Shown: in pieces, positions 1 to 64,000 of the stretch
How positions within the stretch are numbered: the first letter of the stretch is position 1
How the letters are laid out: every line of letters begins with the position of its first letter
Assembly (NCBI RefSeq): GCF_037094495.1
Contig: NZ_CP146612.1
Coordinates: forward strand, 434,001 to 498,000
Direction: 5' to 3'
Length of the DNA: 64,000 nucleotides
Source: Dehalogenimonas sp. W
GTDB lineage: Bacteria > Chloroflexota > Dehalococcoidia > Dehalococcoidales > Dehalococcoidaceae
Notes under the pieces: model-generated
The model's input: only the letters and a program-made list of their open reading frames with translations
Database searches by the model: none
What the model was told of the DNA's origin: nothing
Position numbers and translations under genes: made by a program

Positions 1-1
1 G

Positions 2-862
2 TCCGGTGCCATGAGCAAACACCCCAGGGTCTTCTCTCCGCTCTTTCACCGCGTCCTGTCCGCCGGCGAACAGGGCGGCAACCTGGAAGTAGTCCTGCGC
101 AATATGGCGGACTTTCTGCAACGCATGAATGAAACCCGTAAAAAAATAAAAAGCGCCCTGACCTACCCCGTCGTGGTGGCCATCGTCGCCGTTATCGTGG
201 TCGCGGTTCTGATGATCTTCGTATTACCCACGTTCACTGACATGTACCGGCAACTGGGCACGGAGTTGCCCGCTGCCACCAAGATTTTGATATCGGTAAC
301 AGACTTCTCCACCGCTTATGGCCTTTATATTTTAATTGGTTTGGCGGCAATTATTATCGGCCTGGTGGTATGGGGCCGCACCGCCAACGGCAGATATATG
401 ATTGATAAAGGCTTGCTTAGAATGCCGGTCATCGGCCGCATCATCCTGCTGTCTGAGCTTTCACGGGCCGCCCAAACAATTGCCCTGTTGTTCAAAGCCG
501 GTCTGCCTCTGCCGGAAATCATGGTGCAGGCTAAAAACGCCACTTCCAACAAAGTTGTGAGTGAGGCTTTAGAAGAAGTCCAAAGGGAGCTTATCCGCGG
601 TGAAGGCATCTCCGGGCCTATGTCCCGGCGCAAAGTCTTCCTGCCCATGATGGTCCAGATGGTCGGTGTTGGTGAAGAAACGGGCAAACTGGATGACACC
701 CTCGCCACCGTGGCCCACACCTATGATATGGAATCTGATGACCGTATCAAAGGCGCCATTGACCTGATCCAGCCGGCTATGACCGTCATCATCGGCATCA
801 TCGTCGCCTTCATTGCTGTGGCGCTGGTATCTTCCATGTACTCCATGTACGGCCAACTATAA
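2..862 (+). CDS. pilC: Type II secretion/type IV pilus inner-membrane protein, PilC/GspF family (5' end outside window)
   Basis: Polytopic inner-membrane platform protein that couples the assembly ATPase to pilin polymerisation. The reading frame stays open to the first base of the window, so the gene is cut by the window edge; 283 residues follow the first internal ATG at 11, against about 400 for the family. Visible are the cytoplasmic GspF-domain signature LSAGEQGGNLEVVL, a membrane segment (PVVVAIVAVIVVAVLMIFVL), a second hydrophobic segment, a repeat of the F domain (VGVGEETGKLDDTL) and a last membrane helix near the C-terminus. It heads a run of pilus genes on the same strand. Family assignment is firm; whether the machine makes pili, a pseudopilus or a DNA-uptake apparatus cannot be read from this gene. 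Confidence 0.9.
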   Translation, partial: SGAMSKHPRVFSPLFHRVLSAGEQGGNLEVVLRNMADFLQRMNETRKKIKSALTYPVVVAIVAVIVVAVLMIFVLPTFTDMYRQLGTELPAATKILISVTDFSTAYGLYILIGLAAIIIGLVVWGRTANGRYMIDKGLLRMPVIGRIILLSELSRAAQTIALLFKAGLPLPEIMVQAKNATSNKVVSEALEEVQRELIRGEGISGPMSRRKVFLPMMVQMVGVGEETGKLDDTLATVAHTYDMESDDRIKGAIDLIQPAMTVIIGIIVAFIAVALVSSMYSMYGQL

Positions 863-910
863 ATAAGAATAACACTCCACCGGTAGCGGCGGACAAACGA
901 GAGGGCCTTT

Positions 911-1330
911 ATGGCCGCTATGAATAAAATAAAATTGAAGAAAAACGGCTTCAGCATGGTTGAAGTGCTGATTGCGTTGCTGTTGCTGGGTACCGTCGGA
1001 CTCGGTTTCTTGGCGGTACTGGCCAATTCTTCCAGCCATACGCTTAATGCGGATGTCAGAGCGACGGCGGAAAGTATCGCCCGCAGTCAGATGGAATATG
1101 TTAAAGCCCAACCCTATGACGGATCCAATCCACCTGTTTATTTGGTGGATACTACAAAATTTGATGCCACGATATGGCAGATTACCATCACCGGAGAACG
1201 CCTGGATCCACGGGGCGATGGTACCGGCAACGATGACGGTCTTCAAAAGATTACCATCACCGTGGAATACTATCGTGGCGGATCATGGGATGACGTTGTG
1301 GTACTGGAGGGTTACAAGTACACAGGATGA
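911..1330 (+). CDS. Prepilin-like protein with type III N-methylation site (PilV/GspI-like)
   Basis: Minor pilin or pseudopilin. The N-terminus has a short basic leader followed by G-FSMVEVLIALLLLG, the prepilin peptidase site (cleavage after Gly, Phe at +1, Glu at +5) and the hydrophobic assembly helix. The remaining roughly 100 residues are a small globular domain without recognised motifs. A GAGAGGG ribosome-binding site at 899-905 sits 5 nt before ATG 911; ATG 920 is an alternative start. Its stop overlaps the start of the next prepilin gene as ATGA. Position after PilC and before a PulJ-like gene suggests a minor pilin priming the filament. Confidence 0.85.
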   Translation: MAAMNKIKLKKNGFSMVEVLIALLLLGTVGLGFLAVLANSSSHTLNADVRATAESIARSQMEYVKAQPYDGSNPPVYLVDTTKFDATIWQITITGERLDPRGDGTGNDDGLQKITITVEYYRGGSWDDVVVLEGYKYTG

Positions 1331-1869
1331 AGATGCTGTTTAAGCGCCTGTTTAATACCAGGCGGGGATTTACCCTGGTGGAAGTGTTGGTAGCCCTAAC
1401 CATCACCGGCTTGATCATGGGTGGTATTTCCACGGGTATCATCCAGCTTATGTCAATATCAGAGCGGAATACCAACGCCATCACCGCCCAACGTCAACTG
1501 CAACAGGCTGGCGATGCCATCAGCACCGATGTCGTGCAAGCACGCCGTGTATTATATGGGCAAGGAAATACTCCGGCGGGTACGGGCTTCAGCATAGTAC
1601 TGGAATGGACCAATCTCGTCGGTAATGAATTCACCATCACCTATCGGATTACTAATGACGGCCTGCTTCTCCGGGACGAGTCCATCAATGGCGGCACAGC
1701 CACCACCAGAAAGATAGCCGAGCATATCAGCACCTCAGCGGCAAACACTTTTTTTGTTCCCAGGTCAGGGTTCCCCGGGACCTATACCCTGACCATCACA
1801 GCCATAATAGAGGGCAGATACACAGTAACAGAGACCCGGATTTATGAAGTCCGGCAGAGGTCAAGCTAA
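1327..1869 (+). CDS. Prepilin-like protein (PilW/PulJ-like)
   Basis: Second prepilin-type protein, 180 residues. Basic leader ending in RRG, then FTLVEVLVALTITGLIMGG, matching the prepilin peptidase consensus with Glu at mature position 5. After the helix come 130 residues with a beta-rich, polar composition, as in PulJ/PilW minor pilins. It is translationally coupled: the ATG overlaps the preceding stop (ATGA at 1327), and its own TAA overlaps the next start (TAATG at 1867). This tight coupling implies the minor pilins are made in fixed proportion. The subclass assignment rests on order and length and is tentative. Confidence 0.85.
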   Translation: MKMLFKRLFNTRRGFTLVEVLVALTITGLIMGGISTGIIQLMSISERNTNAITAQRQLQQAGDAISTDVVQARRVLYGQGNTPAGTGFSIVLEWTNLVGNEFTITYRITNDGLLLRDESINGGTATTRKIAEHISTSAANTFFVPRSGFPGTYTLTITAIIEGRYTVTETRIYEVRQRSS

Positions 1870-4844
1870 TGAAAAAATCATTTTCCATACTTAATAAAAG
1901 CCAGCGCGGGCAAGCGCTGATATCAATGCTGGTGTTTATTGCCATCGGCGCCATTATCTTGGCTCCAGTCCTCAATTATATCGGTACCGGTTTAATTGTC
2001 GGTGAGGTTTTTCAGGAAAAAACTGATGATTACTACTCAGCAGATGCCGGCATCGTCGATGCTCAGTGGCAGATAAAATATGACCGCTTAAGCACCATTT
2101 TCCCTTCTCCGGAATATGATCAGTACAATTTTAATAATCCTGACTGGGGAGCCACCGTTGACGGAGATGGAGGTTGGTATTATCCCAGTGAAGTCGGTGA
2201 CTATGATGGTATTCACATTGCTTCCATTAACGACCGGGAAGTAGCTGTACAGGTCAGTAACATCTGGGTACCCTCCAATATTGATACACCCGATGCCGCT
2301 ACAGCCAAGAATCTGGCGGAAACCTATACGCTTGTTGTCACCGGCCGAGATACCGGGACCATAGATACTTCGGGCCGTAAATTTGAAGTATCCATTACTT
2401 ATTATCCGGACGGGTCTAATCCCTCTCTTGAAACCATCGGGGTCTGGTTGCCTCCAGGCTTCACAGTCGTGACCGATGGTTCTCACGGGCTATACATAAA
2501 TGGTGAGGAATATGAGTCTTTAACCAGCCAGTCTCAGTCAGCCAACGCCAACGGCACCGCGTTTGTCTGGGAACTGGATACCCCTACAGAATTCAGTGAC
2601 ATGCCTCAGGTGGCTTCCAATGACAATCCGATCCGCCTGATTGTGACTTTCTGGTATCGGTACGAAGTGACCGGTCAGGAAAACAGCCGGATCGCTCAGA
2701 CAGTCGGCTGGGTAACAACCGACGATGATGACCTGTTCGCCTGGGACGCGGATGTTCATGTTATCGCCTTAACCTCCAAGGCCTCCAGCACCTATATTGA
2801 CGCCATTGTCATCAGACAAGAAACGCGGCAGTTGGGCGAATCGGTTAACGGTGATTATTTTGCCACCGGCAACTCCCTGCTTTCTCCAACCTCCAACCAG
2901 GCCTTCCGTGACCGCTTCTACGGTGCCAGTGGAACCGAAGTGGCAGCAAACGACATACCGGCTGGAGCTAAGATAGAAGCGGTCTATCTCTACTGGAGCG
3001 GCTGGATAGACTGGCATGGTTACAATCCGTATGGTTCTTCAGACACGGTACTAAGCCCGCCGGGCATTGAAACAGCCTCCAGTTGGACCAGCTCTGCCTG
3101 GCCTACCTGGTCCAATGGCAGCAGGTGGATAATTTCCAGCGGCCAGTTCCGAGCCCGAGGAGGCAGCTATTCTGAAAGCCAGTTGACCCTGACCTCAGGC
3201 GTTGTCGACCTGAGTTCTTATTCCTCTGACACAGTGTATATTTACTGGAACCAATCGGAAGGCGGCACTTTGGAGGATGATGACCGGCTTTATTACGCCT
3301 TCAATGACGGCACCGGCTGGAGTTCCTATTTTGAGGCCTTCCGTAATGATGGTCCCCCATCTTCTTTTTCTGTGGTCATTCCTTCGGAATATCTGACAGC
3401 AGGATTCCAGGTACGGTTTTATGCCGATATTAATGCCACAAACGAATATATGTATCTGGATAATATCCAGCTGGTAATCCCCTCCATTTTCCTTGACTCC
3501 TGTTCCAGCCTGTCCGGCTGGATACAGACCGGTTCCACCTGGTCTGTATCCAGCGGCAGATTCCGCGGCGTCGGCGGCGGCACCACCACCGCCAGTTATC
3601 TGGAACTCTCTGGAAGCCTGAACCTGTCATCATATGCCGGGGTCAGCCTGGCGGCTTCCTTTGACCTGACCAATGTGTCATTAGGTTCCGGCGAAACCCT
3701 TATCCTCAGCTTTTCCGGCAATGGGGGTACTAATTGGGGCGGTGACGTCGTGGTCGCTAATTCATCTTCTACTTCCGGTTTTGTCAGTACTCTTATTCCG
3801 GACGCTTATAAAACAAATGATTTCAAGATGAGATTTAAAATCACAGCCGGTTCTTCCCTCAACGATTATGTCTATATTGACAACATCGCTATATCCGGCC
3901 CGACCTTGAAATATCCGACCAATGGCGACCCCAGCGCCATCAGCCATCTGGTGGAAGAAACAGCTAAGGTCAATCAGGTGAATTTCGGTACCACCGGCGG
4001 CAATACGCAAACCGTTACCGCAGATACTTATCAGGTTCTGGCTAACCAGTACGGCGCGATTGATGCAGATTTCATCAGCACCTGGTCCTATATGGCTATG
4101 GCTGATATTACCGATCAAGTGAATAACTGGATTCTCGATGGGGACGCGGCGAGCAATGGGGCGGCAACCTATACTTTGGGGCATGTAATCGCCGCCAACG
4201 CCGAGGATCCGCTGTATTCTTTCAATTTCTACGGCGGCGGCACTACTGGATACCCCCTGGGTACTCCCGCCCTTAATACCAGTGACTTGCCATACCAATA
4301 CAGCTATGCCGGTTGGTCTATGATTATCATCTACTCCAGCCCGGAGACAAAAAGCCGCCAGTTATGGCTGTATGACATCGCTACGCCGGGCTTCACCTTC
4401 TCCGAGGCGTGGGAACCTTCCGGTATCACCGACCCTGATTTTGACGGTGATGGCAACGGCGGCGGCACCATCAGCGGTTTCCTGGTGCCGGAAGGTATTG
4501 AACTTGAGAATAATTCCAGCAAGATGACCGTCTTTGTGCTTGAGGGCGATAGTGGGATTACCGGTGATCAGATTATTGTTACCGGACAGGACGGGAACAG
4601 TCAGGCTTTAGCCAATGCGGCTTCTCCATCCACCAATGTTTGGAATTCTACTTCCCCCGGACTTTCATATCCGGGTATTGATATTGACACTTTCTACGTC
4701 AATTACCCGCTGATTGAACCTGGAGACACGTCAGCCACCATCAATCTACCGACACAGAGCGACGGTTTCCTTCTGGGTTATATCATAATTTCGTTCCGGA
4801 GCGACACCACGACGGGCGGTGCTATTTCGTATTTGATTCGTTGA
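1869..4844 (+). CDS. Large pilus-associated surface protein with N-terminal membrane anchor
   Basis: 991-residue exported protein. Residues 14-40 (RGQALISMLVFIAIGAIILA) form a PilX/Tad-like membrane helix following a basic leader, but the strict prepilin G-F-T-L-x-E site is absent. The rest is extracellular in character, rich in Ser, Thr, Gly, Tyr and Trp. Two related beta-sandwich-like modules lie at about 395-535 and 540-680; each begins with a W-x-S-G-R/Q-F-R pattern and ends in Y-x-Y-L/I-D-N-I, similar to MAM or jelly-roll lectin-like folds. The start overlaps the previous stop. I infer a tip adhesin or a large PilX/PilY1-like component; no known family was securely recognised. Confidence 0.75.
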   Translation: MKKSFSILNKSQRGQALISMLVFIAIGAIILAPVLNYIGTGLIVGEVFQEKTDDYYSADAGIVDAQWQIKYDRLSTIFPSPEYDQYNFNNPDWGATVDGDGGWYYPSEVGDYDGIHIASINDREVAVQVSNIWVPSNIDTPDAATAKNLAETYTLVVTGRDTGTIDTSGRKFEVSITYYPDGSNPSLETIGVWLPPGFTVVTDGSHGLYINGEEYESLTSQSQSANANGTAFVWELDTPTEFSDMPQVASNDNPIRLIVTFWYRYEVTGQENSRIAQTVGWVTTDDDDLFAWDADVHVIALTSKASSTYIDAIVIRQETRQLGESVNGDYFATGNSLLSPTSNQAFRDRFYGASGTEVAANDIPAGAKIEAVYLYWSGWIDWHGYNPYGSSDTVLSPPGIETASSWTSSAWPTWSNGSRWIISSGQFRARGGSYSESQLTLTSGVVDLSSYSSDTVYIYWNQSEGGTLEDDDRLYYAFNDGTGWSSYFEAFRNDGPPSSFSVVIPSEYLTAGFQVRFYADINATNEYMYLDNIQLVIPSIFLDSCSSLSGWIQTGSTWSVSSGRFRGVGGGTTTASYLELSGSLNLSSYAGVSLAASFDLTNVSLGSGETLILSFSGNGGTNWGGDVVVANSSSTSGFVSTLIPDAYKTNDFKMRFKITAGSSLNDYVYIDNIAISGPTLKYPTNGDPSAISHLVEETAKVNQVNFGTTGGNTQTVTADTYQVLANQYGAIDADFISTWSYMAMADITDQVNNWILDGDAASNGAATYTLGHVIAANAEDPLYSFNFYGGGTTGYPLGTPALNTSDLPYQYSYAGWSMIIIYSSPETKSRQLWLYDIATPGFTFSEAWEPSGITDPDFDGDGNGGGTISGFLVPEGIELENNSSKMTVFVLEGDSGITGDQIIVTGQDGNSQALANAASPSTNVWNSTSPGLSYPGIDIDTFYVNYPLIEPGDTSATINLPTQSDGFLLGYIIISFRSDTTTGGAISYLIR

Positions 4845-4890
4845 GAGGAATTTCTTAAATGCACAAACCTAATGTCAAAAGGAGCCTGGC

Positions 4891-5520
4891 ATGAAGATCA
4901 GTAAGCCATTAATTGTGGTTCTTTTCCTGGGCATTATTGCCATCGGTGCCGGTATGCTGTACATGCTCTGGCAGGATGAGCGCGACCGGGAAGCCCAGCT
5001 TAACGCCAGCCTGGACACCACACAGGCATTATTGCCGGTTGTTCAGGACGGAGTCACCAGCGCCGAAGATGAACTGACGGCGGCAGAGGCGAAACTGGCG
5101 GAAACACAGGCCCGCATGACCGCCGCCAGGGCTGCGCTGGATGAATTCATCGCCAAATTCCCGACGCCGATTCATCCGGCGGCAATTCAAACCATTGATT
5201 ACGGCACCCGGTTATTTATCCGCGCCGCCAATCATTCATTGAACCTCGTGGAGTTTAACGCTGAGGACTTCAGTACAATAACCATTGACAAAATCAGATA
5301 TCAGAGCACCTCTTTTGTGTTTCATGTTACCGGCAATATTGAAAACATCAATAACTTTATCGGCAGCCTGGAAACTGTGGCCTTGATTGAACCGTATCTT
5401 ACGGTGACCATAGACTCAGTTCAGATAGAAATATACCATGAATACGACCCTGAAATAGCCGCGGTACCTTCGCCGGAGGCAACAATCGCCATAACCTTGA
5501 TGGCACTGGAGGACAATTAA
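4891..5520 (+). CDS. pilO: PilO-like pilus alignment-complex protein
   Basis: 209-residue bitopic membrane protein: short cytoplasmic N-terminus, one helix (residues 6-27, LIVVLFLGIIAIGAGMLYML), a coiled coil (about 30-95, rich in Ala, Glu, Gln) and a C-terminal domain of about 100 residues containing the IENINNFIGSLE stretch typical of PilO/PilN ferredoxin-like folds. A GGAG site precedes ATG 4891. It lies directly before the PilM-PilN fusion, the reverse of the usual M-N-O order. Assignment rests on topology, domain pattern and context rather than on catalytic residues. Confidence 0.7.
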   Translation: MKISKPLIVVLFLGIIAIGAGMLYMLWQDERDREAQLNASLDTTQALLPVVQDGVTSAEDELTAAEAKLAETQARMTAARAALDEFIAKFPTPIHPAAIQTIDYGTRLFIRAANHSLNLVEFNAEDFSTITIDKIRYQSTSFVFHVTGNIENINNFIGSLETVALIEPYLTVTIDSVQIEIYHEYDPEIAAVPSPEATIAITLMALEDN

Positions 5521-5521
5521 A

Positions 5522-7003
5522 ATGTCAAAACAAGTATCTTTGTTTATTGAGGACCGCGAGATCAAACTACTGGTCACCAACGGTAAGGTCGTGGAAAAAT
5601 GGGCCTCGTTGATGCTGGATTCCGGGCTGGTGACTGACGGCGTCATCCAGCAGGAAGACACCGTGGCCGAAATCCTGAAAAACTTTATGGCGGAACAGGA
5701 ACTGGCCGGCTCTGCCGTGGTCGCTTCGCTGTCAGGCTTAAATTCCATCTTCCGCATTATCTCTCTGCCGGCAGATGTGCCGAAAAACATCCTGGATGAT
5801 GCCATTCAGAATGAAGCTACCCGTGTCATTCCGATACCGATGGATCAGGTATATCTGTCCCGGCAATTGCTCAGTGCCGCCGATTTGGAACACCGCTATT
5901 TTCTGGTAGCCTATCCTAAAAATGCCACCGAAGCGCTGGTACGCACCGTTATGAAGGCCGGACTCAAGATAAAATTCATGGATGTTGCTCCATTAGCGTT
6001 AGCCCGGCTGGCTAACGTCAACCGGGCCGTCATGGTCAATACTTGGTTGTACAATATTGACATTATTATCCTTGTGGACAGGGTTCCGGAAGTCATCCGC
6101 TCTTTCCCGCTGCCGTCGGAAACCATGACCGATGCAGAGCGGATAATGAGTATCGCCGAGGAAATCTCACGCACCATTACCTTTTACAATTCCTCGCATA
6201 CCGAGAACCCGCTGAATGCCGAAGTACCCGTGCTGGTATCCGGCGGACTGACCCGTGACGTGAACGCCTGGCCCGCACTGGGTGGGCAGGAAGGGCACCC
6301 GGTGGCGGCGCTGACAACGCCGTTTGAAGCGCCGGAAGGCTTTGATGTGAGCCAATTCATCGTCAACCTGGGATTGGTACCCCTGCCGAAAGAAGATACC
6401 GCCTTCGGCAGTGTGATCAATGTTAATGTGCTGCCGTCACAGTATCTGCCCAAGGGCATCAACTGGTTCAATATCCTGGCGCCGGTAGCCGGAGTTGTCC
6501 TAATCGGAGGGCTGGTTTATGGCTGGTTCCTGATAGATGACTTCAAGACCCAAAACGATGAAATACAGACTAGAATTGATGCTGTTCAGACACAGGTAAC
6601 GCTGGCTCAGGCGGATATCGCCCGGATTCAGGCCGAGACGTCTGGTTTAGAGTCTCAGACTGCGGGTGTTGAAACTGCCATTACACCGATTATCACTAAA
6701 ACCAATTCCCTGGAAGCCCAGTATCAGTATATGCGTGACCAGCGGGAGGAAGCGTCTGGAGATGTCCGCAACGCCTGGATACAGATTCCTTCAACCAAGG
6801 TCACCGTGGACACCATAGACTGGAATGACGGTGTTCTATCTGTGACGGGTATTGCCACCGAAAGTGAAACTAATGTTTTTGCTTACGCCGCGGCTCTCAG
6901 AGACCTCCACCGCTTTGAAAATGTGATTGTTTCTGAAATAACAAAAGAATTAACCGAAGATACCAAGGTTTATGTATATAATTTCACCCTGATTCTCTAT
7001 TAG
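5522..7003 (+). CDS. PilM-PilN fusion protein
   Basis: 493 residues combining two proteins that are normally separate. Residues 1-310 form an actin-like ATPase of the PilM/FtsA type, starting with MSKQVSLFIEDREIKLLV and containing an internal VPVLVSGGLTRDV nucleotide-binding motif. Residues 318-340 are a membrane helix (FNILAPVAGVVLIGGLVYGW), followed by a coiled coil (345-400) and a PilN-like C-terminal fold. In typical systems the short N-terminal peptide of PilN docks onto cytoplasmic PilM; here the two are covalently joined. The start lies one base after the PilO-like stop. Nothing suggests a sequencing artefact, since the frame is continuous across the junction. Confidence 0.85.
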   Translation: MSKQVSLFIEDREIKLLVTNGKVVEKWASLMLDSGLVTDGVIQQEDTVAEILKNFMAEQELAGSAVVASLSGLNSIFRIISLPADVPKNILDDAIQNEATRVIPIPMDQVYLSRQLLSAADLEHRYFLVAYPKNATEALVRTVMKAGLKIKFMDVAPLALARLANVNRAVMVNTWLYNIDIIILVDRVPEVIRSFPLPSETMTDAERIMSIAEEISRTITFYNSSHTENPLNAEVPVLVSGGLTRDVNAWPALGGQEGHPVAALTTPFEAPEGFDVSQFIVNLGLVPLPKEDTAFGSVINVNVLPSQYLPKGINWFNILAPVAGVVLIGGLVYGWFLIDDFKTQNDEIQTRIDAVQTQVTLAQADIARIQAETSGLESQTAGVETAITPIITKTNSLEAQYQYMRDQREEASGDVRNAWIQIPSTKVTVDTIDWNDGVLSVTGIATESETNVFAYAAALRDLHRFENVIVSEITKELTEDTKVYVYNFTLILY

Positions 7004-7041
7004 CTGCTGATTGAATCGCTGCCAATTGTAGAAAGAAAAAC

Positions 7042-8163
7042 ATGATAGACATCTTTGCCCTTATCACTGAAGCCCGGGATCGGGACGGATCCGACCTGCA
7101 CATGGTGGTGGATTCTCCGCCGCTGGTGCGGGTGCGCGGCTCGCTGGAGCACCTTGCCGCGCCGCCGCTGACGGCACAGGATACCGAAGACGCCCTGGCC
7201 CAGCTGGCATTGCCGGAAGACGTGGAAATCTTCCAGAAGGAAAAGGAACTGGATTTCGGCTTCACCATGCCCGGTGTGGGGCGCTTGCGCTGCAATGCCG
7301 CCAAACAGCGGGGGGCCGTCAGCCTGGCAGTGCGGCTGTTGCCGCCCCAAATCCCGACAGTTGAAGAACTGGAACTGCCGGATATCTGCAAGGACCTTAT
7401 CACCGTCCCCCGGGGACTGGTGGTAGTCACCGGCCCCACCGGCTCCGGCAAATCAACCACTCTGGCCGCCATGATGCAACACCTTAACCACACCGAAGCC
7501 AAGCATGTGGTCACCATTGAAGACCCTATTGAGTATATCCATCCTTCGGTTAAGTGCGCCATCACCCAGCGTCAGCTGGGGACCGATACGCTGTCATTTT
7601 CCCATGCGCTGAAACACGTCCTGCGGCAGAACCCGGATGTCATCATGGTGGGTGAAATGCGGGACCTGGACACCGCCGCGGCGGTACTTAACGTGGCAGA
7701 AACCGGCCATCTGGTGCTGTCCACCAGTCACGCCCCCAGCACTTACCAGGCACTGGAACGCATTATTGATCTCTTTCCGCCTCATGAACGCCACCTGGCC
7801 CAGACCCGGCTGGCCTCCCTCATGGTCGGCGTCCTGTGTCAGACGCTGGTGCCCCGCTCCATCGGTACCGGCCGTATCGCCGCGGTGGAAGTCATGCTGG
7901 CCAACGGCGCCGTCAGAAACCTGATACGCGAAGGCAAGATTTACCAGTTACCCAACGTTATCCGCACCAGCCGGGAAGAGGGCATGATTACGCTGGATGA
8001 GTCATTGGTGGATCTGTGCCGACGAGGCAAAATTGGCCGGGATACGGTATTTGAATTCTGTAATGAAACCGATGAAGTGGAACGGCTGATGGGTAGCAAC
8101 AACGGACACTCCGGCAATGGCCGACGCAAGGCTAAAAGCACCACGCTGTCAATGTTGTTCTAG
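7042..8163 (+). CDS. pilT: PilT-type secretion ATPase
   Basis: Hexameric ATPase that powers pilus retraction or movement. 373 residues, close to the family length. Walker A GPTGSGKST at about 131-139, an Asp box (VTIEDPIEY), Walker B (NPDVIMVGEMRD) and a His box (AETGHLVLSTSHA) are all present; the C-terminal NLIREGK motif is characteristic of PilT rather than PilB. ATG 7042 follows a GAAAGAAAA stretch, a weak ribosome-binding site. It is the last gene of the pilus operon, followed by a non-coding repeat region. No PilB assembly ATPase, prepilin peptidase or PilQ is in the window; PilB probably lies upstream of PilC. Confidence 0.9.
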   Translation: MIDIFALITEARDRDGSDLHMVVDSPPLVRVRGSLEHLAAPPLTAQDTEDALAQLALPEDVEIFQKEKELDFGFTMPGVGRLRCNAAKQRGAVSLAVRLLPPQIPTVEELELPDICKDLITVPRGLVVVTGPTGSGKSTTLAAMMQHLNHTEAKHVVTIEDPIEYIHPSVKCAITQRQLGTDTLSFSHALKHVLRQNPDVIMVGEMRDLDTAAAVLNVAETGHLVLSTSHAPSTYQALERIIDLFPPHERHLAQTRLASLMVGVLCQTLVPRSIGTGRIAAVEVMLANGAVRNLIREGKIYQLPNVIRTSREEGMITLDESLVDLCRRGKIGRDTVFEFCNETDEVERLMGSNNGHSGNGRRKAKSTTLSMLF

Positions 8164-8322
8164 TCGTCAGTTAGCAGTTAGCAGTTGTCAGTAATCAGTT
8201 TTCAGACATCATCATTCAGCTGTCAGCTGTTAGTAGAGGCAGTAGGTAGTTTACAGTAACTAGTTGTCAGTTTTCAGCCGGCAGCTTTCAGCTATTAGTG
8301 GGCAGTGGGTGGTTACAGCAAA
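8164..8322. repeat. Degenerate heptad repeat array (CAG every 7 bp)
   Basis: Non-coding stretch after the PilT gene in which the tetranucleotide NCAG recurs at exact 7-bp steps (8167, 8174, 8181, 8188, 8195, 8202), then continues less regularly with TCAGCTG, GCAGTAG, TCAGTTT and GCAGCTT units. Related arrays occur at 9629, 9948, 26065, 31738, 32002 and 32227. There is no open frame or hairpin typical of a gene. Confidence 0.8.
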
Positions 8323-8406
8323 GGGTGCTGGGGCTTTAAGACAAACGTAAGCCTTATTCAGATATTGGAAATTGGTAGTATTTGTAGTATTGGTAGTATT
8401 TAGCGT

Positions 8407-8443
8407 TTGTACCTCCCCCCTCCTTCCCCCTATAATGTTGCCC
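8407..8443 (+). promoter_or_regulatory. Promoter of the P-loop kinase gene, apparently leaderless
   Basis: TTGTAC at 8407-8412 and a perfect TATAAT at 8431-8436 are separated by 18 bp. The expected transcription start, 6-8 bases past the -10 box, coincides with ATG 8444. No Shine-Dalgarno sequence precedes that ATG; the upstream bases are C-rich. Transcription and translation would therefore begin at the same base. Confidence 0.6.
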
Positions 8444-8998
8444 ATGAATTCACCCAAAATCATCGCTATGGTCGGTATGGCCGGCGCCGGCAAAACCGAG
8501 GTTTCCCGCTTTTTTGAAGAAAACGGCTACACCCGTGTCCGCTTCGGCGACGTGACCGACGATGAGGTTAAACGCCGCGGCCTGCCGGTGAATGAAGCCA
8601 ACGAACGCACCGTCCGTGAAGCGCTGCGGCAGGAACTAGGCATGGCGGCTTACGCCCAACTCAATCAACCGCGCATTGACGCGGCGCTCCATGACGGTCC
8701 GGTGGTCATTGACGGTCTCTACTCCTGGGAGGAGTACATCTTTCTCAAGGACTATTACAAAGATGAACTGGCCGTGGCGGCGGTCTGGGCCTCACCCGGC
8801 ACCCGCGCTAAACGACTGGCTACCCGCGGCATCCGGCCGCTGACCCGCGAGGAGACTTTTTCCCGTGACCGGGCCGAGGTGGAGAAAGTCAGCAAGGCCG
8901 GCCCTATCGCCGTAGCGGACTACATGATCACCAACGAAGGCGATTTTGAGGCGCTGCGGGCACAGGTGGAGCAACTCATCCACGGGTTAAAGTCATGA
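8444..8998 (+). CDS. P-loop nucleoside/dephospho-CoA kinase-like protein
   Basis: 184-residue small kinase fold. The P-loop GMAGAGKTEV lies at residues 9-18, a lid-like RGIRPLTREETFSRDR near 130 and a C-terminal ITNEGDFEALRAQVEQL, an ending shared by dephospho-CoA kinases and the archaeal UPF0200 kinases. The start was set at ATG 8444 because it follows a TATAAT box by 7 bases; a longer frame to 8372 would add a hydrophobic, unlike-family N-terminus. The substrate cannot be deduced. It stands alone between repeats and the dCMP deaminase gene, possibly a nucleotide-metabolism pair. Confidence 0.75.
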   Translation: MNSPKIIAMVGMAGAGKTEVSRFFEENGYTRVRFGDVTDDEVKRRGLPVNEANERTVREALRQELGMAAYAQLNQPRIDAALHDGPVVIDGLYSWEEYIFLKDYYKDELAVAAVWASPGTRAKRLATRGIRPLTREETFSRDRAEVEKVSKAGPIAVADYMITNEGDFEALRAQVEQLIHGLKS

Positions 8999-9047
8999 AT
9001 GCGCTAACCCCAGCCCGTCTTTGCGACCCCTTGATCAAGGTTTGTAG

Positions 9048-9067
9048 GGGCGAGGCATGCCTCGCCC
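9048..9067. repeat. Perfect 20-bp palindrome
   Basis: GGGCGAGGCATGCCTCGCCC reads identically on both strands, lies between the kinase and dCMP deaminase genes, and is not followed by a T-run on either strand. It resembles the GC-rich intergenic palindromes scattered in many bacterial genomes. Confidence 0.7.
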
Positions 9068-9149
9068 GCCAGATCCGTACCCTACCCGACCAACCCAAAC
9101 AAGGCCACCAAATTCCAACACGAGAAATCCAGCAACTGAAGGCTAACCG

Positions 9150-9623
9150 ATGAACAGACCGGAATCTGACGATTATTTCCTGAAAATTGCCGCCGTGGTG
9201 GCCGAACGTTCCACCTGCCGCCGGCGGCACGTCGGCGCAGTGGCGGTTAAGAGCAAGCATATCCTGACCACCGGATACAACGGTGCGCCGGCTGGCGTGC
9301 CGGACTGTCTGGAACTGGGTTGCCTGCGCGATGAAAATAACATTCCTTCCGGTACCCGCCATGAAATCTGCCGGGCGGTCCACGCCGAGCAGAACGTCAT
9401 CATCCAGGCGGCCCAGCACGGCGTCAATCTGGATGGCGCTACCGTCTATTGCACTCACACTCCCTGTATCCTGTGCGCCAAGATGCTGGCTAACGCCCGC
9501 ATCAAGCGCTTTGTCAGTTTCGGCCGGTACGCCGAGGACTCTTTTCTTGAACTCTTCAGGCAGGTCGGCATTGAAGTTGACCTGCGCAGCCGCCCGCCGG
9601 GCGTCATTGAGTTTATGGAATAG
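9150..9623 (+). CDS. dCMP deaminase family protein (ComEB-like)
   Basis: Zinc-dependent cytidine/deoxycytidylate deaminase supplying dUMP for thymidylate synthesis. 157 residues with the HAE motif (RAVHAEQNVIIQ, about 76-87) and the paired cysteines PCILCAKML (about 106-114); the N-terminal RRHVGAVAV segment and the CLRDENNIPSG insert are usual in dCMP deaminases. The ribosome-binding site is poor (AAGGCTAACCG). A strong terminator lies about 170 bp downstream at 9795, so it is probably monocistronic or the end of a unit with the kinase gene. Confidence 0.9.
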   Translation: MNRPESDDYFLKIAAVVAERSTCRRRHVGAVAVKSKHILTTGYNGAPAGVPDCLELGCLRDENNIPSGTRHEICRAVHAEQNVIIQAAQHGVNLDGATVYCTHTPCILCAKMLANARIKRFVSFGRYAEDSFLELFRQVGIEVDLRSRPPGVIEFME

Positions 9624-9628
9624 CCGAA

Positions 9629-9662
9629 AAGCTGTCAGCCATCAGCTTTCAGCCGTCAGCCT
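9629..9662. repeat. Heptad repeat (CAGC type), left arm of an inverted pair
   Basis: Four to five units of the form N3-CAGC (GTCAGCC, ATCAGCT, TTCAGCC) directly after the dCMP deaminase stop. The array at 9948-9992 carries the same units in the opposite orientation. Confidence 0.7.
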
Positions 9663-9794
9663 CTTCTCTTAATCGGCCTTTCATGGATTCACAATGCTCA
9701 TCACCAACGGCTCTCCTAATGAATCCGCAGCGTGAGTGGAAATCCCAAATAACAAGCTCCAAATCCTACACAATATGTAAATCCCCGATGTTGA

Positions 9795-9842
9795 ATGACC
9801 AAAACGGCTGCTGAAAGCGGCCCGTGGTCATTTTTAATTTTT
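9795..9842 (+). terminator. Intrinsic terminator downstream of dCMP deaminase
   Basis: ATGACCA at 9795-9801 pairs with TGGTCAT at 9825-9831; inside, CGGC-type bases pair around a GCTGAAAGC core. The stem is followed by TTTTTAATTTTT. The surrounding 9663-10037 has no gene; it holds heptad repeats and AT-rich sequence. Confidence 0.7.
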
Positions 9843-9947
9843 CAGCTGCTTCGTTACCACGGACTGATTCATGATGGCCTGGTTTGAACATTGAGATTTT
9901 GATATTTGAATTTGTTCGGTGCTTTAGAAATTAGAGTCTGGATATTC

Positions 9948-9992
9948 GCAGCTGATAGCTGAAAGCTGACTGCTGACAGCTATCAGCTGCGT
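9948..9992. repeat. Heptad repeat (CAGC type), right inverted arm
   Basis: GCTGATAGCTGAAAGCTGAC and following bases are the reverse-complement form of the CAGC heptads at 9629-9662. It ends 50 bp before the mraZ promoter. Confidence 0.7.
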
Positions 9993-10040
9993 ACTTTCGT
10001 ACTTTCTCAAAATATTTTTTGAATTTTCAAAAAAAAAGTG

Positions 10041-10069
10041 TTGACATTGACCTGTTTCACCCATAAAAT
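10041..10069 (+). promoter_or_regulatory. Promoter of the mraZ-rsmH-ftsA-ftsZ cluster
   Basis: TTGACA at 10041-10046, 17-bp spacer, TAAAAT at 10064-10069. A run of A residues lies just upstream (10030-10037), an UP-element-like feature. The expected start is near 10076, about 40 bases before mraZ. Confidence 0.75.
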
Positions 10070-10113
10070 GGGTAAACGTGGTGAATTGTGGGGAACTGCG
10101 GAGTTAGCTGGTT
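10069..10113 (+). promoter_or_regulatory. MraZ operator boxes
   Basis: Direct repeats with a 10-bp period begin at 10069 (TGGGTAAACG), 10079 (TGGTGAATTG) and 10089 (TGGGGAACTG); a degenerate copy at 10099 and TGGT at 10109 continue the phase. MraZ is known to bind TGGG-type repeats with about 5-nt spacers ahead of its own gene. The position just after the -10 box predicts autorepression. Confidence 0.75.
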
Positions 10114-10115
10114 AT

Positions 10116-10544
10116 ATGAATTTTTTTGGCGAATTTAATTACAAACTGGATGAAAAGGGCCGATTACCGGTACCTCCCCGTTTCCGCATGCCGTTGAAAG
10201 ACGGTCTGGTGCTGTCTCCCGGCCCGGAAAAGTTCATCGCCGCCTATTCTAACAAAGAATGGGACCGTTTGTCAGAACAGATTGAAACCGCAGACACCAG
10301 CGCTTCAAAACTGCGTAAACTTAAACGTTCCGTCTTCGGCCAGGCCTTCCCGGTTATGCTTGACGGCCAGGGACGCATCAGCCTGCCGGAAAAGCTGAGA
10401 GCCTATGCCGGCATTACCGCGGACGCCGTCGTTGTCGGTGTGTCCGGCCATCTGGAAATCTGGGATGAAGCGGCTTGGGAAGTTGAAAAAGCCGATGACC
10501 TGGAACAGGCCTGGGATATCATTGAAGGGCTGGAGACCAGGTAA
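10116..10544 (+). CDS. mraZ: Transcriptional regulator MraZ
   Basis: 142-residue double AbrB/SpoVT-like DNA-binding protein that represses its own division cluster. Both half-domains show the signature: YKLDEKGRLPVPPRFR near residue 8 and VMLDGQGRISLPEKLR near 82. ATG 10116 was chosen because the conserved MNFFGEFNYKLDEKGR begins there; a longer frame to 10038 would start upstream of the probable transcription start. The next gene begins at the base right after its stop. Confidence 0.95.
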   Translation: MNFFGEFNYKLDEKGRLPVPPRFRMPLKDGLVLSPGPEKFIAAYSNKEWDRLSEQIETADTSASKLRKLKRSVFGQAFPVMLDGQGRISLPEKLRAYAGITADAVVVGVSGHLEIWDEAAWEVEKADDLEQAWDIIEGLETR

Positions 10545-11621
10545 TTGGCCGGCGCTGACCATATTTCGGTATTGTTGCAGGAGTCACTGCAAGCACTGGC
10601 AGTCGGTCCCGGCGGCCGTTACGTTGACGGCACCACCGGTGCCGGCGGGCATGCCCGGGCCATACTGGAGATGAGCGCCCCCGGCGGGCAACTGCTGGGT
10701 CTGGATGCCGACCCGGATTCACTGGCCGTCGCCCGGCAGAATCTGGCCGGTTATGAAGGTTCCTTCCTGCTGGTCAATGAGAATTTCAGCAACATGGAAG
10801 CCGTTTGCCGCGCGCGTGATTTTTATCCGGTCAACGGCATTATCCTGGACCTGGGACTGGCGTCCATGCAGTTAACCGCGTCCGGCCGCGGCTTTTCCTT
10901 CCAGCATGAGGCCCCGCTGGACATGCGTTTTTCCCCGTCGCAGAAAGTCTCTGCGGCCGAAATTATCAATACTTATTCTGAAACTGAGATTGCCGATATT
11001 ATCTGGCGTTACGGCGAGGAACGCCGCAGCCGCATTATCGCCCGGCGTATCGTTGAAGCCCGGCCTTTGAAAACCACCACCCAGTTGGCGGAGCTGCTAG
11101 TCAAGGCTATCGGCCGCCACGGCGATATTCACCCGGCCACCCGCACCTTCCAGGCGCTGCGCATCGCGGTCAACAAGGAGCTGACCCGGTTGGAGAGCAC
11201 CCTGGAGCAGGCGGTAAGCCTGCTGGGGTTCAGCGGGCGGCTGGTAGTCATCAGTTACCACTCGCTGGAAGACCGGATCGTCAAGCAGTTCCTGCAGCGG
11301 GAATCATCGGACTGTATCTGCCCGGTTGACCTGCCGGAGTGCCGTTGCGGTCACGCCGCCAGATTACGCCTGTTGAATAAGAAGGTAATCACCCCCGCCG
11401 ATGCGGAATTGCGGGCGAACCCACGCAGCCGCAGCGCCCGTTTGCGGGCTGCCGAACGCATCCTGAGCCGCCGGGAGAATGAGGTTTCGCTCAGCGAGCA
11501 TTTTTTTCTGAATATGACCAAAGATGAAGATAACGTATCGGATAGGCATTGCCTTGAGGCGGGCACCCCTACCCTCTGCGCACCCGGACTGACCCCTCTG
11601 AAAGGGAGGTCCAAGATGTGA
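10545..11621 (+). CDS. rsmH: 16S rRNA (cytosine-1402 N4)-methyltransferase RsmH
   Basis: SAM-dependent methylation of the N4 of C1402 in 16S rRNA. 358 residues, about 45 more than usual because of a C-terminal tail with no recognised motif. Family hallmarks: [10 protein letters not shown] at the N-terminus, SAM-binding [21 protein letters not shown] and the C-terminal [15 protein letters not shown]. It uses a TTG start immediately after the mraZ TAA, implying translational coupling. RsmI, which 2'-O-methylates the same nucleotide, is encoded at 22119. Confidence 0.95.
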
Positions 11622-11679
11622 ATATGGCTATAAATAAAATCTAGCATAAACCTGCCAATCAATCTAAAGGAGGAGGAGA

Positions 11680-12882
11680 ATGAAACGCAGAATTGTAACG
11701 GCGATAGATGTCGGCACAACCAAGATATGTACATCCATCGCTGAAATCACCGAAAACGGCAGCGCTCAGGTCATCGGCGTCGGCATCAGCCCGTCGCACG
11801 GCCTTCACAAAGGTCTGGTGGTCAACATCAGCGATGCCGCCCAATCCATCAAGGATTCCATCACCAAGGCCGAGCAGGCCGCCAACTATAAGGTGGAAAG
11901 CGCCTATGTCGGCGTCACCGGACGGCACGTCAGCTCGGTCAACAACAAAGGCGTGATCGCCATCACCCGGAATGACCGGCTGGTGCGCTCCGACGACCTG
12001 AAGAGGGTACTGTCCAACGCCCAGTCCATCAAGGTTCCCAATGACCGCAAACTACTGCACGTCATTCCGCGCAACTACGCGGTTGACGGACAGGTCGGCG
12101 TCCGCAATCCTGTCGGCATGCACGGCTTCCGGCTGGATGTGGAAACCCACGTCATCACCGCCGCCGCTGCTTCAGTCCAGAATCTTATCAAGTGCATCCG
12201 TTCACTGGGTGTGGAAATTGATGACCTGGTATTGGAGCCGCTGGCCTCATCAGAAGCGGTGCTGACCGAAGATGAGAAACAGGTCGGCGTGGTGCTGGCC
12301 GACATCGGCGGCGGCACCACCGACATCTGTGTCTTCAAGGACGGCGCCATCTGGCACACCGCCATTCTGCCCGTCGCCGGCTATCAGTTAACCCGCGATG
12401 TGGCCATCGGCCTGGGTCTGCCCTTTGACGTAGCGGAAGAGATGAAAAAGCGCTACGGCTCGGTCATGCCGATCTATGAAAGCCGCATGGAAGCCAACCC
12501 GATCTCCGAAGACGGTCACGGCATCAGCTATCAGGACCTGTGCGACATCCTGCGCGCCCGCATTGAAGAAATCACCCGCCTGATCCTGCTGGAGCTGCCG
12601 CGTTCGGATTACGAAAGCGTCGTCCCGGCCGGTATTGTGTTCACCGGCGGCTCGTCCAATATTGCCGGACTGGAAACCCTGGGCCGAGACATCACCCAGC
12701 TTCCCATCCGGGTGGGCATGCCGTCCAACATTTACGGTATCACCGACGCCCTGCGGGATCCGGCCTATGCCACCAGCGTCGGACTGCTGCTCTGGGGTGC
12801 CAAGAATCAGCCCAAGACCCGTTGGGGCAAACTGGGCTTCTTCAACCGCGTCAAGGGCATGCTGTCCAAGTTCTTTAACTAA
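11680..12882 (+). CDS. ftsA: Cell division protein FtsA
   Basis: Actin-like ATPase that tethers FtsZ to the membrane. 400 residues with phosphate-1 motif AIDVGTTKICT, the 1C domain, phosphate-2 ADIGGGTTDICVF and adenosine motif GIVFTGGSSNIAGL. The C-terminal RWGKLGFFNRVKGMLSKFFN is the amphipathic membrane-targeting helix. A very strong AAAGGAGGAGGAG site precedes the start. It lies between rsmH and ftsZ with no mur, mraY, ftsI, ftsW, ftsQ or ftsL gene, in keeping with a lineage lacking a peptidoglycan wall. Confidence 0.95.
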   Translation: MKRRIVTAIDVGTTKICTSIAEITENGSAQVIGVGISPSHGLHKGLVVNISDAAQSIKDSITKAEQAANYKVESAYVGVTGRHVSSVNNKGVIAITRNDRLVRSDDLKRVLSNAQSIKVPNDRKLLHVIPRNYAVDGQVGVRNPVGMHGFRLDVETHVITAAAASVQNLIKCIRSLGVEIDDLVLEPLASSEAVLTEDEKQVGVVLADIGGGTTDICVFKDGAIWHTAILPVAGYQLTRDVAIGLGLPFDVAEEMKKRYGSVMPIYESRMEANPISEDGHGISYQDLCDILRARIEEITRLILLELPRSDYESVVPAGIVFTGGSSNIAGLETLGRDITQLPIRVGMPSNIYGITDALRDPAYATSVGLLLWGAKNQPKTRWGKLGFFNRVKGMLSKFFN

Positions 12883-12927
12883 AACCGAATATTAGAAATT
12901 AAAAATATAAGTGAGGAGAATAAAATA

Positions 12928-14055
12928 ATGGCTAAGACAAGTTTCGTCCCCAACCCGGCCCGGATCAAGGTTTTCGGCTGCGGCGGCGGCGGTTGCAACG
13001 CAGTCACCCGCATGGTGCGGGAAGAAATCCAGGGCGTTGAATTCATCGCCCTCAACACTGATGCCCAGGCTTTGGCCATCACCGAAGCCCCGGTACGCGT
13101 CCAACTCGGTGAAAAGATCACCCGCGGCCTTGGTGCCGGCGGCGATCACACCATGGGCCAGAAAGCTGCCGAAGAAAGCCGCGATGAAATCCGCGAACTG
13201 GTCACCGGCTCCGACATGGTCTTTGTTACCGCCGGCATGGGCGGCGGCACCGGCACCGGCTCCGCCCCTGTAGTGGCCGAGGAAGCCAAGAAAAGCGGCG
13301 CACTGACCATTGCCGTGGTCACCAAACCATTCAGCTTTGAAGGCGCTCACCGCACCAAGACCGCCAAGGAAGGCATCCAGAAACTCCTGGGTAAAGTTGA
13401 TACGCTGATCATCATCCCCAACGACCGCCTGCTGGAGCTCTGCGACCAGAAGACCGGCGTTGATGCCGCCTTTAAGATGGCTGATGATGTCCTGCACCAC
13501 GGCGTTCAGGCCATTTCCGAGGTCATCACCGTCCCCGGCACCATCAACCTGGACTTCGCCGATGTCAAAGCCGTCATGAAAGACGCCGGCCCGGCCTGGA
13601 TGAGCATCGGCCGCGGCACCGGCAAGAACCGCGCCATTGACGCCGCCCGCGAAGCCCTGGCTTCGCCCCTGCTGGACGTCTCCGTCACCGGCTCCCGCGG
13701 CGTTCTGTTCAATATCGTCGGCGGCCCGGACCTGTCTCTCTTTGAAGTCAATGAAGCCGCCGAGGTCATCCGCAAGTCGGTTGATCCGGATGCCAATATC
13801 ATCTTCGGCGTCGGCTCCAACGCCAACATGGGCAACGACGTCCGCATCACTCTCATCGCTACCGGTTTCCACACCAACAGCGAAGACGTAGAGGATGAAG
13901 ATGAAGTGACTAACCTGCTCCGCGGCATCAAGACCGAAGAAGAGCTGGACGTACCGTCCTTCCTGCGCAAACCGCTGTTCTCTCACCAGCGCCAGAATTA
14001 CAGCGAGCCGGCCAAGACCCCGCGCACCCCGTCCCGCGCTCCCTGGGCCAGATAA
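12928..14055 (+). CDS. ftsZ: Cell division protein FtsZ
   Basis: Tubulin-like GTPase forming the division ring. 375 residues: [10 protein letters not shown] at the N-terminus, tubulin signature [10 protein letters not shown] at about 108-117 and T7-loop region [11 protein letters not shown]. The C-terminal conserved peptide is [11 protein letters not shown], the FtsA-binding tail, followed by about 25 basic residues. GAGGAGAA precedes ATG 12928. A strong terminator follows at 14076, so it closes the division operon. Confidence 0.97.
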
Positions 14056-14075
14056 CCGAAAATTCACCGAAAGCA

Positions 14076-14110
14076 AAAGGCGGCGGTCCCGGAGGACCGC
14101 CGCCTTTTTT
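14076..14110 (+). terminator. Intrinsic terminator after ftsZ
   Basis: Perfect stem AAGGCGGCGGTCC / GGACCGCCGCCTT around a CGGA loop, followed by TTTTTT. Confidence 0.92.
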
Positions 14111-14170
14111 GTCATTGTAATTTTGAATTTGTTTAGGATTTAGGGCTTAGATATTGGAATTTCTCGCCCT

Positions 14171-16609
14171 CTAGCTTCTCAGCTTCGCGCCCAATTCAGA
14201 ACCCAGCGTGGAGAAAATCTCGGCCATCACCTTGTCTATCTTCTCATCAGTGAGTGTTTCCTCCGCTGACTGGAAGGCCAGACGGTAAGCCAGTGACTTT
14301 TTACCGCCCTCCAGTTGTTTGCCGGCATAGACATCAAACAGGCTGACACTCTTGAGCAGCGGGAAGGCCGACAACGTGTCCAGTACCTGCTGATGCGACA
14401 CGGCGGCATCCACCACCAGAGCGATGTCGCGCACTACCGCGGGATACCGCGGCAACGGCTCGTAAGCCCGGCCCGGCTTTACTTTTTGCATCAGCACCGC
14501 CAAATCAACCTCAAAAAGATACAGGGTTTCGGCGACATCAAAGCTGGCGGCTACCCGCGGGTGAACCTCACCGATAACACCGAAGGTGATATCGTCAATG
14601 GAGAAGGAAGCCTGCACGCCGGGGCGCAGTCCGGCGTCCTGAGATACTTCAACCTTATAATTGACCTGCATCCGGTTCAAAATGGTTTCAATCAGGCCTT
14701 TGACATCATAAAAATCAAACCCGCGCTTGCCCTGCTGCCAGCCGGCCGGCTCGGCCTCGCCGGCAACCACGCCGCAGACCATCTCGGTTTCCACGGGCAG
14801 CGGGCCGTCGCCGGTGTTATATACCCGGCCGATCTCAAACAACCGCATCCCGCCCGGCTCATAACGCCGGTTAGCGGCCACCGCGGCAAAAAGCGCCGGA
14901 CGCAGGCTGGTGCGCAGGATTTCCTGCTCCGAGGACATCGGATTGAGCAATCTGACCGGACGGCCTTTCAGTTCCCCGTCAGCCGTCCCCCGCCGCATGG
15001 CGTCCTCTGAGGTCAGCGACAGCGACAGCAATTCCTGGAAGCCATAGCCGACCAGTGCAGTCCGGAACAATTTTTTGAAGCCCATGATCGGCGGCCCTAC
15101 CCGTTTGGGGATGGGGCCGGACAACGGGCGCGCGGGGATATTGTCGTAGCCGATAATCCGGGCGACTTCTTCAATGATATCTTCAGGAATATTCAGGTCA
15201 GTACGCCACCAGGGTTGATAAACCCGGAGGAACTGCGTGCCGGCCGGCATACCGAAGTCTTCTTCGTCATTATTCTCAACATACCAGGTCAGCCCCAGCG
15301 CCTTGAGGGATTTGGTTACCACTCCGAAGTCATAACGGCTGCCCAGCACTGCTGAAATACGGTCAACGGCCATCATGATGCCGACGGCATATTTCTTACC
15401 GGGATAGGCATCCACAATACCGCTTTGGGCCTGACCACCGGCGATCTGCAGTACCAGTTGCGCTGCCCGCTTGAGGGCATGGGGCGGCAGTTCCGGGTTC
15501 AGATTGCGTTCAAAACGGGTGGAAGCCTCCGAAGTCAGCTTCAAACGGCCGGCGGTATGGTGAATGGAGGCGGCATTGAAATTAGCCGATTCCAGAACGA
15601 TGTCCGTGGTGGTATCCGAAACCTCACTGTTAGCCCCGCCCATGACACCGGCGATAGCGATTGACCGTTCCGCATCGCCGATCATCAGCGTATCAGCGGT
15701 CAATGTGCGTTCTTCATCATCAAGGGTGACGAATTTTTCACCTTCTTCGGCACGGCGGACGCTGATCTTGCCGCCCTTGATGTTTTTCAAATCAAACGCG
15801 TGCAACGGCTGGCCGTACTCCAGCATGACGAAATTGGTAATATCAACGATGTTGTTAATCGGCCGCTGTCCCAGGTCCGTCAGCCGCTTCTGCAGCCATT
15901 CCGGTGACGGGCCGACCTTGATGCCTTTGATAACGGCGGCAGTATAGCGCGGACACAGGTCCGGCGCTTTAATTTCCACGGTCACCGATTCAGCGACCGG
16001 GGTTTCACTTTCTTCATAGGCGGTATCCGGCAGTTTGATGCCGTTCTGGCCGGTGACCGCAGCAACTTCCCGGGCAATGCCGGTAATGGACAAACAGTCT
16101 GAACGATTAGGGGTAACTTCAATATCCAGCACCTGGTCACCCAGCACGTCAGCCAGCGGCAAACCCACCCTGGTTTCGGCGTCCAGCACCAGAATGCCTT
16201 CATGGTTATCGGACAGACCGAGTTCCTTTTCCGACAACACCATGCCGCAGGACTCAACCCCGCGGATAACCGCCGGTTTAAGCTCCATGGCCTGGCCGGT
16301 ATGGCCGTCAACCAGTTTGACGCCGACGCCGGCAAAAGCTACCTTCTGCCCGACCGCTACATTAGGGGCGCCGCAGACCACCCGGGGCTGGGATTCAGCG
16401 CCGGTGTTCAGCGTCACCAGCCGCAATCGGTCGGCGTTAGGGTGACTCTCTACCGCGGTAACCTCGGCCACCACAATACCGCCCCAGGCCGGAACGGTGG
16501 AGGTGATGGCGGAAACTTCATTGCCGGCCAGCGTCAGCCTTTCAGCGATCTCCTTGACCGGGCGGTTAATCTCTACATATTCTTTCAGCCAGGAAATTGG
16601 GGCTTTCAT
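14171..16609 (-). CDS. pheT: Phenylalanine-tRNA ligase beta subunit
   Basis: Beta chain of the alpha2-beta2 enzyme charging tRNA-Phe. 812 residues in the usual order: [14 protein letters not shown] start, EMAP/tRNA-binding domain (about 40-150, VESHPNADRLRLV), B3/B4 editing domain, B5 domain, catalytic-like core (SLTSEDAM, LLNPMSSEQEILRTSLRPAL) and a C-terminal FDX-ACB anticodon domain (RYPAVVRDIALVVDA). Its start overlaps the last base of the pheS stop, so the two are coupled. The 14111-14170 gap holds only AT-rich heptad-like repeats. Confidence 0.97.
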   Translation of the reverse strand: MKAPISWLKEYVEINRPVKEIAERLTLAGNEVSAITSTVPAWGGIVVAEVTAVESHPNADRLRLVTLNTGAESQPRVVCGAPNVAVGQKVAFAGVGVKLVDGHTGQAMELKPAVIRGVESCGMVLSEKELGLSDNHEGILVLDAETRVGLPLADVLGDQVLDIEVTPNRSDCLSITGIAREVAAVTGQNGIKLPDTAYEESETPVAESVTVEIKAPDLCPRYTAAVIKGIKVGPSPEWLQKRLTDLGQRPINNIVDITNFVMLEYGQPLHAFDLKNIKGGKISVRRAEEGEKFVTLDDEERTLTADTLMIGDAERSIAIAGVMGGANSEVSDTTTDIVLESANFNAASIHHTAGRLKLTSEASTRFERNLNPELPPHALKRAAQLVLQIAGGQAQSGIVDAYPGKKYAVGIMMAVDRISAVLGSRYDFGVVTKSLKALGLTWYVENNDEEDFGMPAGTQFLRVYQPWWRTDLNIPEDIIEEVARIIGYDNIPARPLSGPIPKRVGPPIMGFKKLFRTALVGYGFQELLSLSLTSEDAMRRGTADGELKGRPVRLLNPMSSEQEILRTSLRPALFAAVAANRRYEPGGMRLFEIGRVYNTGDGPLPVETEMVCGVVAGEAEPAGWQQGKRGFDFYDVKGLIETILNRMQVNYKVEVSQDAGLRPGVQASFSIDDITFGVIGEVHPRVAASFDVAETLYLFEVDLAVLMQKVKPGRAYEPLPRYPAVVRDIALVVDAAVSHQQVLDTLSAFPLLKSVSLFDVYAGKQLEGGKKSLAYRLAFQSAEETLTDEKIDKVMAEIFSTLGSELGAKLRS

Positions 16610-17643
16610 TAAAACTGCCTCAGGAATCTTAAATCGTTAGAATAAAACAGGCGGATATCATCCACCCCGTAGCGCAGCATCGGCAGACGTTCCACGCCGA
16701 TGCCGAAGGCGAAGCCGGTGTAAATCTCCGGGTCAATGCCGACGCCTTTGAGGACATTGGGATGCACCATGCCGGCACCCAGTATCTCCAGCCAGCCGGA
16801 ATTACCGCACACCCGGCAGCCGGCGCCGCGGCAGGAAGCGCACTCAATGGCCATTTCCACGCCGGGCTCCACGAAGGGGAAGAAGTCACAACGGAAACGC
16901 ACCTTGCGGTTGGGGCCGAAGAAACGCCGGGCGAATTCGTACAGGGTACCCTTAAGGTCGGCAAAGGACACGTCCTTGTCCACCATCAGCCCTTCCACCT
17001 GATTGAACATCGGCAGATGGCTGGCGTCGGTGGCCTCATAGCGGTACACCCGGCCCGGCACCACAATCCGGAAGGGCGGTTCCTTATATTTTTCCATGAA
17101 GCGCACCTGCATCGGCGAGGTATGCGTCCGGAGCAGGGTATGGCGGGCTTCTTTAGGCGCGCCGTCATCCACCCAGAAGGTCTGCATGGTGTCCCGTGCC
17201 GGATGCTCCTTGGGGATGTTCAGGGCATCAAAGTTATAACGGTCCAGCTCCACTTCCGGGCCTTCCACGATGGAAAAACCCAAAGAGGAGAAGATATCGG
17301 AGATTTCATTGACGATGCGGGTCACCGGATGCAGCCGCCCCGCCAGCCAGGGCCGGCCGGGCAGGGTGATGTCAATGTCGCCGGCCATGCTCATCTGAGC
17401 ATTGGCCAGTTCTGACTCACGGGCTTCCAGCGCCGCTTCCAATTCTTCCCGCACCACATTAGCCTGAGCGCCGACAGCTTTGCGTTCTTCCACCGGCAGC
17501 GTGCCGAGGCCGCGCAACACCGCGGTCAATTCGCTCTTTTTACCGAGCCAGGCAACGCGCCAGGACTCCAGCGCTTCAGCGGAATCTACCCCCTGCAATT
17601 CAGTCAGGGCTTTTTGTTTCAGAGTGTTAAAAGATTCAGTCAT
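16609..17643 (-). CDS. pheS: Phenylalanine-tRNA ligase alpha subunit
   Basis: Catalytic chain with the class II aminoacyl-tRNA synthetase fold. 344 residues: N-terminal coiled coil (1-85), motif 1 ([18 protein letters not shown]), motif 2 ([22 protein letters not shown]) and motif 3 ([22 protein letters not shown]). The cysteine-rich [17 protein letters not shown] segment is normal for PheS. First gene of the pheST unit; its upstream region (17644-18154) is shared with the divergent ctpA-like gene. Confidence 0.97.
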
Positions 17644-17844
17644 TTTTTACAGCTTTCAAGTTAAGGATTATATCTACCTGACCCCTCATCGGTCAAGCGG
17701 GCAAGCACCCGGCTTTCAGGTTTCAACTCGGGTTATCCGTGCCCGTCATCGCTTGACGAAGGGTGATGTGCCTGACCTTTCCCTAATACCCCAAAATTAT
17801 ATTTTGAAAATAGGACATTATTACGGTTTTTCAGCGTATTAATG

Positions 17845-17853
17845 TGCTATAAT
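17845..17853 (+). promoter_or_regulatory. Extended -10 promoter candidate
   Basis: TGCTATAAT at 17845-17853 is an extended -10 element (TGn-TATAAT). No good -35 hexamer lies 17 bp upstream. It would give a leader of about 295 nt for the S41 peptidase, including the hairpin at 18010-18080. Confidence 0.4.
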
Positions 17854-18009
17854 ATATACGGTATTTCAAGCCTCTTTTTCCAATCGCAATCGGCTCAAAC
17901 GGCAATATGACAGCCGGGAAACATGGATTGTTTTCACCAGCGGGAATTGATTTAATTGATGTTAATTTTATCTAAGATGCGGGCTCACGTTTGAGGTCTT
18001 TTTCAACCA

Positions 18010-18080
18010 AAGCTAAATCACGGAGTCGTTTCCTGAAATTGGCATCGGACTGAAAAATCAATTCACTCCCGGTTTAGCTT
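18010..18080. other. Long imperfect hairpin in the pheS-ctpA intergenic region
   Basis: AAGCTAAA near 18010 pairs with TTTAGCTT ending at 18080; inside, GGAGT pairs with ACTCC and GAAATTG with CAATTC (one bulge), giving a three-part stem over 71 nt. No T-run follows on either strand, so it is not a standard terminator. No other feature was recognised in 17644-18154 apart from the extended -10 box. Confidence 0.5.
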
Positions 18081-18154
18081 GAAGCTTCCGGTCTGGTTAG
18101 CGCCAAACGTCATTTTGTATTATCCTTAATATGGTACCTTCAAGGAGTTAAATA

Positions 18155-19285
18155 ATGTCTTCACGTTGGAAAATCGCCCTCGGCAGTCTGGTAGCCGTCA
18201 TCGCCGTCTTTTTTTCTTTCGGCCTCGGTTATTTTACCGCGGTTCTGGCGCCGCCGGACGGCGACGAGCTTGACCGGGTGGTTGAGGCCTGGAATACCCT
18301 GACTGAAAAATATGTGGAACCCGGCAGTATTGACCGCAATGCCCTGGCCGAAGCGGCCATCAGCGCCATGGTGGATTATCTCGGCGACCCCTACTCCGCC
18401 TATCTGGACACCGCCGGTTACCACGCCACGCTGGATGATTTCAGCGGCACCTATACCGGCATCGGCGCCGAGATGGCCATCCGGGACGGGGCGCTCATCG
18501 TGCTGACGGCTTACCCTGATTCTCCGGCGGAAAAGGCCGGCCTGGCTCCCGGCGACCGGATTACCGCCGTTGACGGCCAGCCGACCGAAGGACTGAATAT
18601 GACCGAACTGGGACTGCTGGTGCGGGGCGATGCCGGCATTCCGGTGACTCTCACCGTTGACCGCGCCGGCGAAACCTTATCAATGACCATGGTTCGGGCG
18701 GTCATCACCCCGCCGTCGGTTAAATTGGAGATGCTGGGCAACGTGGCGTATATTTCCATCTCCAGTTTCAATGATCACGCGGATGAGGAAATGCTGCCCG
18801 TCATTCAGGAGATCAACCGCAACGGCGCTGAAAGCATCATCCTGGACCTGCGCTATAACCCCGGCGGCCTGGTCACCACTGTGGTAAACACCGCCGGCTA
18901 TTTCCTACCCGACCAGACTATTTTTACCGTCAAGGACAACGACGGTAAAGTGACTACCCACAAGGCTGTCAGTCAATCGGCGACCACCGACCTGCCGATG
19001 GTGGTGCTGGTCAACGAGTTTTCCGCCTCCGGCTCTGAAGTCCTCTCCGGCGCACTCCAGGATCATGACCGGGCGGTCATCGCCGGCAAGCAGACATTCG
19101 GCAAGGGTTCAGTCACCCAGTTATTCAACCTGTCCGGCGATACCGGCATCTACCTGACCATCGCCCGCTGGTACACCCCCGACGGCCACCTGATTGAAGG
19201 CATCGGCATCACGCCGGACTTCGCGCTGGAATTAACCGGCGAAGACCTGGTGAACTGGGCGATTGACTACCTGAGCGGCAGCTGA
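18155..19285 (+). CDS. S41 family C-terminal processing peptidase (CtpA-like)
   Basis: Membrane-anchored, outward-facing serine protease with a PDZ domain. 376 residues: N-terminal membrane helix (7-30), PDZ domain (about 95-180, with GIGAEM and SPAEKAGLAPGDRI) and protease core. The catalytic Ser is in EFSASGSEVLSG and the Lys in KQTFGKGSVTQL, the Ser-Lys dyad of this family. AAGGAG precedes ATG 18155. Likely role is processing or quality control of exported proteins; the substrate is unknown. Confidence 0.93.
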   Translation: MSSRWKIALGSLVAVIAVFFSFGLGYFTAVLAPPDGDELDRVVEAWNTLTEKYVEPGSIDRNALAEAAISAMVDYLGDPYSAYLDTAGYHATLDDFSGTYTGIGAEMAIRDGALIVLTAYPDSPAEKAGLAPGDRITAVDGQPTEGLNMTELGLLVRGDAGIPVTLTVDRAGETLSMTMVRAVITPPSVKLEMLGNVAYISISSFNDHADEEMLPVIQEINRNGAESIILDLRYNPGGLVTTVVNTAGYFLPDQTIFTVKDNDGKVTTHKAVSQSATTDLPMVVLVNEFSASGSEVLSGALQDHDRAVIAGKQTFGKGSVTQLFNLSGDTGIYLTIARWYTPDGHLIEGIGITPDFALELTGEDLVNWAIDYLSGS

Positions 19286-19333
19286 AAGATTTCAGCCCGC
19301 CGGTGGAAGCAGTAAATGGGAGGAGATTTGCAC

Positions 19334-19765
19334 ATGAAAATACCGGAGTACGTTACCAAAGAAGAGGTGGCCCGGGTCTGCCGGGAACTGGGATTTAAGG
19401 ATTGGTCATCCGCCACTCCTGAAATCACTGACGCCGAAGCCGCCGTCATCCATGACATCGTCAATACCGCCAGACTGGCGGTAACGGCGGCGGAATTCAA
19501 ACGCGGCTTGGAAGTAGAGCTGGAACACGGCACCATGTATCCGGACGCCAATGTGACCAACAATCACCCTGTACTAACCGGCCTGATCGTCATGGCCCAC
19601 CTGAAGGAAAGCCTGGATTATTACCAGCGGCTGGAAGTGGCGGAGATTGAGGGGGATATGTTCAAGGCCCATAAAGCCGGCGATGCAGATATACTCCAGG
19701 CTAAATACAGCAAGCTCATCGCCGCCCGGTTTGATTTGGCGAAAACCGAGGCCGGACAAGCGTAA
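19334..19765 (+). CDS. Conserved hypothetical protein (DUF5661-like)
   Basis: 143-residue soluble, helical protein. The segments RGLEVELEHGTMYPDANVTNNHP and VMAHLKESLDYYQRL resemble a family of small proteins of unknown function (DUF5661) that share an H-G, an N-x-H-P and an AHLKE-x2-x-YY pattern; the conserved His and Glu residues could bind metal. The start at 19334 is preferred over 19316 because GGGAGGAG lies 9 nt upstream. Family naming is from memory of the pattern and is moderate. Confidence 0.6.
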   Translation: MKIPEYVTKEEVARVCRELGFKDWSSATPEITDAEAAVIHDIVNTARLAVTAAEFKRGLEVELEHGTMYPDANVTNNHPVLTGLIVMAHLKESLDYYQRLEVAEIEGDMFKAHKAGDADILQAKYSKLIAARFDLAKTEAGQA

Positions 19766-19787
19766 CCCCGTTGCGGCCCTGAGCTAT

Positions 19788-19817
19788 TTAACAAAAGACC
19801 GGTTATTCCCATATAAT
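19788..19817 (+). promoter_or_regulatory. Promoter of tRNA-Thr
   Basis: TTAACA at 19788-19793, 18-bp spacer, TATAAT at 19812-19817. The expected start is 3-4 bases before the mature tRNA. Confidence 0.65.
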
Positions 19818-19826
19818 AGGCGATGC

Positions 19827-19902
19827 GCCGGCGTAGCTCAGTTGGTAGAGCAGCGGTTTCGTAAACCGCAGGTCTGGGGTTCGAGTCCCCACGCTGGCTC
19901 CA
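19827..19902 (+). tRNA. tRNA-Thr (anticodon CGT)
   Basis: Full cloverleaf: acceptor GCCGGCG / CGCTGGC, D arm GCTCAGTTGGTAGAGC, anticodon stem GCGGT-ACCGC with loop TTCGTAA (anticodon CGT), T arm GGGGTTCGAGTCCCC. The discriminator is T and the CCA end is encoded (19900-19902). Confidence 0.96.
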
Positions 19903-19939
19903 TAATCAGTAATCAACACAAAGCTGGACCTTATCAGCG

Positions 19940-20323
19940 TTATGAAGAATCCTGACCATCAGATTCCGTGTCTTGTGTTGCGGCGAGGTCACCGCGGCGG
20001 CAGCATCTGCCATGCCCGCAATCATCTGAACCTTTCAGGACGTAATTGCCGCCTTCAATGCGCAAGGCTTTACCCTGGGTGATGGCTTCAGCGACATGCC
20101 GCCGGGCCTGGGTCAAGACTCGCTGGACTGATGCTCTGGAAATTGACATCCTGATGGCACACCCTGCCTGATCCAGGCCTTCTAGGTCACACAACCTGAG
20201 AGTCTCAAACTCTTCAACGGTCAGGTTTACTTCTTCTATAAACCGCAAGGGTATTCCCGCCGGTTTGAAAAAACTGACCCCCGGCAGGGTGTCCACCGCT
20301 CGGCATTTTTTAGGTCTGGGCAT
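19940..20323 (-). CDS. DUF134 family helix-turn-helix protein
   Basis: 127-residue DNA-binding protein. The N-terminus MPRPKKCR and the segment NLTVEEFETLRLCDLEGLDQAG are the DUF134 signature; residues 55-85 (CAIRMSISRASVQRVLTQAR) form the helix-turn-helix. A cysteine cluster CGHGRCC sits at about 104-110 and may hold metal. It lies 24 bp downstream of a dinitrogenase-cofactor-like gene, and DUF134 regulators are often found beside such genes, so the two probably form one unit. The regulated target is not evident. Confidence 0.85.
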   Translation of the reverse strand: MPRPKKCRAVDTLPGVSFFKPAGIPLRFIEEVNLTVEEFETLRLCDLEGLDQAGCAIRMSISRASVQRVLTQARRHVAEAITQGKALRIEGGNYVLKGSDDCGHGRCCRRGDLAATQDTESDGQDSS

Positions 20324-20346
20324 GAGAAAACCTTTGCCTTGATATA

Positions 20347-20727
20347 TTAATGACTATGCCCGTGCCCGTGGGTGTGACCGCAGGGCTCGTCGCCATGGGA
20401 ACAGACATTTTGGCCGGATTTCAGCGTCTGATTAAGATGACTTTTAACCGCAGTTTCCGGGTCAGGTTCGGTGATTCCCAGGACAACTTCAATGCCGGAG
20501 CGCTCAAAAACCGTCCTGGGGGTATAACCCATACCGCCGGCCAAAACAATGCCGACTCCTTCACGGGCCAGCATCACCGGGGTCGCCCCGCAATTATGGG
20601 CGGCTGCTGCGACGACTTTTTTGCCGGTGATGTTGCCCTCGGCATCGGTATCAATCAGCATAAATTCTGTTGACTGACCGAAATGCAGGGATAAGCGCCC
20701 TTCATAGACTGGGATGGCGTACTTCAT
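20347..20727 (-). CDS. NifX/NifB-C-like dinitrogenase iron-molybdenum cofactor family protein
   Basis: 126-residue protein of the FeMo-cofactor-binding (NifX/NafY/MTH1175) fold. Diagnostic parts are MKYAIPVYEGRLSLHFGQS with the conserved HFG, the CGATPVMLAREGVGIVLAGG segment and a C-terminal His-rich tail (CGHTHGHGHSH) suited to metal binding. ATG 20727 is preceded by AGGAGACC; a longer frame to 20784 lacks a ribosome-binding site. There is no nitrogenase here, so a role in metal or Fe-S handling is more likely than FeMo-cofactor assembly. Confidence 0.85.
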   Translation of the reverse strand: MKYAIPVYEGRLSLHFGQSTEFMLIDTDAEGNITGKKVVAAAAHNCGATPVMLAREGVGIVLAGGMGYTPRTVFERSGIEVVLGITEPDPETAVKSHLNQTLKSGQNVCSHGDEPCGHTHGHGHSH

Positions 20728-20861
20728 AACAGGTCTCCTTTTTGAGTATATGCTCATAATATCATTGTGGTATGCCGGTGTCAATACCTGACCGAGACCG
20801 CACCTTTATATACTGACGGTTTGATGTTAAAATGAACGTTCTTGATTATTCCGGAGGGTGA

Positions 20862-21257
20862 ATGAGTATTTTTAAGGCAATCCTGGGTATCTGTGAAACC
20901 AAACCCCTGGCCGAAACCGCCTGGGAAGCTTCAAACGGTACGGCGACGGTAGACCTTAAAGCCGCCGCAGTCCTGGCAGATAAGGGCGGCGCCGCCTATC
21001 TTAAAGGCAAGGGACTGGCCAAACCGGTGCTGGTGATACGCGGTGATGACGGCAGGCTGTACGCCTACCAGGACCGCTGTACCCACGGCGGGCGCAAGAT
21101 TGATCCGTTACCCGGAGAGGGCAAACTCAAGTGTTGCAGCGTCAACCATTCCACTTTTGATTATGACGGCAAACCACTGTCCGGGCCGGCTAAACACAAT
21201 ATCACCCGTTATGAAACCGAGGAATCAGCCGACCGGCTGGTGATTAAACTCAGCTAG
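20862..21257 (+). CDS. Rieske-type [2Fe-2S] protein with a shifted ligand motif
   Basis: 131-residue soluble protein with a C-terminal Rieske domain (about 50-130). The first ligand loop, CTHGGRKI, is standard. The second reads CCSVNHSTFDYDG: aligned on C and FD with the usual CPxHGxxFD, the His position is Asn and His is one residue later. Either the loop is rearranged or cluster binding is altered. No signal peptide or membrane segment. It is followed at 13 bp by an uncharacterised gene on the same strand. Confidence 0.75.
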   Translation: MSIFKAILGICETKPLAETAWEASNGTATVDLKAAAVLADKGGAAYLKGKGLAKPVLVIRGDDGRLYAYQDRCTHGGRKIDPLPGEGKLKCCSVNHSTFDYDGKPLSGPAKHNITRYETEESADRLVIKLS

Positions 21258-21269
21258 GAAGTATCAATT

Positions 21270-21980
21270 ATGTCAAACCGTTTCAACGACCAGTTAGAAA
21301 AAACCATGCGCGGCAGCGGCCGTCCGTTGGGCTTCGGGCAGTACACCACTCCGGTGAAAAAGCGGCTGTTTATCATCGCTCAGGCCGGCGATAACGATAA
21401 AGGCACCACCCTGCCGGGTATTGATGCCGTATTCGTGCCCGGCGCCTGTCAGTGCCGGGGTGAAAAATCCGGCGTACTTCACGGCTGCACCGGCCCGGCT
21501 GCTGCCGGCTGTGATTTCATCGTCACCGACCTGAACGGGGCGGTTGACGCCGACCCCGGTGAGGACACCGCCCGCCTGCTGGCCATTAAAGATGACCTAA
21601 CCGATGCCCAATTGCGCGCCTTGACCGGCCTGGATACCGCCGCCGTGATCGCCGCCGTGGAACTGGGTGAGACCCTGACCTTTCGGGAACTGCTGGCCGT
21701 TCAGCGTCTGGCGGATTTCTCCGGCAAGCCGGTAATCCTCAACCTGCCGAAGCTCTATTCTAAAATCGAGCTTCAGGCCCTGTGGCACCGCGGCATCGCC
21801 GGAGTGCTGGTGGATTCAAACTCAGTTGATACCGCCGCCCTGCGGGAACTGGTGGATTCCCTGGAACCCAAAAAGCGGGACAAGGACCGCATGATGGCGC
21901 TGGCCGGGGTCACCGCCAATCCGGCTCCGGCCGAAGCGGACGACGAAGAACCGGAGATTGAACCGGATACTGAAGGGTAA
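21270..21980 (+). CDS. Uncharacterised protein with acidic tail
   Basis: 236 residues, cytosolic. I do not recognise the family. Residues 55-85 hold a cluster of four cysteines (ACQCRGEKSGVLHGC, then AGCDF). The centre alternates predicted strands and helices (FIVTDLNG, VIAAVELGE, VILNLPKLYSK, GVLVDSN), compatible with a TIM-barrel-like fold. The last 25 residues are very acidic. It probably forms an operon with the Rieske-like gene 13 bp upstream, hinting at redox or Fe-S work. Confidence 0.6.
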   Translation: MSNRFNDQLEKTMRGSGRPLGFGQYTTPVKKRLFIIAQAGDNDKGTTLPGIDAVFVPGACQCRGEKSGVLHGCTGPAAAGCDFIVTDLNGAVDADPGEDTARLLAIKDDLTDAQLRALTGLDTAAVIAAVELGETLTFRELLAVQRLADFSGKPVILNLPKLYSKIELQALWHRGIAGVLVDSNSVDTAALRELVDSLEPKKRDKDRMMALAGVTANPAPAEADDEEPEIEPDTEG

Positions 21981-22118
21981 CGGACCAAAAGCCAACTATC
22001 TGAAATCCGATATCCCGGCCCTGAGCAAACCCCGTTTTGCAAATGTTCAAAAAGAATAACTGGATTTTAGATTTACCTGCCTTAGCGTTGCCTGGAATCG
22101 GATTTATGCGAGGGACTG

Positions 22119-22937
22119 ATGCCGACACTTTATGTGGTGGCCACGCCCATCGGCAATCTGGAGGATATTACCTTCCGCGCCGTCCGGGTGCTGAAGGAAG
22201 TCAGCCTTATCGCCGCTGAAGATACCCGCCACACCCGCAAACTGCTCAATGCCCTGGATATCCGCACGCCGATGACCAGCTATTTTGAGCATAATAAACT
22301 GAGCAAGCTGGATTTCATTCTGGACAGGCTGTCCGAGGCCGATGTGGCCCTGGTTTCCGATGCCGGAACGCCCGGTATCGCCGACCCGGGTTTTGAACTC
22401 ATCGCCGCCGCTATTGATCACGGGGTGAAAGTTGAAGTTATTCCCGGCCCTTCCAGCGTGGCCACTGCGGTGGCCCTGTCCGGCCTGCCGGCCGGGGAAT
22501 TCCGCTTCAGCGCATTCCTGCCGCGCAAAGCAGCCGACCGGCGGCAGGCGCTTCAGAAGCTGACCGCCGAGAGCGCGGCTTTAGTCTTTTTTGAGGCGCC
22601 GCACCGGGTCACAAAAACCCTGGCGGCTTTACTGGAAATCCTGGGCGACCGCCGCACAGCAGTCTGCCGGGAACTGACTAAACTGCACGAGGAAGTCTTC
22701 CGCGGGACGCTCTCCGCAGCACTGGAACACTTTGCTGAGCCGCGGGGCGAATTCGTCATCGTAGTTGAAGGCGCCAAAAACATCAAAGCCGCGCCGGTAG
22801 CGGACGACGAGGTCGCTGACCGGCTCAAAGCCTTAAAATCAGCCGGCCTGCCGGCTAAAGAAGCGACGGCAACCGTAGCTGCCGACACCGGCCTGTCCCG
22901 CCGGGAACTGTACCGGGCTTGGCTTAAACTCAAGTAA
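22119..22937 (+). CDS. rsmI: 16S rRNA (cytidine-1402 2'-O)-methyltransferase RsmI
   Basis: Tetrapyrrole-methylase-fold enzyme adding the 2'-O-methyl group to C1402 of 16S rRNA. 272 residues: start motif LYVVATPIGNLEDITFRAV, AAEDTRHTRKLL, SDAGTPGIADPG and VIPGPSSVATAVALSG, all hallmarks, and a C-terminal helical domain ending in SRRELYRAWLKL. GAGGG precedes ATG 22119. Together with RsmH it completes the m4Cm modification. Confidence 0.95.
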   Translation: MPTLYVVATPIGNLEDITFRAVRVLKEVSLIAAEDTRHTRKLLNALDIRTPMTSYFEHNKLSKLDFILDRLSEADVALVSDAGTPGIADPGFELIAAAIDHGVKVEVIPGPSSVATAVALSGLPAGEFRFSAFLPRKAADRRQALQKLTAESAALVFFEAPHRVTKTLAALLEILGDRRTAVCRELTKLHEEVFRGTLSAALEHFAEPRGEFVIVVEGAKNIKAAPVADDEVADRLKALKSAGLPAKEATATVAADTGLSRRELYRAWLKLK

Positions 22938-22976
22938 CGTTTATAATACGAGGATATTCGGAGGCAAGGAAAAAGA

Positions 22977-23195
22977 ATGCGACGTGGTTGTATATCCCTG
23001 GGCAATATTAAATGCGACGCCTGCGGGCGTGACATCAATTATCCCGAACGCTATCTGATAGTGGACGAAAAAGACGGCGAAGAAGTAGCCAGTAACGGCG
23101 ACCAGATCCGCTACTGCGTGGACTGCGCGCTGGCCAAAGGCTATGCGCACTACCGTCAGGACAAGAACGACCGGGTACTGACATTTCTGCCGTAA
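22977..23195 (+). CDS. Small zinc-ribbon protein
   Basis: 72 residues with two Cys pairs, CDACGRDI and CVDCALAKG, forming a zinc ribbon around a short beta hairpin (ERYLIVDEKDGEEV). Family not recognised by name. GGAGGCAAGG precedes ATG 22977, a good ribosome-binding site. It lies between rsmI and metG on the same strand and could bind nucleic acid or a protein partner. Confidence 0.75.
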   Translation: MRRGCISLGNIKCDACGRDINYPERYLIVDEKDGEEVASNGDQIRYCVDCALAKGYAHYRQDKNDRVLTFLP

Positions 23196-23327
23196 ATCAC
23201 GGTGAATCAGACGTACCCGGCGCGGCTTCAAAATACCCGTCCGCCGAGACTCAAACTGGTTTGGGATCCAGGCCGTTCGGGTTTTCCGGTCTGCGGTTTT
23301 CGGGTTTCGGATTAAAATATTAATAAT

Positions 23328-25001
23328 ATGACTGAACGTATTTACATCGGTGTGGCCTGGCCTTACGCCAACAACCGCCTTCATCTGGGTCATGTGGCCG
23401 GGGCGTACCTGCCGCCGGACATTTTTGCCCGTTATCACCGCACCCGCGGCAGTGAAGTGCTGATGGTTACCGGCTCTGACCGCCACGGCACTCCGGTCAC
23501 CATCCGGGCGGAAGCCGAAGGCAAAACCCCGGCTGAAATCGCCGATTATTATCACGCCAAATTCGTGGAAAACTGGGCAGCTCTGGGTATTACCTTTGAC
23601 CTGTACACCCACACCGGCACCGACAACCATCGCGAGGTAGTTCAGGACATCTTCCTCAGACTGCTGGAGAAAGACTATCTTTACAAGGACACTGTCTCCC
23701 AGCCCTACTGCGCCGGTTGCCGCCGCTTTCTGCCTGACCGTTATGTAGAAGGCACCTGCCCTTCCTGCCGGACACCCGGCGCCCGCGGCGACCAGTGCGA
23801 CGCCTGCGGCAAGCCGATGAATCCGGTGGATCTGATTGACGTCCGCTGCAAGCTGTGCGGCTCGGTTCCGGAGTTCCGGGAAACAGAGCATTTCTTCCTG
23901 CGGCTGTCCGCCTTTGAGAAACCCCTGCTGGAATGGATAGAAACTCAGGCGGACCACTGGCGGCTGAACGTCCAGCGCTTCACGCGCCAATATCTGAAAG
24001 ACGGCCTGCGCGACCGCGCCATCACCCGGGACATCACTTGGGGGATTCCGGTACCGCTGGAAGGCTATGACGACAAGCGCATTTATGTCTGGTTTGAGGC
24101 GGTTATCGGCTATCTGTCCGCCAGCAAGGAGTGGGCGCAGAAGACCGGCGACCCCGAAGCCTGGCGCAAGTTCTGGCAACAGGAATGCAAGACCTATTAT
24201 TTTATCGGCAAGGACAACATCCCCTTCCACACCATCATCTGGCCGTCTATTCTGATGGGTTACGGCGGGTTGAACTTGCCTTATGACGTACCCTCCAATG
24301 AGTTCCTGACCATGGAAGCCCAGAAGCTCTCCAAGTCCCGCAACGTGGCCATCTGGCTGGATGACTTCCTGTCCCGCTATCAGCCGGACGCGCTGCGCTA
24401 TATGCTTTCTGTTAATATGCCTGACACCTCGGATACCGACTTTTCCTGGCGGGAATTCGTCCGCCGCAATAATGATGAACTGGTAGCCACCTGGGGCAAC
24501 CTGGTCAACCGTGTATTGTCCATGCTGCAAAAGCATTTTGAAGGCAAGGTGCCGGAACCGGGCGAACTTGATGAACGCAGCAACGACATTATTGCCCGAA
24601 CCGAGGCCACTCTCAACACCATGGATGAGCAGCTGCACGGCTGCAAGTTCCGGGACGCCATTAAAACCGCTATGGCACTGGCCGCCGAGGCCAACCGCTA
24701 TTTGGATGAAAAATCACCCTGGAAAACGGTCAAGACCGATAAGGCCGCCGCCGCGCAGTCCCTTTATACGGCGCTGACGGTTATCTCCGGCCTGCGCACC
24801 GCTTTCTATCCCTTCCTGCCGTTCAGTTCGGCAAAGCTCCACGGCTTCCTGGGCTATGACGGCACCATCCAGGCCGACGGCTGGAAGCTGAGACGTCCGG
24901 TAACCGGCGCCGCCCTGAACCCGCCGGAAGCGCTGTTTATTAAACTGGATGAAGCCGTCATTGAGGAAGAGGCCGCCCGGCTCGGAATCGGCGTCTCCTA
25001 A
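23328..25001 (+). CDS. metG: Methionine-tRNA ligase
   Basis: Class I synthetase charging tRNA-Met. 557 residues: HLGH at 19-22 (HIGH motif), connective-peptide zinc knuckles (CAGCRRF, CPSCRTP, CDACGKP, CKLCGS) indicating the four-Cys-pair form, KLSKSRN at about 333 (KMSKS motif) and an anticodon-binding helical domain. The C-terminal dimerisation domain seen in long MetG is absent. No Shine-Dalgarno is visible; TAAAAT at 23313 lies 9 bases before the ATG, so the mRNA may be nearly leaderless. Confidence 0.96.
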   Translation: MTERIYIGVAWPYANNRLHLGHVAGAYLPPDIFARYHRTRGSEVLMVTGSDRHGTPVTIRAEAEGKTPAEIADYYHAKFVENWAALGITFDLYTHTGTDNHREVVQDIFLRLLEKDYLYKDTVSQPYCAGCRRFLPDRYVEGTCPSCRTPGARGDQCDACGKPMNPVDLIDVRCKLCGSVPEFRETEHFFLRLSAFEKPLLEWIETQADHWRLNVQRFTRQYLKDGLRDRAITRDITWGIPVPLEGYDDKRIYVWFEAVIGYLSASKEWAQKTGDPEAWRKFWQQECKTYYFIGKDNIPFHTIIWPSILMGYGGLNLPYDVPSNEFLTMEAQKLSKSRNVAIWLDDFLSRYQPDALRYMLSVNMPDTSDTDFSWREFVRRNNDELVATWGNLVNRVLSMLQKHFEGKVPEPGELDERSNDIIARTEATLNTMDEQLHGCKFRDAIKTAMALAAEANRYLDEKSPWKTVKTDKAAAAQSLYTALTVISGLRTAFYPFLPFSSAKLHGFLGYDGTIQADGWKLRRPVTGAALNPPEALFIKLDEAVIEEEAARLGIGVS

Positions 25002-25090
25002 GGCCGCAATGGCCGGACGACGATAGTATATAGTGTTATAGCCGACAACTGACGGCTGAAATCCTGGATATTGATTTACAGGTGGTTGTT

Positions 25091-26062
25091 GTGGACTTAA
25101 AAAGCATGTACAATCCGGTCGCCCGGGACCTGGCCGCGGTGGAAGCCAATTTCATCGGACTGGCGGATAAATGGCAGACTGAATTTCCGGAACTCCACGA
25201 CATGCTGCGGCACACCCTGACCGGTGGTAAAATCCTGCGTCCGGCGCTCACCTTCCTGGCCGGCCGCTGTCTGGATGACAAAACCGACCGGATTCTCAAT
25301 ATGGCCACCGCTAACGAACTATTACACATTTCCACACTGATTCACGATGATGCCATTGACCATGCCGACACCCGCCGCGGCAAGCTGACCGTTAATAATA
25401 TCTGGGGTCTGGAAAAAGCCATCCTGCTGGGGGACTTCTTGTTCGCCCGCGCTGGTGAATTTGCCGCCGCCACCGATAACCTGCGTACCGTCAAAATGTT
25501 CTCCAATACACTCCAAACCATCGCCGTCGGTGAACTGCGCCAGGCCAGGGATGTGTTCAGCCCCCGGCAAAGCCGGGAAGGGTATTTTCAACGTATTTCC
25601 GGCAAAACGGCCTCCTTACTGAGAATGTCCACCGAGTCCGGGGCAGTACTGGCTGACGGCACTGAAGAGCAGATTCAGGCGCTTTCCGACTTTGGTTACA
25701 ACCTCGGGCTGGCTTTTCAGATTGTTGACGATATCCTGGACTTCACCGGCACTGAAAAGGAACTGGGCAAGCCGGTCGGCTCCGACCTCCGCCAGGGCAC
25801 CATCACTCTGCCCGCCCTGCTGCTGATGGAACAGCAACCGGAGGATAATCCGGTCAAGGACTTCCTTGAGGGCAAAGACCGGGAGAACAGTATTATCCGA
25901 GTCATCAACATCATCAAGAGCACCGGCCTGATTGACGAAAGCTACGCTCTGGCCGTGACTTATTCCGAGATAGCCCTGGCCCTGCTGGACACCCTGCCGC
26001 CCAGCGTTTACCGTGAAACGCTGAAAAAGCTGACGTCTTATCTGATCAGGCGGAGGGTTTAG
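25091..26062 (+). CDS. Polyprenyl diphosphate synthase (trans-isoprenyl)
   Basis: Head-to-tail prenyl transferase making a long-chain isoprenoid diphosphate for quinone or lipid carriers. 323 residues: first Asp-rich motif HDDAIDHADTRRG, GKTASLLRMS and second Asp-rich motif QIVDDILDFTG. The residue before the first Asp-rich motif region (LLHISTLIH) suggests a long product but does not fix the length. GTG 25091 is preferred to GTG 25082, because AGGTGG at 25080-25085 lies 5 nt before the former. Heptad repeats follow the gene. Confidence 0.9.
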   Translation: MDLKSMYNPVARDLAAVEANFIGLADKWQTEFPELHDMLRHTLTGGKILRPALTFLAGRCLDDKTDRILNMATANELLHISTLIHDDAIDHADTRRGKLTVNNIWGLEKAILLGDFLFARAGEFAAATDNLRTVKMFSNTLQTIAVGELRQARDVFSPRQSREGYFQRISGKTASLLRMSTESGAVLADGTEEQIQALSDFGYNLGLAFQIVDDILDFTGTEKELGKPVGSDLRQGTITLPALLLMEQQPEDNPVKDFLEGKDRENSIIRVINIIKSTGLIDESYALAVTYSEIALALLDTLPPSVYRETLKKLTSYLIRRRV

Positions 26063-26064
26063 TA

Positions 26065-26161
26065 AAGCTTTCAGCCATCAGCCATCAGCTGTCAGCTTAC
26101 GGTGGTCAGTCAGTAGTAGGCAGTATTCAGTATTCAGTATTCAGTTTTCAGTTAGCAGTCC
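26065..26161. repeat. Heptad repeat array (CAGC/CAGT type)
   Basis: Array of 7-bp units after the prenyl synthase stop: CAGC heptads, then three exact GTATTCA units and TTTTCAGTTAGCAGT. A further short patch lies at 26262-26295, separated by mosaic sequence containing GCTTCGCG and CTCGCAGAGAC. No gene is seen in 26063-26507. Confidence 0.75.
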
Positions 26162-26457
26162 CAAGTCTCCAGCCCCTGCCGAGAATGGCAGGTAATGACG
26201 CGGTACCGGTTTACCGAGACTGCTTCGCGTCCGTGCCGCTCGCAGAGACGAGAGGCGGGCAGTAGGCAGTTTTCAGTTGGCAGTATTCAGTATTGTTTCA
26301 TTAGGGCGAGGCCGATTCATAATGCTAACCTCCAGCGGTAGAGCAGCGTTGTATATGATATGACTGCCTTGAACAACGGTTTGGTACTTTGGTAATTAAC
26401 GGTTATTTTATGCCCGGTCAAACGTGCTCCGGATTTCCATTGCCCGCTTTGCCTTGT

Positions 26458-26463
26458 TATAAT
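26458..26463 (+). promoter_or_regulatory. -10 element before the IPT-repeat surface protein
   Basis: Perfect TATAAT, 45 bp before the TTG start; the -35 hexamer is weak (TTCCAT at 26435). AGGAGG at 26494-26499 is the ribosome-binding site. Confidence 0.45.
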
Positions 26464-26507
26464 ACGCGTGATTCAAATTAACTTAAGAAATTCAGGAGGC
26501 TATAATT

Positions 26508-28601
26508 TTGAAAACCAAATTTAAAGCGCTGTTCCGCGCCCTGCCGGTGATGCTGCTGGCGACGCTGGCGTTGACAGCGACGGTAGTGCCGGTAAGTGCG
26601 GCGATATCCGTTAATATTGTCGGCACACCTAGTGGAACCGTTTATTCTCAATTCACCGTTAGTGCCACAGAGGTTACAGCCAGCACCCAATATTCTATTG
26701 TCTTGTTACAGAACGGAATTGAACGATTTGCCGGTAACGTGACATCCGATGGAGACGGTAATATCCCTAACTCCCCGGTTCAAGTACCACCCGCGCCTGC
26801 AGGTTATCACAGCGTGTTGCTTAAGCAAGGCTCAGCCACTATTGCTACCGCCAGTACGACCTTTACCGTTTATCCATCTATAAGTGTTACACCAACTACC
26901 GCCCCGGTCGGTTCACAGGTTATGGTTAACGGCACTGGATACGCTCTAAATTCTCTTGTAACTTTGACCTTGGGCACAACCACTTTACAACCTCAAATCA
27001 CATACTTACCAAATGGTAGTTTCTCGGCTTCTTTCACTGTTCCTCCAGTCGCACGCAATACACATAATATTTCCGCCAAAGACGCTTTCAACAATATCAA
27101 CGTCAACATTGCCAGCCTTGCGGTCACGCCCGGAATTGCAAATATCACACCCATAGAAGGCAAAGTCGGAGACACCATTACCGTGACCGGCGGCGGCTTT
27201 ACTGCCGGAGGGTCGGTGCAACTTTATTTTGATACCGTTAGTGAAGCCAATCTGCTGAAAACAATCACTGCCAATGCAAGCACCAGCACCAACCCCGGTG
27301 CCATCTCAACAACGATTGTCATTCCCGCAGCGGCACGAGGCAATCACAATATCATCGCCCGCGATGTATCTTCAACCACCAATACGCCCGGTAAGGTATA
27401 TACCGTCACCCCTAAAATCATCCTTACCCCGGTGTCTGGCGCGGTTGGTTCAGCGGTGACCGTGACCGGTTCCGGCTTCAGTGCCAACACCAGCGTCAGC
27501 TTTGAATGGGATGGGAGCGCCATTTCCGGTGTCGCTGCCGTCACAACCAACGCCACCGGTGGTTTTACCAAGACTTTCAATATCCCTAACGCCACCAGCG
27601 GCGAACATACCATCACCGCCCGCGATGCTACAGGGCCAGCTGAGGCTGTTTATACGGTCGCTGCAAAAATCACCTTGAATCCGACTTCCGGCACCGCCGG
27701 CAGCACCGTGTCCGTTCAGGGCAACGGCTTCCAGACCATCGGTACGGTCAGCATCACCTACGACAACGCCGTGATGACCACCGCCACTCTGACCAACGGC
27801 ACCTTCACCGCCACCTTCACCATTCCCGGCGGTGTAGCCGGTAATCACACAATCATGGCTACAGACGGCTTGAGCAATACAGCAACAGAAACATTTACCA
27901 GCACCCTGTCAGCCACCCTCAGCCCGATAACTTCAACCGCCGCGCCGGGCCATGTGGGTCAGGAACTGACGCTGACCGGCACCGGATTCCTGCCGACTTC
28001 AGCTATTACCGCCAGCTTCGGCACCAGTGCCATCGGCTCGGCGACATCTGACGCCACCGGCGCTTTTACCATCACCTTCAAAGCCCCGGCGGTTACCACC
28101 GGCAACCACACCGTGACCGTCACCGACGGCACCAACACCCGCACCTTCACCTTCGTCATGGAAGGCGTGGCTCCGGCAGCGCCGGTACTGGTGGCTCCGG
28201 ACGGCGTCAACAAGCCCAAGCAGCCCATCGTTTATGAATGGGATGACGTGACCGATGATTCCGGCGTGACCTACACTCTGGAAGTCTTCACCAATGCGGA
28301 ACTCAACATCCTGATCCTCAAGAAGGAAGGGTTGACCACTTCCAGCTACACCGCTACCGAGACGGAAAAACTCCCGTCCGTTTCCAAAGACGCACCTTAC
28401 TACTGGCGCGTTATCGCTACTGACGGCGCGGGCAACGTCGGCGACCCTGCTACTCCTATCAGCTTTGTAGTCGGGTTCTCCTTTGCCGACCTGATTCCGG
28501 ACGATGTTCCCACCTGGGCCTGGATTACCATCGGCGTATTCGTACTGCTTATCGCCGGCGGTCTGGGCTACTACTTCTACCGCCGGAGTTATTCCTACTA
28601 A
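26508..28601 (+). CDS. Large cell-surface protein with IPT/TIG-like repeats and C-terminal anchor
   Basis: 697 residues, exported. Signal peptide at 1-31 (LPVMLLATLALTATVVPVSA), then at least five immunoglobulin-like modules of about 85 residues, each opening with P-x-x-G-x-x-G-x-x-V-x-V-x-G-x-G-F (near 130, 217, 312, 393 and 475). A fibronectin-like module follows (565-655), then a membrane helix (668-690) and a short basic tail FYRRSYSY. TTG 26508 is the start, with AGGAGG 8 nt upstream. In a wall-less bacterium such an abundant-looking surface protein could be part of an S-layer or adhesive coat; that is inference. A strong terminator follows. Confidence 0.8.
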   Translation: MKTKFKALFRALPVMLLATLALTATVVPVSAAISVNIVGTPSGTVYSQFTVSATEVTASTQYSIVLLQNGIERFAGNVTSDGDGNIPNSPVQVPPAPAGYHSVLLKQGSATIATASTTFTVYPSISVTPTTAPVGSQVMVNGTGYALNSLVTLTLGTTTLQPQITYLPNGSFSASFTVPPVARNTHNISAKDAFNNINVNIASLAVTPGIANITPIEGKVGDTITVTGGGFTAGGSVQLYFDTVSEANLLKTITANASTSTNPGAISTTIVIPAAARGNHNIIARDVSSTTNTPGKVYTVTPKIILTPVSGAVGSAVTVTGSGFSANTSVSFEWDGSAISGVAAVTTNATGGFTKTFNIPNATSGEHTITARDATGPAEAVYTVAAKITLNPTSGTAGSTVSVQGNGFQTIGTVSITYDNAVMTTATLTNGTFTATFTIPGGVAGNHTIMATDGLSNTATETFTSTLSATLSPITSTAAPGHVGQELTLTGTGFLPTSAITASFGTSAIGSATSDATGAFTITFKAPAVTTGNHTVTVTDGTNTRTFTFVMEGVAPAAPVLVAPDGVNKPKQPIVYEWDDVTDDSGVTYTLEVFTNAELNILILKKEGLTTSSYTATETEKLPSVSKDAPYYWRVIATDGAGNVGDPATPISFVVGFSFADLIPDDVPTWAWITIGVFVLLIAGGLGYYFYRRSYSY

Positions 28602-28623
28602 TACCTGACAATTAACGCTTCAG

Positions 28624-28655
28624 GAAGCCCCCTCAATTGAGGGGGCTTCTTTTTA
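28624..28655 (+). terminator. Intrinsic terminator
   Basis: GAAGCCCCCTC / GAGGGGGCTTC around AATT, followed by TTTTT. Confidence 0.92.
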
Positions 28656-28687
28656 CTCTCTTTCAGGGTATTTGTGACCAAAGTTAT

Positions 28688-28716
28688 TTGGACCTCACCG
28701 CGGATGACCATATAAT
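28688..28716 (+). promoter_or_regulatory. Promoter of the Thr/Pro-rich lipoprotein gene
   Basis: TTGGAC at 28688-28693, 17-bp spacer, TATAAT at 28711-28716. The spacer contains CTCACCGCG exactly 8 bp before TATAAT, the same arrangement as in the two promoters at 43122 and 43241. Confidence 0.65.
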
Positions 28717-28746
28717 GGGTTCAATTAACTAACAGGAGGCTTGAAC

Positions 28747-29691
28747 ATGATAAACCGCAGACTGCCAGTTCTATTATTGACGCTGATTTTATCTCTATCT
28801 GCGGTACTGGCCGGTTGCGGGTCCAGTGCCGACCCGGCGCCGACTACCAGCGCGCCACCAACGACTTCCGCACCGGCGACCACACCTGCGCCTACCACTA
28901 CTCCACCGCCTTCAACCACCCCGGCACCGACGACAACGCCTCCGCCGACCACTACTGTGCCACCGGCGACTACGCCGACTCCGACCGGATTAATCGCGGA
29001 TATTATCAACGCATCAAATGCTATTACCACCTACACGTTTAACGCCACGGCAACCACGACCACCAATGTCGCCGGATTCAGCATTGCCGCGACATCAGTG
29101 ACTGACGGCCAGTTTGATCTCGCCGCCAACAAGGCTTACCTGAATACCGTAGTCACCGCTCAGGGTATTGAAACCAGGGTGGAGAATTATCTCGTAGATA
29201 ACTGGACCTATATCAAATATCTCGCGGCGTTCGCGCCTCCCGGATTCAATAACGACACCTGGTACAAGATTGCCATGACCGCGGGTGAATGGCAGGAAAC
29301 CTGGGACAATAACAGCCAGGCCGATCAGAACGCCGCGTTGTTTAACCAGGCGACGGTGACCATTATCGGCAGTGAGGTCATTAACGGGATTGACACCTAT
29401 AAGATTGATCTTATACCGGACAAGGCCTCATTCCTGGCTTATATCCAGGCTCAGGGCACCACGGACGCCGAAGATGTTGCCAATGTGGAACAGGCGCTGC
29501 AGAACATCACTTTCACCGGCTGGGTGGCCAAGAACACTTCTTATATGATTAAGACTGAAATGTCGCTGACGATGACGATTGAAGGGGTGGCCACGCAGAT
29601 ACAATCTGTCAGCACCATCACCAATATCAATCAACCGGTCAACATTACTCTGCCGGCCGCTGCGCTGGCAGCCACGGTCCTCGCACCGTAA
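28747..29691 (+). CDS. Lipoprotein with Thr/Pro-rich linker
   Basis: 314 residues, secreted and lipid-anchored: signal helix then lipobox LSAVLAGC, Cys being the modified residue. Residues 25-80 are a Pro/Thr linker of repeated TTPAPTT-type units, a flexible stalk. The following domain (about 85-300) has alternating beta strands with paired Trp and Tyr residues, reminiscent of LppX/LolA-like lipoprotein folds. ATG 28747 lies 7 nt after AGGAGG. Function unknown. Confidence 0.75.
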   Translation: MINRRLPVLLLTLILSLSAVLAGCGSSADPAPTTSAPPTTSAPATTPAPTTTPPPSTTPAPTTTPPPTTTVPPATTPTPTGLIADIINASNAITTYTFNATATTTTNVAGFSIAATSVTDGQFDLAANKAYLNTVVTAQGIETRVENYLVDNWTYIKYLAAFAPPGFNNDTWYKIAMTAGEWQETWDNNSQADQNAALFNQATVTIIGSEVINGIDTYKIDLIPDKASFLAYIQAQGTTDAEDVANVEQALQNITFTGWVAKNTSYMIKTEMSLTMTIEGVATQIQSVSTITNINQPVNITLPAAALAATVLAP

Positions 29692-29710
29692 TCTCTCAAA
29701 CACAGGCTAA

Positions 29711-29745
29711 GCAGGCAGGGCGGCGATTGCCGCCCTGCCATTTTT
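29711..29745 (+). terminator. Intrinsic terminator
   Basis: GGCAGGGCGGC / GCCGCCCTGCC around GATT, followed by ATTTTTG. Located 20 bp after the lipoprotein stop. Confidence 0.9.
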
Positions 29746-29840
29746 GTAGTGAATTAAATGTGCTTCAGGCGTCATTGTTCAGCAAAAAGTCCCCGACTAT
29801 CTGTATTGATTAGAAATCCCTGAACGCGGCATCAATAGTC

Positions 29841-31169
29841 CTACCGGCCGCCGAAGGCGGCGCGGGGACGGTAACCGTCGGCGGCTTTGAGCGTCAGCGC
29901 CAGGCTGATGAGGTAGTCATCGTGGCCACGGGACGGGTCAACGTAGAAGTTCATAGACCGGTCAGGATGATAATCCGCCGCGGCATTCTCCAGTTGCCGC
30001 CAGCATTCTGTGCCGTCCAATGAGGCATCACGGTTGTAAAGGGTCAGCCGACCGGTACTGGCCGCGGCGAGCATTTCATAGCCCAGCTCACTTTTCGTCT
30101 TCCGGGTGAAAACGAAGGAAACGACTCTATTCCCCAATGATTGTTTCAACAGACCGGTCAACGGCTGTCCCAGACCGGTAGCGTCCGCCACCAGCCGCCG
30201 TAATTTCCAGGTCTGGGCGACAGTTGCGACGCTATTCACCAGCTTGTTAGCCGGCAGGCCGGTCCAGGCATAATGACGCACTACCCGGACAAGAGAGTCA
30301 CCGGCAGCGCCCGGATTGATTTCAGCGATGGTCAGCACCGAAGAATCGGCAGCGGCGGCAGCATCACCGCCCAGATCCAACCCGGCGACATAGACAGCTC
30401 CGGGCTGCGGCATCCGGCTGGCCGGATATTGTCCGGCTAACGCCATCAACTGGGTGTCTGACAAAAAGCCGCCGCCGGAAGATACCGGCAGCAGAGCGTA
30501 CTGGGTACGGAACATCGGATGGTTTTCGCCCAGCCGGGCCAGTTCATTTTCCACGTGCGCCTTATAGAACGGCCGGCAGGCGGCCACCACCTGCCAGTCA
30601 AAATGAAAGTGTCTTTTGATACCATCCCGCTGTTCCAGCGCCAGATTGGTTTGTTTGACCTCCCCCAGCAGTGTATCCGCTTTCCACGGCGTGCCGTAAA
30701 GTACGGTGGTAGCATTGGTCACCGCGGTCATGGGCTTGAAGTCCCGGTTGAATTTATCAATGGTCACATCCTGAGCTTCATCCACCTCAAGCAGCAGGTG
30801 CGCGGTGTTGCCGACGACATTGGCCGGTGGTGAGGCGGACAGGAAAATACACCGAGCTTCTCCCAAACGCACGGTATTACCGGTTTCAATGCGATAATCG
30901 CGGAGTGATTCGTTACTATCCAGTCGCCCGCACAACCGGTGCAGGGAAATCAAAGCCTGGGGGTTGAAGGTGGGAGCGCATTTGACGATATTACGCGGCT
31001 CCTTAGCACTGAAATTCAGGAGTATGGCCTCAATCCAGGCGGAGAGTTCATTCTTGCCGCCCTGCCGGGCGATTTCCACCGAGAAGGTCAGCCCTCTTCT
31101 GTAAAGCACACTGTCCAGAACGGCGTTGATGATTTCGCGTTGATACGGGAAAAGGGTCACGGCGGTCAA
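29841..31169 (-). CDS. Phage terminase large subunit-like protein
   Basis: 442 residues with the two-domain plan of phage DNA-packaging motors. The N-terminal ATPase has an atypical Walker A region (EIARQGGKNEL), Walker B (LLLEVDEAQD) and a coupling motif (LYGTPWK). The C-terminal RNase H-like nuclease shows GLDLGGDAAAAADSS and the closing Asp pair in GHDDYLISLAL. Family length is normal, so it looks intact. It follows a small-subunit-like gene 78 bp upstream, but no portal, capsid or integrase gene is present in the window. Confidence 0.85.
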   Translation of the reverse strand: MTAVTLFPYQREIINAVLDSVLYRRGLTFSVEIARQGGKNELSAWIEAILLNFSAKEPRNIVKCAPTFNPQALISLHRLCGRLDSNESLRDYRIETGNTVRLGEARCIFLSASPPANVVGNTAHLLLEVDEAQDVTIDKFNRDFKPMTAVTNATTVLYGTPWKADTLLGEVKQTNLALEQRDGIKRHFHFDWQVVAACRPFYKAHVENELARLGENHPMFRTQYALLPVSSGGGFLSDTQLMALAGQYPASRMPQPGAVYVAGLDLGGDAAAAADSSVLTIAEINPGAAGDSLVRVVRHYAWTGLPANKLVNSVATVAQTWKLRRLVADATGLGQPLTGLLKQSLGNRVVSFVFTRKTKSELGYEMLAAASTGRLTLYNRDASLDGTECWRQLENAAADYHPDRSMNFYVDPSRGHDDYLISLALTLKAADGYRPRAAFGGR

Positions 31170-31247
31170 TGGTATTTCTCCTGAAAAGCGAATGAAACGA
31201 AAGCCCGCCGACCGGCGGGTAAAAACGCGGGAACAGGGCTTCGGACG

Positions 31248-31667
31248 TCAACCTTCCAGAAACTCTTTAGCAGCGGCAACCGGCACGACCACGCCGTTCA
31301 ACAGTTCCTTGAGGGCGTTGACTATGCCGTTATGGTCCTTGACGACTACATACCGGCGGCGAATGACAACGTTGGACAACGTGTTGATGGCTTGAACCAT
31401 CAACTTGATGTTATCCGGATCAAGAAACTCCAGCTGGCGGATTTTAGAACGCAAAAGGGCGATTTCCTCATCCAGTCCCTGGATTTCTTCGGCCTGGGAC
31501 AGAGATTCCTCCCGTTCATCCGGGAGCGGACGAGCATAGAAGCCATGGGTAACGGCGTTGCGGTTGCCGGGCTGGCCACCCCGACGACGAGGATTTTCAG
31601 GGGTTTTGGATTCGGTTTCCGGAGCGGGGTTCGGCTGGGGTTGGGCTAAATCTGTATTATTTATCAT
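31248..31667 (-). CDS. Terminase small subunit-like protein
   Basis: 139 residues, disordered N-terminus rich in Pro, Glu and Asn, then RRRGGQPGNRNAVTHGFYARPL, a motif found in small phage/plasmid proteins paired with terminases, and a helical region to the C-terminus (about 55-139). ATG 31667 was chosen over the frame's 31703 because it sits exactly 7 bases after a TAAAAT box, giving an apparently leaderless message. It precedes the large subunit on the same strand, so the pair is likely co-transcribed. Assignment as small subunit is by context. Confidence 0.65.
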   Translation of the reverse strand: MINNTDLAQPQPNPAPETESKTPENPRRRGGQPGNRNAVTHGFYARPLPDEREESLSQAEEIQGLDEEIALLRSKIRQLEFLDPDNIKLMVQAINTLSNVVIRRRYVVVKDHNGIVNALKELLNGVVVPVAAAKEFLEG

Positions 31668-31674
31668 GGTATGT

Positions 31675-31703
31675 ATTTTAGTACTTCTGTATGTATTTGT
31701 CAA
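31675..31703 (-). promoter_or_regulatory. Promoter of the terminase pair
   Basis: On the minus strand TTGACA (31698-31703), 17-bp spacer, TAAAAT (31675-31680), then 7 bases and the ATG. The direct repeat AATACATAC occurs on both sides of the -10 box, a possible operator. The block upstream of the -35 box is nearly identical to that of the nrdR promoter. Confidence 0.75.
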
Positions 31704-31737
31704 TAGGCAAATGTCTCATTTTGGGGATATATTTTTG

Positions 31738-32266
31738 CCGGCTGTCAGCTGTCAGCCATCAGCTTTCAGCGGAGGGGCACCCCGTGGCTCCCCGGCTTTC
31801 GCCGAGGATGACAGACACGCCATGCGGGAAATCCCAAGCTCAAAGCATCAAAATTCAAAAAACTACACAGGGTACCTACGCTGGCAGGCTATATTTGCAG
31901 GATTGCCACAGCCGCCTCGGCGGCCTCGCAAAGACAGCTACGGCAAGGAAACCGAGATTGCTTCGCTGCGGCTCGCAATGACGGAGGGTATGAGGTATGA
32001 GCTATCAGCTGTCAGCCATCAGCAGTCAGCGGAGGAGTACCCCGTGGATCCCTGGCTTTCGCCGAGGATGACAGACACGCCATGCGGGAAATCCCAAACT
32101 CCAAGCTCCAAATAACAAACAATATCTAATATTAAAATTCAAAAACCCAAACACGGCACCAGCGTCGGCAGGCTATACTTGCAGGATTGCCACAGCCGCC
32201 TCGGCGGCCTCGCAAAGACGGGTGAGAGTTGTCAGTTGTCAGTATTCAGTATTCAGTATTCAGCAA
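31738..32266. repeat. Repeat-rich region with a duplicated 260-bp unit
   Basis: No gene is visible in 31704-32368. Two imperfect direct copies start at about 31740 and 32002, each with CAGC heptads, a stretch containing GGATGACAGACACGCCATGC (31806 and 32066), CCAA heptads and a GC-rich block containing GCCGCCTCGGCGGCCTCGC. The offset between copies grows from 260 to 284 bp because the second has more CCAA heptads. An extra block with GCTTCGCTGCGGCTCGCAAT follows copy one. Further CAGT heptads lie at 32227-32266. Confidence 0.8.
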
Positions 32267-32311
32267 GCCGTTCGTTCATTGACAGGCTCAGGACGAACGG
32301 ACTTCCATAAC

Positions 32312-32348
32312 AGAGAGAGAGGGGACTGCTTTCGCAGCCCCCTCTCTC
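32312..32348 (-). terminator. Hairpin downstream of the SHOCT gene
   Basis: AGAGAGAGGGGACTGC pairs with GCAGCCCCCTCTCT around TTTC. The U-run on the minus strand is poor, so termination may be incomplete. Confidence 0.5.
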
Positions 32349-32368
32349 CCCCAGCGGATTAAACCTGT

Positions 32369-32605
32369 TTACAGGTTTCTCTTGATGTCTTCAAATTCCT
32401 CTTTGGTTATCTCGCCCTTAGCGTAACGCTCTTTGGCGATATCCATCGGCTCCCGCCGCGCCGGAGTACCGCCGCCGCCGGTGTTCAGATTGCCGTTTTT
32501 CACCAGAGAGAACACTCCCCATATGATCAAGCCGATAACCACGACCCATAGAATCATCATAAACCAGCCTCCTCCGAATAAGCCCCAGTCATGCATATAC
32601 CACAT
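32369..32605 (-). CDS. Small membrane protein with SHOCT domain
   Basis: 78 residues: a His/Trp/Gly-rich N-terminus, one membrane helix (about 14-36, FMMILWVVVIGLIIWGVFSL), a Gly-rich linker and the C-terminal SHOCT motif (AKERYAKGEITKEEFEDIKR). SHOCT domains are short oligomerisation modules on bacterial membrane proteins. TAGGAGGAG precedes the start. Function unknown. Confidence 0.85.
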   Translation of the reverse strand: MWYMHDWGLFGGGWFMMILWVVVIGLIIWGVFSLVKNGNLNTGGGGTPARREPMDIAKERYAKGEITKEEFEDIKRNL

Positions 32606-32652
32606 TGCTCCTCCTATTGTTGACTATTCTAGTATATTTTAACTGCTTTGTC

Positions 32653-32668
32653 TGTGACACAGGTCACT
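32653..32668. promoter_or_regulatory. CRP/FNR-family-like site
   Basis: TGTGA-N6-TCACT, one base from the TGTGA-N6-TCACA consensus, 48 bp before the SHOCT gene. Assignment by sequence only. Confidence 0.35.
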
Positions 32669-32762
32669 CCTGCGTTTATACCTATTACCTACATTACCCA
32701 TTATAAATGTCGGATATGGATAAAATATGGAGATGGTATGCGTTTTTTGTGAACAATCCATC

Positions 32763-33434
32763 TCAGTCAAAGCGCGGGCCGGTGATATCGGCGTTGTTAT
32801 TAAAGCCCCGGCTTTCCCAGTAACCACGAAAAGCCGTATCGGTTGAAAGCTCAATCCGGGTAACCCACTTGGCCCATTTATAACCGTATTTACCCACGGC
32901 CACTACCTGAAAAGGGAAACCGCGGGACGGCGGAAGGGTCAGATCGTTAATCTTCAACGCCAGCATGATGTCCTGGCTTTGAATATAGGCCAATTCCAGT
33001 GAGGTGTAGCCTTCCGGGACATCGGTGGTGTAAAAGATGACGGTATCGGCTTCGGCTTTCACCCCGGCCAGAGCGAAGATGGAAGCCATCGTCGGCCCGG
33101 TCACCTTGGCAACAAACTCCCAACCCTCAACACAGTGCAAAGTAATCAGCCGGGACTGCTGAGGCAAATCCAGTAAGTCCTGATAGCTCAGGGTGACGGC
33201 ATTGTCGGTCAAGCCGTTTACGGTTAAAACATAGGATTCCCGGTCAATGGACTGGGTACCGGCCAAGGCATTATTGCCCTGAAGGCGCATCGGCGTCAGT
33301 TCCACGCCCTGAAACTCGGTAGCTTCAACTTCACCGGCCGGGGGAACGTATTCTTCACCGCAGCCCACTAACACCAGACTGCCTATCAGAAAAAACGACA
33401 GAAACAGACCGAGTTTGTCACGATTAATGCTCAT
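32763..33434 (-). CDS. Molybdopterin-dependent oxidoreductase (sulfite oxidase/YedY-like), lipoprotein
   Basis: 223 residues. A lipoprotein signal (FLIGSLVLVGC) anchors it outside the membrane. The core matches the oxidoreductase molybdopterin-binding domain: SYVLTVNGLTDNAVTLSYQDLLDLP, then LHCVEGWEFVAKVTG, whose Cys would coordinate Mo, then SRGFPFQVVAVGKYGYKWAKWVTRIEL. The dimerisation domain of sulfite oxidases is absent. ATG 33434 was preferred; the frame to 33506 overlaps the upstream cytochrome gene. Its 11-bp distance from that gene suggests an electron-transfer pair; the substrate is unknown. Confidence 0.85.
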   Translation of the reverse strand: MSINRDKLGLFLSFFLIGSLVLVGCGEEYVPPAGEVEATEFQGVELTPMRLQGNNALAGTQSIDRESYVLTVNGLTDNAVTLSYQDLLDLPQQSRLITLHCVEGWEFVAKVTGPTMASIFALAGVKAEADTVIFYTTDVPEGYTSLELAYIQSQDIMLALKINDLTLPPSRGFPFQVVAVGKYGYKWAKWVTRIELSTDTAFRGYWESRGFNNNADITGPRFD

Positions 33435-33445
33435 TAATGCTGCCC

Positions 33446-33925
33446 CTACTCTAATGACTGCAAATACAGAATCAGGTCGTCCAGGTTTTTGTCCGACATC
33501 TGCCACTGCGGCATCTGGTATTCCAGTTCATTACCCGCCGGGTCCAGCCCGTCGGTTATGGCCTGCTTAATGGTTGCCACAGTGTATGGCTCGTGTTCTT
33601 CATGCTGGCCGGTTAGTTCCGCCCAGGTGATATCGGGAACGTCAAAAGACTGCATCATGAAGAATATTTCCCCGCCGTGCCCCTGCTCGCCGTGACAGTT
33701 AACGCAGGCCAGCCGCATCATGGTACCCGGGCCGCCGCTATAGGTGATGAACTGGCCGGAGCTGGATACGGCATAAAAATAGATGCTTTGGCCATTCTCA
33801 AGGGCGGCAACCGTGGGATCCGGGGTGCCAGTCGGATCAGGGTCTCCAGAAGAAGTGCAGGCCGCAACGACCAGCAGTGCGGCAATAAAGACACCCGTAG
33901 TGATAAAACTGAACCGGCTTTTCAT
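33446..33925 (-). CDS. Monoheme c-type cytochrome, lipoprotein
   Basis: 159 residues: lipobox AALLVVAAC, a Pro/Thr/Asp-rich linker, then a cytochrome c domain with one heme motif CVNCH followed by GEQGHGG, and a distal Met candidate in YQMPQWQMSD. The C-terminal DDLILYLQSL helix is typical. ATG 33925 is preceded by AGGAGGCTG. With the Moco protein it forms a two-gene operon that could pass electrons outside the membrane. Confidence 0.85.
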   Translation of the reverse strand: MKSRFSFITTGVFIAALLVVAACTSSGDPDPTGTPDPTVAALENGQSIYFYAVSSSGQFITYSGGPGTMMRLACVNCHGEQGHGGEIFFMMQSFDVPDITWAELTGQHEEHEPYTVATIKQAITDGLDPAGNELEYQMPQWQMSDKNLDDLILYLQSLE

Positions 33926-34110
33926 TATCAGCCTCCTGAGTAATTGACGATAATCCATAATTGGGACATACCAAAACCCAATACCCGATTTTATTCTACG
34001 CCCGCCGCGGCATGATGGAAATAGGTATTACTACCTGTTTTTGGCGAACCAGGGGCCTAATTGTGTTAGATAGCAGCTAAAATTTGGGGTAGTGACGCTT
34101 TAGTGGTGCG

Positions 34111-34139
34111 TTGACAAACGAACCGTGGGAGAATATCAT
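34111..34139 (+). promoter_or_regulatory. Promoter of the FmdB gene
   Basis: TTGACA at 34111-34116, 17-bp spacer, TATCAT at 34134-34139. The expected start is near 34146. Confidence 0.7.
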
Positions 34140-34158
34140 CACCTTCAAAATAGAAGTA

Positions 34159-34173
34159 TTCGGAATGTCCGAA
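34159..34173. promoter_or_regulatory. Inverted-repeat operator candidate
   Basis: TTCGGA-ATG-TCCGAA, a perfect inverted repeat 13 bases after the expected transcription start of the FmdB gene, placed where a repressor would block elongation or initiation. Confidence 0.5.
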
Positions 34174-34205
34174 ATATGGACGTTTAAACGAGTCAGGGAG
34201 ACTAA

Positions 34206-34448
34206 ATGCCGATTTATGATTACAAATGCCGCGTCTGCGGCCAGATAACCGAACTGATGGTGTCGTACGCGGGTAATTGTACTGATTTTACCTGTGCCGC
34301 CTGCGGCAGTGCCGAACTGGAAAAACAGCAGTCCATTCCGATCGTGCTCCACCGGTGCAATCCCGGTGGTAAAACCTGTTGCGGCGCGGAGGAACGGTGC
34401 GAAACTTCACCGTGCCACAGCGGCGGCGGGCATTGTCACGGACATTAA
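34206..34448 (+). CDS. FmdB family zinc-ribbon protein
   Basis: 80 residues. The N-terminus MPIYDYKCRVCG and the second pair CAACGSAELEKQQSIP define the FmdB/CxxC_CXXC_SSSS putative regulatory family. The C-terminal third carries extra cysteines and histidines (GKTCCGAEERC, CHSGGGHCHGH), suited to metal binding. A GGGAG site precedes the start. Function is not established; the dedicated promoter with a palindrome suggests regulated expression. Confidence 0.85.
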   Translation: MPIYDYKCRVCGQITELMVSYAGNCTDFTCAACGSAELEKQQSIPIVLHRCNPGGKTCCGAEERCETSPCHSGGGHCHGH

Positions 34449-34465
34449 TCGGCGCAGAATAACCC

Positions 34466-34804
34466 GTGGATAAACGAAAAGACCTCATCAACGCCTACAA
34501 ACAACGCAAGATACTCGGCGGTGTTTTTAAGGTGACCAATACTGTCAACGGCCGATACCTGCTGGACTCCGCCGCGGATATTCATGCCAGACAGAACTCC
34601 TTTAATTTCTCCGTGTCCACCAATAATCCGTTTGACTACAAAATGAGGGCGGACTGGCAGGCCTCCGGCGCCGCCGCTTTCACCTTTGAGGTGCTGGATA
34701 CGCTGGAGAAGAAGGAAACCCAAAGCCAGGAACAGTTTATTGAGGACTTGAAATTCCTGGAAGAAAACCAGGCTGAGAAACTGGATTCAACGCTGAGATA
34801 CTAG
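34466..34804 (+). CDS. GIY-YIG nuclease family protein
   Basis: 112 residues with a reduced GIY-YIG domain: GGVFKVTNTVNGRYLL replaces the canonical GIY and YIG triads, followed by ARQNSFNF with the catalytic-type Arg. Members of this small subfamily often start with basic residues as here. GTG 34466 is the start, 17 bp after the FmdB stop, so it probably shares that promoter. Nuclease activity is uncertain because the motifs are degenerate. Confidence 0.7.
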   Translation: MDKRKDLINAYKQRKILGGVFKVTNTVNGRYLLDSAADIHARQNSFNFSVSTNNPFDYKMRADWQASGAAAFTFEVLDTLEKKETQSQEQFIEDLKFLEENQAEKLDSTLRY

Positions 34805-35397
34805 GCCAGCGAACGTCCCAATTCGGCTGCCTGTTTCAAGATTTTGCTGCGATCAAGTACCTGACCTCGGTAATAAACACCCAAAACCGGCAATTCTGCC
34901 GCGGTCTCATAACCCAGTGCCGTCATTGAACGGCGCAGCGTTTCCAGCGTCAGATCCATGCCGCTGTCTTTTTCGTCGGTCTGTTCCCCGATGGCAACAA
35001 GCACCACCCGACGGCCCTGCCCGGCCAGCCGGGAACGCCATTCGCCCGGCCGCTGCGGTCCGAACTCATAATAGCAGTACAGCCGGTCAATAAAGGCCTT
35101 CATCAAGGCAGTCATATTGTAATTATGGATGGGGGTAACCAGCACCAGGGTGTCCGCCGTATCAATTGCCCGATAGACCTGTTGCATATCATCATCCAGA
35201 CCGGTACACCGTTTGGCGGCACGGCACTGCTCACACCCGTTACAACTGGAGAAATGCAAGTCCCGCAAGCAGACCACCCGGGGCTGCGCGCCGGCCTTCG
35301 CCGCCGCTCCAAGTATCTCCCGCAGCAGGGCATCAGAATTGCTGCTATGCCGGGGGCTGCCGCTGATACCGAGGATTTTCCGTCCAGCACTATTCAT
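34801..35397 (-). CDS. NADPH-dependent FMN reductase/flavodoxin-fold protein
   Basis: 198 residues. FMN phosphate loop GISGSPRHSSNSD near the N-terminus, a Cys cluster CNGCEQCRAAKRC (Cys pattern of iron-sulfur flavoproteins) and VLVTPIHNYNMTALMKAFIDR for the isoalloxazine side. ATG 35397 is chosen; a longer frame begins at 35415. It overlaps the end of the GIY-YIG gene by four bases on the opposite strand. A broken copy of its 5' end lies at 38456-38566, and a distinct relative at 55431. Confidence 0.85.
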   Translation of the reverse strand: MNSAGRKILGISGSPRHSSNSDALLREILGAAAKAGAQPRVVCLRDLHFSSCNGCEQCRAAKRCTGLDDDMQQVYRAIDTADTLVLVTPIHNYNMTALMKAFIDRLYCYYEFGPQRPGEWRSRLAGQGRRVVLVAIGEQTDEKDSGMDLTLETLRRSMTALGYETAAELPVLGVYYRGQVLDRSKILKQAAELGRSLA

Positions 35398-35527
35398 TAC
35401 CGTATTATTATACATCGCAGCGCCTCACCGAAAAACGGCAGAATACCCGCCATCAGCATTCCCGGGGATAACTTTTCGCTGTCATCGGCGTTTTAGATGT
35501 TAGAAGTCGGCTTGAGGTTGATGCTCT

Positions 35528-37486
35528 ATGAAAAAGTTCGGATTACTCGGTTTATCTTTTTTGGTACTCACCTCCATCCTAGTCATTCCCGGTTGTGCCG
35601 GTGATAAAAACGATCCAGCATCCGGCCTGCCCACGTTTACTTCGGAAAAAGCCTTAGTTTCCGCCTTCACCCAGGCGCAAAACAGGGGATACGCTGGCAA
35701 CTGGTGGGCTATGGAGGCGATGCCGCCGGTCCCGGCCGCGCAAGCGGATGCCGCGGGAGTAGCCGTCAACAAAGCTTACTCCGACACCAATGTCCAGGTA
35801 GCCGGTGTGGACGAAGCGGACATCATAAAAACCGACGGCAAGTATATTTACGCAGTATCCGGCAGTGTTATTTATATAGCTCACGCCTATCCCTCTGAAT
35901 CAGCCGAAATCGTCGGGCAAATCGCCATAGAAGAATTCTCACCCCAGGAGCTTTTCATTGACGGTGACCGTATCCTGGTATTCGGTTACACCTATACCGG
36001 CTATACGGAACCGGGCTATCCGATTACAATCATGCCTGACGATATGATGCCGGGCAGCTCATCTATTATCTACCCGTACCGGACCGGCCTGACATCGGTA
36101 AAACTTTACGATATTAAAGACCGTTCTAATCCCGAATTACTTAAGAGTATTGATATAGAGGGATCTTACCTGACCTCGCGGAAGATAGGATCTGACGTCT
36201 ATTTCGTGATCAATTCTTATCCCAACTACTCTGATATCAAGCCAACCGCCAGCGATCTTATCCCGGGTTACCGGGAGACCAGCGGCGATTCAAAGACGCC
36301 CGTTAGTCTTAAGCCCATCGCCAGCTACGATCAGATCGGGTATATCCCGCCGGTCCAGGCGGCCAGCTTCATCACGATTGCCTCATTATCAATGACCGAT
36401 GCGGATAAAGCCGTCAGTAAGACAGTCATCGTCGGCAGTGGAGAGAATGTCTACGCCTCGGCTGATAACCTGTATATCGCCCAGACCTCATGGCCGGTCT
36501 ACGACGGCATCGGCCTGCCGATTGCCGATCAAACTCAAAACACGGTCGTTACCAAGTTCTCTCTAAAGGCCGGTGAGATCATTTACCAGGCTGCCGGAAA
36601 AGCAAGAGGGCACATCCTGAACCAGTTCGCCATGGATGAATACGACGGTTATTTCCGCATCGCCACCACCATCAGCGGCTATGTGAACAACCGGGATACC
36701 TCAACCAATAATGTTTTCGTTCTTGACGCCTCCCTGAAGGTAACCGGAGCCCTTGAAGATGTCGCCCCCGGAGAAAGCATTTACGCCGTGCGTTTCATGG
36801 GCAAGCGCGCTTACATGGTGACTTTCCTGCATGTGGACCCGCTATTCGTTATTGATCTGGCGCAGCCGGAGGACCCAAAAATCCTGGGGAAATTGAAGAT
36901 ACCGGGTTACAGCAATTATCTTCAGCCTTACGATGAGACCCACCTAATCGGTATCGGCCATGAGGTGGACCCCAGCATAGACGCCGGGATGGTCCACACG
37001 GAAAACGCGGTGTATTACACGGCAATTCAGGGTGTTAAGCTGTCCCTCTTTGATGTGAGCGATGTGAGCAACCCGGTTGAAGTCTACAAAGAAGTAATCG
37101 GCGACCGAGGCACCGAGAGCCTGGCGGCCAGCGAACACAAGGCATTTCTCTTTGACAAAGAGTCCGGTCTGCTGGTGTTACCGGTTACCGTGGCCGAGTT
37201 GAAACCGGGTCAGCCCAAGAACATGCAGGGAGAGTATGTCTTCCAGGGCGCTTATGTGTATAACCTGACGCTGAACGGCGGTTTTTCCTTACAAGGCAAG
37301 ATCAGCCATTACGATACAAACGAGATTTTCCAAAAAAGCGGGGAGTATTTTTACGGAGGATCGGGCCAGATAACCCGGAGCCTGTATATAGAGAATGTCC
37401 TTTACACGCTGTCCCAGTCCAGACTTCAGTTGAATGATCTTGCCGACCTGTCAATTTTGAATGTACTGGCTTTAGACTCAAAGTAG
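35528..37486 (+). CDS. Secreted beta-propeller lipoprotein
   Basis: 652 residues, exported; lipobox LVIPGC places a lipid anchor at the N-terminus. The VAGVDEADIIKTDGKYIYAV signature marks the beta-propeller domain family of secreted proteins, and repeated strand pairs with D-G/K turns fill residues 95-640. The end (LADLSILNVLALDSK) matches the closing blade. No enzymatic residues are evident; a binding role at the surface is the plain inference. Converges with the CPBP gene. Confidence 0.85.
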   Translation: MKKFGLLGLSFLVLTSILVIPGCAGDKNDPASGLPTFTSEKALVSAFTQAQNRGYAGNWWAMEAMPPVPAAQADAAGVAVNKAYSDTNVQVAGVDEADIIKTDGKYIYAVSGSVIYIAHAYPSESAEIVGQIAIEEFSPQELFIDGDRILVFGYTYTGYTEPGYPITIMPDDMMPGSSSIIYPYRTGLTSVKLYDIKDRSNPELLKSIDIEGSYLTSRKIGSDVYFVINSYPNYSDIKPTASDLIPGYRETSGDSKTPVSLKPIASYDQIGYIPPVQAASFITIASLSMTDADKAVSKTVIVGSGENVYASADNLYIAQTSWPVYDGIGLPIADQTQNTVVTKFSLKAGEIIYQAAGKARGHILNQFAMDEYDGYFRIATTISGYVNNRDTSTNNVFVLDASLKVTGALEDVAPGESIYAVRFMGKRAYMVTFLHVDPLFVIDLAQPEDPKILGKLKIPGYSNYLQPYDETHLIGIGHEVDPSIDAGMVHTENAVYYTAIQGVKLSLFDVSDVSNPVEVYKEVIGDRGTESLAASEHKAFLFDKESGLLVLPVTVAELKPGQPKNMQGEYVFQGAYVYNLTLNGGFSLQGKISHYDTNEIFQKSGEYFYGGSGQITRSLYIENVLYTLSQSRLQLNDLADLSILNVLALDSK

Positions 37487-37510
37487 ATGACAATCGTCAC
37501 CCTGGAAAAA

Positions 37511-38140
37511 TCAATTCAGATTGACAATGGCCAGGAAAAATACGTTGATGAATAAATGTATCAGGAAGGCCGGCCAGAAGGAGCCTCCCCGGTAGGCCAC
37601 ATAACCGAATAAAATCCCGGTCAGTATGGTGCTGATGGTCTCCAATTCCGGCTTGCCGAAATGAAGCAGTACGAAAGGTATCATCTGTACCAGGATGCTG
37701 GCTTCTTTGAGCTTTTCCTTGAGACCGAAAAGCAGAAAACCACGGAAGATATACTCCCATCCAATCAGGTATACGGCGATTTCCAGGCAGTATCCGAGGA
37801 AATTATAATTCTCTTTGGTGTAATAACTCCGAAAGTCACCGAGGTAAGAGGCAGCAATGAGGATGGGGACACAAAGCAGGCAAATAACGATAACATAAGG
37901 GCCCCATATCCTGATCTTTCCCAGCCCCAACCCGAAATCCAGAGGGTTTTTCTTTAAGAGAAGAAGCACCACCACCGGAATGATGGCGTAGTAAAAGAAA
38001 GAACTGAACCAGTAATTCCAGACAGGGTGATACGAAGCGAAAGTCAGCAGAAGGACAGCGGAAGAAAGAATGATGGTCTCATTCCTGTTCACCGCGAGAA
38101 AGGCCAGAATATTCCGGAATTCTTTTGCCAGGTGTGTCAC
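37511..38140 (-). CDS. CPBP family intramembrane metalloprotease
   Basis: 209 residues with six or so membrane helices. Family motifs are GWEYIFRGFLLFG (EYxxR in place of EExxxR), LLHFG and the last-helix HLFINVFF with metal-ligand His residues. The second Glu of the first motif is Tyr, which could weaken catalysis. GTG 38140 is the start and no strong ribosome-binding site is visible. Role unknown; such proteases process prenylated or membrane proteins in other organisms. Confidence 0.85.
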   Translation of the reverse strand: MTHLAKEFRNILAFLAVNRNETIILSSAVLLLTFASYHPVWNYWFSSFFYYAIIPVVVLLLLKKNPLDFGLGLGKIRIWGPYVIVICLLCVPILIAASYLGDFRSYYTKENYNFLGYCLEIAVYLIGWEYIFRGFLLFGLKEKLKEASILVQMIPFVLLHFGKPELETISTILTGILFGYVAYRGGSFWPAFLIHLFINVFFLAIVNLN

Positions 38141-38455
38141 CGGTCAATGATTAGCCGAAATAGAGGAGCAAGTCAAGGATATTGTTGCCCACAGTCTGCC
38201 GCGATAGCGTTATTTGTCTATGGATTTTCGTATCGGCTTGATGCAGGTTTTAGAGATCACGTTCTGGCTACGGTTTTTCTTTGGCCTCTGGTGGCTGTCT
38301 CATTCCATTCCCACAAAACGATTATACATCTCAAAAAACACTTATTTTAAGGCATATATTTCAAAAAACGATTACAATGCCCCCAACCCTGCCGCATTAT
38401 TGCCCATCCACGCAAAAATGTGACACACCGGAATTATGGCGTAGTCCACCCGTGG

Positions 38456-38566
38456 CTACGTGCCGGCCTTCGCCGCCGCTCCAACTATCTCCCGCAACAG
38501 GGCATCAGAATTACTGCTATGCCGGGGGCTGCCGCTGATACCGAGGATTTTCCGTGCAGAACTCAT
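38456..38566 (-). pseudogene. 5' fragment of the flavodoxin-fold gene (partial duplication)
   Basis: Reads ATG to TAG as 36 residues that match the N-terminus of the gene at 34801-35397 (KILGISGSPRHSSNSDALLRE, then GAAAKAG) with very few changes, after which homology ends and a stop follows. The match covers about 110-130 bp, including bases on both sides of the ATG. It is a truncated duplicate and would not give a functional flavoprotein. The rest of 38141-38656 shows AT-rich sequence without a supported gene. Confidence 0.85.
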
Positions 38567-38656
38567 CATCACCGCTATATTATAATACAATGCGGCGATG
38601 AACGAGACGTAAACACCAAGAATAAAATCCTAATAAAAATAAGGAAGATAATAGAG

Positions 38657-39559
38657 ATGTATTTATTAACGGGTTTAATCTATCCGGACAACCCCAAGTT
38701 TCTTGATGAGGAAGGTGTCTTGAAGGGCATCGAGAACTTGAATCTTGAGAGCATTGGAGTTTTTCTTTCAAATGTAGAAATTGAAACAATTCCTCGCAAA
38801 ACAGGGTATATGGGGGGTAATAGACGGTTCGCATTCTCCTTATCGAATGGAGATAATGATGCAGTTGCTCAGTGCTTTGCTGATGCCATGATGTTTGCAC
38901 TCGCTGTTATGTATGATATTGGAATTGATAACCCACCCGTTCCTCTGCGGATAAATAAAGACAATGTCAAAATTGGCGAAATTATACAAAGACAAGATAT
39001 AGTAAACTGTAAGAACAATTACGAGAAAAATGAGCTACTTTATCACGAAGCGATAGGTGTTCCGCACATTATATTAAGTCGAGTATTTCAAGCAATACCC
39101 ATTTTCTTCCTCAATCCGCCAATGATGAATTCAGGTAGTTTTTATAGGGAAAGTATACTAAAAATATGGCTCTGCGAAGATGATGTATCAGAATTGTCAC
39201 TGGATGGTGATACTCCAACTTCAGTAGTGGAAAAGACAAATATTGAAACGGCATACCAAAATGCTTATAAAGCTATTGAAGCGATCATTGGGGAACCTTC
39301 CAGCGATAAGGATAAATTCAGAAATAAATTGAAAGCTCAAGGTATAAATCCTGATGAGATTATTGGTTATGATGCTTTGAGGGGAATAAGGGAAGAAACG
39401 ATATTCAACAAAATCTTGAATATGCAGGAAACCAGAGATACAAAGGCCGCGCATGGAAAAACTGGGCGGCCAAGAGATATCGGCTATCTCGAATTAGCCG
39501 ATAAGCAAAAACTTGCGAAATATATCATACTCCGGACTGTCTCACATTTATCTCAGTGA
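38657..39559 (+). CDS. AT-rich orphan gene of unknown function
   Basis: 300 residues, no signal peptide and no recognised domain. Base composition is far more AT-rich than its neighbours, with codons such as AAA, ATA and TTA dominating, which suggests recent transfer. The C-terminal half (DTKAAHGKTGRPRDIGYLELADKQ) has a conserved-looking H-G-K/R stretch seen in some phage- or defence-related hypothetical proteins, but I make no claim. GGAAG lies 9 nt before ATG 38657; the frame runs further upstream only by reading antisense through the flavodoxin fragment. A convergent hairpin follows. Confidence 0.65.
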   Translation: MYLLTGLIYPDNPKFLDEEGVLKGIENLNLESIGVFLSNVEIETIPRKTGYMGGNRRFAFSLSNGDNDAVAQCFADAMMFALAVMYDIGIDNPPVPLRINKDNVKIGEIIQRQDIVNCKNNYEKNELLYHEAIGVPHIILSRVFQAIPIFFLNPPMMNSGSFYRESILKIWLCEDDVSELSLDGDTPTSVVEKTNIETAYQNAYKAIEAIIGEPSSDKDKFRNKLKAQGINPDEIIGYDALRGIREETIFNKILNMQETRDTKAAHGKTGRPRDIGYLELADKQKLAKYIILRTVSHLSQ

Positions 39560-39575
39560 ATGCGTTTAAAACCTA

Positions 39576-39602
39576 GAGCGCCTTGTTAATCACAAGGCGC
39601 TC
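39576..39602. terminator. Hairpin between convergent genes
   Basis: Perfect 10-bp stem GAGCGCCTTG / CAAGGCGCTC with a 7-nt loop between the orphan gene and nrdJ. There is no long T-run on either side; TTTTA follows on the minus strand. Confidence 0.55.
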
Positions 39603-39646
39603 AGCTTATATCCAGAATATTTTCAACTACACTAACTCAGACTGTA

Positions 39647-42346
39647 CTAACACTTCGTAAACCCGCACCCCGGACAAATGAAGCACCCTTCCTGATAAAC
39701 CAGGATACTGCCGCATTCAACACACTGCCCGGCGATATTCTTGACCAGGCCAAAGTCGTTGATAGCCTTTTTCTCACCATGACCGTTGCCATTGCCGTTA
39801 CCTTTGGTTTCCGGCTTGCCCTGCTCCAGACAGTGCTCAATGACCGTGGCGATAGCATCGGCGCAGGAGAGAACACTCTTGCCGCCGTCCCAGGCAATGG
39901 ACGGACAGCGGATGCCTTTGAGCTGCTTGGCAACGGAATCCGGGGCGACCCCTGACCGCAATGACAATGAAGCCAGACGGCAGGTGCTTTCAAGCTGAGC
40001 GGCGGCGCAGCCGCCGGTCTTGCCCAGATGCGAGAAAACCTCGCAAACGCCGGTTTCATCGGAATTGACGGTAATATACAGCGTGCCGCAGCCGGTATTG
40101 ACCTTTTCGGTAAAGCCGTTAGTCACTTTGGAGCGCTTGCGCGGGCCGGCGGGTTTGGGCGCGGGCATGACCGCCTCAACCTTAGCCGGTTCAGCTTTGC
40201 CGGTGGACATCGGCTGGTCAGCCTTGCAGCCATCACGGTAGATGGTGATGCCCTTCAGGCCTTCATCAAAGGCCATCAGATACACACCCTCCACGTCCGG
40301 CACGGTGGCATCAGCGGGGAAGTTGACCGTCTTGGAGACGGCATTGTCAGTGTATTTCTGGAAAACGGCCTGCATCATGACATGCCCCCTGGGGGTGATG
40401 TTATGGGCGGTGACAAAGAGTTTCTTCACCTCCGCCGGAATCTCGGTCATATCTTCCAGATGCGCGCCTTCGGCAAGTTTCTTCATGAGGTCCTCGGAGT
40501 AGAAACCGCCGTCCCTGGCGGCGCGTTCAAAGCACGGGTTGACCTCAATCATGCGGGTGCCGTCCATGATGTTGCGGGTGAAGCACAGCGCGAAATGCGG
40601 CTCTATGCCGGAGGAACAACCGGCGATGATGGACAGTGTGCCGGTGGGAGCGATGGTGGTGCAGGAGGCATTACGCATCTTCACCTTGCCGTCATACATG
40701 CTGCCTTCGTAGGCGGGGAAAACGCCGCGCTCGGCGGCCAGGGCCTCGGAGGCGCGGTGGGATTCACTCTGAACAAAGCCCATGACCGCTTCAGCCGTGG
40801 CCAGGGCTTCCGGTGAGTTATAGGAGATACCCAGGTCAATCAGCATATCGGCAAAGCCCATGACGCCCAGGCCGATCTTGCGGGTGCGGCGGGTCTGCTC
40901 GGCAATCTGTTCCAGCGGGAACTTGTTAACGTCAATGACATCATCCAGGAAACGGACGGCGGTGCGGACGGTGTAGCCCAGCTTGTCGTAATCCACTTCT
41001 TTCTTACCGTTGCCCTTCACCATTTTGGACAGGTTGACCGAACCCAGGTTGCAGGACTCGTAGGGCAACAGCGGCTGTTCGCCGCAGGGATTGGTGGATT
41101 CTATTTTACCCAGTTGCGGAGTGGGATTTTCAGCATTGATGCGGTCAATAAAGACGATGCCGGGGTCACCGGTTTTCCAGGCCAGCTGGACAATCTGGTC
41201 AAAGATGGCCCGGGCCTTGCGGCGGGCGAAGACCTCCCCGTTATGGGGGTTGACCAGGTCATATTCACCATTATCCCGTACCGCTGCCATGAACTTGTCG
41301 GTAATGGCCACCGAAAGATTAAAGTTGGTCAGGACCCCGGCCTGCTGTTTGGCGGTGATGAAATGCTCAATGTCCGGATGGTCAATAGACAGGATAGCCA
41401 TATTGGCGCCGCGGCGGGTGCCGCCCTGCTTAATGACATCGGTGGCCACGTCAAAGGCGCGCATGAAGCTCACCGGGCCGGAGGCGACGCCGCCGGTGGT
41501 GCCGACACGGTCGGATTCCGGGCGCAACCGGGAGAAAGAAAAGCCGGTGCCGCCGCCGGATTTATGAATCATGGCGGTGTGCTTCACGGCGTCAAAGATG
41601 CTTTCAATGGAATCCTCAATGGGCAGCACAAAACAGGCGGACAACTGCCCCAGCTCCCGTCCGGCATTCATCAGCGTGGGGGAATTGGGCAGGAATTCCA
41701 GCCGGGCCATCAGGCCGTAAAACTCGTTTTCAATGTCGCGCACATCGCATCTGGGGTTATAGACCAGCTCGGCGGCGGCTACGGTGCGGGCGACCCGGCG
41801 GAGCATATCTTCCGGGGTTTCAATGGGATTACCCTGCTTATCTTTTTTCAAATAACGCTTATTAAGCACCGCCAGGGCGTTTTCAGCCAGAGCGACCTTC
41901 TCAGGCACCTCGCGGTGCCCGGTGGTTTTAGGTTTGCGGGTGGCGGTTGTGGTCATGGTTTTCTCCTTTTTAACAAGTTTGGGGGTTGGCGCCTCTTTTA
42001 CAGGCTCAGGGCGAACAGGTTCTTGCTCAGGTATGGCCGCAATAACCGGCGCAGCAGGAGCTTCCGCCACAACCGGAGTTTCGGCCGGCTTCACGGCGTC
42101 AATGATATCCTTGACCATGGCCTCAATCTCATTCTCAGTGGCGGCAATCGGCTGTTTGGCGCCGGCGGGCATAAAATCTTCCATGCCGGGCAGCGACACC
42201 GGCTTCTCCAGACGGTCTATGACCCGGGCGGCGATCTCCTCTACCTTGCCGCGCTCGGCAATACCCATGGCTGAGGCCTGGTTGAAGATGATCTGGGCGA
42301 TGCGGTTCTTATCAACAATGGGCTTACCGGATGGTTGCGGTGTCAT
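39647..42346 (-). CDS. nrdJ: Adenosylcobalamin-dependent ribonucleotide reductase (class II)
   Basis: Reduces ribonucleotides to deoxyribonucleotides using B12. 899 residues: an N-terminal segment (1-130) with LPGMEDFMPAG and a Pro/Glu/Ala linker, the catalytic barrel (TNPCGEQPLLPYESCNLGS and TIAPTGTLSIIAGCSSGIEP), a TSCPD domain (about 735-800) and a zinc ribbon (CVECGSILVYQEGCFICPGC). An internal ATG at 41956 is preceded by AAAAGGAGAAAACC, a strong ribosome-binding site, and could give a 769-residue form. It overlaps nrdR by 23 bp and shares its promoter. Confidence 0.95.
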   Translation of the reverse strand: MTPQPSGKPIVDKNRIAQIIFNQASAMGIAERGKVEEIAARVIDRLEKPVSLPGMEDFMPAGAKQPIAATENEIEAMVKDIIDAVKPAETPVVAEAPAAPVIAAIPEQEPVRPEPVKEAPTPKLVKKEKTMTTTATRKPKTTGHREVPEKVALAENALAVLNKRYLKKDKQGNPIETPEDMLRRVARTVAAAELVYNPRCDVRDIENEFYGLMARLEFLPNSPTLMNAGRELGQLSACFVLPIEDSIESIFDAVKHTAMIHKSGGGTGFSFSRLRPESDRVGTTGGVASGPVSFMRAFDVATDVIKQGGTRRGANMAILSIDHPDIEHFITAKQQAGVLTNFNLSVAITDKFMAAVRDNGEYDLVNPHNGEVFARRKARAIFDQIVQLAWKTGDPGIVFIDRINAENPTPQLGKIESTNPCGEQPLLPYESCNLGSVNLSKMVKGNGKKEVDYDKLGYTVRTAVRFLDDVIDVNKFPLEQIAEQTRRTRKIGLGVMGFADMLIDLGISYNSPEALATAEAVMGFVQSESHRASEALAAERGVFPAYEGSMYDGKVKMRNASCTTIAPTGTLSIIAGCSSGIEPHFALCFTRNIMDGTRMIEVNPCFERAARDGGFYSEDLMKKLAEGAHLEDMTEIPAEVKKLFVTAHNITPRGHVMMQAVFQKYTDNAVSKTVNFPADATVPDVEGVYLMAFDEGLKGITIYRDGCKADQPMSTGKAEPAKVEAVMPAPKPAGPRKRSKVTNGFTEKVNTGCGTLYITVNSDETGVCEVFSHLGKTGGCAAAQLESTCRLASLSLRSGVAPDSVAKQLKGIRCPSIAWDGGKSVLSCADAIATVIEHCLEQGKPETKGNGNGNGHGEKKAINDFGLVKNIAGQCVECGSILVYQEGCFICPGCGFTKC

Positions 42347-42866
42347 GGCTTTTACTCCGTTTTGCTTTCTTTATTTCAGTATCCAGCAGCAGCGGCAACT
42401 GGGAGCGGGTGTCCGGCTCCGGGCGGCCGATGAGCTTATCCACCATTTCCTTAAACTCGGTCACATCGGTAAACTTGCGGTAGACCGAAGCGAAACGGAT
42501 ATAGGCGATGTTATCAATGCTTTTAAGTTTCTCCATCACCTTATCCCCGACAGCAGAAGAGGATATTTCGGCGCGGCCGGTTTCAACCAGTTCCGCCTCA
42601 ATTTCATCGGCCAGTTTGTCCACCGTACCGACCGGCATCGGGCGCTTTTCCAGCGCCTTGTGCAGACCGCCCAGGAGCTTGTCCTTGCTCCATTCCTCCC
42701 GGCGGCCGTCCTTCTTTATTACATAGACGGCGGTCGGCTGGATACGTTCATAGGTGGTGAAGCGGTAGCCGCAACCCAAACACTCCCGGCGGCGGCGGAT
42801 GCCGTCTTCCACGTCACGGGAATCCACGACCTTGAGCTCATTCTGCAGGCAGTTGGGGCAATTCAT
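42324..42866 (-). CDS. nrdR: Transcriptional repressor NrdR
   Basis: 180 residues (slightly longer than usual because of a C-terminal tail). Zinc ribbon MNCPNCLQNELKVVDSR with CLGCGYRFTTYE, followed by an ATP-cone (VIKKDGRREEWSKDKLLGGLHKAL) that senses ATP/dATP. First gene of the nrdR-nrdJ operon; two NrdR boxes lie in its own promoter, so it should repress itself and the reductase. Confidence 0.95.
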   Translation of the reverse strand: MNCPNCLQNELKVVDSRDVEDGIRRRRECLGCGYRFTTYERIQPTAVYVIKKDGRREEWSKDKLLGGLHKALEKRPMPVGTVDKLADEIEAELVETGRAEISSSAVGDKVMEKLKSIDNIAYIRFASVYRKFTDVTEFKEMVDKLIGRPEPDTRSQLPLLLDTEIKKAKRSKSHDTATIR

Positions 42867-43007
42867 ACCATGTAAATCCTAATCACCAATTTCTAAATCC
42901 CAAATAAATCCTAAGTTTCAAATATCAAATTTCCAAAATATTTTTTGATTTTGTATTCTGACATTGTTCAGAAGTTACATAATGGATATTAGAAATTGTT
43001 TTCTCAA

Positions 43008-43023
43008 ACACCATCTATTGTGT
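43008..43023. promoter_or_regulatory. NrdR box 1
   Basis: ACACCATCTATTGTGT matches the 16-bp NrdR box pattern (aCACwATATaTwGTGt) with strong outer arms. It lies just downstream of the predicted start (about 43026, minus strand). Confidence 0.85.
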
Positions 43024-43032
43024 CGCCTGTGT

Positions 43033-43061
43033 AATGTACCACCAGATATAGTGGTTGTCAA
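43033..43061 (-). promoter_or_regulatory. nrdR-nrdJ promoter
   Basis: Minus-strand TTGACA at 43056-43061, 17-bp spacer, TACATT at 43033-43038. The spacer is filled by NrdR box 2. The leader to nrdR is about 160 nt and carries AT-rich CCAA-type heptads (42880-42945). Confidence 0.75.
43039..43054. promoter_or_regulatory. NrdR box 2
   Basis: CCACCAGATATAGTGG, 31 bp (three helical turns) from box 1 and exactly between the -35 and -10 boxes of the promoter. Confidence 0.85.
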
Positions 43062-43121
43062 TAGGTAAATCGTCCTATTTTTCAAAGCCGGCAACGACAG
43101 CACGGAAAATATATTTTGATT

Positions 43122-43149
43122 TTGACCTCGCCGCGCAGGGTAATATAAT
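43122..43149 (+). promoter_or_regulatory. Promoter copy 1 upstream of the leader RNA
   Basis: TTGACC at 43122-43127, 16-bp spacer, TATAAT at 43144-43149, in the first copy of the tandem repeat. Confidence 0.6.
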
Positions 43150-43240
43150 TTTTACTTAAGAGACAGATATGTGTGGGTTTAATAACGGTACTAACTTCCT
43201 TTCCAAGCCAGCGACGGCAGCGCGGAATACTATTTGTATT

Positions 43241-43268
43241 TTGTTCTCACCGCGCCGGGTAATATAAT
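43241..43268 (+). promoter_or_regulatory. Promoter copy 2 upstream of the leader RNA
   Basis: TTGTTC at 43241-43246, 16-bp spacer, TATAAT at 43263-43268, in the second copy of the tandem repeat; the -35 box has diverged. Confidence 0.5.
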
Positions 43269-43319
43269 TTTACTTAAGCGAAGAATATGTATGGATTTAA
43301 TAACGGTACTAATCAATCA

Positions 43320-43349
43320 TTGACAGTGTTAAAACAGCGGTGTTACAAT
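43320..43349 (+). promoter_or_regulatory. Promoter of the structured leader RNA
   Basis: TTGACA at 43320-43325, 18-bp spacer, TACAAT at 43344-43349. Start expected near 43356. Confidence 0.75.
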
Positions 43350-43355
43350 CTCCCC

Positions 43356-43552
43356 GATTTCGCATGGTGCGCGATGCCTCTTCGAGTTCCGGTATCTAAC
43401 GTCAGGTCAGTGATCACGATGCCGGTGCCGAAAAGCCGCAAGGCTTTGAGGGTGTGGGTGGAAACGCCGACACCTCCCGATTGGAAAGGAGAGTCTGGTC
43501 ATGCATAAAAATATGATATTTGAAGACGCCCTCAGATGAGGCGTCTTTTTTA
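43356..43552 (+). ncRNA. Structured leader RNA/riboswitch candidate before the cytochrome-hydrogenase operon
   Basis: About 195 nt with promoter at one end and an intrinsic terminator at the other, and no credible reading frame. Visible helices: CCGGTATC (43390 region) with GATGCCGG; AAAGCC-GCAA-GGCTTT at about 43431-43446, a GNRA-capped stem; GGTGT-x-GGTG-GAAA-CGCC-x-ACACC at about 43451-43474, a second GNRA-capped stem; CTCC with GGAG. The layout promoter, folded RNA, terminator, then gene resembles a riboswitch or attenuator, but the core motifs of cobalamin, TPP, SAM, Moco, fluoride and glycine classes known to me do not match. Family unknown. Confidence 0.6.
43523..43552 (+). terminator. 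Intrinsic terminator of the leader RNA
   Basis: AAGACGCC pairs with GGCGTCTT around a 9-nt loop that itself contains CTCA/TGAG; TTTTTTATTT follows. The cytochrome gene begins 52 bp later, so read-through would be required to express it from the leader promoter. Confidence 0.88.
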
Positions 43553-43603
43553 TTTCCCGGAAGTTGTCCCAACCAACAAACTAGACACAGGAGAGGTGAA
43601 TTA

Positions 43604-44188
43604 ATGAAACACAAAAAAGCCCTTTACGCGGTTTTCGCCTGTCTGCTGGTGCTGTTACCGGTTTTAAGTGCCTGTACCCAGGACACCGAGGAACCAGCGC
43701 CGACAACGACCAACCCGCCCAATAATGAAGAGGCCCTGTTGCCCGAGACTCCGGGAATTGACGCAACACTGGTCTATGCCAGTCAGTGCGCTTCCTGCCA
43801 CGGCACTAATCGCCAGGGCGGCGTCGGCCCCGGTTTAACCAAGAATATCACTATTGCCTACCTGAGTCAGTGGGTACCGACCCACCGCACCGGCGTCCAA
43901 CTGGACCCGCGTCTGGCCAATTCCCTGATTAACTGGTTGAAGGTTAATTCCACCGTTTCCACCGTCCCCCAGCCCACCGAACCGGCTTTCGTGTACGCCC
44001 TTAACTGTACCGTCTGCCACGGTGCTACCCGTTCCGGCGGCAACGGCGGCCCGTCTATTAAACCGGATAACCTGACCCGGCTGACCGAAGGCTTCCTGGC
44101 GATTTTCCTCCAGGGGCATTACAAAGGCGTAGACCTGGTTCAGGATCAGCGGGATGCCCTGGCTGAATGGCTGAAAGCTACCCCGTAG
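43604..44188 (+). CDS. Diheme c-type cytochrome, lipoprotein
   Basis: 194 residues: signal with lipobox LPVLSAC, Thr/Pro linker, then two cytochrome c-like domains with CASCHGTNRQGG (about 65-76) and CTVCHGATRSGG (about 140-151). Each repeat ends with an LxxWLK helix, indicating an internal duplication. ATG 43604 is preceded by GGAGAGGTG. It lies 60 bp before the hydrogenase small subunit on the same strand and is the obvious candidate electron acceptor for that enzyme. Confidence 0.88.
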   Translation: MKHKKALYAVFACLLVLLPVLSACTQDTEEPAPTTTNPPNNEEALLPETPGIDATLVYASQCASCHGTNRQGGVGPGLTKNITIAYLSQWVPTHRTGVQLDPRLANSLINWLKVNSTVSTVPQPTEPAFVYALNCTVCHGATRSGGNGGPSIKPDNLTRLTEGFLAIFLQGHYKGVDLVQDQRDALAEWLKATP

Positions 44189-44248
44189 GTTCCGCCCGGA
44201 TCAAATGACATTGAACGATAAATAAGTTCCTACTCTAAAGGAGATAAA

Positions 44249-45217
44249 ATGGATATTGCTAGCCTGAGAAAACCTGAACTGACCCGCCGGGATTTCATGA
44301 AAGTCGCCGGTATGACCGCCGCCTACTTCGGCATCAGCCAGGCGCTGACGCCCCAGATTGTCCAGGCATTGGAGAATAATGCGGGTAAGGCTGCGGTTAT
44401 CTGGCTGGAAGGCCAGAGCTGCACCGGTTGTACCGAGTCCTTCCTTAATAACCTGGAACCCAGCGCCACCTCCATCCTGCTGGATACCATCTCGCTGCGT
44501 TACCACGAAACTGCCATGGCGGCTTCCGGCCACCAGGCTGAGGCCGCCCTGCAGGCGACGATCGCCGAGGGCGGTTATGTCCTGGTTATTGAGGGCTCAA
44601 TCCCGCTGGCGGAAGACGGCGCGTTCTGCACCGTGGCCGGCAAACCCTTCACCGAAATCGTCCGCGAGACCGCCAAGAACGCCGCCGCTATCATCTGTGT
44701 CGGCGCCTGCGCCACCTACGGCGGCATCCCCCGCTCCGGCCCGACCGATGCCGTGGGTTACTTGTTCCGCGGCAAGGAACTGCATCACTACTTTGATGAT
44801 GTCGGTGCCAAGCCGGTCATCAATCTGCCGACCTGCCCGCTCCATAACGAACGCCTGACGGCCACGATCGTCCACTACCTGACCTTCGGCACCGTACCGG
44901 AACTGGACCAATACAACCGGCCTTATGCCTTCTACGGCAAGATCCAGCATGACAACTGCACCCGCCGCGGCAATTATGATACCGGCCGCTTCGTCACCGA
45001 TTTCGGCAATCCCGACCAGCACGGTTTCTGCCTTATCCTGAAGGGCTGTAAGGGCCCGGTGGCCAAGCAGGACTGCTGGGATCGGAAGTGGAACAACCGC
45101 GGCAATTACTGTATTGACGCCGGCCATCCGTGTGTAGCCTGTTCCAATCCGGAATTCTATGAAGATACCAGTCCTCTCTATGCCCATAATTATGACTTCG
45201 GACTGCCGCCGCTTTAA
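44249..45217 (+). CDS. hupS: [NiFe] hydrogenase small subunit, Tat-exported
   Basis: 322 residues. The Tat signal LTRRDFMKVAGMTAAYFG marks export in folded form together with the large subunit. The proximal Fe-S cluster motif is EGQSCTGCTESFLN; further cysteines (CVGACATYGG, PTCPLHNE, HDNCTRRG, KGCKGPVAKQDCWD, CIDAGHPCVACSNPEF) fit the medial and distal clusters of a periplasmic uptake hydrogenase. AAAGGAGAT precedes ATG 44249. No C-terminal membrane helix is present, so anchoring must come from a partner. Confidence 0.95.
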   Translation: MDIASLRKPELTRRDFMKVAGMTAAYFGISQALTPQIVQALENNAGKAAVIWLEGQSCTGCTESFLNNLEPSATSILLDTISLRYHETAMAASGHQAEAALQATIAEGGYVLVIEGSIPLAEDGAFCTVAGKPFTEIVRETAKNAAAIICVGACATYGGIPRSGPTDAVGYLFRGKELHHYFDDVGAKPVINLPTCPLHNERLTATIVHYLTFGTVPELDQYNRPYAFYGKIQHDNCTRRGNYDTGRFVTDFGNPDQHGFCLILKGCKGPVAKQDCWDRKWNNRGNYCIDAGHPCVACSNPEFYEDTSPLYAHNYDFGLPPL

Positions 45218-45280
45218 TGCCGGCGCAAGAATAAACAGAGGACGGATACCCAACGCTAATTAAGGGAAAGGTAAACAGAT

Positions 45281-46891
45281 ATGACACGAATAGTCGTTGA
45301 TCCATTAACCAGAATTGAAGGCCACCTCCGGATTGAGGTTGAGGTGGAAAACGGCGTCGTTACCGATGCCTGGTCGGCCGGCACCATGGCCCGCGGCTGG
45401 GAGAACATCCTCGTCGGCCGTGACCCGTGGGATGCCCCCTATGTCACCAGCCGCGTCTGCGGTGTCTGTGAAGGTGTTCATACAATCGCCTCCAATCAGG
45501 CGATTGAAGACGCCTTCGGTATTGAACTGACTGAAGCCGGCCGGCTGATGCGTAATCTGTTCTCCGCCGGTTATTATGTCCACGACCATTTTATCCACTT
45601 CTATGTCCTCTCCGCGCTGGACTTCCTGGATATCATGGCCATCGCTTCCTATGAAGGCAGCGACCCCGGTCTGCTGGCCATTAAGAGCAAGATTGTCGGC
45701 CTGGTGGTGGCCGGAGACACCTCTCCCTTCACCCCGCGTTACACGCCCGATGAATTCTCCGTCAGTGATCCGGAGACAGTCACCACCCTGGTGTCACATT
45801 ACCTGAAGGCCGTGGAATTGAAGGCCAAATCCCAGAAAATGCTGTCCTACCTTACCGGCATTCAGCCCCATCCGAATGCGCTGATGCCCGGCGGCTGTAC
45901 CGCTACCCCCAGTGTTGAAATCCTGATGGATCTCAAGAAACTGTGGCAGGAACAGGCTGACTTTGTTAATAACGTGTATGTGCCCGATGTGATGGCGGTG
46001 GGTTATGGGCCGCTGCTGCCGCTGGCGGCGGCCGGTTTCGGCGCCACCGATGGCAACTACCTGGCCTTCCCGATGCTGCCTCAGGGCAGTTCCGCTGCCG
46101 CCGGCGATATTTCCTTCGGCGGTTCCAATCCGATGTTCCGCGGTGGTGTTATCAAGGCCTCCGGCCCGCGCGGTACCCTGACTGACATCAGCGGCCTCAC
46201 CATTGAGGACGTGGATTACAGTCAGATCACCGAGTCAGTCACCCATTCCTGGTATGATTACCCGGCCGGTACCGACGCACTCCATCCGTCCGAGGGTGTC
46301 ACCGCCTTCAATCTCAAGAAAGAAGGCGCCTACTCCTTCCTCAAAGCGCCGCGTTATGATTCCATGACTATGGAAGTTGGCCCGCTGGCCCGCGGTATGG
46401 TCAATAAGTTCCCCGCACTGGTGGACTTCTTTAACGCCGGCGGCCGCGAAGGCGTGGTCGCCCGTCACCTGTGCCGCGCCGTCATCTCCAAGCAGATTAT
46501 CAACGACGGTCTGGCCTGGATTGACCGCCTGATTGAGCTGCGCCTCAAAGGCCCGCTGGTGGGTATGAATGAAAAAGCGGTGCCCAAAACCGGCAAGGGC
46601 ATGGGCGTCTGGGATGCCCCGCGCGGCGCACTGGGTCACTGGATTGAGGTGGACAACCACCGCATCAAGAACTACCAGCTGGTAGTGCCGTCCACCTGGA
46701 ACGCCGGTCCGCGTGATGAAAACGGCGTCAAAGGCCCGTATGAGCAGGCGCTCATCGGCGCGCCGGTACCTGACCTGGACAACCCGATCAATGTAGTACG
46801 CATCATCCGGTCGTTTGACCCCTGCATTGCCTGTGCCGTCCACCTGATTGACCCGCATACCAATGATGTTAAAGTGGTCAAGGTTTCCTAG
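45281..46891 (+). CDS. hupL: [NiFe] hydrogenase large subunit
   Basis: 536 residues carrying the NiFe active site. N-terminal ligand motif RVCGVCEGVHTIASNQA and C-terminal motif DPCIACAVH provide the four Cys ligands; RIEGHLRIEVEV at the N-terminus is also conserved. The 15 residues after the final His are the extension removed on maturation. It lacks its own signal, so it is exported with the small subunit. A hairpin terminator follows, before the protease gene. Confidence 0.96.
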   Translation: MTRIVVDPLTRIEGHLRIEVEVENGVVTDAWSAGTMARGWENILVGRDPWDAPYVTSRVCGVCEGVHTIASNQAIEDAFGIELTEAGRLMRNLFSAGYYVHDHFIHFYVLSALDFLDIMAIASYEGSDPGLLAIKSKIVGLVVAGDTSPFTPRYTPDEFSVSDPETVTTLVSHYLKAVELKAKSQKMLSYLTGIQPHPNALMPGGCTATPSVEILMDLKKLWQEQADFVNNVYVPDVMAVGYGPLLPLAAAGFGATDGNYLAFPMLPQGSSAAAGDISFGGSNPMFRGGVIKASGPRGTLTDISGLTIEDVDYSQITESVTHSWYDYPAGTDALHPSEGVTAFNLKKEGAYSFLKAPRYDSMTMEVGPLARGMVNKFPALVDFFNAGGREGVVARHLCRAVISKQIINDGLAWIDRLIELRLKGPLVGMNEKAVPKTGKGMGVWDAPRGALGHWIEVDNHRIKNYQLVVPSTWNAGPRDENGVKGPYEQALIGAPVPDLDNPINVVRIIRSFDPCIACAVHLIDPHTNDVKVVKVS

Positions 46892-46913
46892 ACCGATAAT
46901 AACCGTTTCCCCC

Positions 46914-46947
46914 GGAAAAGCGGCAGAAAATCTTCTGCCGCTTTTCC
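46914..46947 (+). terminator. Hairpin after hupL
   Basis: GGAAAAGCGGCAGAA pairs perfectly with TTCTGCCGCTTTTCC around AATC. Few T residues follow, so it may act as a processing or attenuation point before the protease gene rather than a full stop. Confidence 0.6.
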
Positions 46948-46973
46948 TTCTAAACTGGATTTTGGCAGGATAG

Positions 46974-47468
46974 ATGAGTTCACAAAGCGAAACCAAAACG
47001 GAACAAACGCTGATACTGGGTATCGGCAATGTCATCATGAGCGATGAAGGATTCGGGATTCATGTACTGCGTGACCTGAAACAATACACCTTCCCCGACC
47101 ATATCCGGCTGCACGACGGCGCCGTGGCCGGTTTTGACCTGCTGGGGTATCTGGAAGGCGTAGAGCGGCTGGTTATCGTGGATGTGATGATTACCGACCT
47201 TGAACCGGGTGAGATTGGCTGGATGGAAATGGATGCCCGTTTCAACGCACCGAACAAAACCGACCTGTCATTTCACCAGATAGGCATCATTGAACTGCTG
47301 CAAATAGCCGAACTGATCGGCTACAAGCCCCGGGTCCAGTTCCTGGTCACCCGACCGGAGAAACTGGAGTGGGGTTTTGAACTGACTCCGAAGGCACGGC
47401 AGGCGGCCGATAAAGCCGTGGCTTATCTGGTGGAAAACTTCAACGGCCGCCCTGCCGCAAATGCTTGA
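46974..47468 (+). CDS. hupD: Hydrogenase maturation endopeptidase
   Basis: 164-residue protease that removes the C-terminal extension of the large subunit after nickel insertion. LGIGNVIMSDEGFGIHVLRDL at the N-terminus holds the Glu ligand; the Asp ligand is in VERLVIVDVMIT and the His in LSFHQIGI. ATG 46974 lies 82 bp after hupL. The set S-L-protease is complete for this enzyme, but no HypA-F genes are in the window. Confidence 0.93.
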   Translation: MSSQSETKTEQTLILGIGNVIMSDEGFGIHVLRDLKQYTFPDHIRLHDGAVAGFDLLGYLEGVERLVIVDVMITDLEPGEIGWMEMDARFNAPNKTDLSFHQIGIIELLQIAELIGYKPRVQFLVTRPEKLEWGFELTPKARQAADKAVAYLVENFNGRPAANA

Positions 47469-48260
47469 TTAACCGACCAGATAGCCGCCGTCGGCTACTA
47501 TGGTAGCACCGCTGATAAAGTCCGCCCCCTGCGACGCCAGGAACAATGCCACCCGGGCAATGTCATCCGGTTGACCGATGCGGCCCAGCGGGATGGTGGC
47601 GACCACCCCTTGCAGCATCCCCGCCAACTGCTCCTGAGTCAGCCCCGCCGGTGCGGCGGCACCACTGGTCATGATAGGACCGGGGGCAATGGCGTTGACG
47701 GTAACGCCCTTAGGCGTCCATTCCTGCGCCAGCGCCTTGGTCAGCATCACTACGCCGCCTTTAGAGGCATTGTAGGCTGCCAGGTTGCCGGTGGGATGGA
47801 AGGCGTCCACTGACGCCAGATTGATAATCTTGCCGCCGTGACCTTTTTCCATCATCGCTTTGGCCGCAGCCTGAGCGAAGAACATGGTGCCCTTGAGATT
47901 AATGTTCAGGGTACGATCCCAGATTTCCTCGGTCAAGTCAGAGGCACTGGAAAAAGGATAAACACCGGCATTGTTCACCAGAATGTGCAGGTCGCCAAAG
48001 GCGGCCAGTGTTTCCTGAATGGTGCGTTGGGCACTGGCCGGTTTGCTGGTGTCGGTCTGGTTTTCACGGGCTTTAAATCCGGCGTTGCGAATCTCTGCCA
48101 CGGTGGCGCGGGCATTGTCCAGATTGATGTCCGACACCACGACATTAGCTCCGGCCTCCGCCAATCTGAAAGCGATAGCCTTGCCGATACCGGCGGCACC
48201 GCCGGTGACGATGGCGGTTTTACCGCTCAGGTCAAAAAGCTGGCTGATAGTCTGTTCCAC
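47469..48260 (-). CDS. Short-chain dehydrogenase/reductase
   Basis: 263 residues, classical SDR. Cofactor loop TGGAAGIGKAIAF, adenine-binding DINLDN (NAD preference), NNAG, a Ser in NLASVDAF, and catalytic YNASK. GTG 48260 is chosen: AAGGAGG lies 6 nt upstream on the minus strand, whereas the frame to 48350 has none. Converges with the hydrogenase operon. Substrate unknown. Confidence 0.9.
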   Translation of the reverse strand: MEQTISQLFDLSGKTAIVTGGAAGIGKAIAFRLAEAGANVVVSDINLDNARATVAEIRNAGFKARENQTDTSKPASAQRTIQETLAAFGDLHILVNNAGVYPFSSASDLTEEIWDRTLNINLKGTMFFAQAAAKAMMEKGHGGKIINLASVDAFHPTGNLAAYNASKGGVVMLTKALAQEWTPKGVTVNAIAPGPIMTSGAAAPAGLTQEQLAGMLQGVVATIPLGRIGQPDDIARVALFLASQGADFISGATIVADGGYLVG

Positions 48261-48303
48261 GGAAAGCCTCCTTCTGAATTTCCTGTTTATTATTATAACA
48301 CCG

Positions 48304-48315
48304 GGTACTAGTACC
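48304..48315. promoter_or_regulatory. 12-bp palindrome between divergent genes
   Basis: GGTACTAGTACC, perfect palindrome. A further GTAGTA/TACTAC inverted pair lies at 48364-48386. TTGACA at 48344 and TATAAT at 48357 are also present but too close to be one promoter. Possible repressor site for the TetR encoded at 50955. Confidence 0.4.
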
Positions 48316-48450
48316 TCACAGAAGTATTTTACTGCAAAAGGTATTGACATCAGGTGTATAATTGTAGTAATTAACTAAGATACTACAGTTTACCATCAAG
48401 ATAAGACAGGATCTATTCCGGGACAGCGGTTATCTGAAGGAGACAGCGAC

Positions 48451-49332
48451 ATGACGGGCAACGTGATTGAAATTGAGAAACTCACCAAGATGTACGGCAA
48501 GAACCGCGGCATCACCGAGGTTTCTTTCAACGTACAGGAGGGGGAGATCTTCGGCTTCATCGGGCCGAACGGCGCCGGCAAGACCACTACCCTGCGGCTG
48601 CTGGTCGGTTTAATCTTCCCCACCAGCGGCAGCGCCCGGATTTTCGGTCAGGACGCGGTGGCCCACGGCGATACCATCCGGGCTGAGGTGGGCTATCTGC
48701 CTTCAGAAATCTTTTATTACGAGAATATGAAAGTCATTGACCTGCTGAACTACTCCGCCAGTTTTAATAAAAAAGACAGTACCAAACGCATCAAGGAATT
48801 GTCCGAGCGGCTGGAACTGGACGTTAACCGCAAAATTGATGAACTTTCCTACGGCAACAAGAAAAAAGTGGGCATCGTTCAGGGACTGTTGCACGCCCCG
48901 AAACTGATTATTTTGGACGAGCCGACCTCCGGGCTGGACCCGCTGATGCAGCATGAATTCTTTGAGATCATCCGGGAAGAGAATGCCCGTGGCGCCAGTG
49001 TGCTGTTTTCCTCTCATATCCTGAGTGAAGTGCAGCGGCTGTGCGACCGGCTGGCAATCATTAAAGAAGGCTCTATCATCCGGGTGGACGAGGTGGCCAC
49101 CATCAGGAATGAAGCCTACAAGAAGTTCAAAATCATCACCGCCGACGGCCTGAATGAATCTAATCTGCCGATGAGTGAAATCAACGATTTCCGGCATGAA
49201 GGCAATGAGTTTTCCTTCATTTACCGGGGCAATATCAACTCAATTATCAGGGCTATTTCACAGCATGAGATTATAGATATCCAGATTGAGGAACCCACGC
49301 TGGAAGAGATCTTCATGCATTATTACGAGTAA
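48451..49332 (+). CDS. ABC transporter ATP-binding protein (export system 1)
   Basis: 293 residues. Walker A GPNGAGKTT, signature LSYGNKKKVGIVQG, Walker B LIILDEPTSGLDP and H-loop SSHILSE. The C-terminal 70 residues are the extension found in DrrA/CcmA-type exporters of drugs, lipids or antibiotics. First gene of a unit with two ABC-2 permeases and a TetR regulator. Confidence 0.93.
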   Translation: MTGNVIEIEKLTKMYGKNRGITEVSFNVQEGEIFGFIGPNGAGKTTTLRLLVGLIFPTSGSARIFGQDAVAHGDTIRAEVGYLPSEIFYYENMKVIDLLNYSASFNKKDSTKRIKELSERLELDVNRKIDELSYGNKKKVGIVQGLLHAPKLIILDEPTSGLDPLMQHEFFEIIREENARGASVLFSSHILSEVQRLCDRLAIIKEGSIIRVDEVATIRNEAYKKFKIITADGLNESNLPMSEINDFRHEGNEFSFIYRGNINSIIRAISQHEIIDIQIEEPTLEEIFMHYYE

Positions 49333-49356
49333 CCGACCGGTATTGAGGCAGACACC

Positions 49357-50151
49357 ATGAATATATTTAAATACGAAGTATTTAAGCGGCTGGGCACCAC
49401 CCTGATCTGGATAGTATCCCTAGGGTTGTTTATCTATGCGACCTTCGCCTTTTTTGAGTCTTTCCAGGGGTCATCATTCACCGACCTGCTGGACGGGTTT
49501 CCGGATGCCTTCAAGAAAGCTTTCGGACTGGAACAGGACTTGTCCACCATTCTGGGCTATTTTTCTTTTCTCGCCATCTATTTGTTCCTGGCCGGGGCTA
49601 TCTTTTCCTCCAACCTGGGACTGAATGCGGTTTCAGTGGAAGAGCGCGACCTGACGGCGGACTTCCTGATCTCCAAGCCGGTGACCCGCAACCGCATTGT
49701 GACTGCCAAGCTGCTGGCCGGACTGGTCCACGTGCTGCTGTTCAATGTGTCCATGGGGCTGGTCTGCTACGCCGGCATTGAGTCTTTCAGCGGAGGACAG
49801 GAGTACTCCATGCAAGCCTTTGTACTGATTATAGCCGGGGTGTTCATCTTCCAATTGTTGTTTTACGCCGTTGGCTTCATTCTGTCTGTGCTGATGAAAC
49901 GGATGGACTCACCTTTGCCGTTCTCCCTGGGTTTGTCAATCGGCCTGTACGTCCTGTATTCATTTGATGCGGTGCTTGAAGACACTCCTATTAAATACCT
50001 GGTGCCCTACGATTATTTCAATCCCGGCTATATCATTACCAACGAGGCCTTCCAGACGACCGGACTGGTCATCAGTATCGGGGTAATTCTGCTGAGCGTG
50101 ACCGCGGGTTACATTTTATACAACCGCCGCGATATCGCCACCGCGATGTAA
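49357..50151 (+). CDS. ABC-2 type permease (export system 1)
   Basis: 264 residues, six membrane helices, with the VEERDLTADFLISKPVTRNRIVTAKLL cytoplasmic segment characteristic of ABC-2 permeases. Lies 24 bp after the ATPase and 10 bp before a second permease of similar length; together they would form one heterodimeric exporter. Substrate unknown. Confidence 0.9.
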   Translation: MNIFKYEVFKRLGTTLIWIVSLGLFIYATFAFFESFQGSSFTDLLDGFPDAFKKAFGLEQDLSTILGYFSFLAIYLFLAGAIFSSNLGLNAVSVEERDLTADFLISKPVTRNRIVTAKLLAGLVHVLLFNVSMGLVCYAGIESFSGGQEYSMQAFVLIIAGVFIFQLLFYAVGFILSVLMKRMDSPLPFSLGLSIGLYVLYSFDAVLEDTPIKYLVPYDYFNPGYIITNEAFQTTGLVISIGVILLSVTAGYILYNRRDIATAM

Positions 50152-50161
50152 TGGAGCGACA

Positions 50162-50953
50162 ATGAACATATTCAAGCGGGAATTTAAAGCCAATTTCAAA
50201 GCCCTGATCATCTGGTGTGTCAGCTATGCCGGGCTGATGGGGCTGGCCTCTGTGGAATTCAGCGCCTATCAGGGACAGGCTGATTTGGTGAACGAGTTTT
50301 TGGAGGTACTCCCGGAGGCCTTAAAACAAGCCTTCTCTATGAACGAACTGCGCCTGGACGTGCCGGAGGGTTATTTCGGGTATCTGGCTGGTTTTGTTCT
50401 CCTGTCTTCCTGTATCTACGCTGCCCTGCTGGGGGCGCAGATACTTTCCAAGGAGATCAATAAAAAGACCGCGGAAACAACCTTCACCCTGCCGGTCAAG
50501 CGTACCCACACCGTGAGTATGAAGCTGGCCGCGGCAACAGTTAACTGCGCCATTCTGACCGGTGTTACCTTCATCACCGGACTGGCGGCCTTCGCTCCCT
50601 TCGGCATCAGCGGGGATTTCATCAGGGGAGTCGCAGTATTCATGCTGTTCATCCTGCTGTTACAGGTATTCTTCCTGGCCGCCGGACTGCTGATTTCAGT
50701 ACTCCTGAAACGACACAAGCGCGCCGGTTCCATTGTGGCATCCATCGCAGTGGGTACCTACTTCCTGTCATTTATCGCCAAAATTAACGAAAATACCGAA
50801 TTTTTAAAATATATCACGCCTTTTGAATACTTCCCGGCGGCAGACGTCATCAACGGCCGGGAGTTGGAGACATTCGGTTTTATAATTGTGCCGGTGGCAT
50901 TGGCTGTATTCTTTGTCACCTCCTATAAACTGGTGGCACATAAGGATCTGTAG
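50162..50953 (+). CDS. ABC-2 type permease, second half (export system 1)
   Basis: 263 residues with six predicted helices; SKEINKKTAETTFTLPVKRTHTVSMKL is the same coupling segment as in its neighbour, and both begin MNIFK. Such pairs arise by duplication. The TetR gene starts two bases after its stop. Confidence 0.9.
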   Translation: MNIFKREFKANFKALIIWCVSYAGLMGLASVEFSAYQGQADLVNEFLEVLPEALKQAFSMNELRLDVPEGYFGYLAGFVLLSSCIYAALLGAQILSKEINKKTAETTFTLPVKRTHTVSMKLAAATVNCAILTGVTFITGLAAFAPFGISGDFIRGVAVFMLFILLLQVFFLAAGLLISVLLKRHKRAGSIVASIAVGTYFLSFIAKINENTEFLKYITPFEYFPAADVINGRELETFGFIIVPVALAVFFVTSYKLVAHKDL

Positions 50954-50954
50954 A

Positions 50955-51587
50955 ATGAAGGCACCAAGAGCGGAAAAGCCGGATAAACGGCAGCGCATCA
51001 TTGACGCTGCGGTGGAGCTATTCCGAAAGACCCATGACGTCCGCAAGGTTACCATTGAGGACATCGCCGGTGCCGCGCGCGTTTCCCCCACCACCGTTTA
51101 TAACCAGTTCGGTAACCGTGACGCTCTGGTAATTGAAGTGTCCAAATCCTTGATATACGCTATTCTGGAAAACGCCCGGACGTTCCTGCGCTCCGACCTC
51201 CCGTTTCCCGCTAAACTGACCGGGATGATTTCCGGGAAATTGGAGCTGGCGGCCAACTTCAACAGCGAAGTAGTTACCCGCCTGATAACCCAGGATGCTA
51301 AAATCGCGCCTTTTCTGGAGCAGGTATACGGCACCGAAGTCAATGGGCTATGGCTGGAGATGCTGGAGGATGGCAAACGCCAGGGATACATTGAGGAATC
51401 ACTGAGTCCGGAAGCCTTTTTGGCTTATATGGACGTCATGCGCATCGGATTTTCCGCCAAAGGCGATTTGTTCAAAGACTGGCAGAACCGCATGGATTTA
51501 GTTGAAGAACTGACCCGGCTGTTTTTTTTCGGATTCCTGAAAAAAGACGTTGACTTGTTCGGCAAGAAGGAAACCAAGAGATACTGA
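50955..51587 (+). CDS. TetR/AcrR family regulator
   Basis: 210 residues. N-terminal helix-turn-helix: RQRIIDAAVELFRKTHDVRKVTIEDIAGAARVSPTTVYNQFGNRDAL, the standard TetR form; the rest is an all-helical ligand-binding domain. ATG 50955 is set where the conserved domain begins; an upstream frame overlaps the permease. Position between two export systems suggests it controls one or both. Confidence 0.93.
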   Translation: MKAPRAEKPDKRQRIIDAAVELFRKTHDVRKVTIEDIAGAARVSPTTVYNQFGNRDALVIEVSKSLIYAILENARTFLRSDLPFPAKLTGMISGKLELAANFNSEVVTRLITQDAKIAPFLEQVYGTEVNGLWLEMLEDGKRQGYIEESLSPEAFLAYMDVMRIGFSAKGDLFKDWQNRMDLVEELTRLFFFGFLKKDVDLFGKKETKRY

Positions 51588-51664
51588 CAGAATCACCCTC
51601 ACCTTCCAGTTCCTCTCCCGTTCAGGGAGGGTAAATTGGGAGTAATGGATAAGAAGGAGTGCAG

Positions 51665-52537
51665 ATGAACGTGGTAAATAAATCCATCATCGTGGAAAAC
51701 CTGACTTACCGCTATGGCGACCTGCTGGCGGTGGACAGCGTTAGTTTTGAGGTCGGCGGCGGCGAAATTTTAGGCTTCCTGGGGCCCAACGGCTCCGGCA
51801 AAACCACCACTCAGAAGATGCTGACCGGCCAGCTTTTACCCAAAGCAGGACGCGCCCTGCTCCTGGGCATTAATGTGGCGGAAAAGCCGGATGCAGTCCA
51901 GGCGCGTATCGGTGTCTGCTTTGAGCAGACCAATCTATACGAGATGATGAGCGCCATAGATAATCTGAACCTGTTCGCTGAACTGTTCGACGTGAAGAAT
52001 TTTGACGGTTACGCCCTGCTGAAGCGCGTCGGTCTGGCCGGGCGGGAAAAAGACAAGGTTTCCGGTTACTCCAAGGGCATGAAGCAACGGTTGATGATCG
52101 CCCGCTCCATCGTCAACACGCCGGAAATCCTCTTTATGGACGAGCCGACCTCCGGGCTGGACCCGGTGTCTGCCGAGGCCATCCGCCGGATTATTCTGGA
52201 GGAGCGGGACCGCGGCGCCACCGTGTTCCTGACCACCCATGACATGTGGGAGGCCGACAAGCTGTGCGACCGGGTGGCCTTTCTGGAAAGCGGCAGTATC
52301 GCGGCGCTGGATACGCCTCACGCACTGAAGCAAAAATACGGCAAACGCTCGCTGGTGGCCGAAATAGCCGCGCCCGACGGCAAACTCAGCCGCCGTGAAG
52401 TAGCTTTAGATAACGACCAGACGATGAATGATATCCAGAGCCTGTTTACCGACGGCAAACTGGTGACCATGCACTCTGAAGAAGCCACGCTGGAGGATAT
52501 CTTCATTCTGGTTACCGGACGGAGGCTTTCGGAGTGA
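51665..52537 (+). CDS. ABC transporter ATP-binding protein (export system 2)
   Basis: 290 residues: Walker A GPNGSGKTTTQ, signature SGYSKGMKQRLMIA, Walker B EILFMDEPTSGLDP and H-loop TTHDM. ATG 51665 has AAGGAG 7-8 nt upstream and is preferred to GTG 51659. The stop overlaps the next start (GTGA). Confidence 0.93.
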   Translation: MNVVNKSIIVENLTYRYGDLLAVDSVSFEVGGGEILGFLGPNGSGKTTTQKMLTGQLLPKAGRALLLGINVAEKPDAVQARIGVCFEQTNLYEMMSAIDNLNLFAELFDVKNFDGYALLKRVGLAGREKDKVSGYSKGMKQRLMIARSIVNTPEILFMDEPTSGLDPVSAEAIRRIILEERDRGATVFLTTHDMWEADKLCDRVAFLESGSIAALDTPHALKQKYGKRSLVAEIAAPDGKLSRREVALDNDQTMNDIQSLFTDGKLVTMHSEEATLEDIFILVTGRRLSE

Positions 52538-53589
52538 ACGCCCGCACCATCAAAGCCTTGCTCAAGAAGGACCTGAAACTCTTTTTAAGCAGCCGGTTTT
52601 ATTTCTTTATCACTATCCTGAGCCTGGTGTTTTACATCGCCGCTTACCTGATTATGCCCTCAGATGTAGATGAGCAATTCTCGCTGGGGATGCATGCCCC
52701 GGTATTGCCGCCGGCCTTTGAGATGCTGGCGGCCGAGGGGGCCGAGGTAACCTATTTTGATTCTGAGGCAGACCTTAAAGCCGCTGTCCTGGCGGGGGAT
52801 TTTGAGGTGGGTATCGCCCTGCCGCCGGATATTATGGAGACCTGGGCGGGCGGGGGCAAGCCGGAGGTGACCGTCTTTTACACTTCCACGGCACCCCCGG
52901 AAATCGCCGAGGCAATAGTGACCCTTATCAAAGAACTGTCATATATCCAAACCGGCCAGGTGCTGGCATTTGACACCACTCAGGAAATACTGGGGCCGGA
53001 CCTGCTGGGGGCGCAGATATCACTGCGCGACCGCATGCGGCCGATGATGGTTATCCTGATTCTACTGACCGAAATCATGACGCTGGCTTCGCTTATTGCC
53101 ATTGAGATTGCCCAGGGAACGGCACGGGCACTGCTGGTGACGCCGATGCGTTCCGGCGATCTCTTTGCCGCCAAGGGCATCTTAGGTGTCGGCCTGGCGC
53201 TGGTACAGGCGGTGCTGTTCATGGCGATTGTGGGCGGTTTTGCCCATGAGCCTCTGGTTATTCTGACCACACTGGTGATTGCCAGTGTCTTCGTGGTCGG
53301 TGCCGGTTTCCTGGTGGCTTCGCTGGCGCGCGATGTGAATGCGGTTATCGGCTGGGGCATGATTATCCTGATCCTTTTTGCCATCCCCGGGTTCGGCGCT
53401 GTGGTGCCCGGCCTGCTGGCGGACTGGGCCAAAATTATCCCCTCTTTTTACATGATTGATACGGTGAACCAGGTCGTAAACTACGGTGCCGGCTGGAGCG
53501 ACGTTGGGACCAACCTGGCGGTGATGACCGGCCTGACCGTGGTAATCGTCATGGCCGGATTACTGGCCTTGCGGAGGCGCTTCCAATGA
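52534..53589 (+). CDS. ABC-2 type permease (export system 2)
   Basis: 351 residues: one N-terminal helix, an external domain of about 140 residues (TYFDSEADLKAAVLAGDFEVGIALPP), then five C-terminal helices, the YhgE/ABC2_membrane_3 plan. GTG start overlaps the ATPase stop; its own stop overlaps the next gene (ATGA). Confidence 0.92.
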   Translation: MNARTIKALLKKDLKLFLSSRFYFFITILSLVFYIAAYLIMPSDVDEQFSLGMHAPVLPPAFEMLAAEGAEVTYFDSEADLKAAVLAGDFEVGIALPPDIMETWAGGGKPEVTVFYTSTAPPEIAEAIVTLIKELSYIQTGQVLAFDTTQEILGPDLLGAQISLRDRMRPMMVILILLTEIMTLASLIAIEIAQGTARALLVTPMRSGDLFAAKGILGVGLALVQAVLFMAIVGGFAHEPLVILTTLVIASVFVVGAGFLVASLARDVNAVIGWGMIILILFAIPGFGAVVPGLLADWAKIIPSFYMIDTVNQVVNYGAGWSDVGTNLAVMTGLTVVIVMAGLLALRRRFQ

Positions 53590-54656
53590 AAATTAACCGA
53601 GTAGTCACCCTGGTCAAAAACGAAGTCCTGCACGGCCCCAAGGATTTCATGCTGGCGCTGGCGGTGGTCTTTCCCATTCTGGCGGCGCTCTTCATCAATC
53701 TGGCCTTCGGCAATATCTTTACCGACCGCGCCAAACTGGGCATCCTTGATCAGGGCAGTTCCCAGATAGTAATAATTCTTGAGGGATCGGATGCACTGAG
53801 CGTTACCGCCTTTGATTCCGAAGCGGCATTACGGTCAGCCGCCGCCGATGGCTCGGTGGATATGGGCATAGTGCTGCCGGCTGACTTTGACGCCGTCATT
53901 GATACCGGGGTGATCCGCCTGAAAGCCTTTGTTTGGGGAGAAAGCCTGGCCAAAAACCGGACGGTCATTCCCATTGCCCTGGCGGACGCAGTTAGAACCG
54001 TCAACGGTGCCGCGGTACCGGTGGCAATAGATACCGTGGCCCTGGGTGATGAGAGCAGTCTGCCCTGGAGCGACCGGCTGCTGCCGCTGATAGTCCTGAT
54101 GGGCGTCTTTTACAGCGGCTTGATGCTGCCGTCATCGGCACTGGTCAATGAAAAACAAAACCGCACACTGGAAGCGCTGTACGTCACCCCCGCCACTCTG
54201 GGTGAAATTTTCTTGTCCAAGGGCGTTATCGCCGTCATTCTGGCCACCATGATGGGAATCCTGACGCTGATACTTAGCGGGGCCTTCGGCGGCCAGGTGC
54301 TGCTGGTGATACTGGTGTTGTTCCTGGGAGCAATCATGGGGACGGAAATCGGCTTGCTGGCCGGCGCCTGGGTGGGCGATATGAACAGCCTCTTTGCGGT
54401 GATGAAGGCCGGCGGTATTTTACTCTTCGGGCCGGCGATTGTGTATATGTTCCCGCAGATACCGGCCTGGGTGGGCTATATCTTCCCCACCTACTATGTG
54501 GTGCGCCCGGTCGTGGACCTGTCGGTCTCCGGAGCCTCATTCGGCGACGTGGCCGGCTTCGTCGGTATTCTAGCCGTACTGGTCGCGCTGGGTGGTTGGC
54601 TGGTAGCTACGGTGGTCAGGAAAATGTCCACCCAGGCACTGCGGCTGACCGGGTAG
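53586..54656 (+). CDS. ABC-2 type permease, paralogous partner (export system 2)
   Basis: 356 residues with the same topology and external domain as its neighbour (AFDSEAALRSAAADGSVDMGIVLP), so the two are paralogs. NEKQNRTLEALYVTPATLGEIFLSKG is the coupling segment. The three genes form one translationally coupled set and probably one exporter. Confidence 0.92.
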   Translation: MKINRVVTLVKNEVLHGPKDFMLALAVVFPILAALFINLAFGNIFTDRAKLGILDQGSSQIVIILEGSDALSVTAFDSEAALRSAAADGSVDMGIVLPADFDAVIDTGVIRLKAFVWGESLAKNRTVIPIALADAVRTVNGAAVPVAIDTVALGDESSLPWSDRLLPLIVLMGVFYSGLMLPSSALVNEKQNRTLEALYVTPATLGEIFLSKGVIAVILATMMGILTLILSGAFGGQVLLVILVLFLGAIMGTEIGLLAGAWVGDMNSLFAVMKAGGILLFGPAIVYMFPQIPAWVGYIFPTYYVVRPVVDLSVSGASFGDVAGFVGILAVLVALGGWLVATVVRKMSTQALRLTG

Positions 54657-54684
54657 AATAATTTGAGACAGGAGCAACAAGAAA

Positions 54685-54888
54685 GTGGAAGCAGCGACAA
54701 TCTGGGGTATTATTCTGGTGGTCTATGCCCTGCTGGTGATCGCCCTGGCGGTTTTCAAACCGGCGCCCGTCTGGCGACTGGGAAAGATCCAAGCCTTTGT
54801 TAAACTTCTGGGCGAGAAGGGCACCGTCATCTTCTTCCTGATATTCGCCATAATCGTGCTGGTTATCGGGATAGTGCTGCTGGTGTAA
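54685..54888 (+). CDS. Small two-helix membrane protein
   Basis: 67 residues: two hydrophobic helices (6-25, 46-66) separated by a basic loop (PVWRLGKIQAFVKLLGEKG). GTG start with GGAGCAAC 8-10 nt upstream. Not recognised; lies 28 bp after the second exporter and may be associated with it. Confidence 0.65.
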   Translation: MEAATIWGIILVVYALLVIALAVFKPAPVWRLGKIQAFVKLLGEKGTVIFFLIFAIIVLVIGIVLLV

Positions 54889-54948
54889 CCCGCCAATAAT
54901 ATCTCCGGGCTGACCGCCGGCTACGTTTGTGTTATTATGTAGCCGGAT

Positions 54949-55434
54949 ATGAAAATAGACATCACCATTGACAAGGAATTCAAAAAAGCCCTGTCGGTAC
55001 CCTGGCTCCGCAGCCTGGCACGGCAGATACTGATAGCCCAGTGTGCCGAGTCCGGCTCTGAAATGGGTATTTATATCACCGGGCAGGCTAAAATTCAGGA
55101 ATTAAACCGCGTCTACCGGGGTAAAGACAAACCGACCGACGTGCTGTCTTTCTCCTTCTTCGTCAAGGAAGCTGCCGCCGACGCCACCACTGATGTAGAA
55201 TTCCCCGCCGCCCCGGACGGCAGCCTGCACCTGGGCGAACTGGTTATTTCACTGCCACAGGCGGAACTTCAGGCGGCAGAACTGGGGCATTCGCTGAAGG
55301 CCGAGATTGCCCGATTGCTAATTCACGGCATCATGCATTTGCTGGGATTTGACCATGAGGTTGATGCAGATGCCGATATCATGGAAGCCCGGGAACTGGA
55401 AATCCTGAAGCAGTTGGAGCCGTCGCTGGCATGA
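54949..55434 (+). CDS. ybeY: Endoribonuclease YbeY (rRNA maturation)
   Basis: 161 residues. Zinc-binding HGIMHLLGFDH near 126-136 (three His) and VYRGKDKPTDVLSF are the family signatures. Acts in 16S rRNA 3' processing and ribosome quality control. Its TGA overlaps the start of the following flavoprotein gene (ATGA). Confidence 0.95.
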   Translation: MKIDITIDKEFKKALSVPWLRSLARQILIAQCAESGSEMGIYITGQAKIQELNRVYRGKDKPTDVLSFSFFVKEAAADATTDVEFPAAPDGSLHLGELVISLPQAELQAAELGHSLKAEIARLLIHGIMHLLGFDHEVDADADIMEARELEILKQLEPSLA

Positions 55435-56000
55435 AGGTCATCGGTCTGTCCGGCAGCCCGCGGCTGGGCGGCAACACCGAGCAACTGCTGTACGAGGTCT
55501 TACGCGGCGCCCGCAGTTGCGGCGCCGACACCAGGGTGATGGAAATCGCCGATATGGACATTGCCGGCTGTACTCACTGTGATTACTGCCGCCGCACCGG
55601 TGAATGCAAGATCAACGATGACATGGACAAGGTGTATGACGCCTTGCGCGAAGCCGACCGGATCGTGGTGGCCTCACCGCTGCACTTTATGTCCGTCACC
55701 GCGCAGCTCAAAGCCGCTATTGACCGCTGCCAGTGCCTGTGGGTCAGAAAATACGAAATGAAACTGCCGCCGTTGGAACCGGACAAGGCGCGCAAGGGTT
55801 TATTTGTATCCGTGGGCGGGCGCAGCACCAAAACCCTGTTTGACGCGGCGCGCACCACGGTGAAGGCCCTGTTCGTGGTGCTTGATATTGAGTATGCCGG
55901 CGAACTGCTCTTTGCCGAAGTGGATGAGGCCGGGGCGATTGCCGCTGTCCCCGATGCGCTGGCACAGGCTTTTGAAGCCGGGTGTAAGCTGGTAGAATAG
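55431..56000 (+). CDS. Flavodoxin-fold iron-sulfur flavoprotein-like reductase
   Basis: 189 residues. FMN loop GLSGSPRLGGNTEQ, cysteine cluster CTHCDYCRRTGEC and VVASPLHFMSVTAQLKAAIDR. The Cys spacing resembles iron-sulfur flavoproteins of methanogens and clostridia. Coupled to ybeY by a 4-base overlap. A distant relative of the gene at 34801. Confidence 0.87.
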   Translation: MKVIGLSGSPRLGGNTEQLLYEVLRGARSCGADTRVMEIADMDIAGCTHCDYCRRTGECKINDDMDKVYDALREADRIVVASPLHFMSVTAQLKAAIDRCQCLWVRKYEMKLPPLEPDKARKGLFVSVGGRSTKTLFDAARTTVKALFVVLDIEYAGELLFAEVDEAGAIAAVPDALAQAFEAGCKLVE

Positions 56001-56024
56001 GGGCGGAATATCCAAGGAGAACTT

Positions 56025-56594
56025 ATGGCGAAGATTAAACTCGGACCTCAGTCACTGCTGTACCCCATGCCGGCCCTGCTGGTGGGGGCTCAGGTCAACG
56101 GCAAACCCAATTTTATTACCGTGGCCTGGGGCGGCATTGCCTGCGGCGACCCGCCGATGATATCCGTGGCCATCCGCCACACCCGTCACAGTCTGAAGGG
56201 CATCCTGGAAAATAAGTGCTTTTCCGTCAACGTACCCGGTGCTGACCTGGTCAAAGAGGTAGATTATTGCGGCATTGTTTCCGGCGCCAAGGTAGACAAA
56301 GTGGCCGCCTGTAATTTCAAGGTAACCACCGGCAAACTCTGCGGCGCACCGCTGATTGACCAGTGCCCGGTCAACCTGGAATGCGAACTGTACCACACCA
56401 TCGCTCTGGGCAGTCACGTACTGGTCATCGGCCGTATCACTGAAACCCATATATCAGAAGATTGCCTGACCAACGGCCGTCCGGACGTTACCAAGATCAA
56501 TCCGTTGATTTACACCACCGCCCAGTCTGAGTACCAGACGCTGGGTGATGTTGTCGGCAAGGCCTTCAGCGTCGGCAACGAACTCAAGGAATAG
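56025..56594 (+). CDS. Flavin reductase-like protein (FMN-binding split barrel)
   Basis: 189 residues. PMPALLVGAQVNGKPNFITVAWGGIACGDPPMISVAI and RHTRHSLKGILENKCFSVNVP are typical of the flavoredoxin/flavin reductase split-barrel family. AAGGAGAAC precedes ATG 56025. Follows another flavoprotein at 24 bp, so the two probably form a redox pair; electron donor unknown. Confidence 0.9.
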   Translation: MAKIKLGPQSLLYPMPALLVGAQVNGKPNFITVAWGGIACGDPPMISVAIRHTRHSLKGILENKCFSVNVPGADLVKEVDYCGIVSGAKVDKVAACNFKVTTGKLCGAPLIDQCPVNLECELYHTIALGSHVLVIGRITETHISEDCLTNGRPDVTKINPLIYTTAQSEYQTLGDVVGKAFSVGNELKE

Positions 56595-56721
56595 CCGACG
56601 CGGCCGCCTGGCCGCCGATAGATAACCGGTCGTTTCAACTACCGCTACGTTTGTTCGTGGCATTTTTTCGGGAAAAGCGCTAAAATTGTAATTTAGTGTT
56701 CATTCTGAGGAGTTCAACTTC

Positions 56722-57837
56722 ATGGCAACAAAACGAGATTATTACGAAGTGCTGGGCATTGCCCGCGGCGCTTCTGATGACCAGATAAAAAAGGCCTTCC
56801 GCAAACTGGCCTTCCAATACCATCCCGACCGCAACAAGGAAGCGGATGCCGAAGCCAAATTCAAAGAGATCAACGAAGCTTATTCCGTCCTGAGCGATGC
56901 TGATAAGCGTGCCGGCTATGACCGTTTCGGCCATGCCGGTGCCAACGGCGGTCCTTTCGGGGGCGGTGGCGGCGGCGGTTTTGAGGACTTTGGTTTTGGC
57001 GGCGGCGGCGGCCTGGGTGAAATCTTTGAGACTTTCTTCGGCGGTATGGGCGGCATGGGACGTCAGGCACCCCGCCGCGGCACCGACCTGAACTATCGCA
57101 TCAGTATTACACTGGAAGAGGCATCTACCGGCATTGAACGGGAAATCAACATCCAGCGGGTGGAAGCCTGCGAAACCTGCAAGGGCAGCGGCGCCAAGGA
57201 AGGGACCTCACCGACCAAGTGTGCCGAGTGCGGCGGCCAGGGAAAGGTTTACCAGATACAACGCAGCGTCTTCGGTCGGTTTACCAATGTCGTCACCTGC
57301 CCCAGTTGCCGCGGTGAAGGCCAGACCATCAGTGACCCCTGCCCGAAATGCAAAGGCCAGGGGCGGGAGCGCGTATCCCGCACGGTCAAGGTCAGAGTGC
57401 CGCCAGGGATAGACAACGGCAATCAAATCAGGATGTCCGGCGGCGGCAACCTGGGCGACCGCGGCGGAGGGGCCGGGGATCTGTATATCACGGTTAACGT
57501 GGCGGTCCATAAACTGTTCAAACGCGACGGCGACAATGTCATCCATGAACTGGGCATAAACTTTGCTCAGGCAGCCCTGGGGGTGGATCTGGAAGTGCCG
57601 ACGCTGTACGGACCGGCCAAACTTAAGGTACCGGCCGGAGTTCAAACCGGCAAGGTCATCCGGCTCAAAGGCAAAGGCATGCCGATGCTGAAAAAAGAAG
57701 GGGCCTTTGGTGACGAGTGGGTGGAGATTAAGGTTATCACCCCGGAGAAACTGAACCGCAAGCAGAAGAAGCTGTTTGAGGAGTTGGCGGCTTCCCTGGG
57801 TACGCCGGCCGAGGTTGAGGCCGAAGTCGCCGAATAA
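56722..57837 (+). CDS. dnaJ: Chaperone DnaJ
   Basis: 371 residues: J domain with HPD ([15 protein letters not shown]), Gly/Phe region (about 75-115), four zinc-finger repeats ([32 protein letters not shown]) and the substrate-binding C-terminal domains. Complete class I DnaJ; dnaK and grpE are not adjacent. GAGGAG lies 10 nt before ATG 56722. A CTAAA-N7-TTTAG inverted repeat at 56680-56696 could be a regulator site but is not the CIRCE sequence. Confidence 0.96.
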
Positions 57838-57858
57838 GCAACCCTGGCAACGGCCTGA

Positions 57859-57888
57859 TTGCCCGTTATATCAAGCGCCTGTTATAAT
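57859..57888 (+). promoter_or_regulatory. Promoter of tRNA-Ala
   Basis: TTGCCC at 57859-57864, 18-bp spacer, TATAAT at 57883-57888; 13 bp before the mature 5' end. Confidence 0.55.
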
Positions 57889-57901
57889 CATCCGTCCACA
57901 T

Positions 57902-57974
57902 GGGGCTGTAGCTCAGCTGGGAGAGCGCCTCCTTTGCAAGGAGGAAGTCAGGGGTTCGAGTCCCCTCAGCTCCA
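57902..57974 (+). tRNA. tRNA-Ala (anticodon TGC)
   Basis: Acceptor GGGGCTG / CAGCTCC with one G-T pair, D arm GCTCAGCTGGGAGAGC, anticodon arm CTCCT-TTGCAA-GGAG with TGC, T arm GGGGTTCGAGTCCCC, discriminator A. CCA is not encoded, unlike the tRNA-Thr gene. Confidence 0.96.
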
Positions 57975-57998
57975 CAAATTGTTTTAGTGCCGAACATG

Positions 57999-58029
57999 AA
58001 AGGTGGCTGGGAATACCCCAGCCACCTTT
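57999..58029. terminator. Bidirectional terminator between tRNA-Ala and rdhA
   Basis: AAAGGTGGCTGGG pairs with CCCAGCCACCTTT around a 5-nt loop; pyrimidine-rich CTCTTT follows on the plus strand. Lies between the tRNA end and the convergent rdhA stop. Confidence 0.75.
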
Positions 58030-58053
58030 CTCTTTAGCTTCCAATGAAGTGAA

Positions 58054-59448
58054 TTACGCCCAGTCGTCGGTGCCGGCGCCAAGGACGGTATCATGCCGCC
58101 AGTTGGAAAGGTCACGATTCCACCAACCTTCGTAGTCTGTGGAATCACCATAACCAAAAGCCCGATCCATCTGGGCAAAAAAGCCGTTGAATAGCGACGT
58201 ATTGGCCACTACTGCCCGGATGGTAGTATGGACCGAGGCTAAATTCTTCTGGCTGAAAACGCAGTTGGCGTCACAGAAATTACATCCATGACACTTCGCG
58301 AAGTTCATCGGCCAGCGTTTGTAGCCCGGTCGGTTCCAGACATTCGCCTCTCCGTTCGGACCCGCGTCATTAGCTTCCCAGACCGGTTCGGTATCCATGG
58401 GAATACTGCCCCAGGGGCAGACTTCAGCGCAGGTTTTACACTGGTAGCAGAACTTGTACATGCCGGCGTCAATCGGGGTGGTTTCCGGTAGCGGCAGGTC
58501 GGTAACAATACTCGGAGTGTATCTGATTAGTGTGCCTTCCTGCGGGGTGCAGTTATGGGCGTTACGGCTGAGTTCCGACAAACCTGCCATGACACCATTT
58601 GCCACGTTATAAGATTCCAGTCCGGTCAAAGCGTGATAACCAAGCGACTTCAGGAATCTTTGAGTCCGGTTCTGGATAATGGGGCCCATAGCGTAACCGA
58701 TGGTAGCCCCGATGTTCAAAGCAGAGGAATATTCCAGCTTAGGCGCCGTATGATCGCCGAAATTGGACATTTCCATGGGCTGTTTAACGACATAAATAAT
58801 CGCCGATTTACAGGATTGGGGGATGACTTTTGTGGAGCCATCAGCATAAGGCTGATCGGTATTTTCAATTCTTAACGCATTGGCCCGTACGGAAAGGTCA
58901 ATAAACCGCTGATTGAACGCCAGGAAACCCTGGCGGGGAGAACCATAGAAATGCATGGCTGCCCGGACGAGTTTGGCATTCTCCTCCGCAGTCCCCGACC
59001 AACGTGCCACACCTCGTTGCTCCGGAGTAGTAACGTCAATGCCATACCAGGGAACAGACGTCAGGCCGGCTCCAAAACTGAGAAAACTGGCGCCGGCGGA
59101 AAAAGCCACATCTTTGAGGCTGTTGCCGGGAGCGTTGGCTTTGAGTTGCTGGGCCTGCCAGGCGGCGCGTTTTTCCGCCTGACCATCACCGGACTTAACT
59201 CCAAAGTTATAACCATGATTGCCCAGAGTATAGGGCTTAATAAGGTTCCAATCCACATCGGCGGTGGGATTGTAGGCCTCCCGTTGCCGCACGAACCAGG
59301 GATGTTTAATATCCACCGCTGAAGCCATCATTTCGTCAAGGTCATGGAACTGGGGTCCTGCCAGAGCAGCGCCGCCGAGACCGACTCCGGTCAGGCCTAT
59401 TCCTTTCATAAAATCCCGACGTGATACTGTATGATGAAATTTAGTCAC
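58054..59448 (-). CDS. rdhA: Reductive dehalogenase RdhA (1)
   Basis: 464-residue catalytic subunit of organohalide respiration: corrinoid enzyme acting outside the membrane. Tat signal SRRDFMKGIGLTGVGLGGAA at residues 9-28, first [4Fe-4S] motif CYQCKTCAEVCP and second motif CHGCNFCDANCVF; the B12-binding region lies between about 180 and 330. GTG 59448 is chosen because GGGGAAG lies just upstream; a frame to 59496 is also open. No rdhB gene lies on either side. The substrate cannot be inferred. Confidence 0.93.
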   Translation of the reverse strand: MTKFHHTVSRRDFMKGIGLTGVGLGGAALAGPQFHDLDEMMASAVDIKHPWFVRQREAYNPTADVDWNLIKPYTLGNHGYNFGVKSGDGQAEKRAAWQAQQLKANAPGNSLKDVAFSAGASFLSFGAGLTSVPWYGIDVTTPEQRGVARWSGTAEENAKLVRAAMHFYGSPRQGFLAFNQRFIDLSVRANALRIENTDQPYADGSTKVIPQSCKSAIIYVVKQPMEMSNFGDHTAPKLEYSSALNIGATIGYAMGPIIQNRTQRFLKSLGYHALTGLESYNVANGVMAGLSELSRNAHNCTPQEGTLIRYTPSIVTDLPLPETTPIDAGMYKFCYQCKTCAEVCPWGSIPMDTEPVWEANDAGPNGEANVWNRPGYKRWPMNFAKCHGCNFCDANCVFSQKNLASVHTTIRAVVANTSLFNGFFAQMDRAFGYGDSTDYEGWWNRDLSNWRHDTVLGAGTDDWA

Positions 59449-59603
59449 TTGACTTCCCCTTTCGTTTCTTTTTTTTACGGTCTTTCCCGCCGCCACCCGG
59501 TCTCTCCCGAAAGCCAGTTATAATTCAACCTCCTTATTCGCTAGAGTTTGTTATTATGACTTAGCTGTTACTTACCGTAATACTATCATAATATCTTTTT
59601 ATA

Positions 59604-59640
59604 TACATCGTACTAAAGTATTAGTCTTTATTGTACTTTA
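59604..59640. promoter_or_regulatory. rdhA operator-like region, copy A
   Basis: TACATCGTACTAAAG at 59604-59618 is identical to 62719-62733 ahead of rdhA 2; TA(T)TAGT follows, then a GTACTTTA half-site. The intervening 59497-59603 is AT-rich and without a gene; TATTAT lies 18 bp from the TTTAGT core on the minus strand and may be the -10 box. Confidence 0.6.
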
Positions 59641-59677
59641 TGCGTATTTTTTATACTTATTTCAATATTTGAGTAAC

Positions 59678-59706
59678 AAAAAATGGGGGAGCCTTTCGGC
59701 TCCCCC
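59678..59706 (-). terminator. Intrinsic terminator of the ykgJ pair
   Basis: GGGGGAGCC / GGCTCCCCC around a 4-nt loop at 59685-59706; on the minus strand it is followed by ATTTTTTG. Ends the rdhA 2-ykgJ-ykgJ transcript. Confidence 0.9.
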
Positions 59707-59739
59707 AATCACAGGTCGCAAGTTTTAACTTAACTCAGA

Positions 59740-60513
59740 TTACCGCACGGCTTCCGCCTTCAAAACCATATACCGTAAATCTTCCGGACTGATTTTATTG
59801 GGTGAGAAATCCGCGCTCAGTCCGTCCAGTTCTTCAAAGTTAAAACCATCCCCTCCGGCCTCAGCCCTATCCTGCATAAACCGGTGCAAACGCAGCATGA
59901 AGAGGTTGACGGTGACATAGAATTCTTTGGCGGCTGGACAATGCATCAGTATGCCCAATCCTTCTTCCCCGGTGGCCTCGTCCTGCCATTTATTGAATGG
60001 GAAGAAGCGGCAACCGGCCGGGCGCAGCTTATAATGGCTGCAACGCTTGCCGTTCAATAACGGACAGGGGTATTTCATGATGGTTTTGCCGTTGCGCTTT
60101 TCCAGCTTGCACAGGTGCTTGAGCCGCAGAGCCTCATCCCGGGATAAGACAATCCCTTTATCCCAGTATAAAAAATTAGGCCGACAGCACTGGCTGCAAC
60201 CCTGACATTTCAGGAATCGGGAAACCAGGTAGAATGGGAGAAAGGTCATCAACCGTTTTTGGGCGACACCGGCAGTACGCCAGTTAAACCGGAGCGATGG
60301 CACCCCCATGATCCGCTCAACTCCGAATTGCGCCGCCTCCTGGTCCCAATGCTGTTCAAGCTGAGACCGAGTCAACCCATCATGCGGTTCCTCAGCCCTA
60401 CCGACGGATTCCGGAATCGGTGAGGCTGAGTGATCTGTCTCCCTGGCAACAATATTCCTGACGGCGCTCAGGAGGTCAGGTTTTTCAGGTGTAAATTCTT
60501 TCGGGTCTTTCAA
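59740..60513 (-). CDS. YkgJ-family cysteine cluster protein (2)
   Basis: 257 residues. Central CxxCxxCC motif, CQGCSQCC, preceded by a hydrophobic stretch (FLPFYLVSRFLK), then KYPCPLLNGKRCSHYKLRPAGCRFFPF and MHCPAAKE; these cysteines define the YkgJ (UPF0153) family, likely an Fe-S or zinc site. Residues 1-85 are a polar, low-complexity region absent from the partner. It starts with TTG one base after the stop of its paralog, so the two are tightly coupled. Function unknown; position next to rdhA suggests an accessory role. Confidence 0.8.
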   Translation of the reverse strand: MKDPKEFTPEKPDLLSAVRNIVARETDHSASPIPESVGRAEEPHDGLTRSQLEQHWDQEAAQFGVERIMGVPSLRFNWRTAGVAQKRLMTFLPFYLVSRFLKCQGCSQCCRPNFLYWDKGIVLSRDEALRLKHLCKLEKRNGKTIMKYPCPLLNGKRCSHYKLRPAGCRFFPFNKWQDEATGEEGLGILMHCPAAKEFYVTVNLFMLRLHRFMQDRAEAGGDGFNFEELDGLSADFSPNKISPEDLRYMVLKAEAVR

Positions 60514-60514
60514 T

Positions 60515-61156
60515 TTATCTTAACCCCATCTCACCGGCGGTTTTCATGACGTAGGCTTTATCACTGCAGGAGATTTCGTTCGGCTTAAAAGTTCCAGCTA
60601 ATTCCTCCATATCGGCTAATGTAATAGCTCGGCTGAACTGGCCGACGCTAATCACCCTTTGCCTGAGTACCTGAAGGAAAAGTGAGGTGGTGACATAAGT
60701 TTCCTTGCCGGCGGGGCAAGCCATGTATATGGACAAAGAAACCATCCCTTCGGGATTGCCCTCATTTACAACCGGGAATGCCCGGCAGCAATATGGCCGG
60801 CGCAGGTATTGAGTACACTTATTGTTCTTTTGTAAAGCGCACGGGTATTTAAGCAGGTGCTGTCCGGACCTTTTAGTCACACGGGCAAAAGGTGAAAGCG
60901 CCTGGGCTTCCTCACGGGTAATTTCCACCCCCCGGGCAAGTTTGGAATCAAATGCCCGACAGCACTGTCCGCAATTTTGGCATTTGTGAAACATGGCAGT
61001 CAGAAATAGAGGCAGAAAGGCTGACTGAACGGCCAGGCCCCAAAGTTCCTGGCCCCGGACAGATGACGGAATGACCATCACGCCGGTAAAACCGTGTGAT
61101 GCCCCATTTTCTCCCCAAGATGATGCCAGGGCCGCCGCGGTTAAGTTCATTTCCAT
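60515..61156 (-). CDS. YkgJ-family cysteine cluster protein (1)
   Basis: 213 residues, paralogous to the gene at 59740. Same order: hydrophobic FLPLFLTAMFHK, cluster CQNCGQCC, KYPCALQKNNKCTQYLRRPYCCRAFPV and MACPAGKETYVTTSLFL, then a C-terminal domain ending near FKPNEIS. The partner has the parallel SPNKIS, so the homology runs full length after the N-terminal extension. It begins 81 bp after rdhA 2. No clear Shine-Dalgarno; ATG 61150 is an alternative start. Confidence 0.8.
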   Translation of the reverse strand: MEMNLTAAALASSWGENGASHGFTGVMVIPSSVRGQELWGLAVQSAFLPLFLTAMFHKCQNCGQCCRAFDSKLARGVEITREEAQALSPFARVTKRSGQHLLKYPCALQKNNKCTQYLRRPYCCRAFPVVNEGNPEGMVSLSIYMACPAGKETYVTTSLFLQVLRQRVISVGQFSRAITLADMEELAGTFKPNEISCSDKAYVMKTAGEMGLR

Positions 61157-61170
61157 ACCATGTTTTTAGA

Positions 61171-61209
61171 ATAAAATAACGACCCCCAAGGATTGGCTTG
61201 AGGGCCGTC
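61171..61209 (-). terminator. Weak hairpin between rdhA 2 and ykgJ
   Basis: On the minus strand GAC-CCCTCAAG pairs with CTTGGGGG-GTC, followed by GTTATTTTATTC. The U-run is broken, so it may act as an attenuator giving fewer ykgJ than rdhA messages. Confidence 0.5.
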
Positions 61210-61236
61210 GCTCAAGTTAGTACGATTATATTACAG

Positions 61237-62562
61237 CTACTGGACGTTGTCACCTGCTTCCTGGGTGTCATGAATCCACGTTCCAAGATCCCGATTCCAC
61301 CAGGTTTCAATACCCTCGGGGATCTCTTCATAGGTTTTAACGCCATAATCAAAGAGACGATCCATCTGGGAATAGAAACCGTTCATAACGGTGGTATATG
61401 GGATTGATGCCCTGATCAGATCGTGGGCAAAAGCATGATTCAATTGGTTGAAGGTACATTGTGTCCAGCACCTCAATATGCAGGTACAGTATGCATAGTC
61501 GGCGAACCATTTCTTGACGCCGGGACGCTTGTAGTCGGCGGTACTACCATCGGCAGCCGGAAGATTGTTAGGCAGGTCCCAGGTCGGCTCAGTTTCCATT
61601 GAAAGGGCATTAACCCCAAGTGCCTGCATTTCACAAATCTCAGCGCAGACCTTGCAAGTGTAACAGAACTTAGTAATGCCGGCATCAATCGGATTCTCAG
61701 CTGGTAAATCCATATCGGTTGCGTAAATATTCCACGTCTTCATACCCATACCGAATCTAGGACTACAACCATGATCAATACGGCTCAGTTCTGCACCACC
61801 TGCCAGAACCGAAAAAGCTACATTGGAAGGGTTGGGAACCGGGAGACAATTGTAGCCCAAACCATTCAAGAATGTCTGCATACGTCGGGCTACAACGCCG
61901 GTATGGCTGTAACTATAGGGATCGTTACCACCACGGCGTGACAAGGCAATATCCTTACGATTTAGAGACAAAATGATATTCTTGCATTTACCGTCTTCAA
62001 TGTCTTGGGTAGAGGCATCTTTTGTAAAAAGACTGCGGGTTTTATCATCTATTTTGAGAAAATGTACTTCAGGCGACCCTAGATAACTCATCGCCGCGCG
62101 GATGATACCAGCCCCTTCTTCCGGGGTCCCCGTCCATCTATCGGCACTATCAACCTTCGTCCAACCTAAATCATCGGGATTGGTACCTTTCCAGTAATTT
62201 GCCGCACTCTTTAAGGCGCTGAATTTGATATCGTAACCTTCCAACTTTTCTGCAGTCCAGACATCTGTGTACGTTGCTTTGTTATATGCCGATTGTTCCA
62301 GATACTTCGGCGTTTGTTTTGGATTGGTCGGGCCTCGTTTCCATGGCTTGATTTGATCCCAATCAACATCAACTGTCGGATTATAGGCTTCGCGCTCTCT
62401 TACCCACCAGGCATGCTTGAAGTTACCAGAGTGTGAAGCAGCTAGTTCATCAATATCCTTGAAATTCGGCGCTACCAGGGCAGCCGCGCCGATACCGGCA
62501 CCTGCCAGCCCCAGACCTTTCATGAATTCCCGGCGATTTACCGTAGTATGAAATTTGCTCAT
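61237..62562 (-). CDS. rdhA: Reductive dehalogenase RdhA (2)
   Basis: 441 residues. Tat signal NRREFMKGLGLAGAGIGAAA, first Fe-S motif CYTCKVCAEICEM (C-x2-C-x2-C-x3-C, with Glu in place of the usual Pro), and a second cluster reading CTCILRCWTQC, in which the middle Cys is shifted relative to RdhA 1. AAGGAGAG lies 6 nt before ATG 62562. Followed by two ykgJ genes rather than rdhB. Closely related to RdhA 3 throughout. Confidence 0.93.
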   Translation of the reverse strand: MSKFHTTVNRREFMKGLGLAGAGIGAAALVAPNFKDIDELAASHSGNFKHAWWVREREAYNPTVDVDWDQIKPWKRGPTNPKQTPKYLEQSAYNKATYTDVWTAEKLEGYDIKFSALKSAANYWKGTNPDDLGWTKVDSADRWTGTPEEGAGIIRAAMSYLGSPEVHFLKIDDKTRSLFTKDASTQDIEDGKCKNIILSLNRKDIALSRRGGNDPYSYSHTGVVARRMQTFLNGLGYNCLPVPNPSNVAFSVLAGGAELSRIDHGCSPRFGMGMKTWNIYATDMDLPAENPIDAGITKFCYTCKVCAEICEMQALGVNALSMETEPTWDLPNNLPAADGSTADYKRPGVKKWFADYAYCTCILRCWTQCTFNQLNHAFAHDLIRASIPYTTVMNGFYSQMDRLFDYGVKTYEEIPEGIETWWNRDLGTWIHDTQEAGDNVQ

Positions 62563-62718
62563 TGTTCTCTCCTTTAATTAATCTAAAAGTACTCTTTTAT
62601 GGTCAGCTTCTATTTATCCCAGACAATTCCTCCTTCGCATTGTTTTTGGCTTACCGGTTTCCTTGATAGTTTTTCTTCTTTACCTTATTGTTGTATTATA
62701 TTACTGTCTTGTTATATT

Positions 62719-62795
62719 TACATCGTACTAAAGGACTAGTGGCTCTAAGCATTTTGGCTATAGACTTTAGTCTATATTTTTCGCGACTTTAGTAT
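62719..62795. promoter_or_regulatory. rdhA operator-like region, copy B
   Basis: TACATCGTACTAAAG (62719-62733) as in copy A, then GACTAGT; a perfect 8-2-8 inverted repeat TATAGACT-TT-AGTCTATA (62759-62776); and a further GACTTTAGTAT at about 62785-62795. ACTTTAGT is the shared core. About 160 bp upstream of rdhA 2; no gene in 62563-62899. Confidence 0.65.
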
Positions 62796-62834
62796 ATTTA
62801 GGACATTAGTTACGTATATCCAATGTTTAAAAAA

Positions 62835-62877
62835 CAAAAAAGCTGCCACCAGGGTGAAATCCTGGTGGCAGCTTTTT
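62835..62877. terminator. Bidirectional terminator after rdhA 3
   Basis: AAAAAAGCTGCCACCAGG pairs with CCTGGTGGCAGCTTTTTT around a 7-nt loop; T-runs on both sides when read in either direction. Separates the rdhA 3 end from the rdhA 2 promoter region. Confidence 0.93.
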
Positions 62878-62899
62878 TAAATGTGATGTTTTTAGATGT

Positions 62900-64000
62900 T
62901 TATAGCAGGTTATCACCACCCGGCCTGACATCATGCGGCCAGGTGACCAGATCACGTTTCCACCAAGTTTCAACGCCTTCTACAGTTCGGGCGTAACCGG
63001 CAGGTGACAATTCAGTCGGCTTGCTCCCGTATTCAAACAGCCGATCCATACTGGCGAAGAAACTGTTAAAAATCCCAGTCTGCGGTATGGTGGCTCGAAT
63101 CAGATCATGCGCAAAGGCATGGTTCAACTGGTTGAAGGTGCAGTCCTGCCAGCAGGCATGGATACACCGACAATAAGCATAGTCAGCAAACCATTTCTTG
63201 ACGCCAACCCGTTTATAGTCGGCGACATTGCCGTCTGAAGCAGGCAGTCGGGTCGGCAAATCCCAGGTCGGTTCAGTTTCCATGGACAGGGCACTTACTC
63301 CGTCCCCTTGCAGTTCACAATTCTCTGCACAAACCTTGCAGGTATGGCAGAACCGCGTGATGCCGGCATCAATAGGTTTCTCCTCAGGTAATTCAAGATC
63401 CGTCGCATAAATATTATGGACCTTAATAGCCATGCCGAATCTAGGGCTACAAGCATGATCGATACGACTGAGCTCTGAGCTGCCGGACAAAACACCAAAG
63501 GCTGAATTTGACGGCTGGGGAACACTGACACAATTATACCCAAGATTGGTGATGAATTTAATCATCCGGTTTTGAATGACACTGCGGTGACTGTAGCCGA
63601 AAGGATCAGCTCCACCACGACGGCCTAAAGCAGTGTCTTTCTGAACCATTGAAACTAAAATGGATTTACAGTTGCCAGCTTCCAGATCAGCCGTAGATGA
63701 ATCTTTCTGGAAGAGTTTTCGGGTCTTTTCGTCAATTCTAAGAAAATGGGTTTCCGGTGAGCCCAGATAACTCATGCCAGCGCGGATGATATTAGCCGCT
63801 TCTTCCGGAGTGCCCTGCCACTTTTCGGTAGCCTCTAATTTGGTGAATTGAGATGGAGCCGTACCCAGAGTATCACTTGAACCCGCTTGCAACGCTTTGA
63901 ATGGGCGTCCCCATTTCCCCTTATCAAGCTTATCAGTAATATTCGTAGCATCCGATATCGCTTTAGCTAAAAACCAAGGTGTCTGCTTAGGATTGGTAGG
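62900..64000 (-). CDS. rdhA: Reductive dehalogenase RdhA (3), 5' end outside window
   Basis: The frame is open to base 64000, so the N-terminus and Tat signal lie beyond the window; 366 residues are visible, starting PTNPKQTPWFLAK, which aligns with PTNPKQTPKYLEQ of RdhA 2. First Fe-S motif CHTCKVCAENCEL, second CRCIHACWQDC with the same shifted spacing as RdhA 2. A terminator follows at once, so no rdhB lies downstream. An internal TTG at 63892 is not a real start. Confidence 0.92.
   Translation of the reverse strand, partial: PTNPKQTPWFLAKAISDATNITDKLDKGKWGRPFKALQAGSSDTLGTAPSQFTKLEATEKWQGTPEEAANIIRAGMSYLGSPETHFLRIDEKTRKLFQKDSSTADLEAGNCKSILVSMVQKDTALGRRGGADPFGYSHRSVIQNRMIKFITNLGYNCVSVPQPSNSAFGVLSGSSELSRIDHACSPRFGMAIKVHNIYATDLELPEEKPIDAGITRFCHTCKVCAENCELQGDGVSALSMETEPTWDLPTRLPASDGNVADYKRVGVKKWFADYAYCRCIHACWQDCTFNQLNHAFAHDLIRATIPQTGIFNSFFASMDRLFEYGSKPTELSPAGYARTVEGVETWWKRDLVTWPHDVRPGGDNLL

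Follow-up and report, generated by a model that had tools for sequence, protein, structure and literature searches.

As a rule, a riboswitch regulates genes for the synthesis, uptake or use of the ligand that it binds. Among the closest described systems, the molybdenum cofactor (Moco) RNA preceding moaA in E. coli is a tested OFF switch, and a published survey of the family associates RNAs that contain helix P3 with Moco and P3-less RNAs with tungsten; hydrogenase is not mentioned in the main text of that work (Regulski et al.; PMC2408646). In the genus Dehalogenimonas, Moco riboswitches have been described before moaA-moaC in strains IP3-3, 4OHTPN and W, these moaAC copies being the only ones that the pangenome paper reports (PMC13390414). 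The same paper describes one respiratory complex of these organisms in which the Hup hydrogenase is joined by a reductive dehalogenase and by formate dehydrogenase-N, a Moco enzyme (PMC13390414). Furthermore, tandem tungsten-cofactor (Wco) riboswitches are known to precede ferredoxin and nickel/zinc-binding hydrogenase genes (PMC9481103). A report of a P3-containing RF01055 copy in front of a [NiFe] hydrogenase was not found in the literature library that was searched.

Such an arrangement is present in the stretch of 64,000 nucleotides of the Dehalogenimonas sp. W genome that was analysed here (the window). An Rfam covariance-model scan of the window produced three matches above the cut-off, two to tRNAs and one to the Moco riboswitch family RF01055, the latter at positions 43368-43507 on the plus strand, on which all leader elements and operon genes mentioned below are located. 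The match covers the full model (1-135 of 135) with 67.6 bits and an E value of 3.9e-14, which is 31 bits above the curated cut-off of 36 bits. Since a full-length match so far above the cut-off was obtained, the class of this leader is already known, and the initial annotation, which was right in recognizing the layout of a riboswitch or attenuator, was mistaken in stating that the conserved cores of known classes do not fit. It had also reckoned with a match to an unrelated known small RNA; a known RNA was indeed matched, yet it is a riboswitch class and not an unrelated RNA. The covariation that it had proposed as a check on the helices was detected as well: among 19 relatives, both partners have changed with pairing preserved at 12 of the 26 consensus pairs, and RNAalifold recovers P1, P3, P4 and P5 in full and P2 in part. 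The segment 43355-43560 folds with −75.4 kcal/mol, as compared to a mean of −62.4 kcal/mol for shuffled sequences (z −3.25; 1 of 200 shuffles equally stable), and P2, P3 and P4 all form in the minimum-energy fold. The conserved aptamer core is intact, and the score equals those of the moaA and tup copies of the same genome. The leader is thus almost certainly a member of RF01055, as judged from covariance and fold, and its predicted ligand is the molybdenum cofactor. A match to the RcsR1 sRNA that overlaps the terminator (23.4 bits against a cut-off of 60) was taken as chance, and a plasmid search gave no match.

In the family alignment, P1 is formed by the 5' strand CUCUUC (43378-43383) and the 3' strand GGAGAG (43488-43493), the pairs of which were checked. 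The P2 arm CCGGUAUC...GAUGCCGG (43390-43425; alignment and fold) has the strands CCGGTATC/GATGCCGG, which is the 8-bp helix of the initial annotation, and carries a variant tetraloop receptor. The two GNRA hairpins that had been noticed correspond to P3 (AAAGCC-GCAA-GGCUUU, 43432-43448; alignment and fold) and to P4 (GTG-GAAA-CGCC, 43450-43475; alignment, fold and covariation), the latter with the GNRA (GAAA) tetraloop that is a feature of P4 in RF01055. Because P3 is present, as a 6-bp GNRA hairpin, the subgroup rule (PMC2408646) places the window copy with the Moco-type RNAs and not with the tungsten-cofactor (Wco/Tuco) riboswitches, which are marked by its absence. Within the genus, the moaA leaders (L002, L010, L011, L015) lack P3 and are of the tungsten type, and the mop, tup and hydrogenase leaders possess it. 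In the bulge receptor of P2, the window sequence reads UCUAAC / CACGA, and relatives in the genus have CCUAA... / ...AUGG; U-A may stand in for C-G at one pair, and there are differences at other positions. A changed ligand as a consequence of this receptor change, which is common to both cytochrome-hydrogenase leaders, is not claimed, the alignment being uncertain by one column.

According to the covariance model, the aptamer is the same as that of the E. coli moaABCDE leader (RF01055), with P1-P5 including P3, a GAAA-capped P4 and a predicted OFF direction. The window leader differs in its platform, a terminator instead of sequestration of the ribosome-binding site, and in its target, a [NiFe] hydrogenase operon. 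This operon, as had been annotated, starts with a cytochrome gene (43604-44188); its product is of the c type, with two hemes (two CxxCH, PF13442/PF00034) and a lipoprotein-like N-terminus. It is followed by genes for a hydrogenase small subunit with a Tat signal (44249-45217; TIGR00391 with 312.9 bits, TAT_signal), a large subunit that lies close to the group-1 enzymes of the periplasm (45281-46891) and a hydrogenase maturation protease (46974-47468). Neither a Moco gene nor a Moco protein is encoded in the operon, and the window copy lies outside the usual context of RF01055, which is upstream of genes for Moco biosynthesis, Mo/W transport or Moco enzymes. That context is usual for the family and is no defining structural feature; what we describe is a new copy of a known riboswitch class with an unusual target, and no new kind of thing.

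The genome (1,772,240 bp in one contig) harbours five RF01055 copies, which precede moaA-moaC-MOSC, genes for a TupABC-like transporter, the gene of a 68-aa Mop protein, hupX-hupS-hupL, and the cytochrome-hydrogenase operon, respectively. Three of the five copies have standard targets, and two precede [NiFe] hydrogenase operons. The hupXSL operon, encoding an Fe-S protein and a [NiFe] hydrogenase, is found on the minus strand (L009 6294-9748; genome 898.4-901.8 kb), also with a P3-containing Moco riboswitch, and two reductive dehalogenase-like genes are nearby. Its leader displays no clear terminator and has some 250 nt between riboswitch and start codon; the hupXSL counterpart in congener G004 retains only a GGAAAGGAG fragment. 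The genome further encodes two molybdoenzymes that are FdnG/OmeA-like, and a third protein has a molybdopterin domain. Compared with the moaAC copies reported earlier (PMC13390414), the hydrogenase copies are from the same genus and RNA family, but contain the P3 that the former lack. The Wco riboswitches (PMC9481103) belong to the same superfamily and also precede hydrogenase genes, but they are tandem and tungsten-type, whereas the window copy is single and contains P3.

Both hydrogenase types are present in all eight Dehalogenimonas genomes. Two of these (the window genome and G004) have the riboswitch before the cytochrome-hydrogenase operon, the other six having the operon without it, and in one it lies before hupXSL. 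The remaining type-A and type-B hydrogenase operons of these eight genomes showed no RF01055 upstream, and the same holds for 20 additional type-A relatives taken from named genomes. Each of the eight genomes has two [NiFe] small subunits, one of them in the cytochrome c operon, with Tat-like N-termini where these were read; the pangenome paper speaks of a single periplasmic hydrogenase in Dehalogenimonas (PMC13390414). In genome G135, from another family of the class, the cytochrome is missing and the riboswitch lies directly before an ortholog of the small subunit (71% identity). In a class sample of 343 genomes, 105 of which contain RF01055, cross-checking of positions gave no other RF01055 near HupS or PF00374 among the matches listed. 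A [NiFe] hydrogenase is located downstream in 4 of the approximately 89 class riboswitches whose downstream genes were read; among the other readable targets, transporters of the tup or mod kind, moa genes and molybdoenzymes predominate. Further unusual targets of RF01055 are a Fur-family regulator (L020, G003) and a FecCD-type ABC transporter (L021, G007), and closely spaced pairs of Moco riboswitches occur in other Dehalococcoidia (G135:C127:3853-4144; G114:C155; G188:C3; G208:C97).

The promoter TTGACA-18-TACAAT at 43320-43349, as given in the initial annotation, has an extended -10 TG and 11 of 12 consensus matches, and the predicted transcription start is at about 43356. Congeners G004 and G005 have kept this promoter as well. 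G005 lacks the riboswitch, both at this position and throughout the genome, so the element was acquired or deleted as a cassette lying between promoter and gene. Upstream of the promoter, at 43112-43312, there is a tandem repeat whose two copies lie about 118 bp apart, agree to 85-87% and both contain a TATAAT-like box and TTAATAACGGTACTAA; congener G004 has one such site. These copies may be duplicated regulator sites or promoters. A palindrome that looks like the operator of a regulator, GGTACTAGTACC, recurs in moaA and tup riboswitch leaders throughout the genus, where it occupies the promoter spacer, with sites at L002 ~1477-1488 and L004 ~1467-1478; the genome has just one further exact copy, at 48304-48315 of the window, close to where an SDR-family gene starts.

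The intrinsic terminator that had been proposed is clearly seen by RNA folding at 43523-43551, where AAGACGCC-C-TC-AGAT-GA-GGCGTCTT is followed by T6. An automatic terminator scan found none at the leader, which is due to the fact that it counts no bulges and allows only loops of 3-8 nt. A strand that overlaps P1, GAUGCCUC (43373-43380), can form an antiterminator of 8 bp with GAGGCGUC (43538-43545) in the 3' arm of the terminator. Since the 5' strand of P1 pairs with this arm, P1 and the antiterminator are mutually exclusive. The pairing of the P1 5' strand with its own terminator arm amounts to −16.7 kcal/mol and is better than that with any of 17 sister-leader terminators, and only 0.2% of shuffled strands pair as well. 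Whole-leader folds have −73.8 kcal/mol in the antiterminated and −75.1 kcal/mol in the terminated form, so the two states are nearly balanced. Ensemble calculations on a transcript ending at 43547 gave a ligand-free antiterminator probability of 0.35-0.45; adding 4 kcal/mol of stability to P1, to mimic a bound ligand, brings it below 0.01. Once the U tract has been transcribed in full, the ligand-free value is about 0.08, and switching would therefore have to occur during transcription. Very probably, the leader acts by transcription termination.

The direction of the response is a different matter. The window combines a terminator that is independent of the aptamer with an antiterminator that excludes P1, which is an OFF design, and in the tup leaders of the genus the 3' strand of P1 pairs with the 5' arm of the terminator, following the same OFF logic. 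The design is not reproduced in congener G004, where soft-constraint folding of the orthologous leader gave a stronger terminator, no comparable antiterminator and a gap of 15.9 kcal/mol. In the G135 leader, a terminator-like hairpin uses aptamer bases, which suggests an ON polarity in the folding model. Because of these two leaders, we infer the OFF polarity from the one window sequence with moderate confidence.

Taken as a whole, it is likely that a P3-containing, Moco-type riboswitch with a termination platform controls the cytochrome c-[NiFe] hydrogenase operon, with Moco lowering expression. The opposite sign, in which Moco switches the operon on and hydrogenase is made only if a Moco partner (formate dehydrogenase-N/OmeA) can be completed, would fit the finding that in Dehalogenimonas the Hup hydrogenase assembles with a reductive dehalogenase and with FDH-N (PMC13390414), the use of aptamer sequences by the G135 terminator and the lack of an OFF antiterminator in G004. 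It nevertheless seems unlikely for the window leader, given its separate terminator and P1-overlapping antiterminator, and the E. coli Moco RNA proved to be OFF when tested (PMC2408646). Another explanation is that the hydrogenase promoter received a duplicate of a riboswitch that is now decaying or no longer switching and serves mainly as a fixed attenuator. A score on a par with the moaA and tup copies, an intact core, a near-balanced antiterminator, and the fact that G004 keeps P1 and the terminator in spite of sequence changes make such a decayed state rather improbable, even though the element precedes the operon in only two of eight genus genomes, has a P2 receptor that departs from the genus consensus, appears to have a dominant terminator in G004, and is missing behind the conserved promoter of one congener.

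Alternatives that concern the ligand can be weighed in the same way. Recognition of the tungsten cofactor, or of either metal form, would turn the element into a reporter of tungsten status. The complete 6-bp P3 goes with Moco (PMC2408646), and within the genus only moaA leaders are without P3; thus we consider tungsten sensing very unlikely. The TupA-like transporter of the genome has its own RF01055 copy, which would agree with a role for tungsten, but its TupA match falls below the curated cut-off, and the Wco-type riboswitches reported before hydrogenase genes (PMC9481103) are a further point in favour of this ligand. The suggestion in the initial annotation of a nickel, heme, redox or H2 signal, which would require a new riboswitch class, is based only on the nature of the downstream genes and found no support. 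This candidate was rejected on account of the full-length match to an established class that binds another ligand, and sister copies precede Mo/W genes in the same genome, so that a new class has hardly any probability left.

If the preferred OFF mechanism applies, binding of Moco would close P1 at the expense of the antiterminator, the terminator would form, and the hydrogenase operon would be turned down. A shortage of Moco would let the antiterminator form, transcription would continue, and hydrogenase levels would be raised. A Moco-dependent formate dehydrogenase and the Moco-independent hydrogenase both feed electrons into the same respiration. Respiratory balancing suggests itself as the logic because the hydrogenase itself is without Moco, and in view of the shared respiratory complex a Moco signal could serve to balance Moco-dependent against Moco-independent electron entry. 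That hydrogenase is raised for the sake of this balance when Moco runs short is a tentative proposal. Similarly tentative is the wider idea that Moco supply acts as a cross-pathway signal that chooses between formate and H2 for electron entry, OFF or ON depending on the lineage, with two hydrogenase operons wired to it.

Thus, a P3-containing Moco riboswitch precedes, twice in one genome, enzymes that neither make nor use Moco. Bacteria of this kind are used in the cleanup of chlorinated solvents. If the leader works as folded, the level of Moco would be a control point for hydrogen-driven respiration, and the supply of molybdenum would be predicted to change hydrogenase levels.
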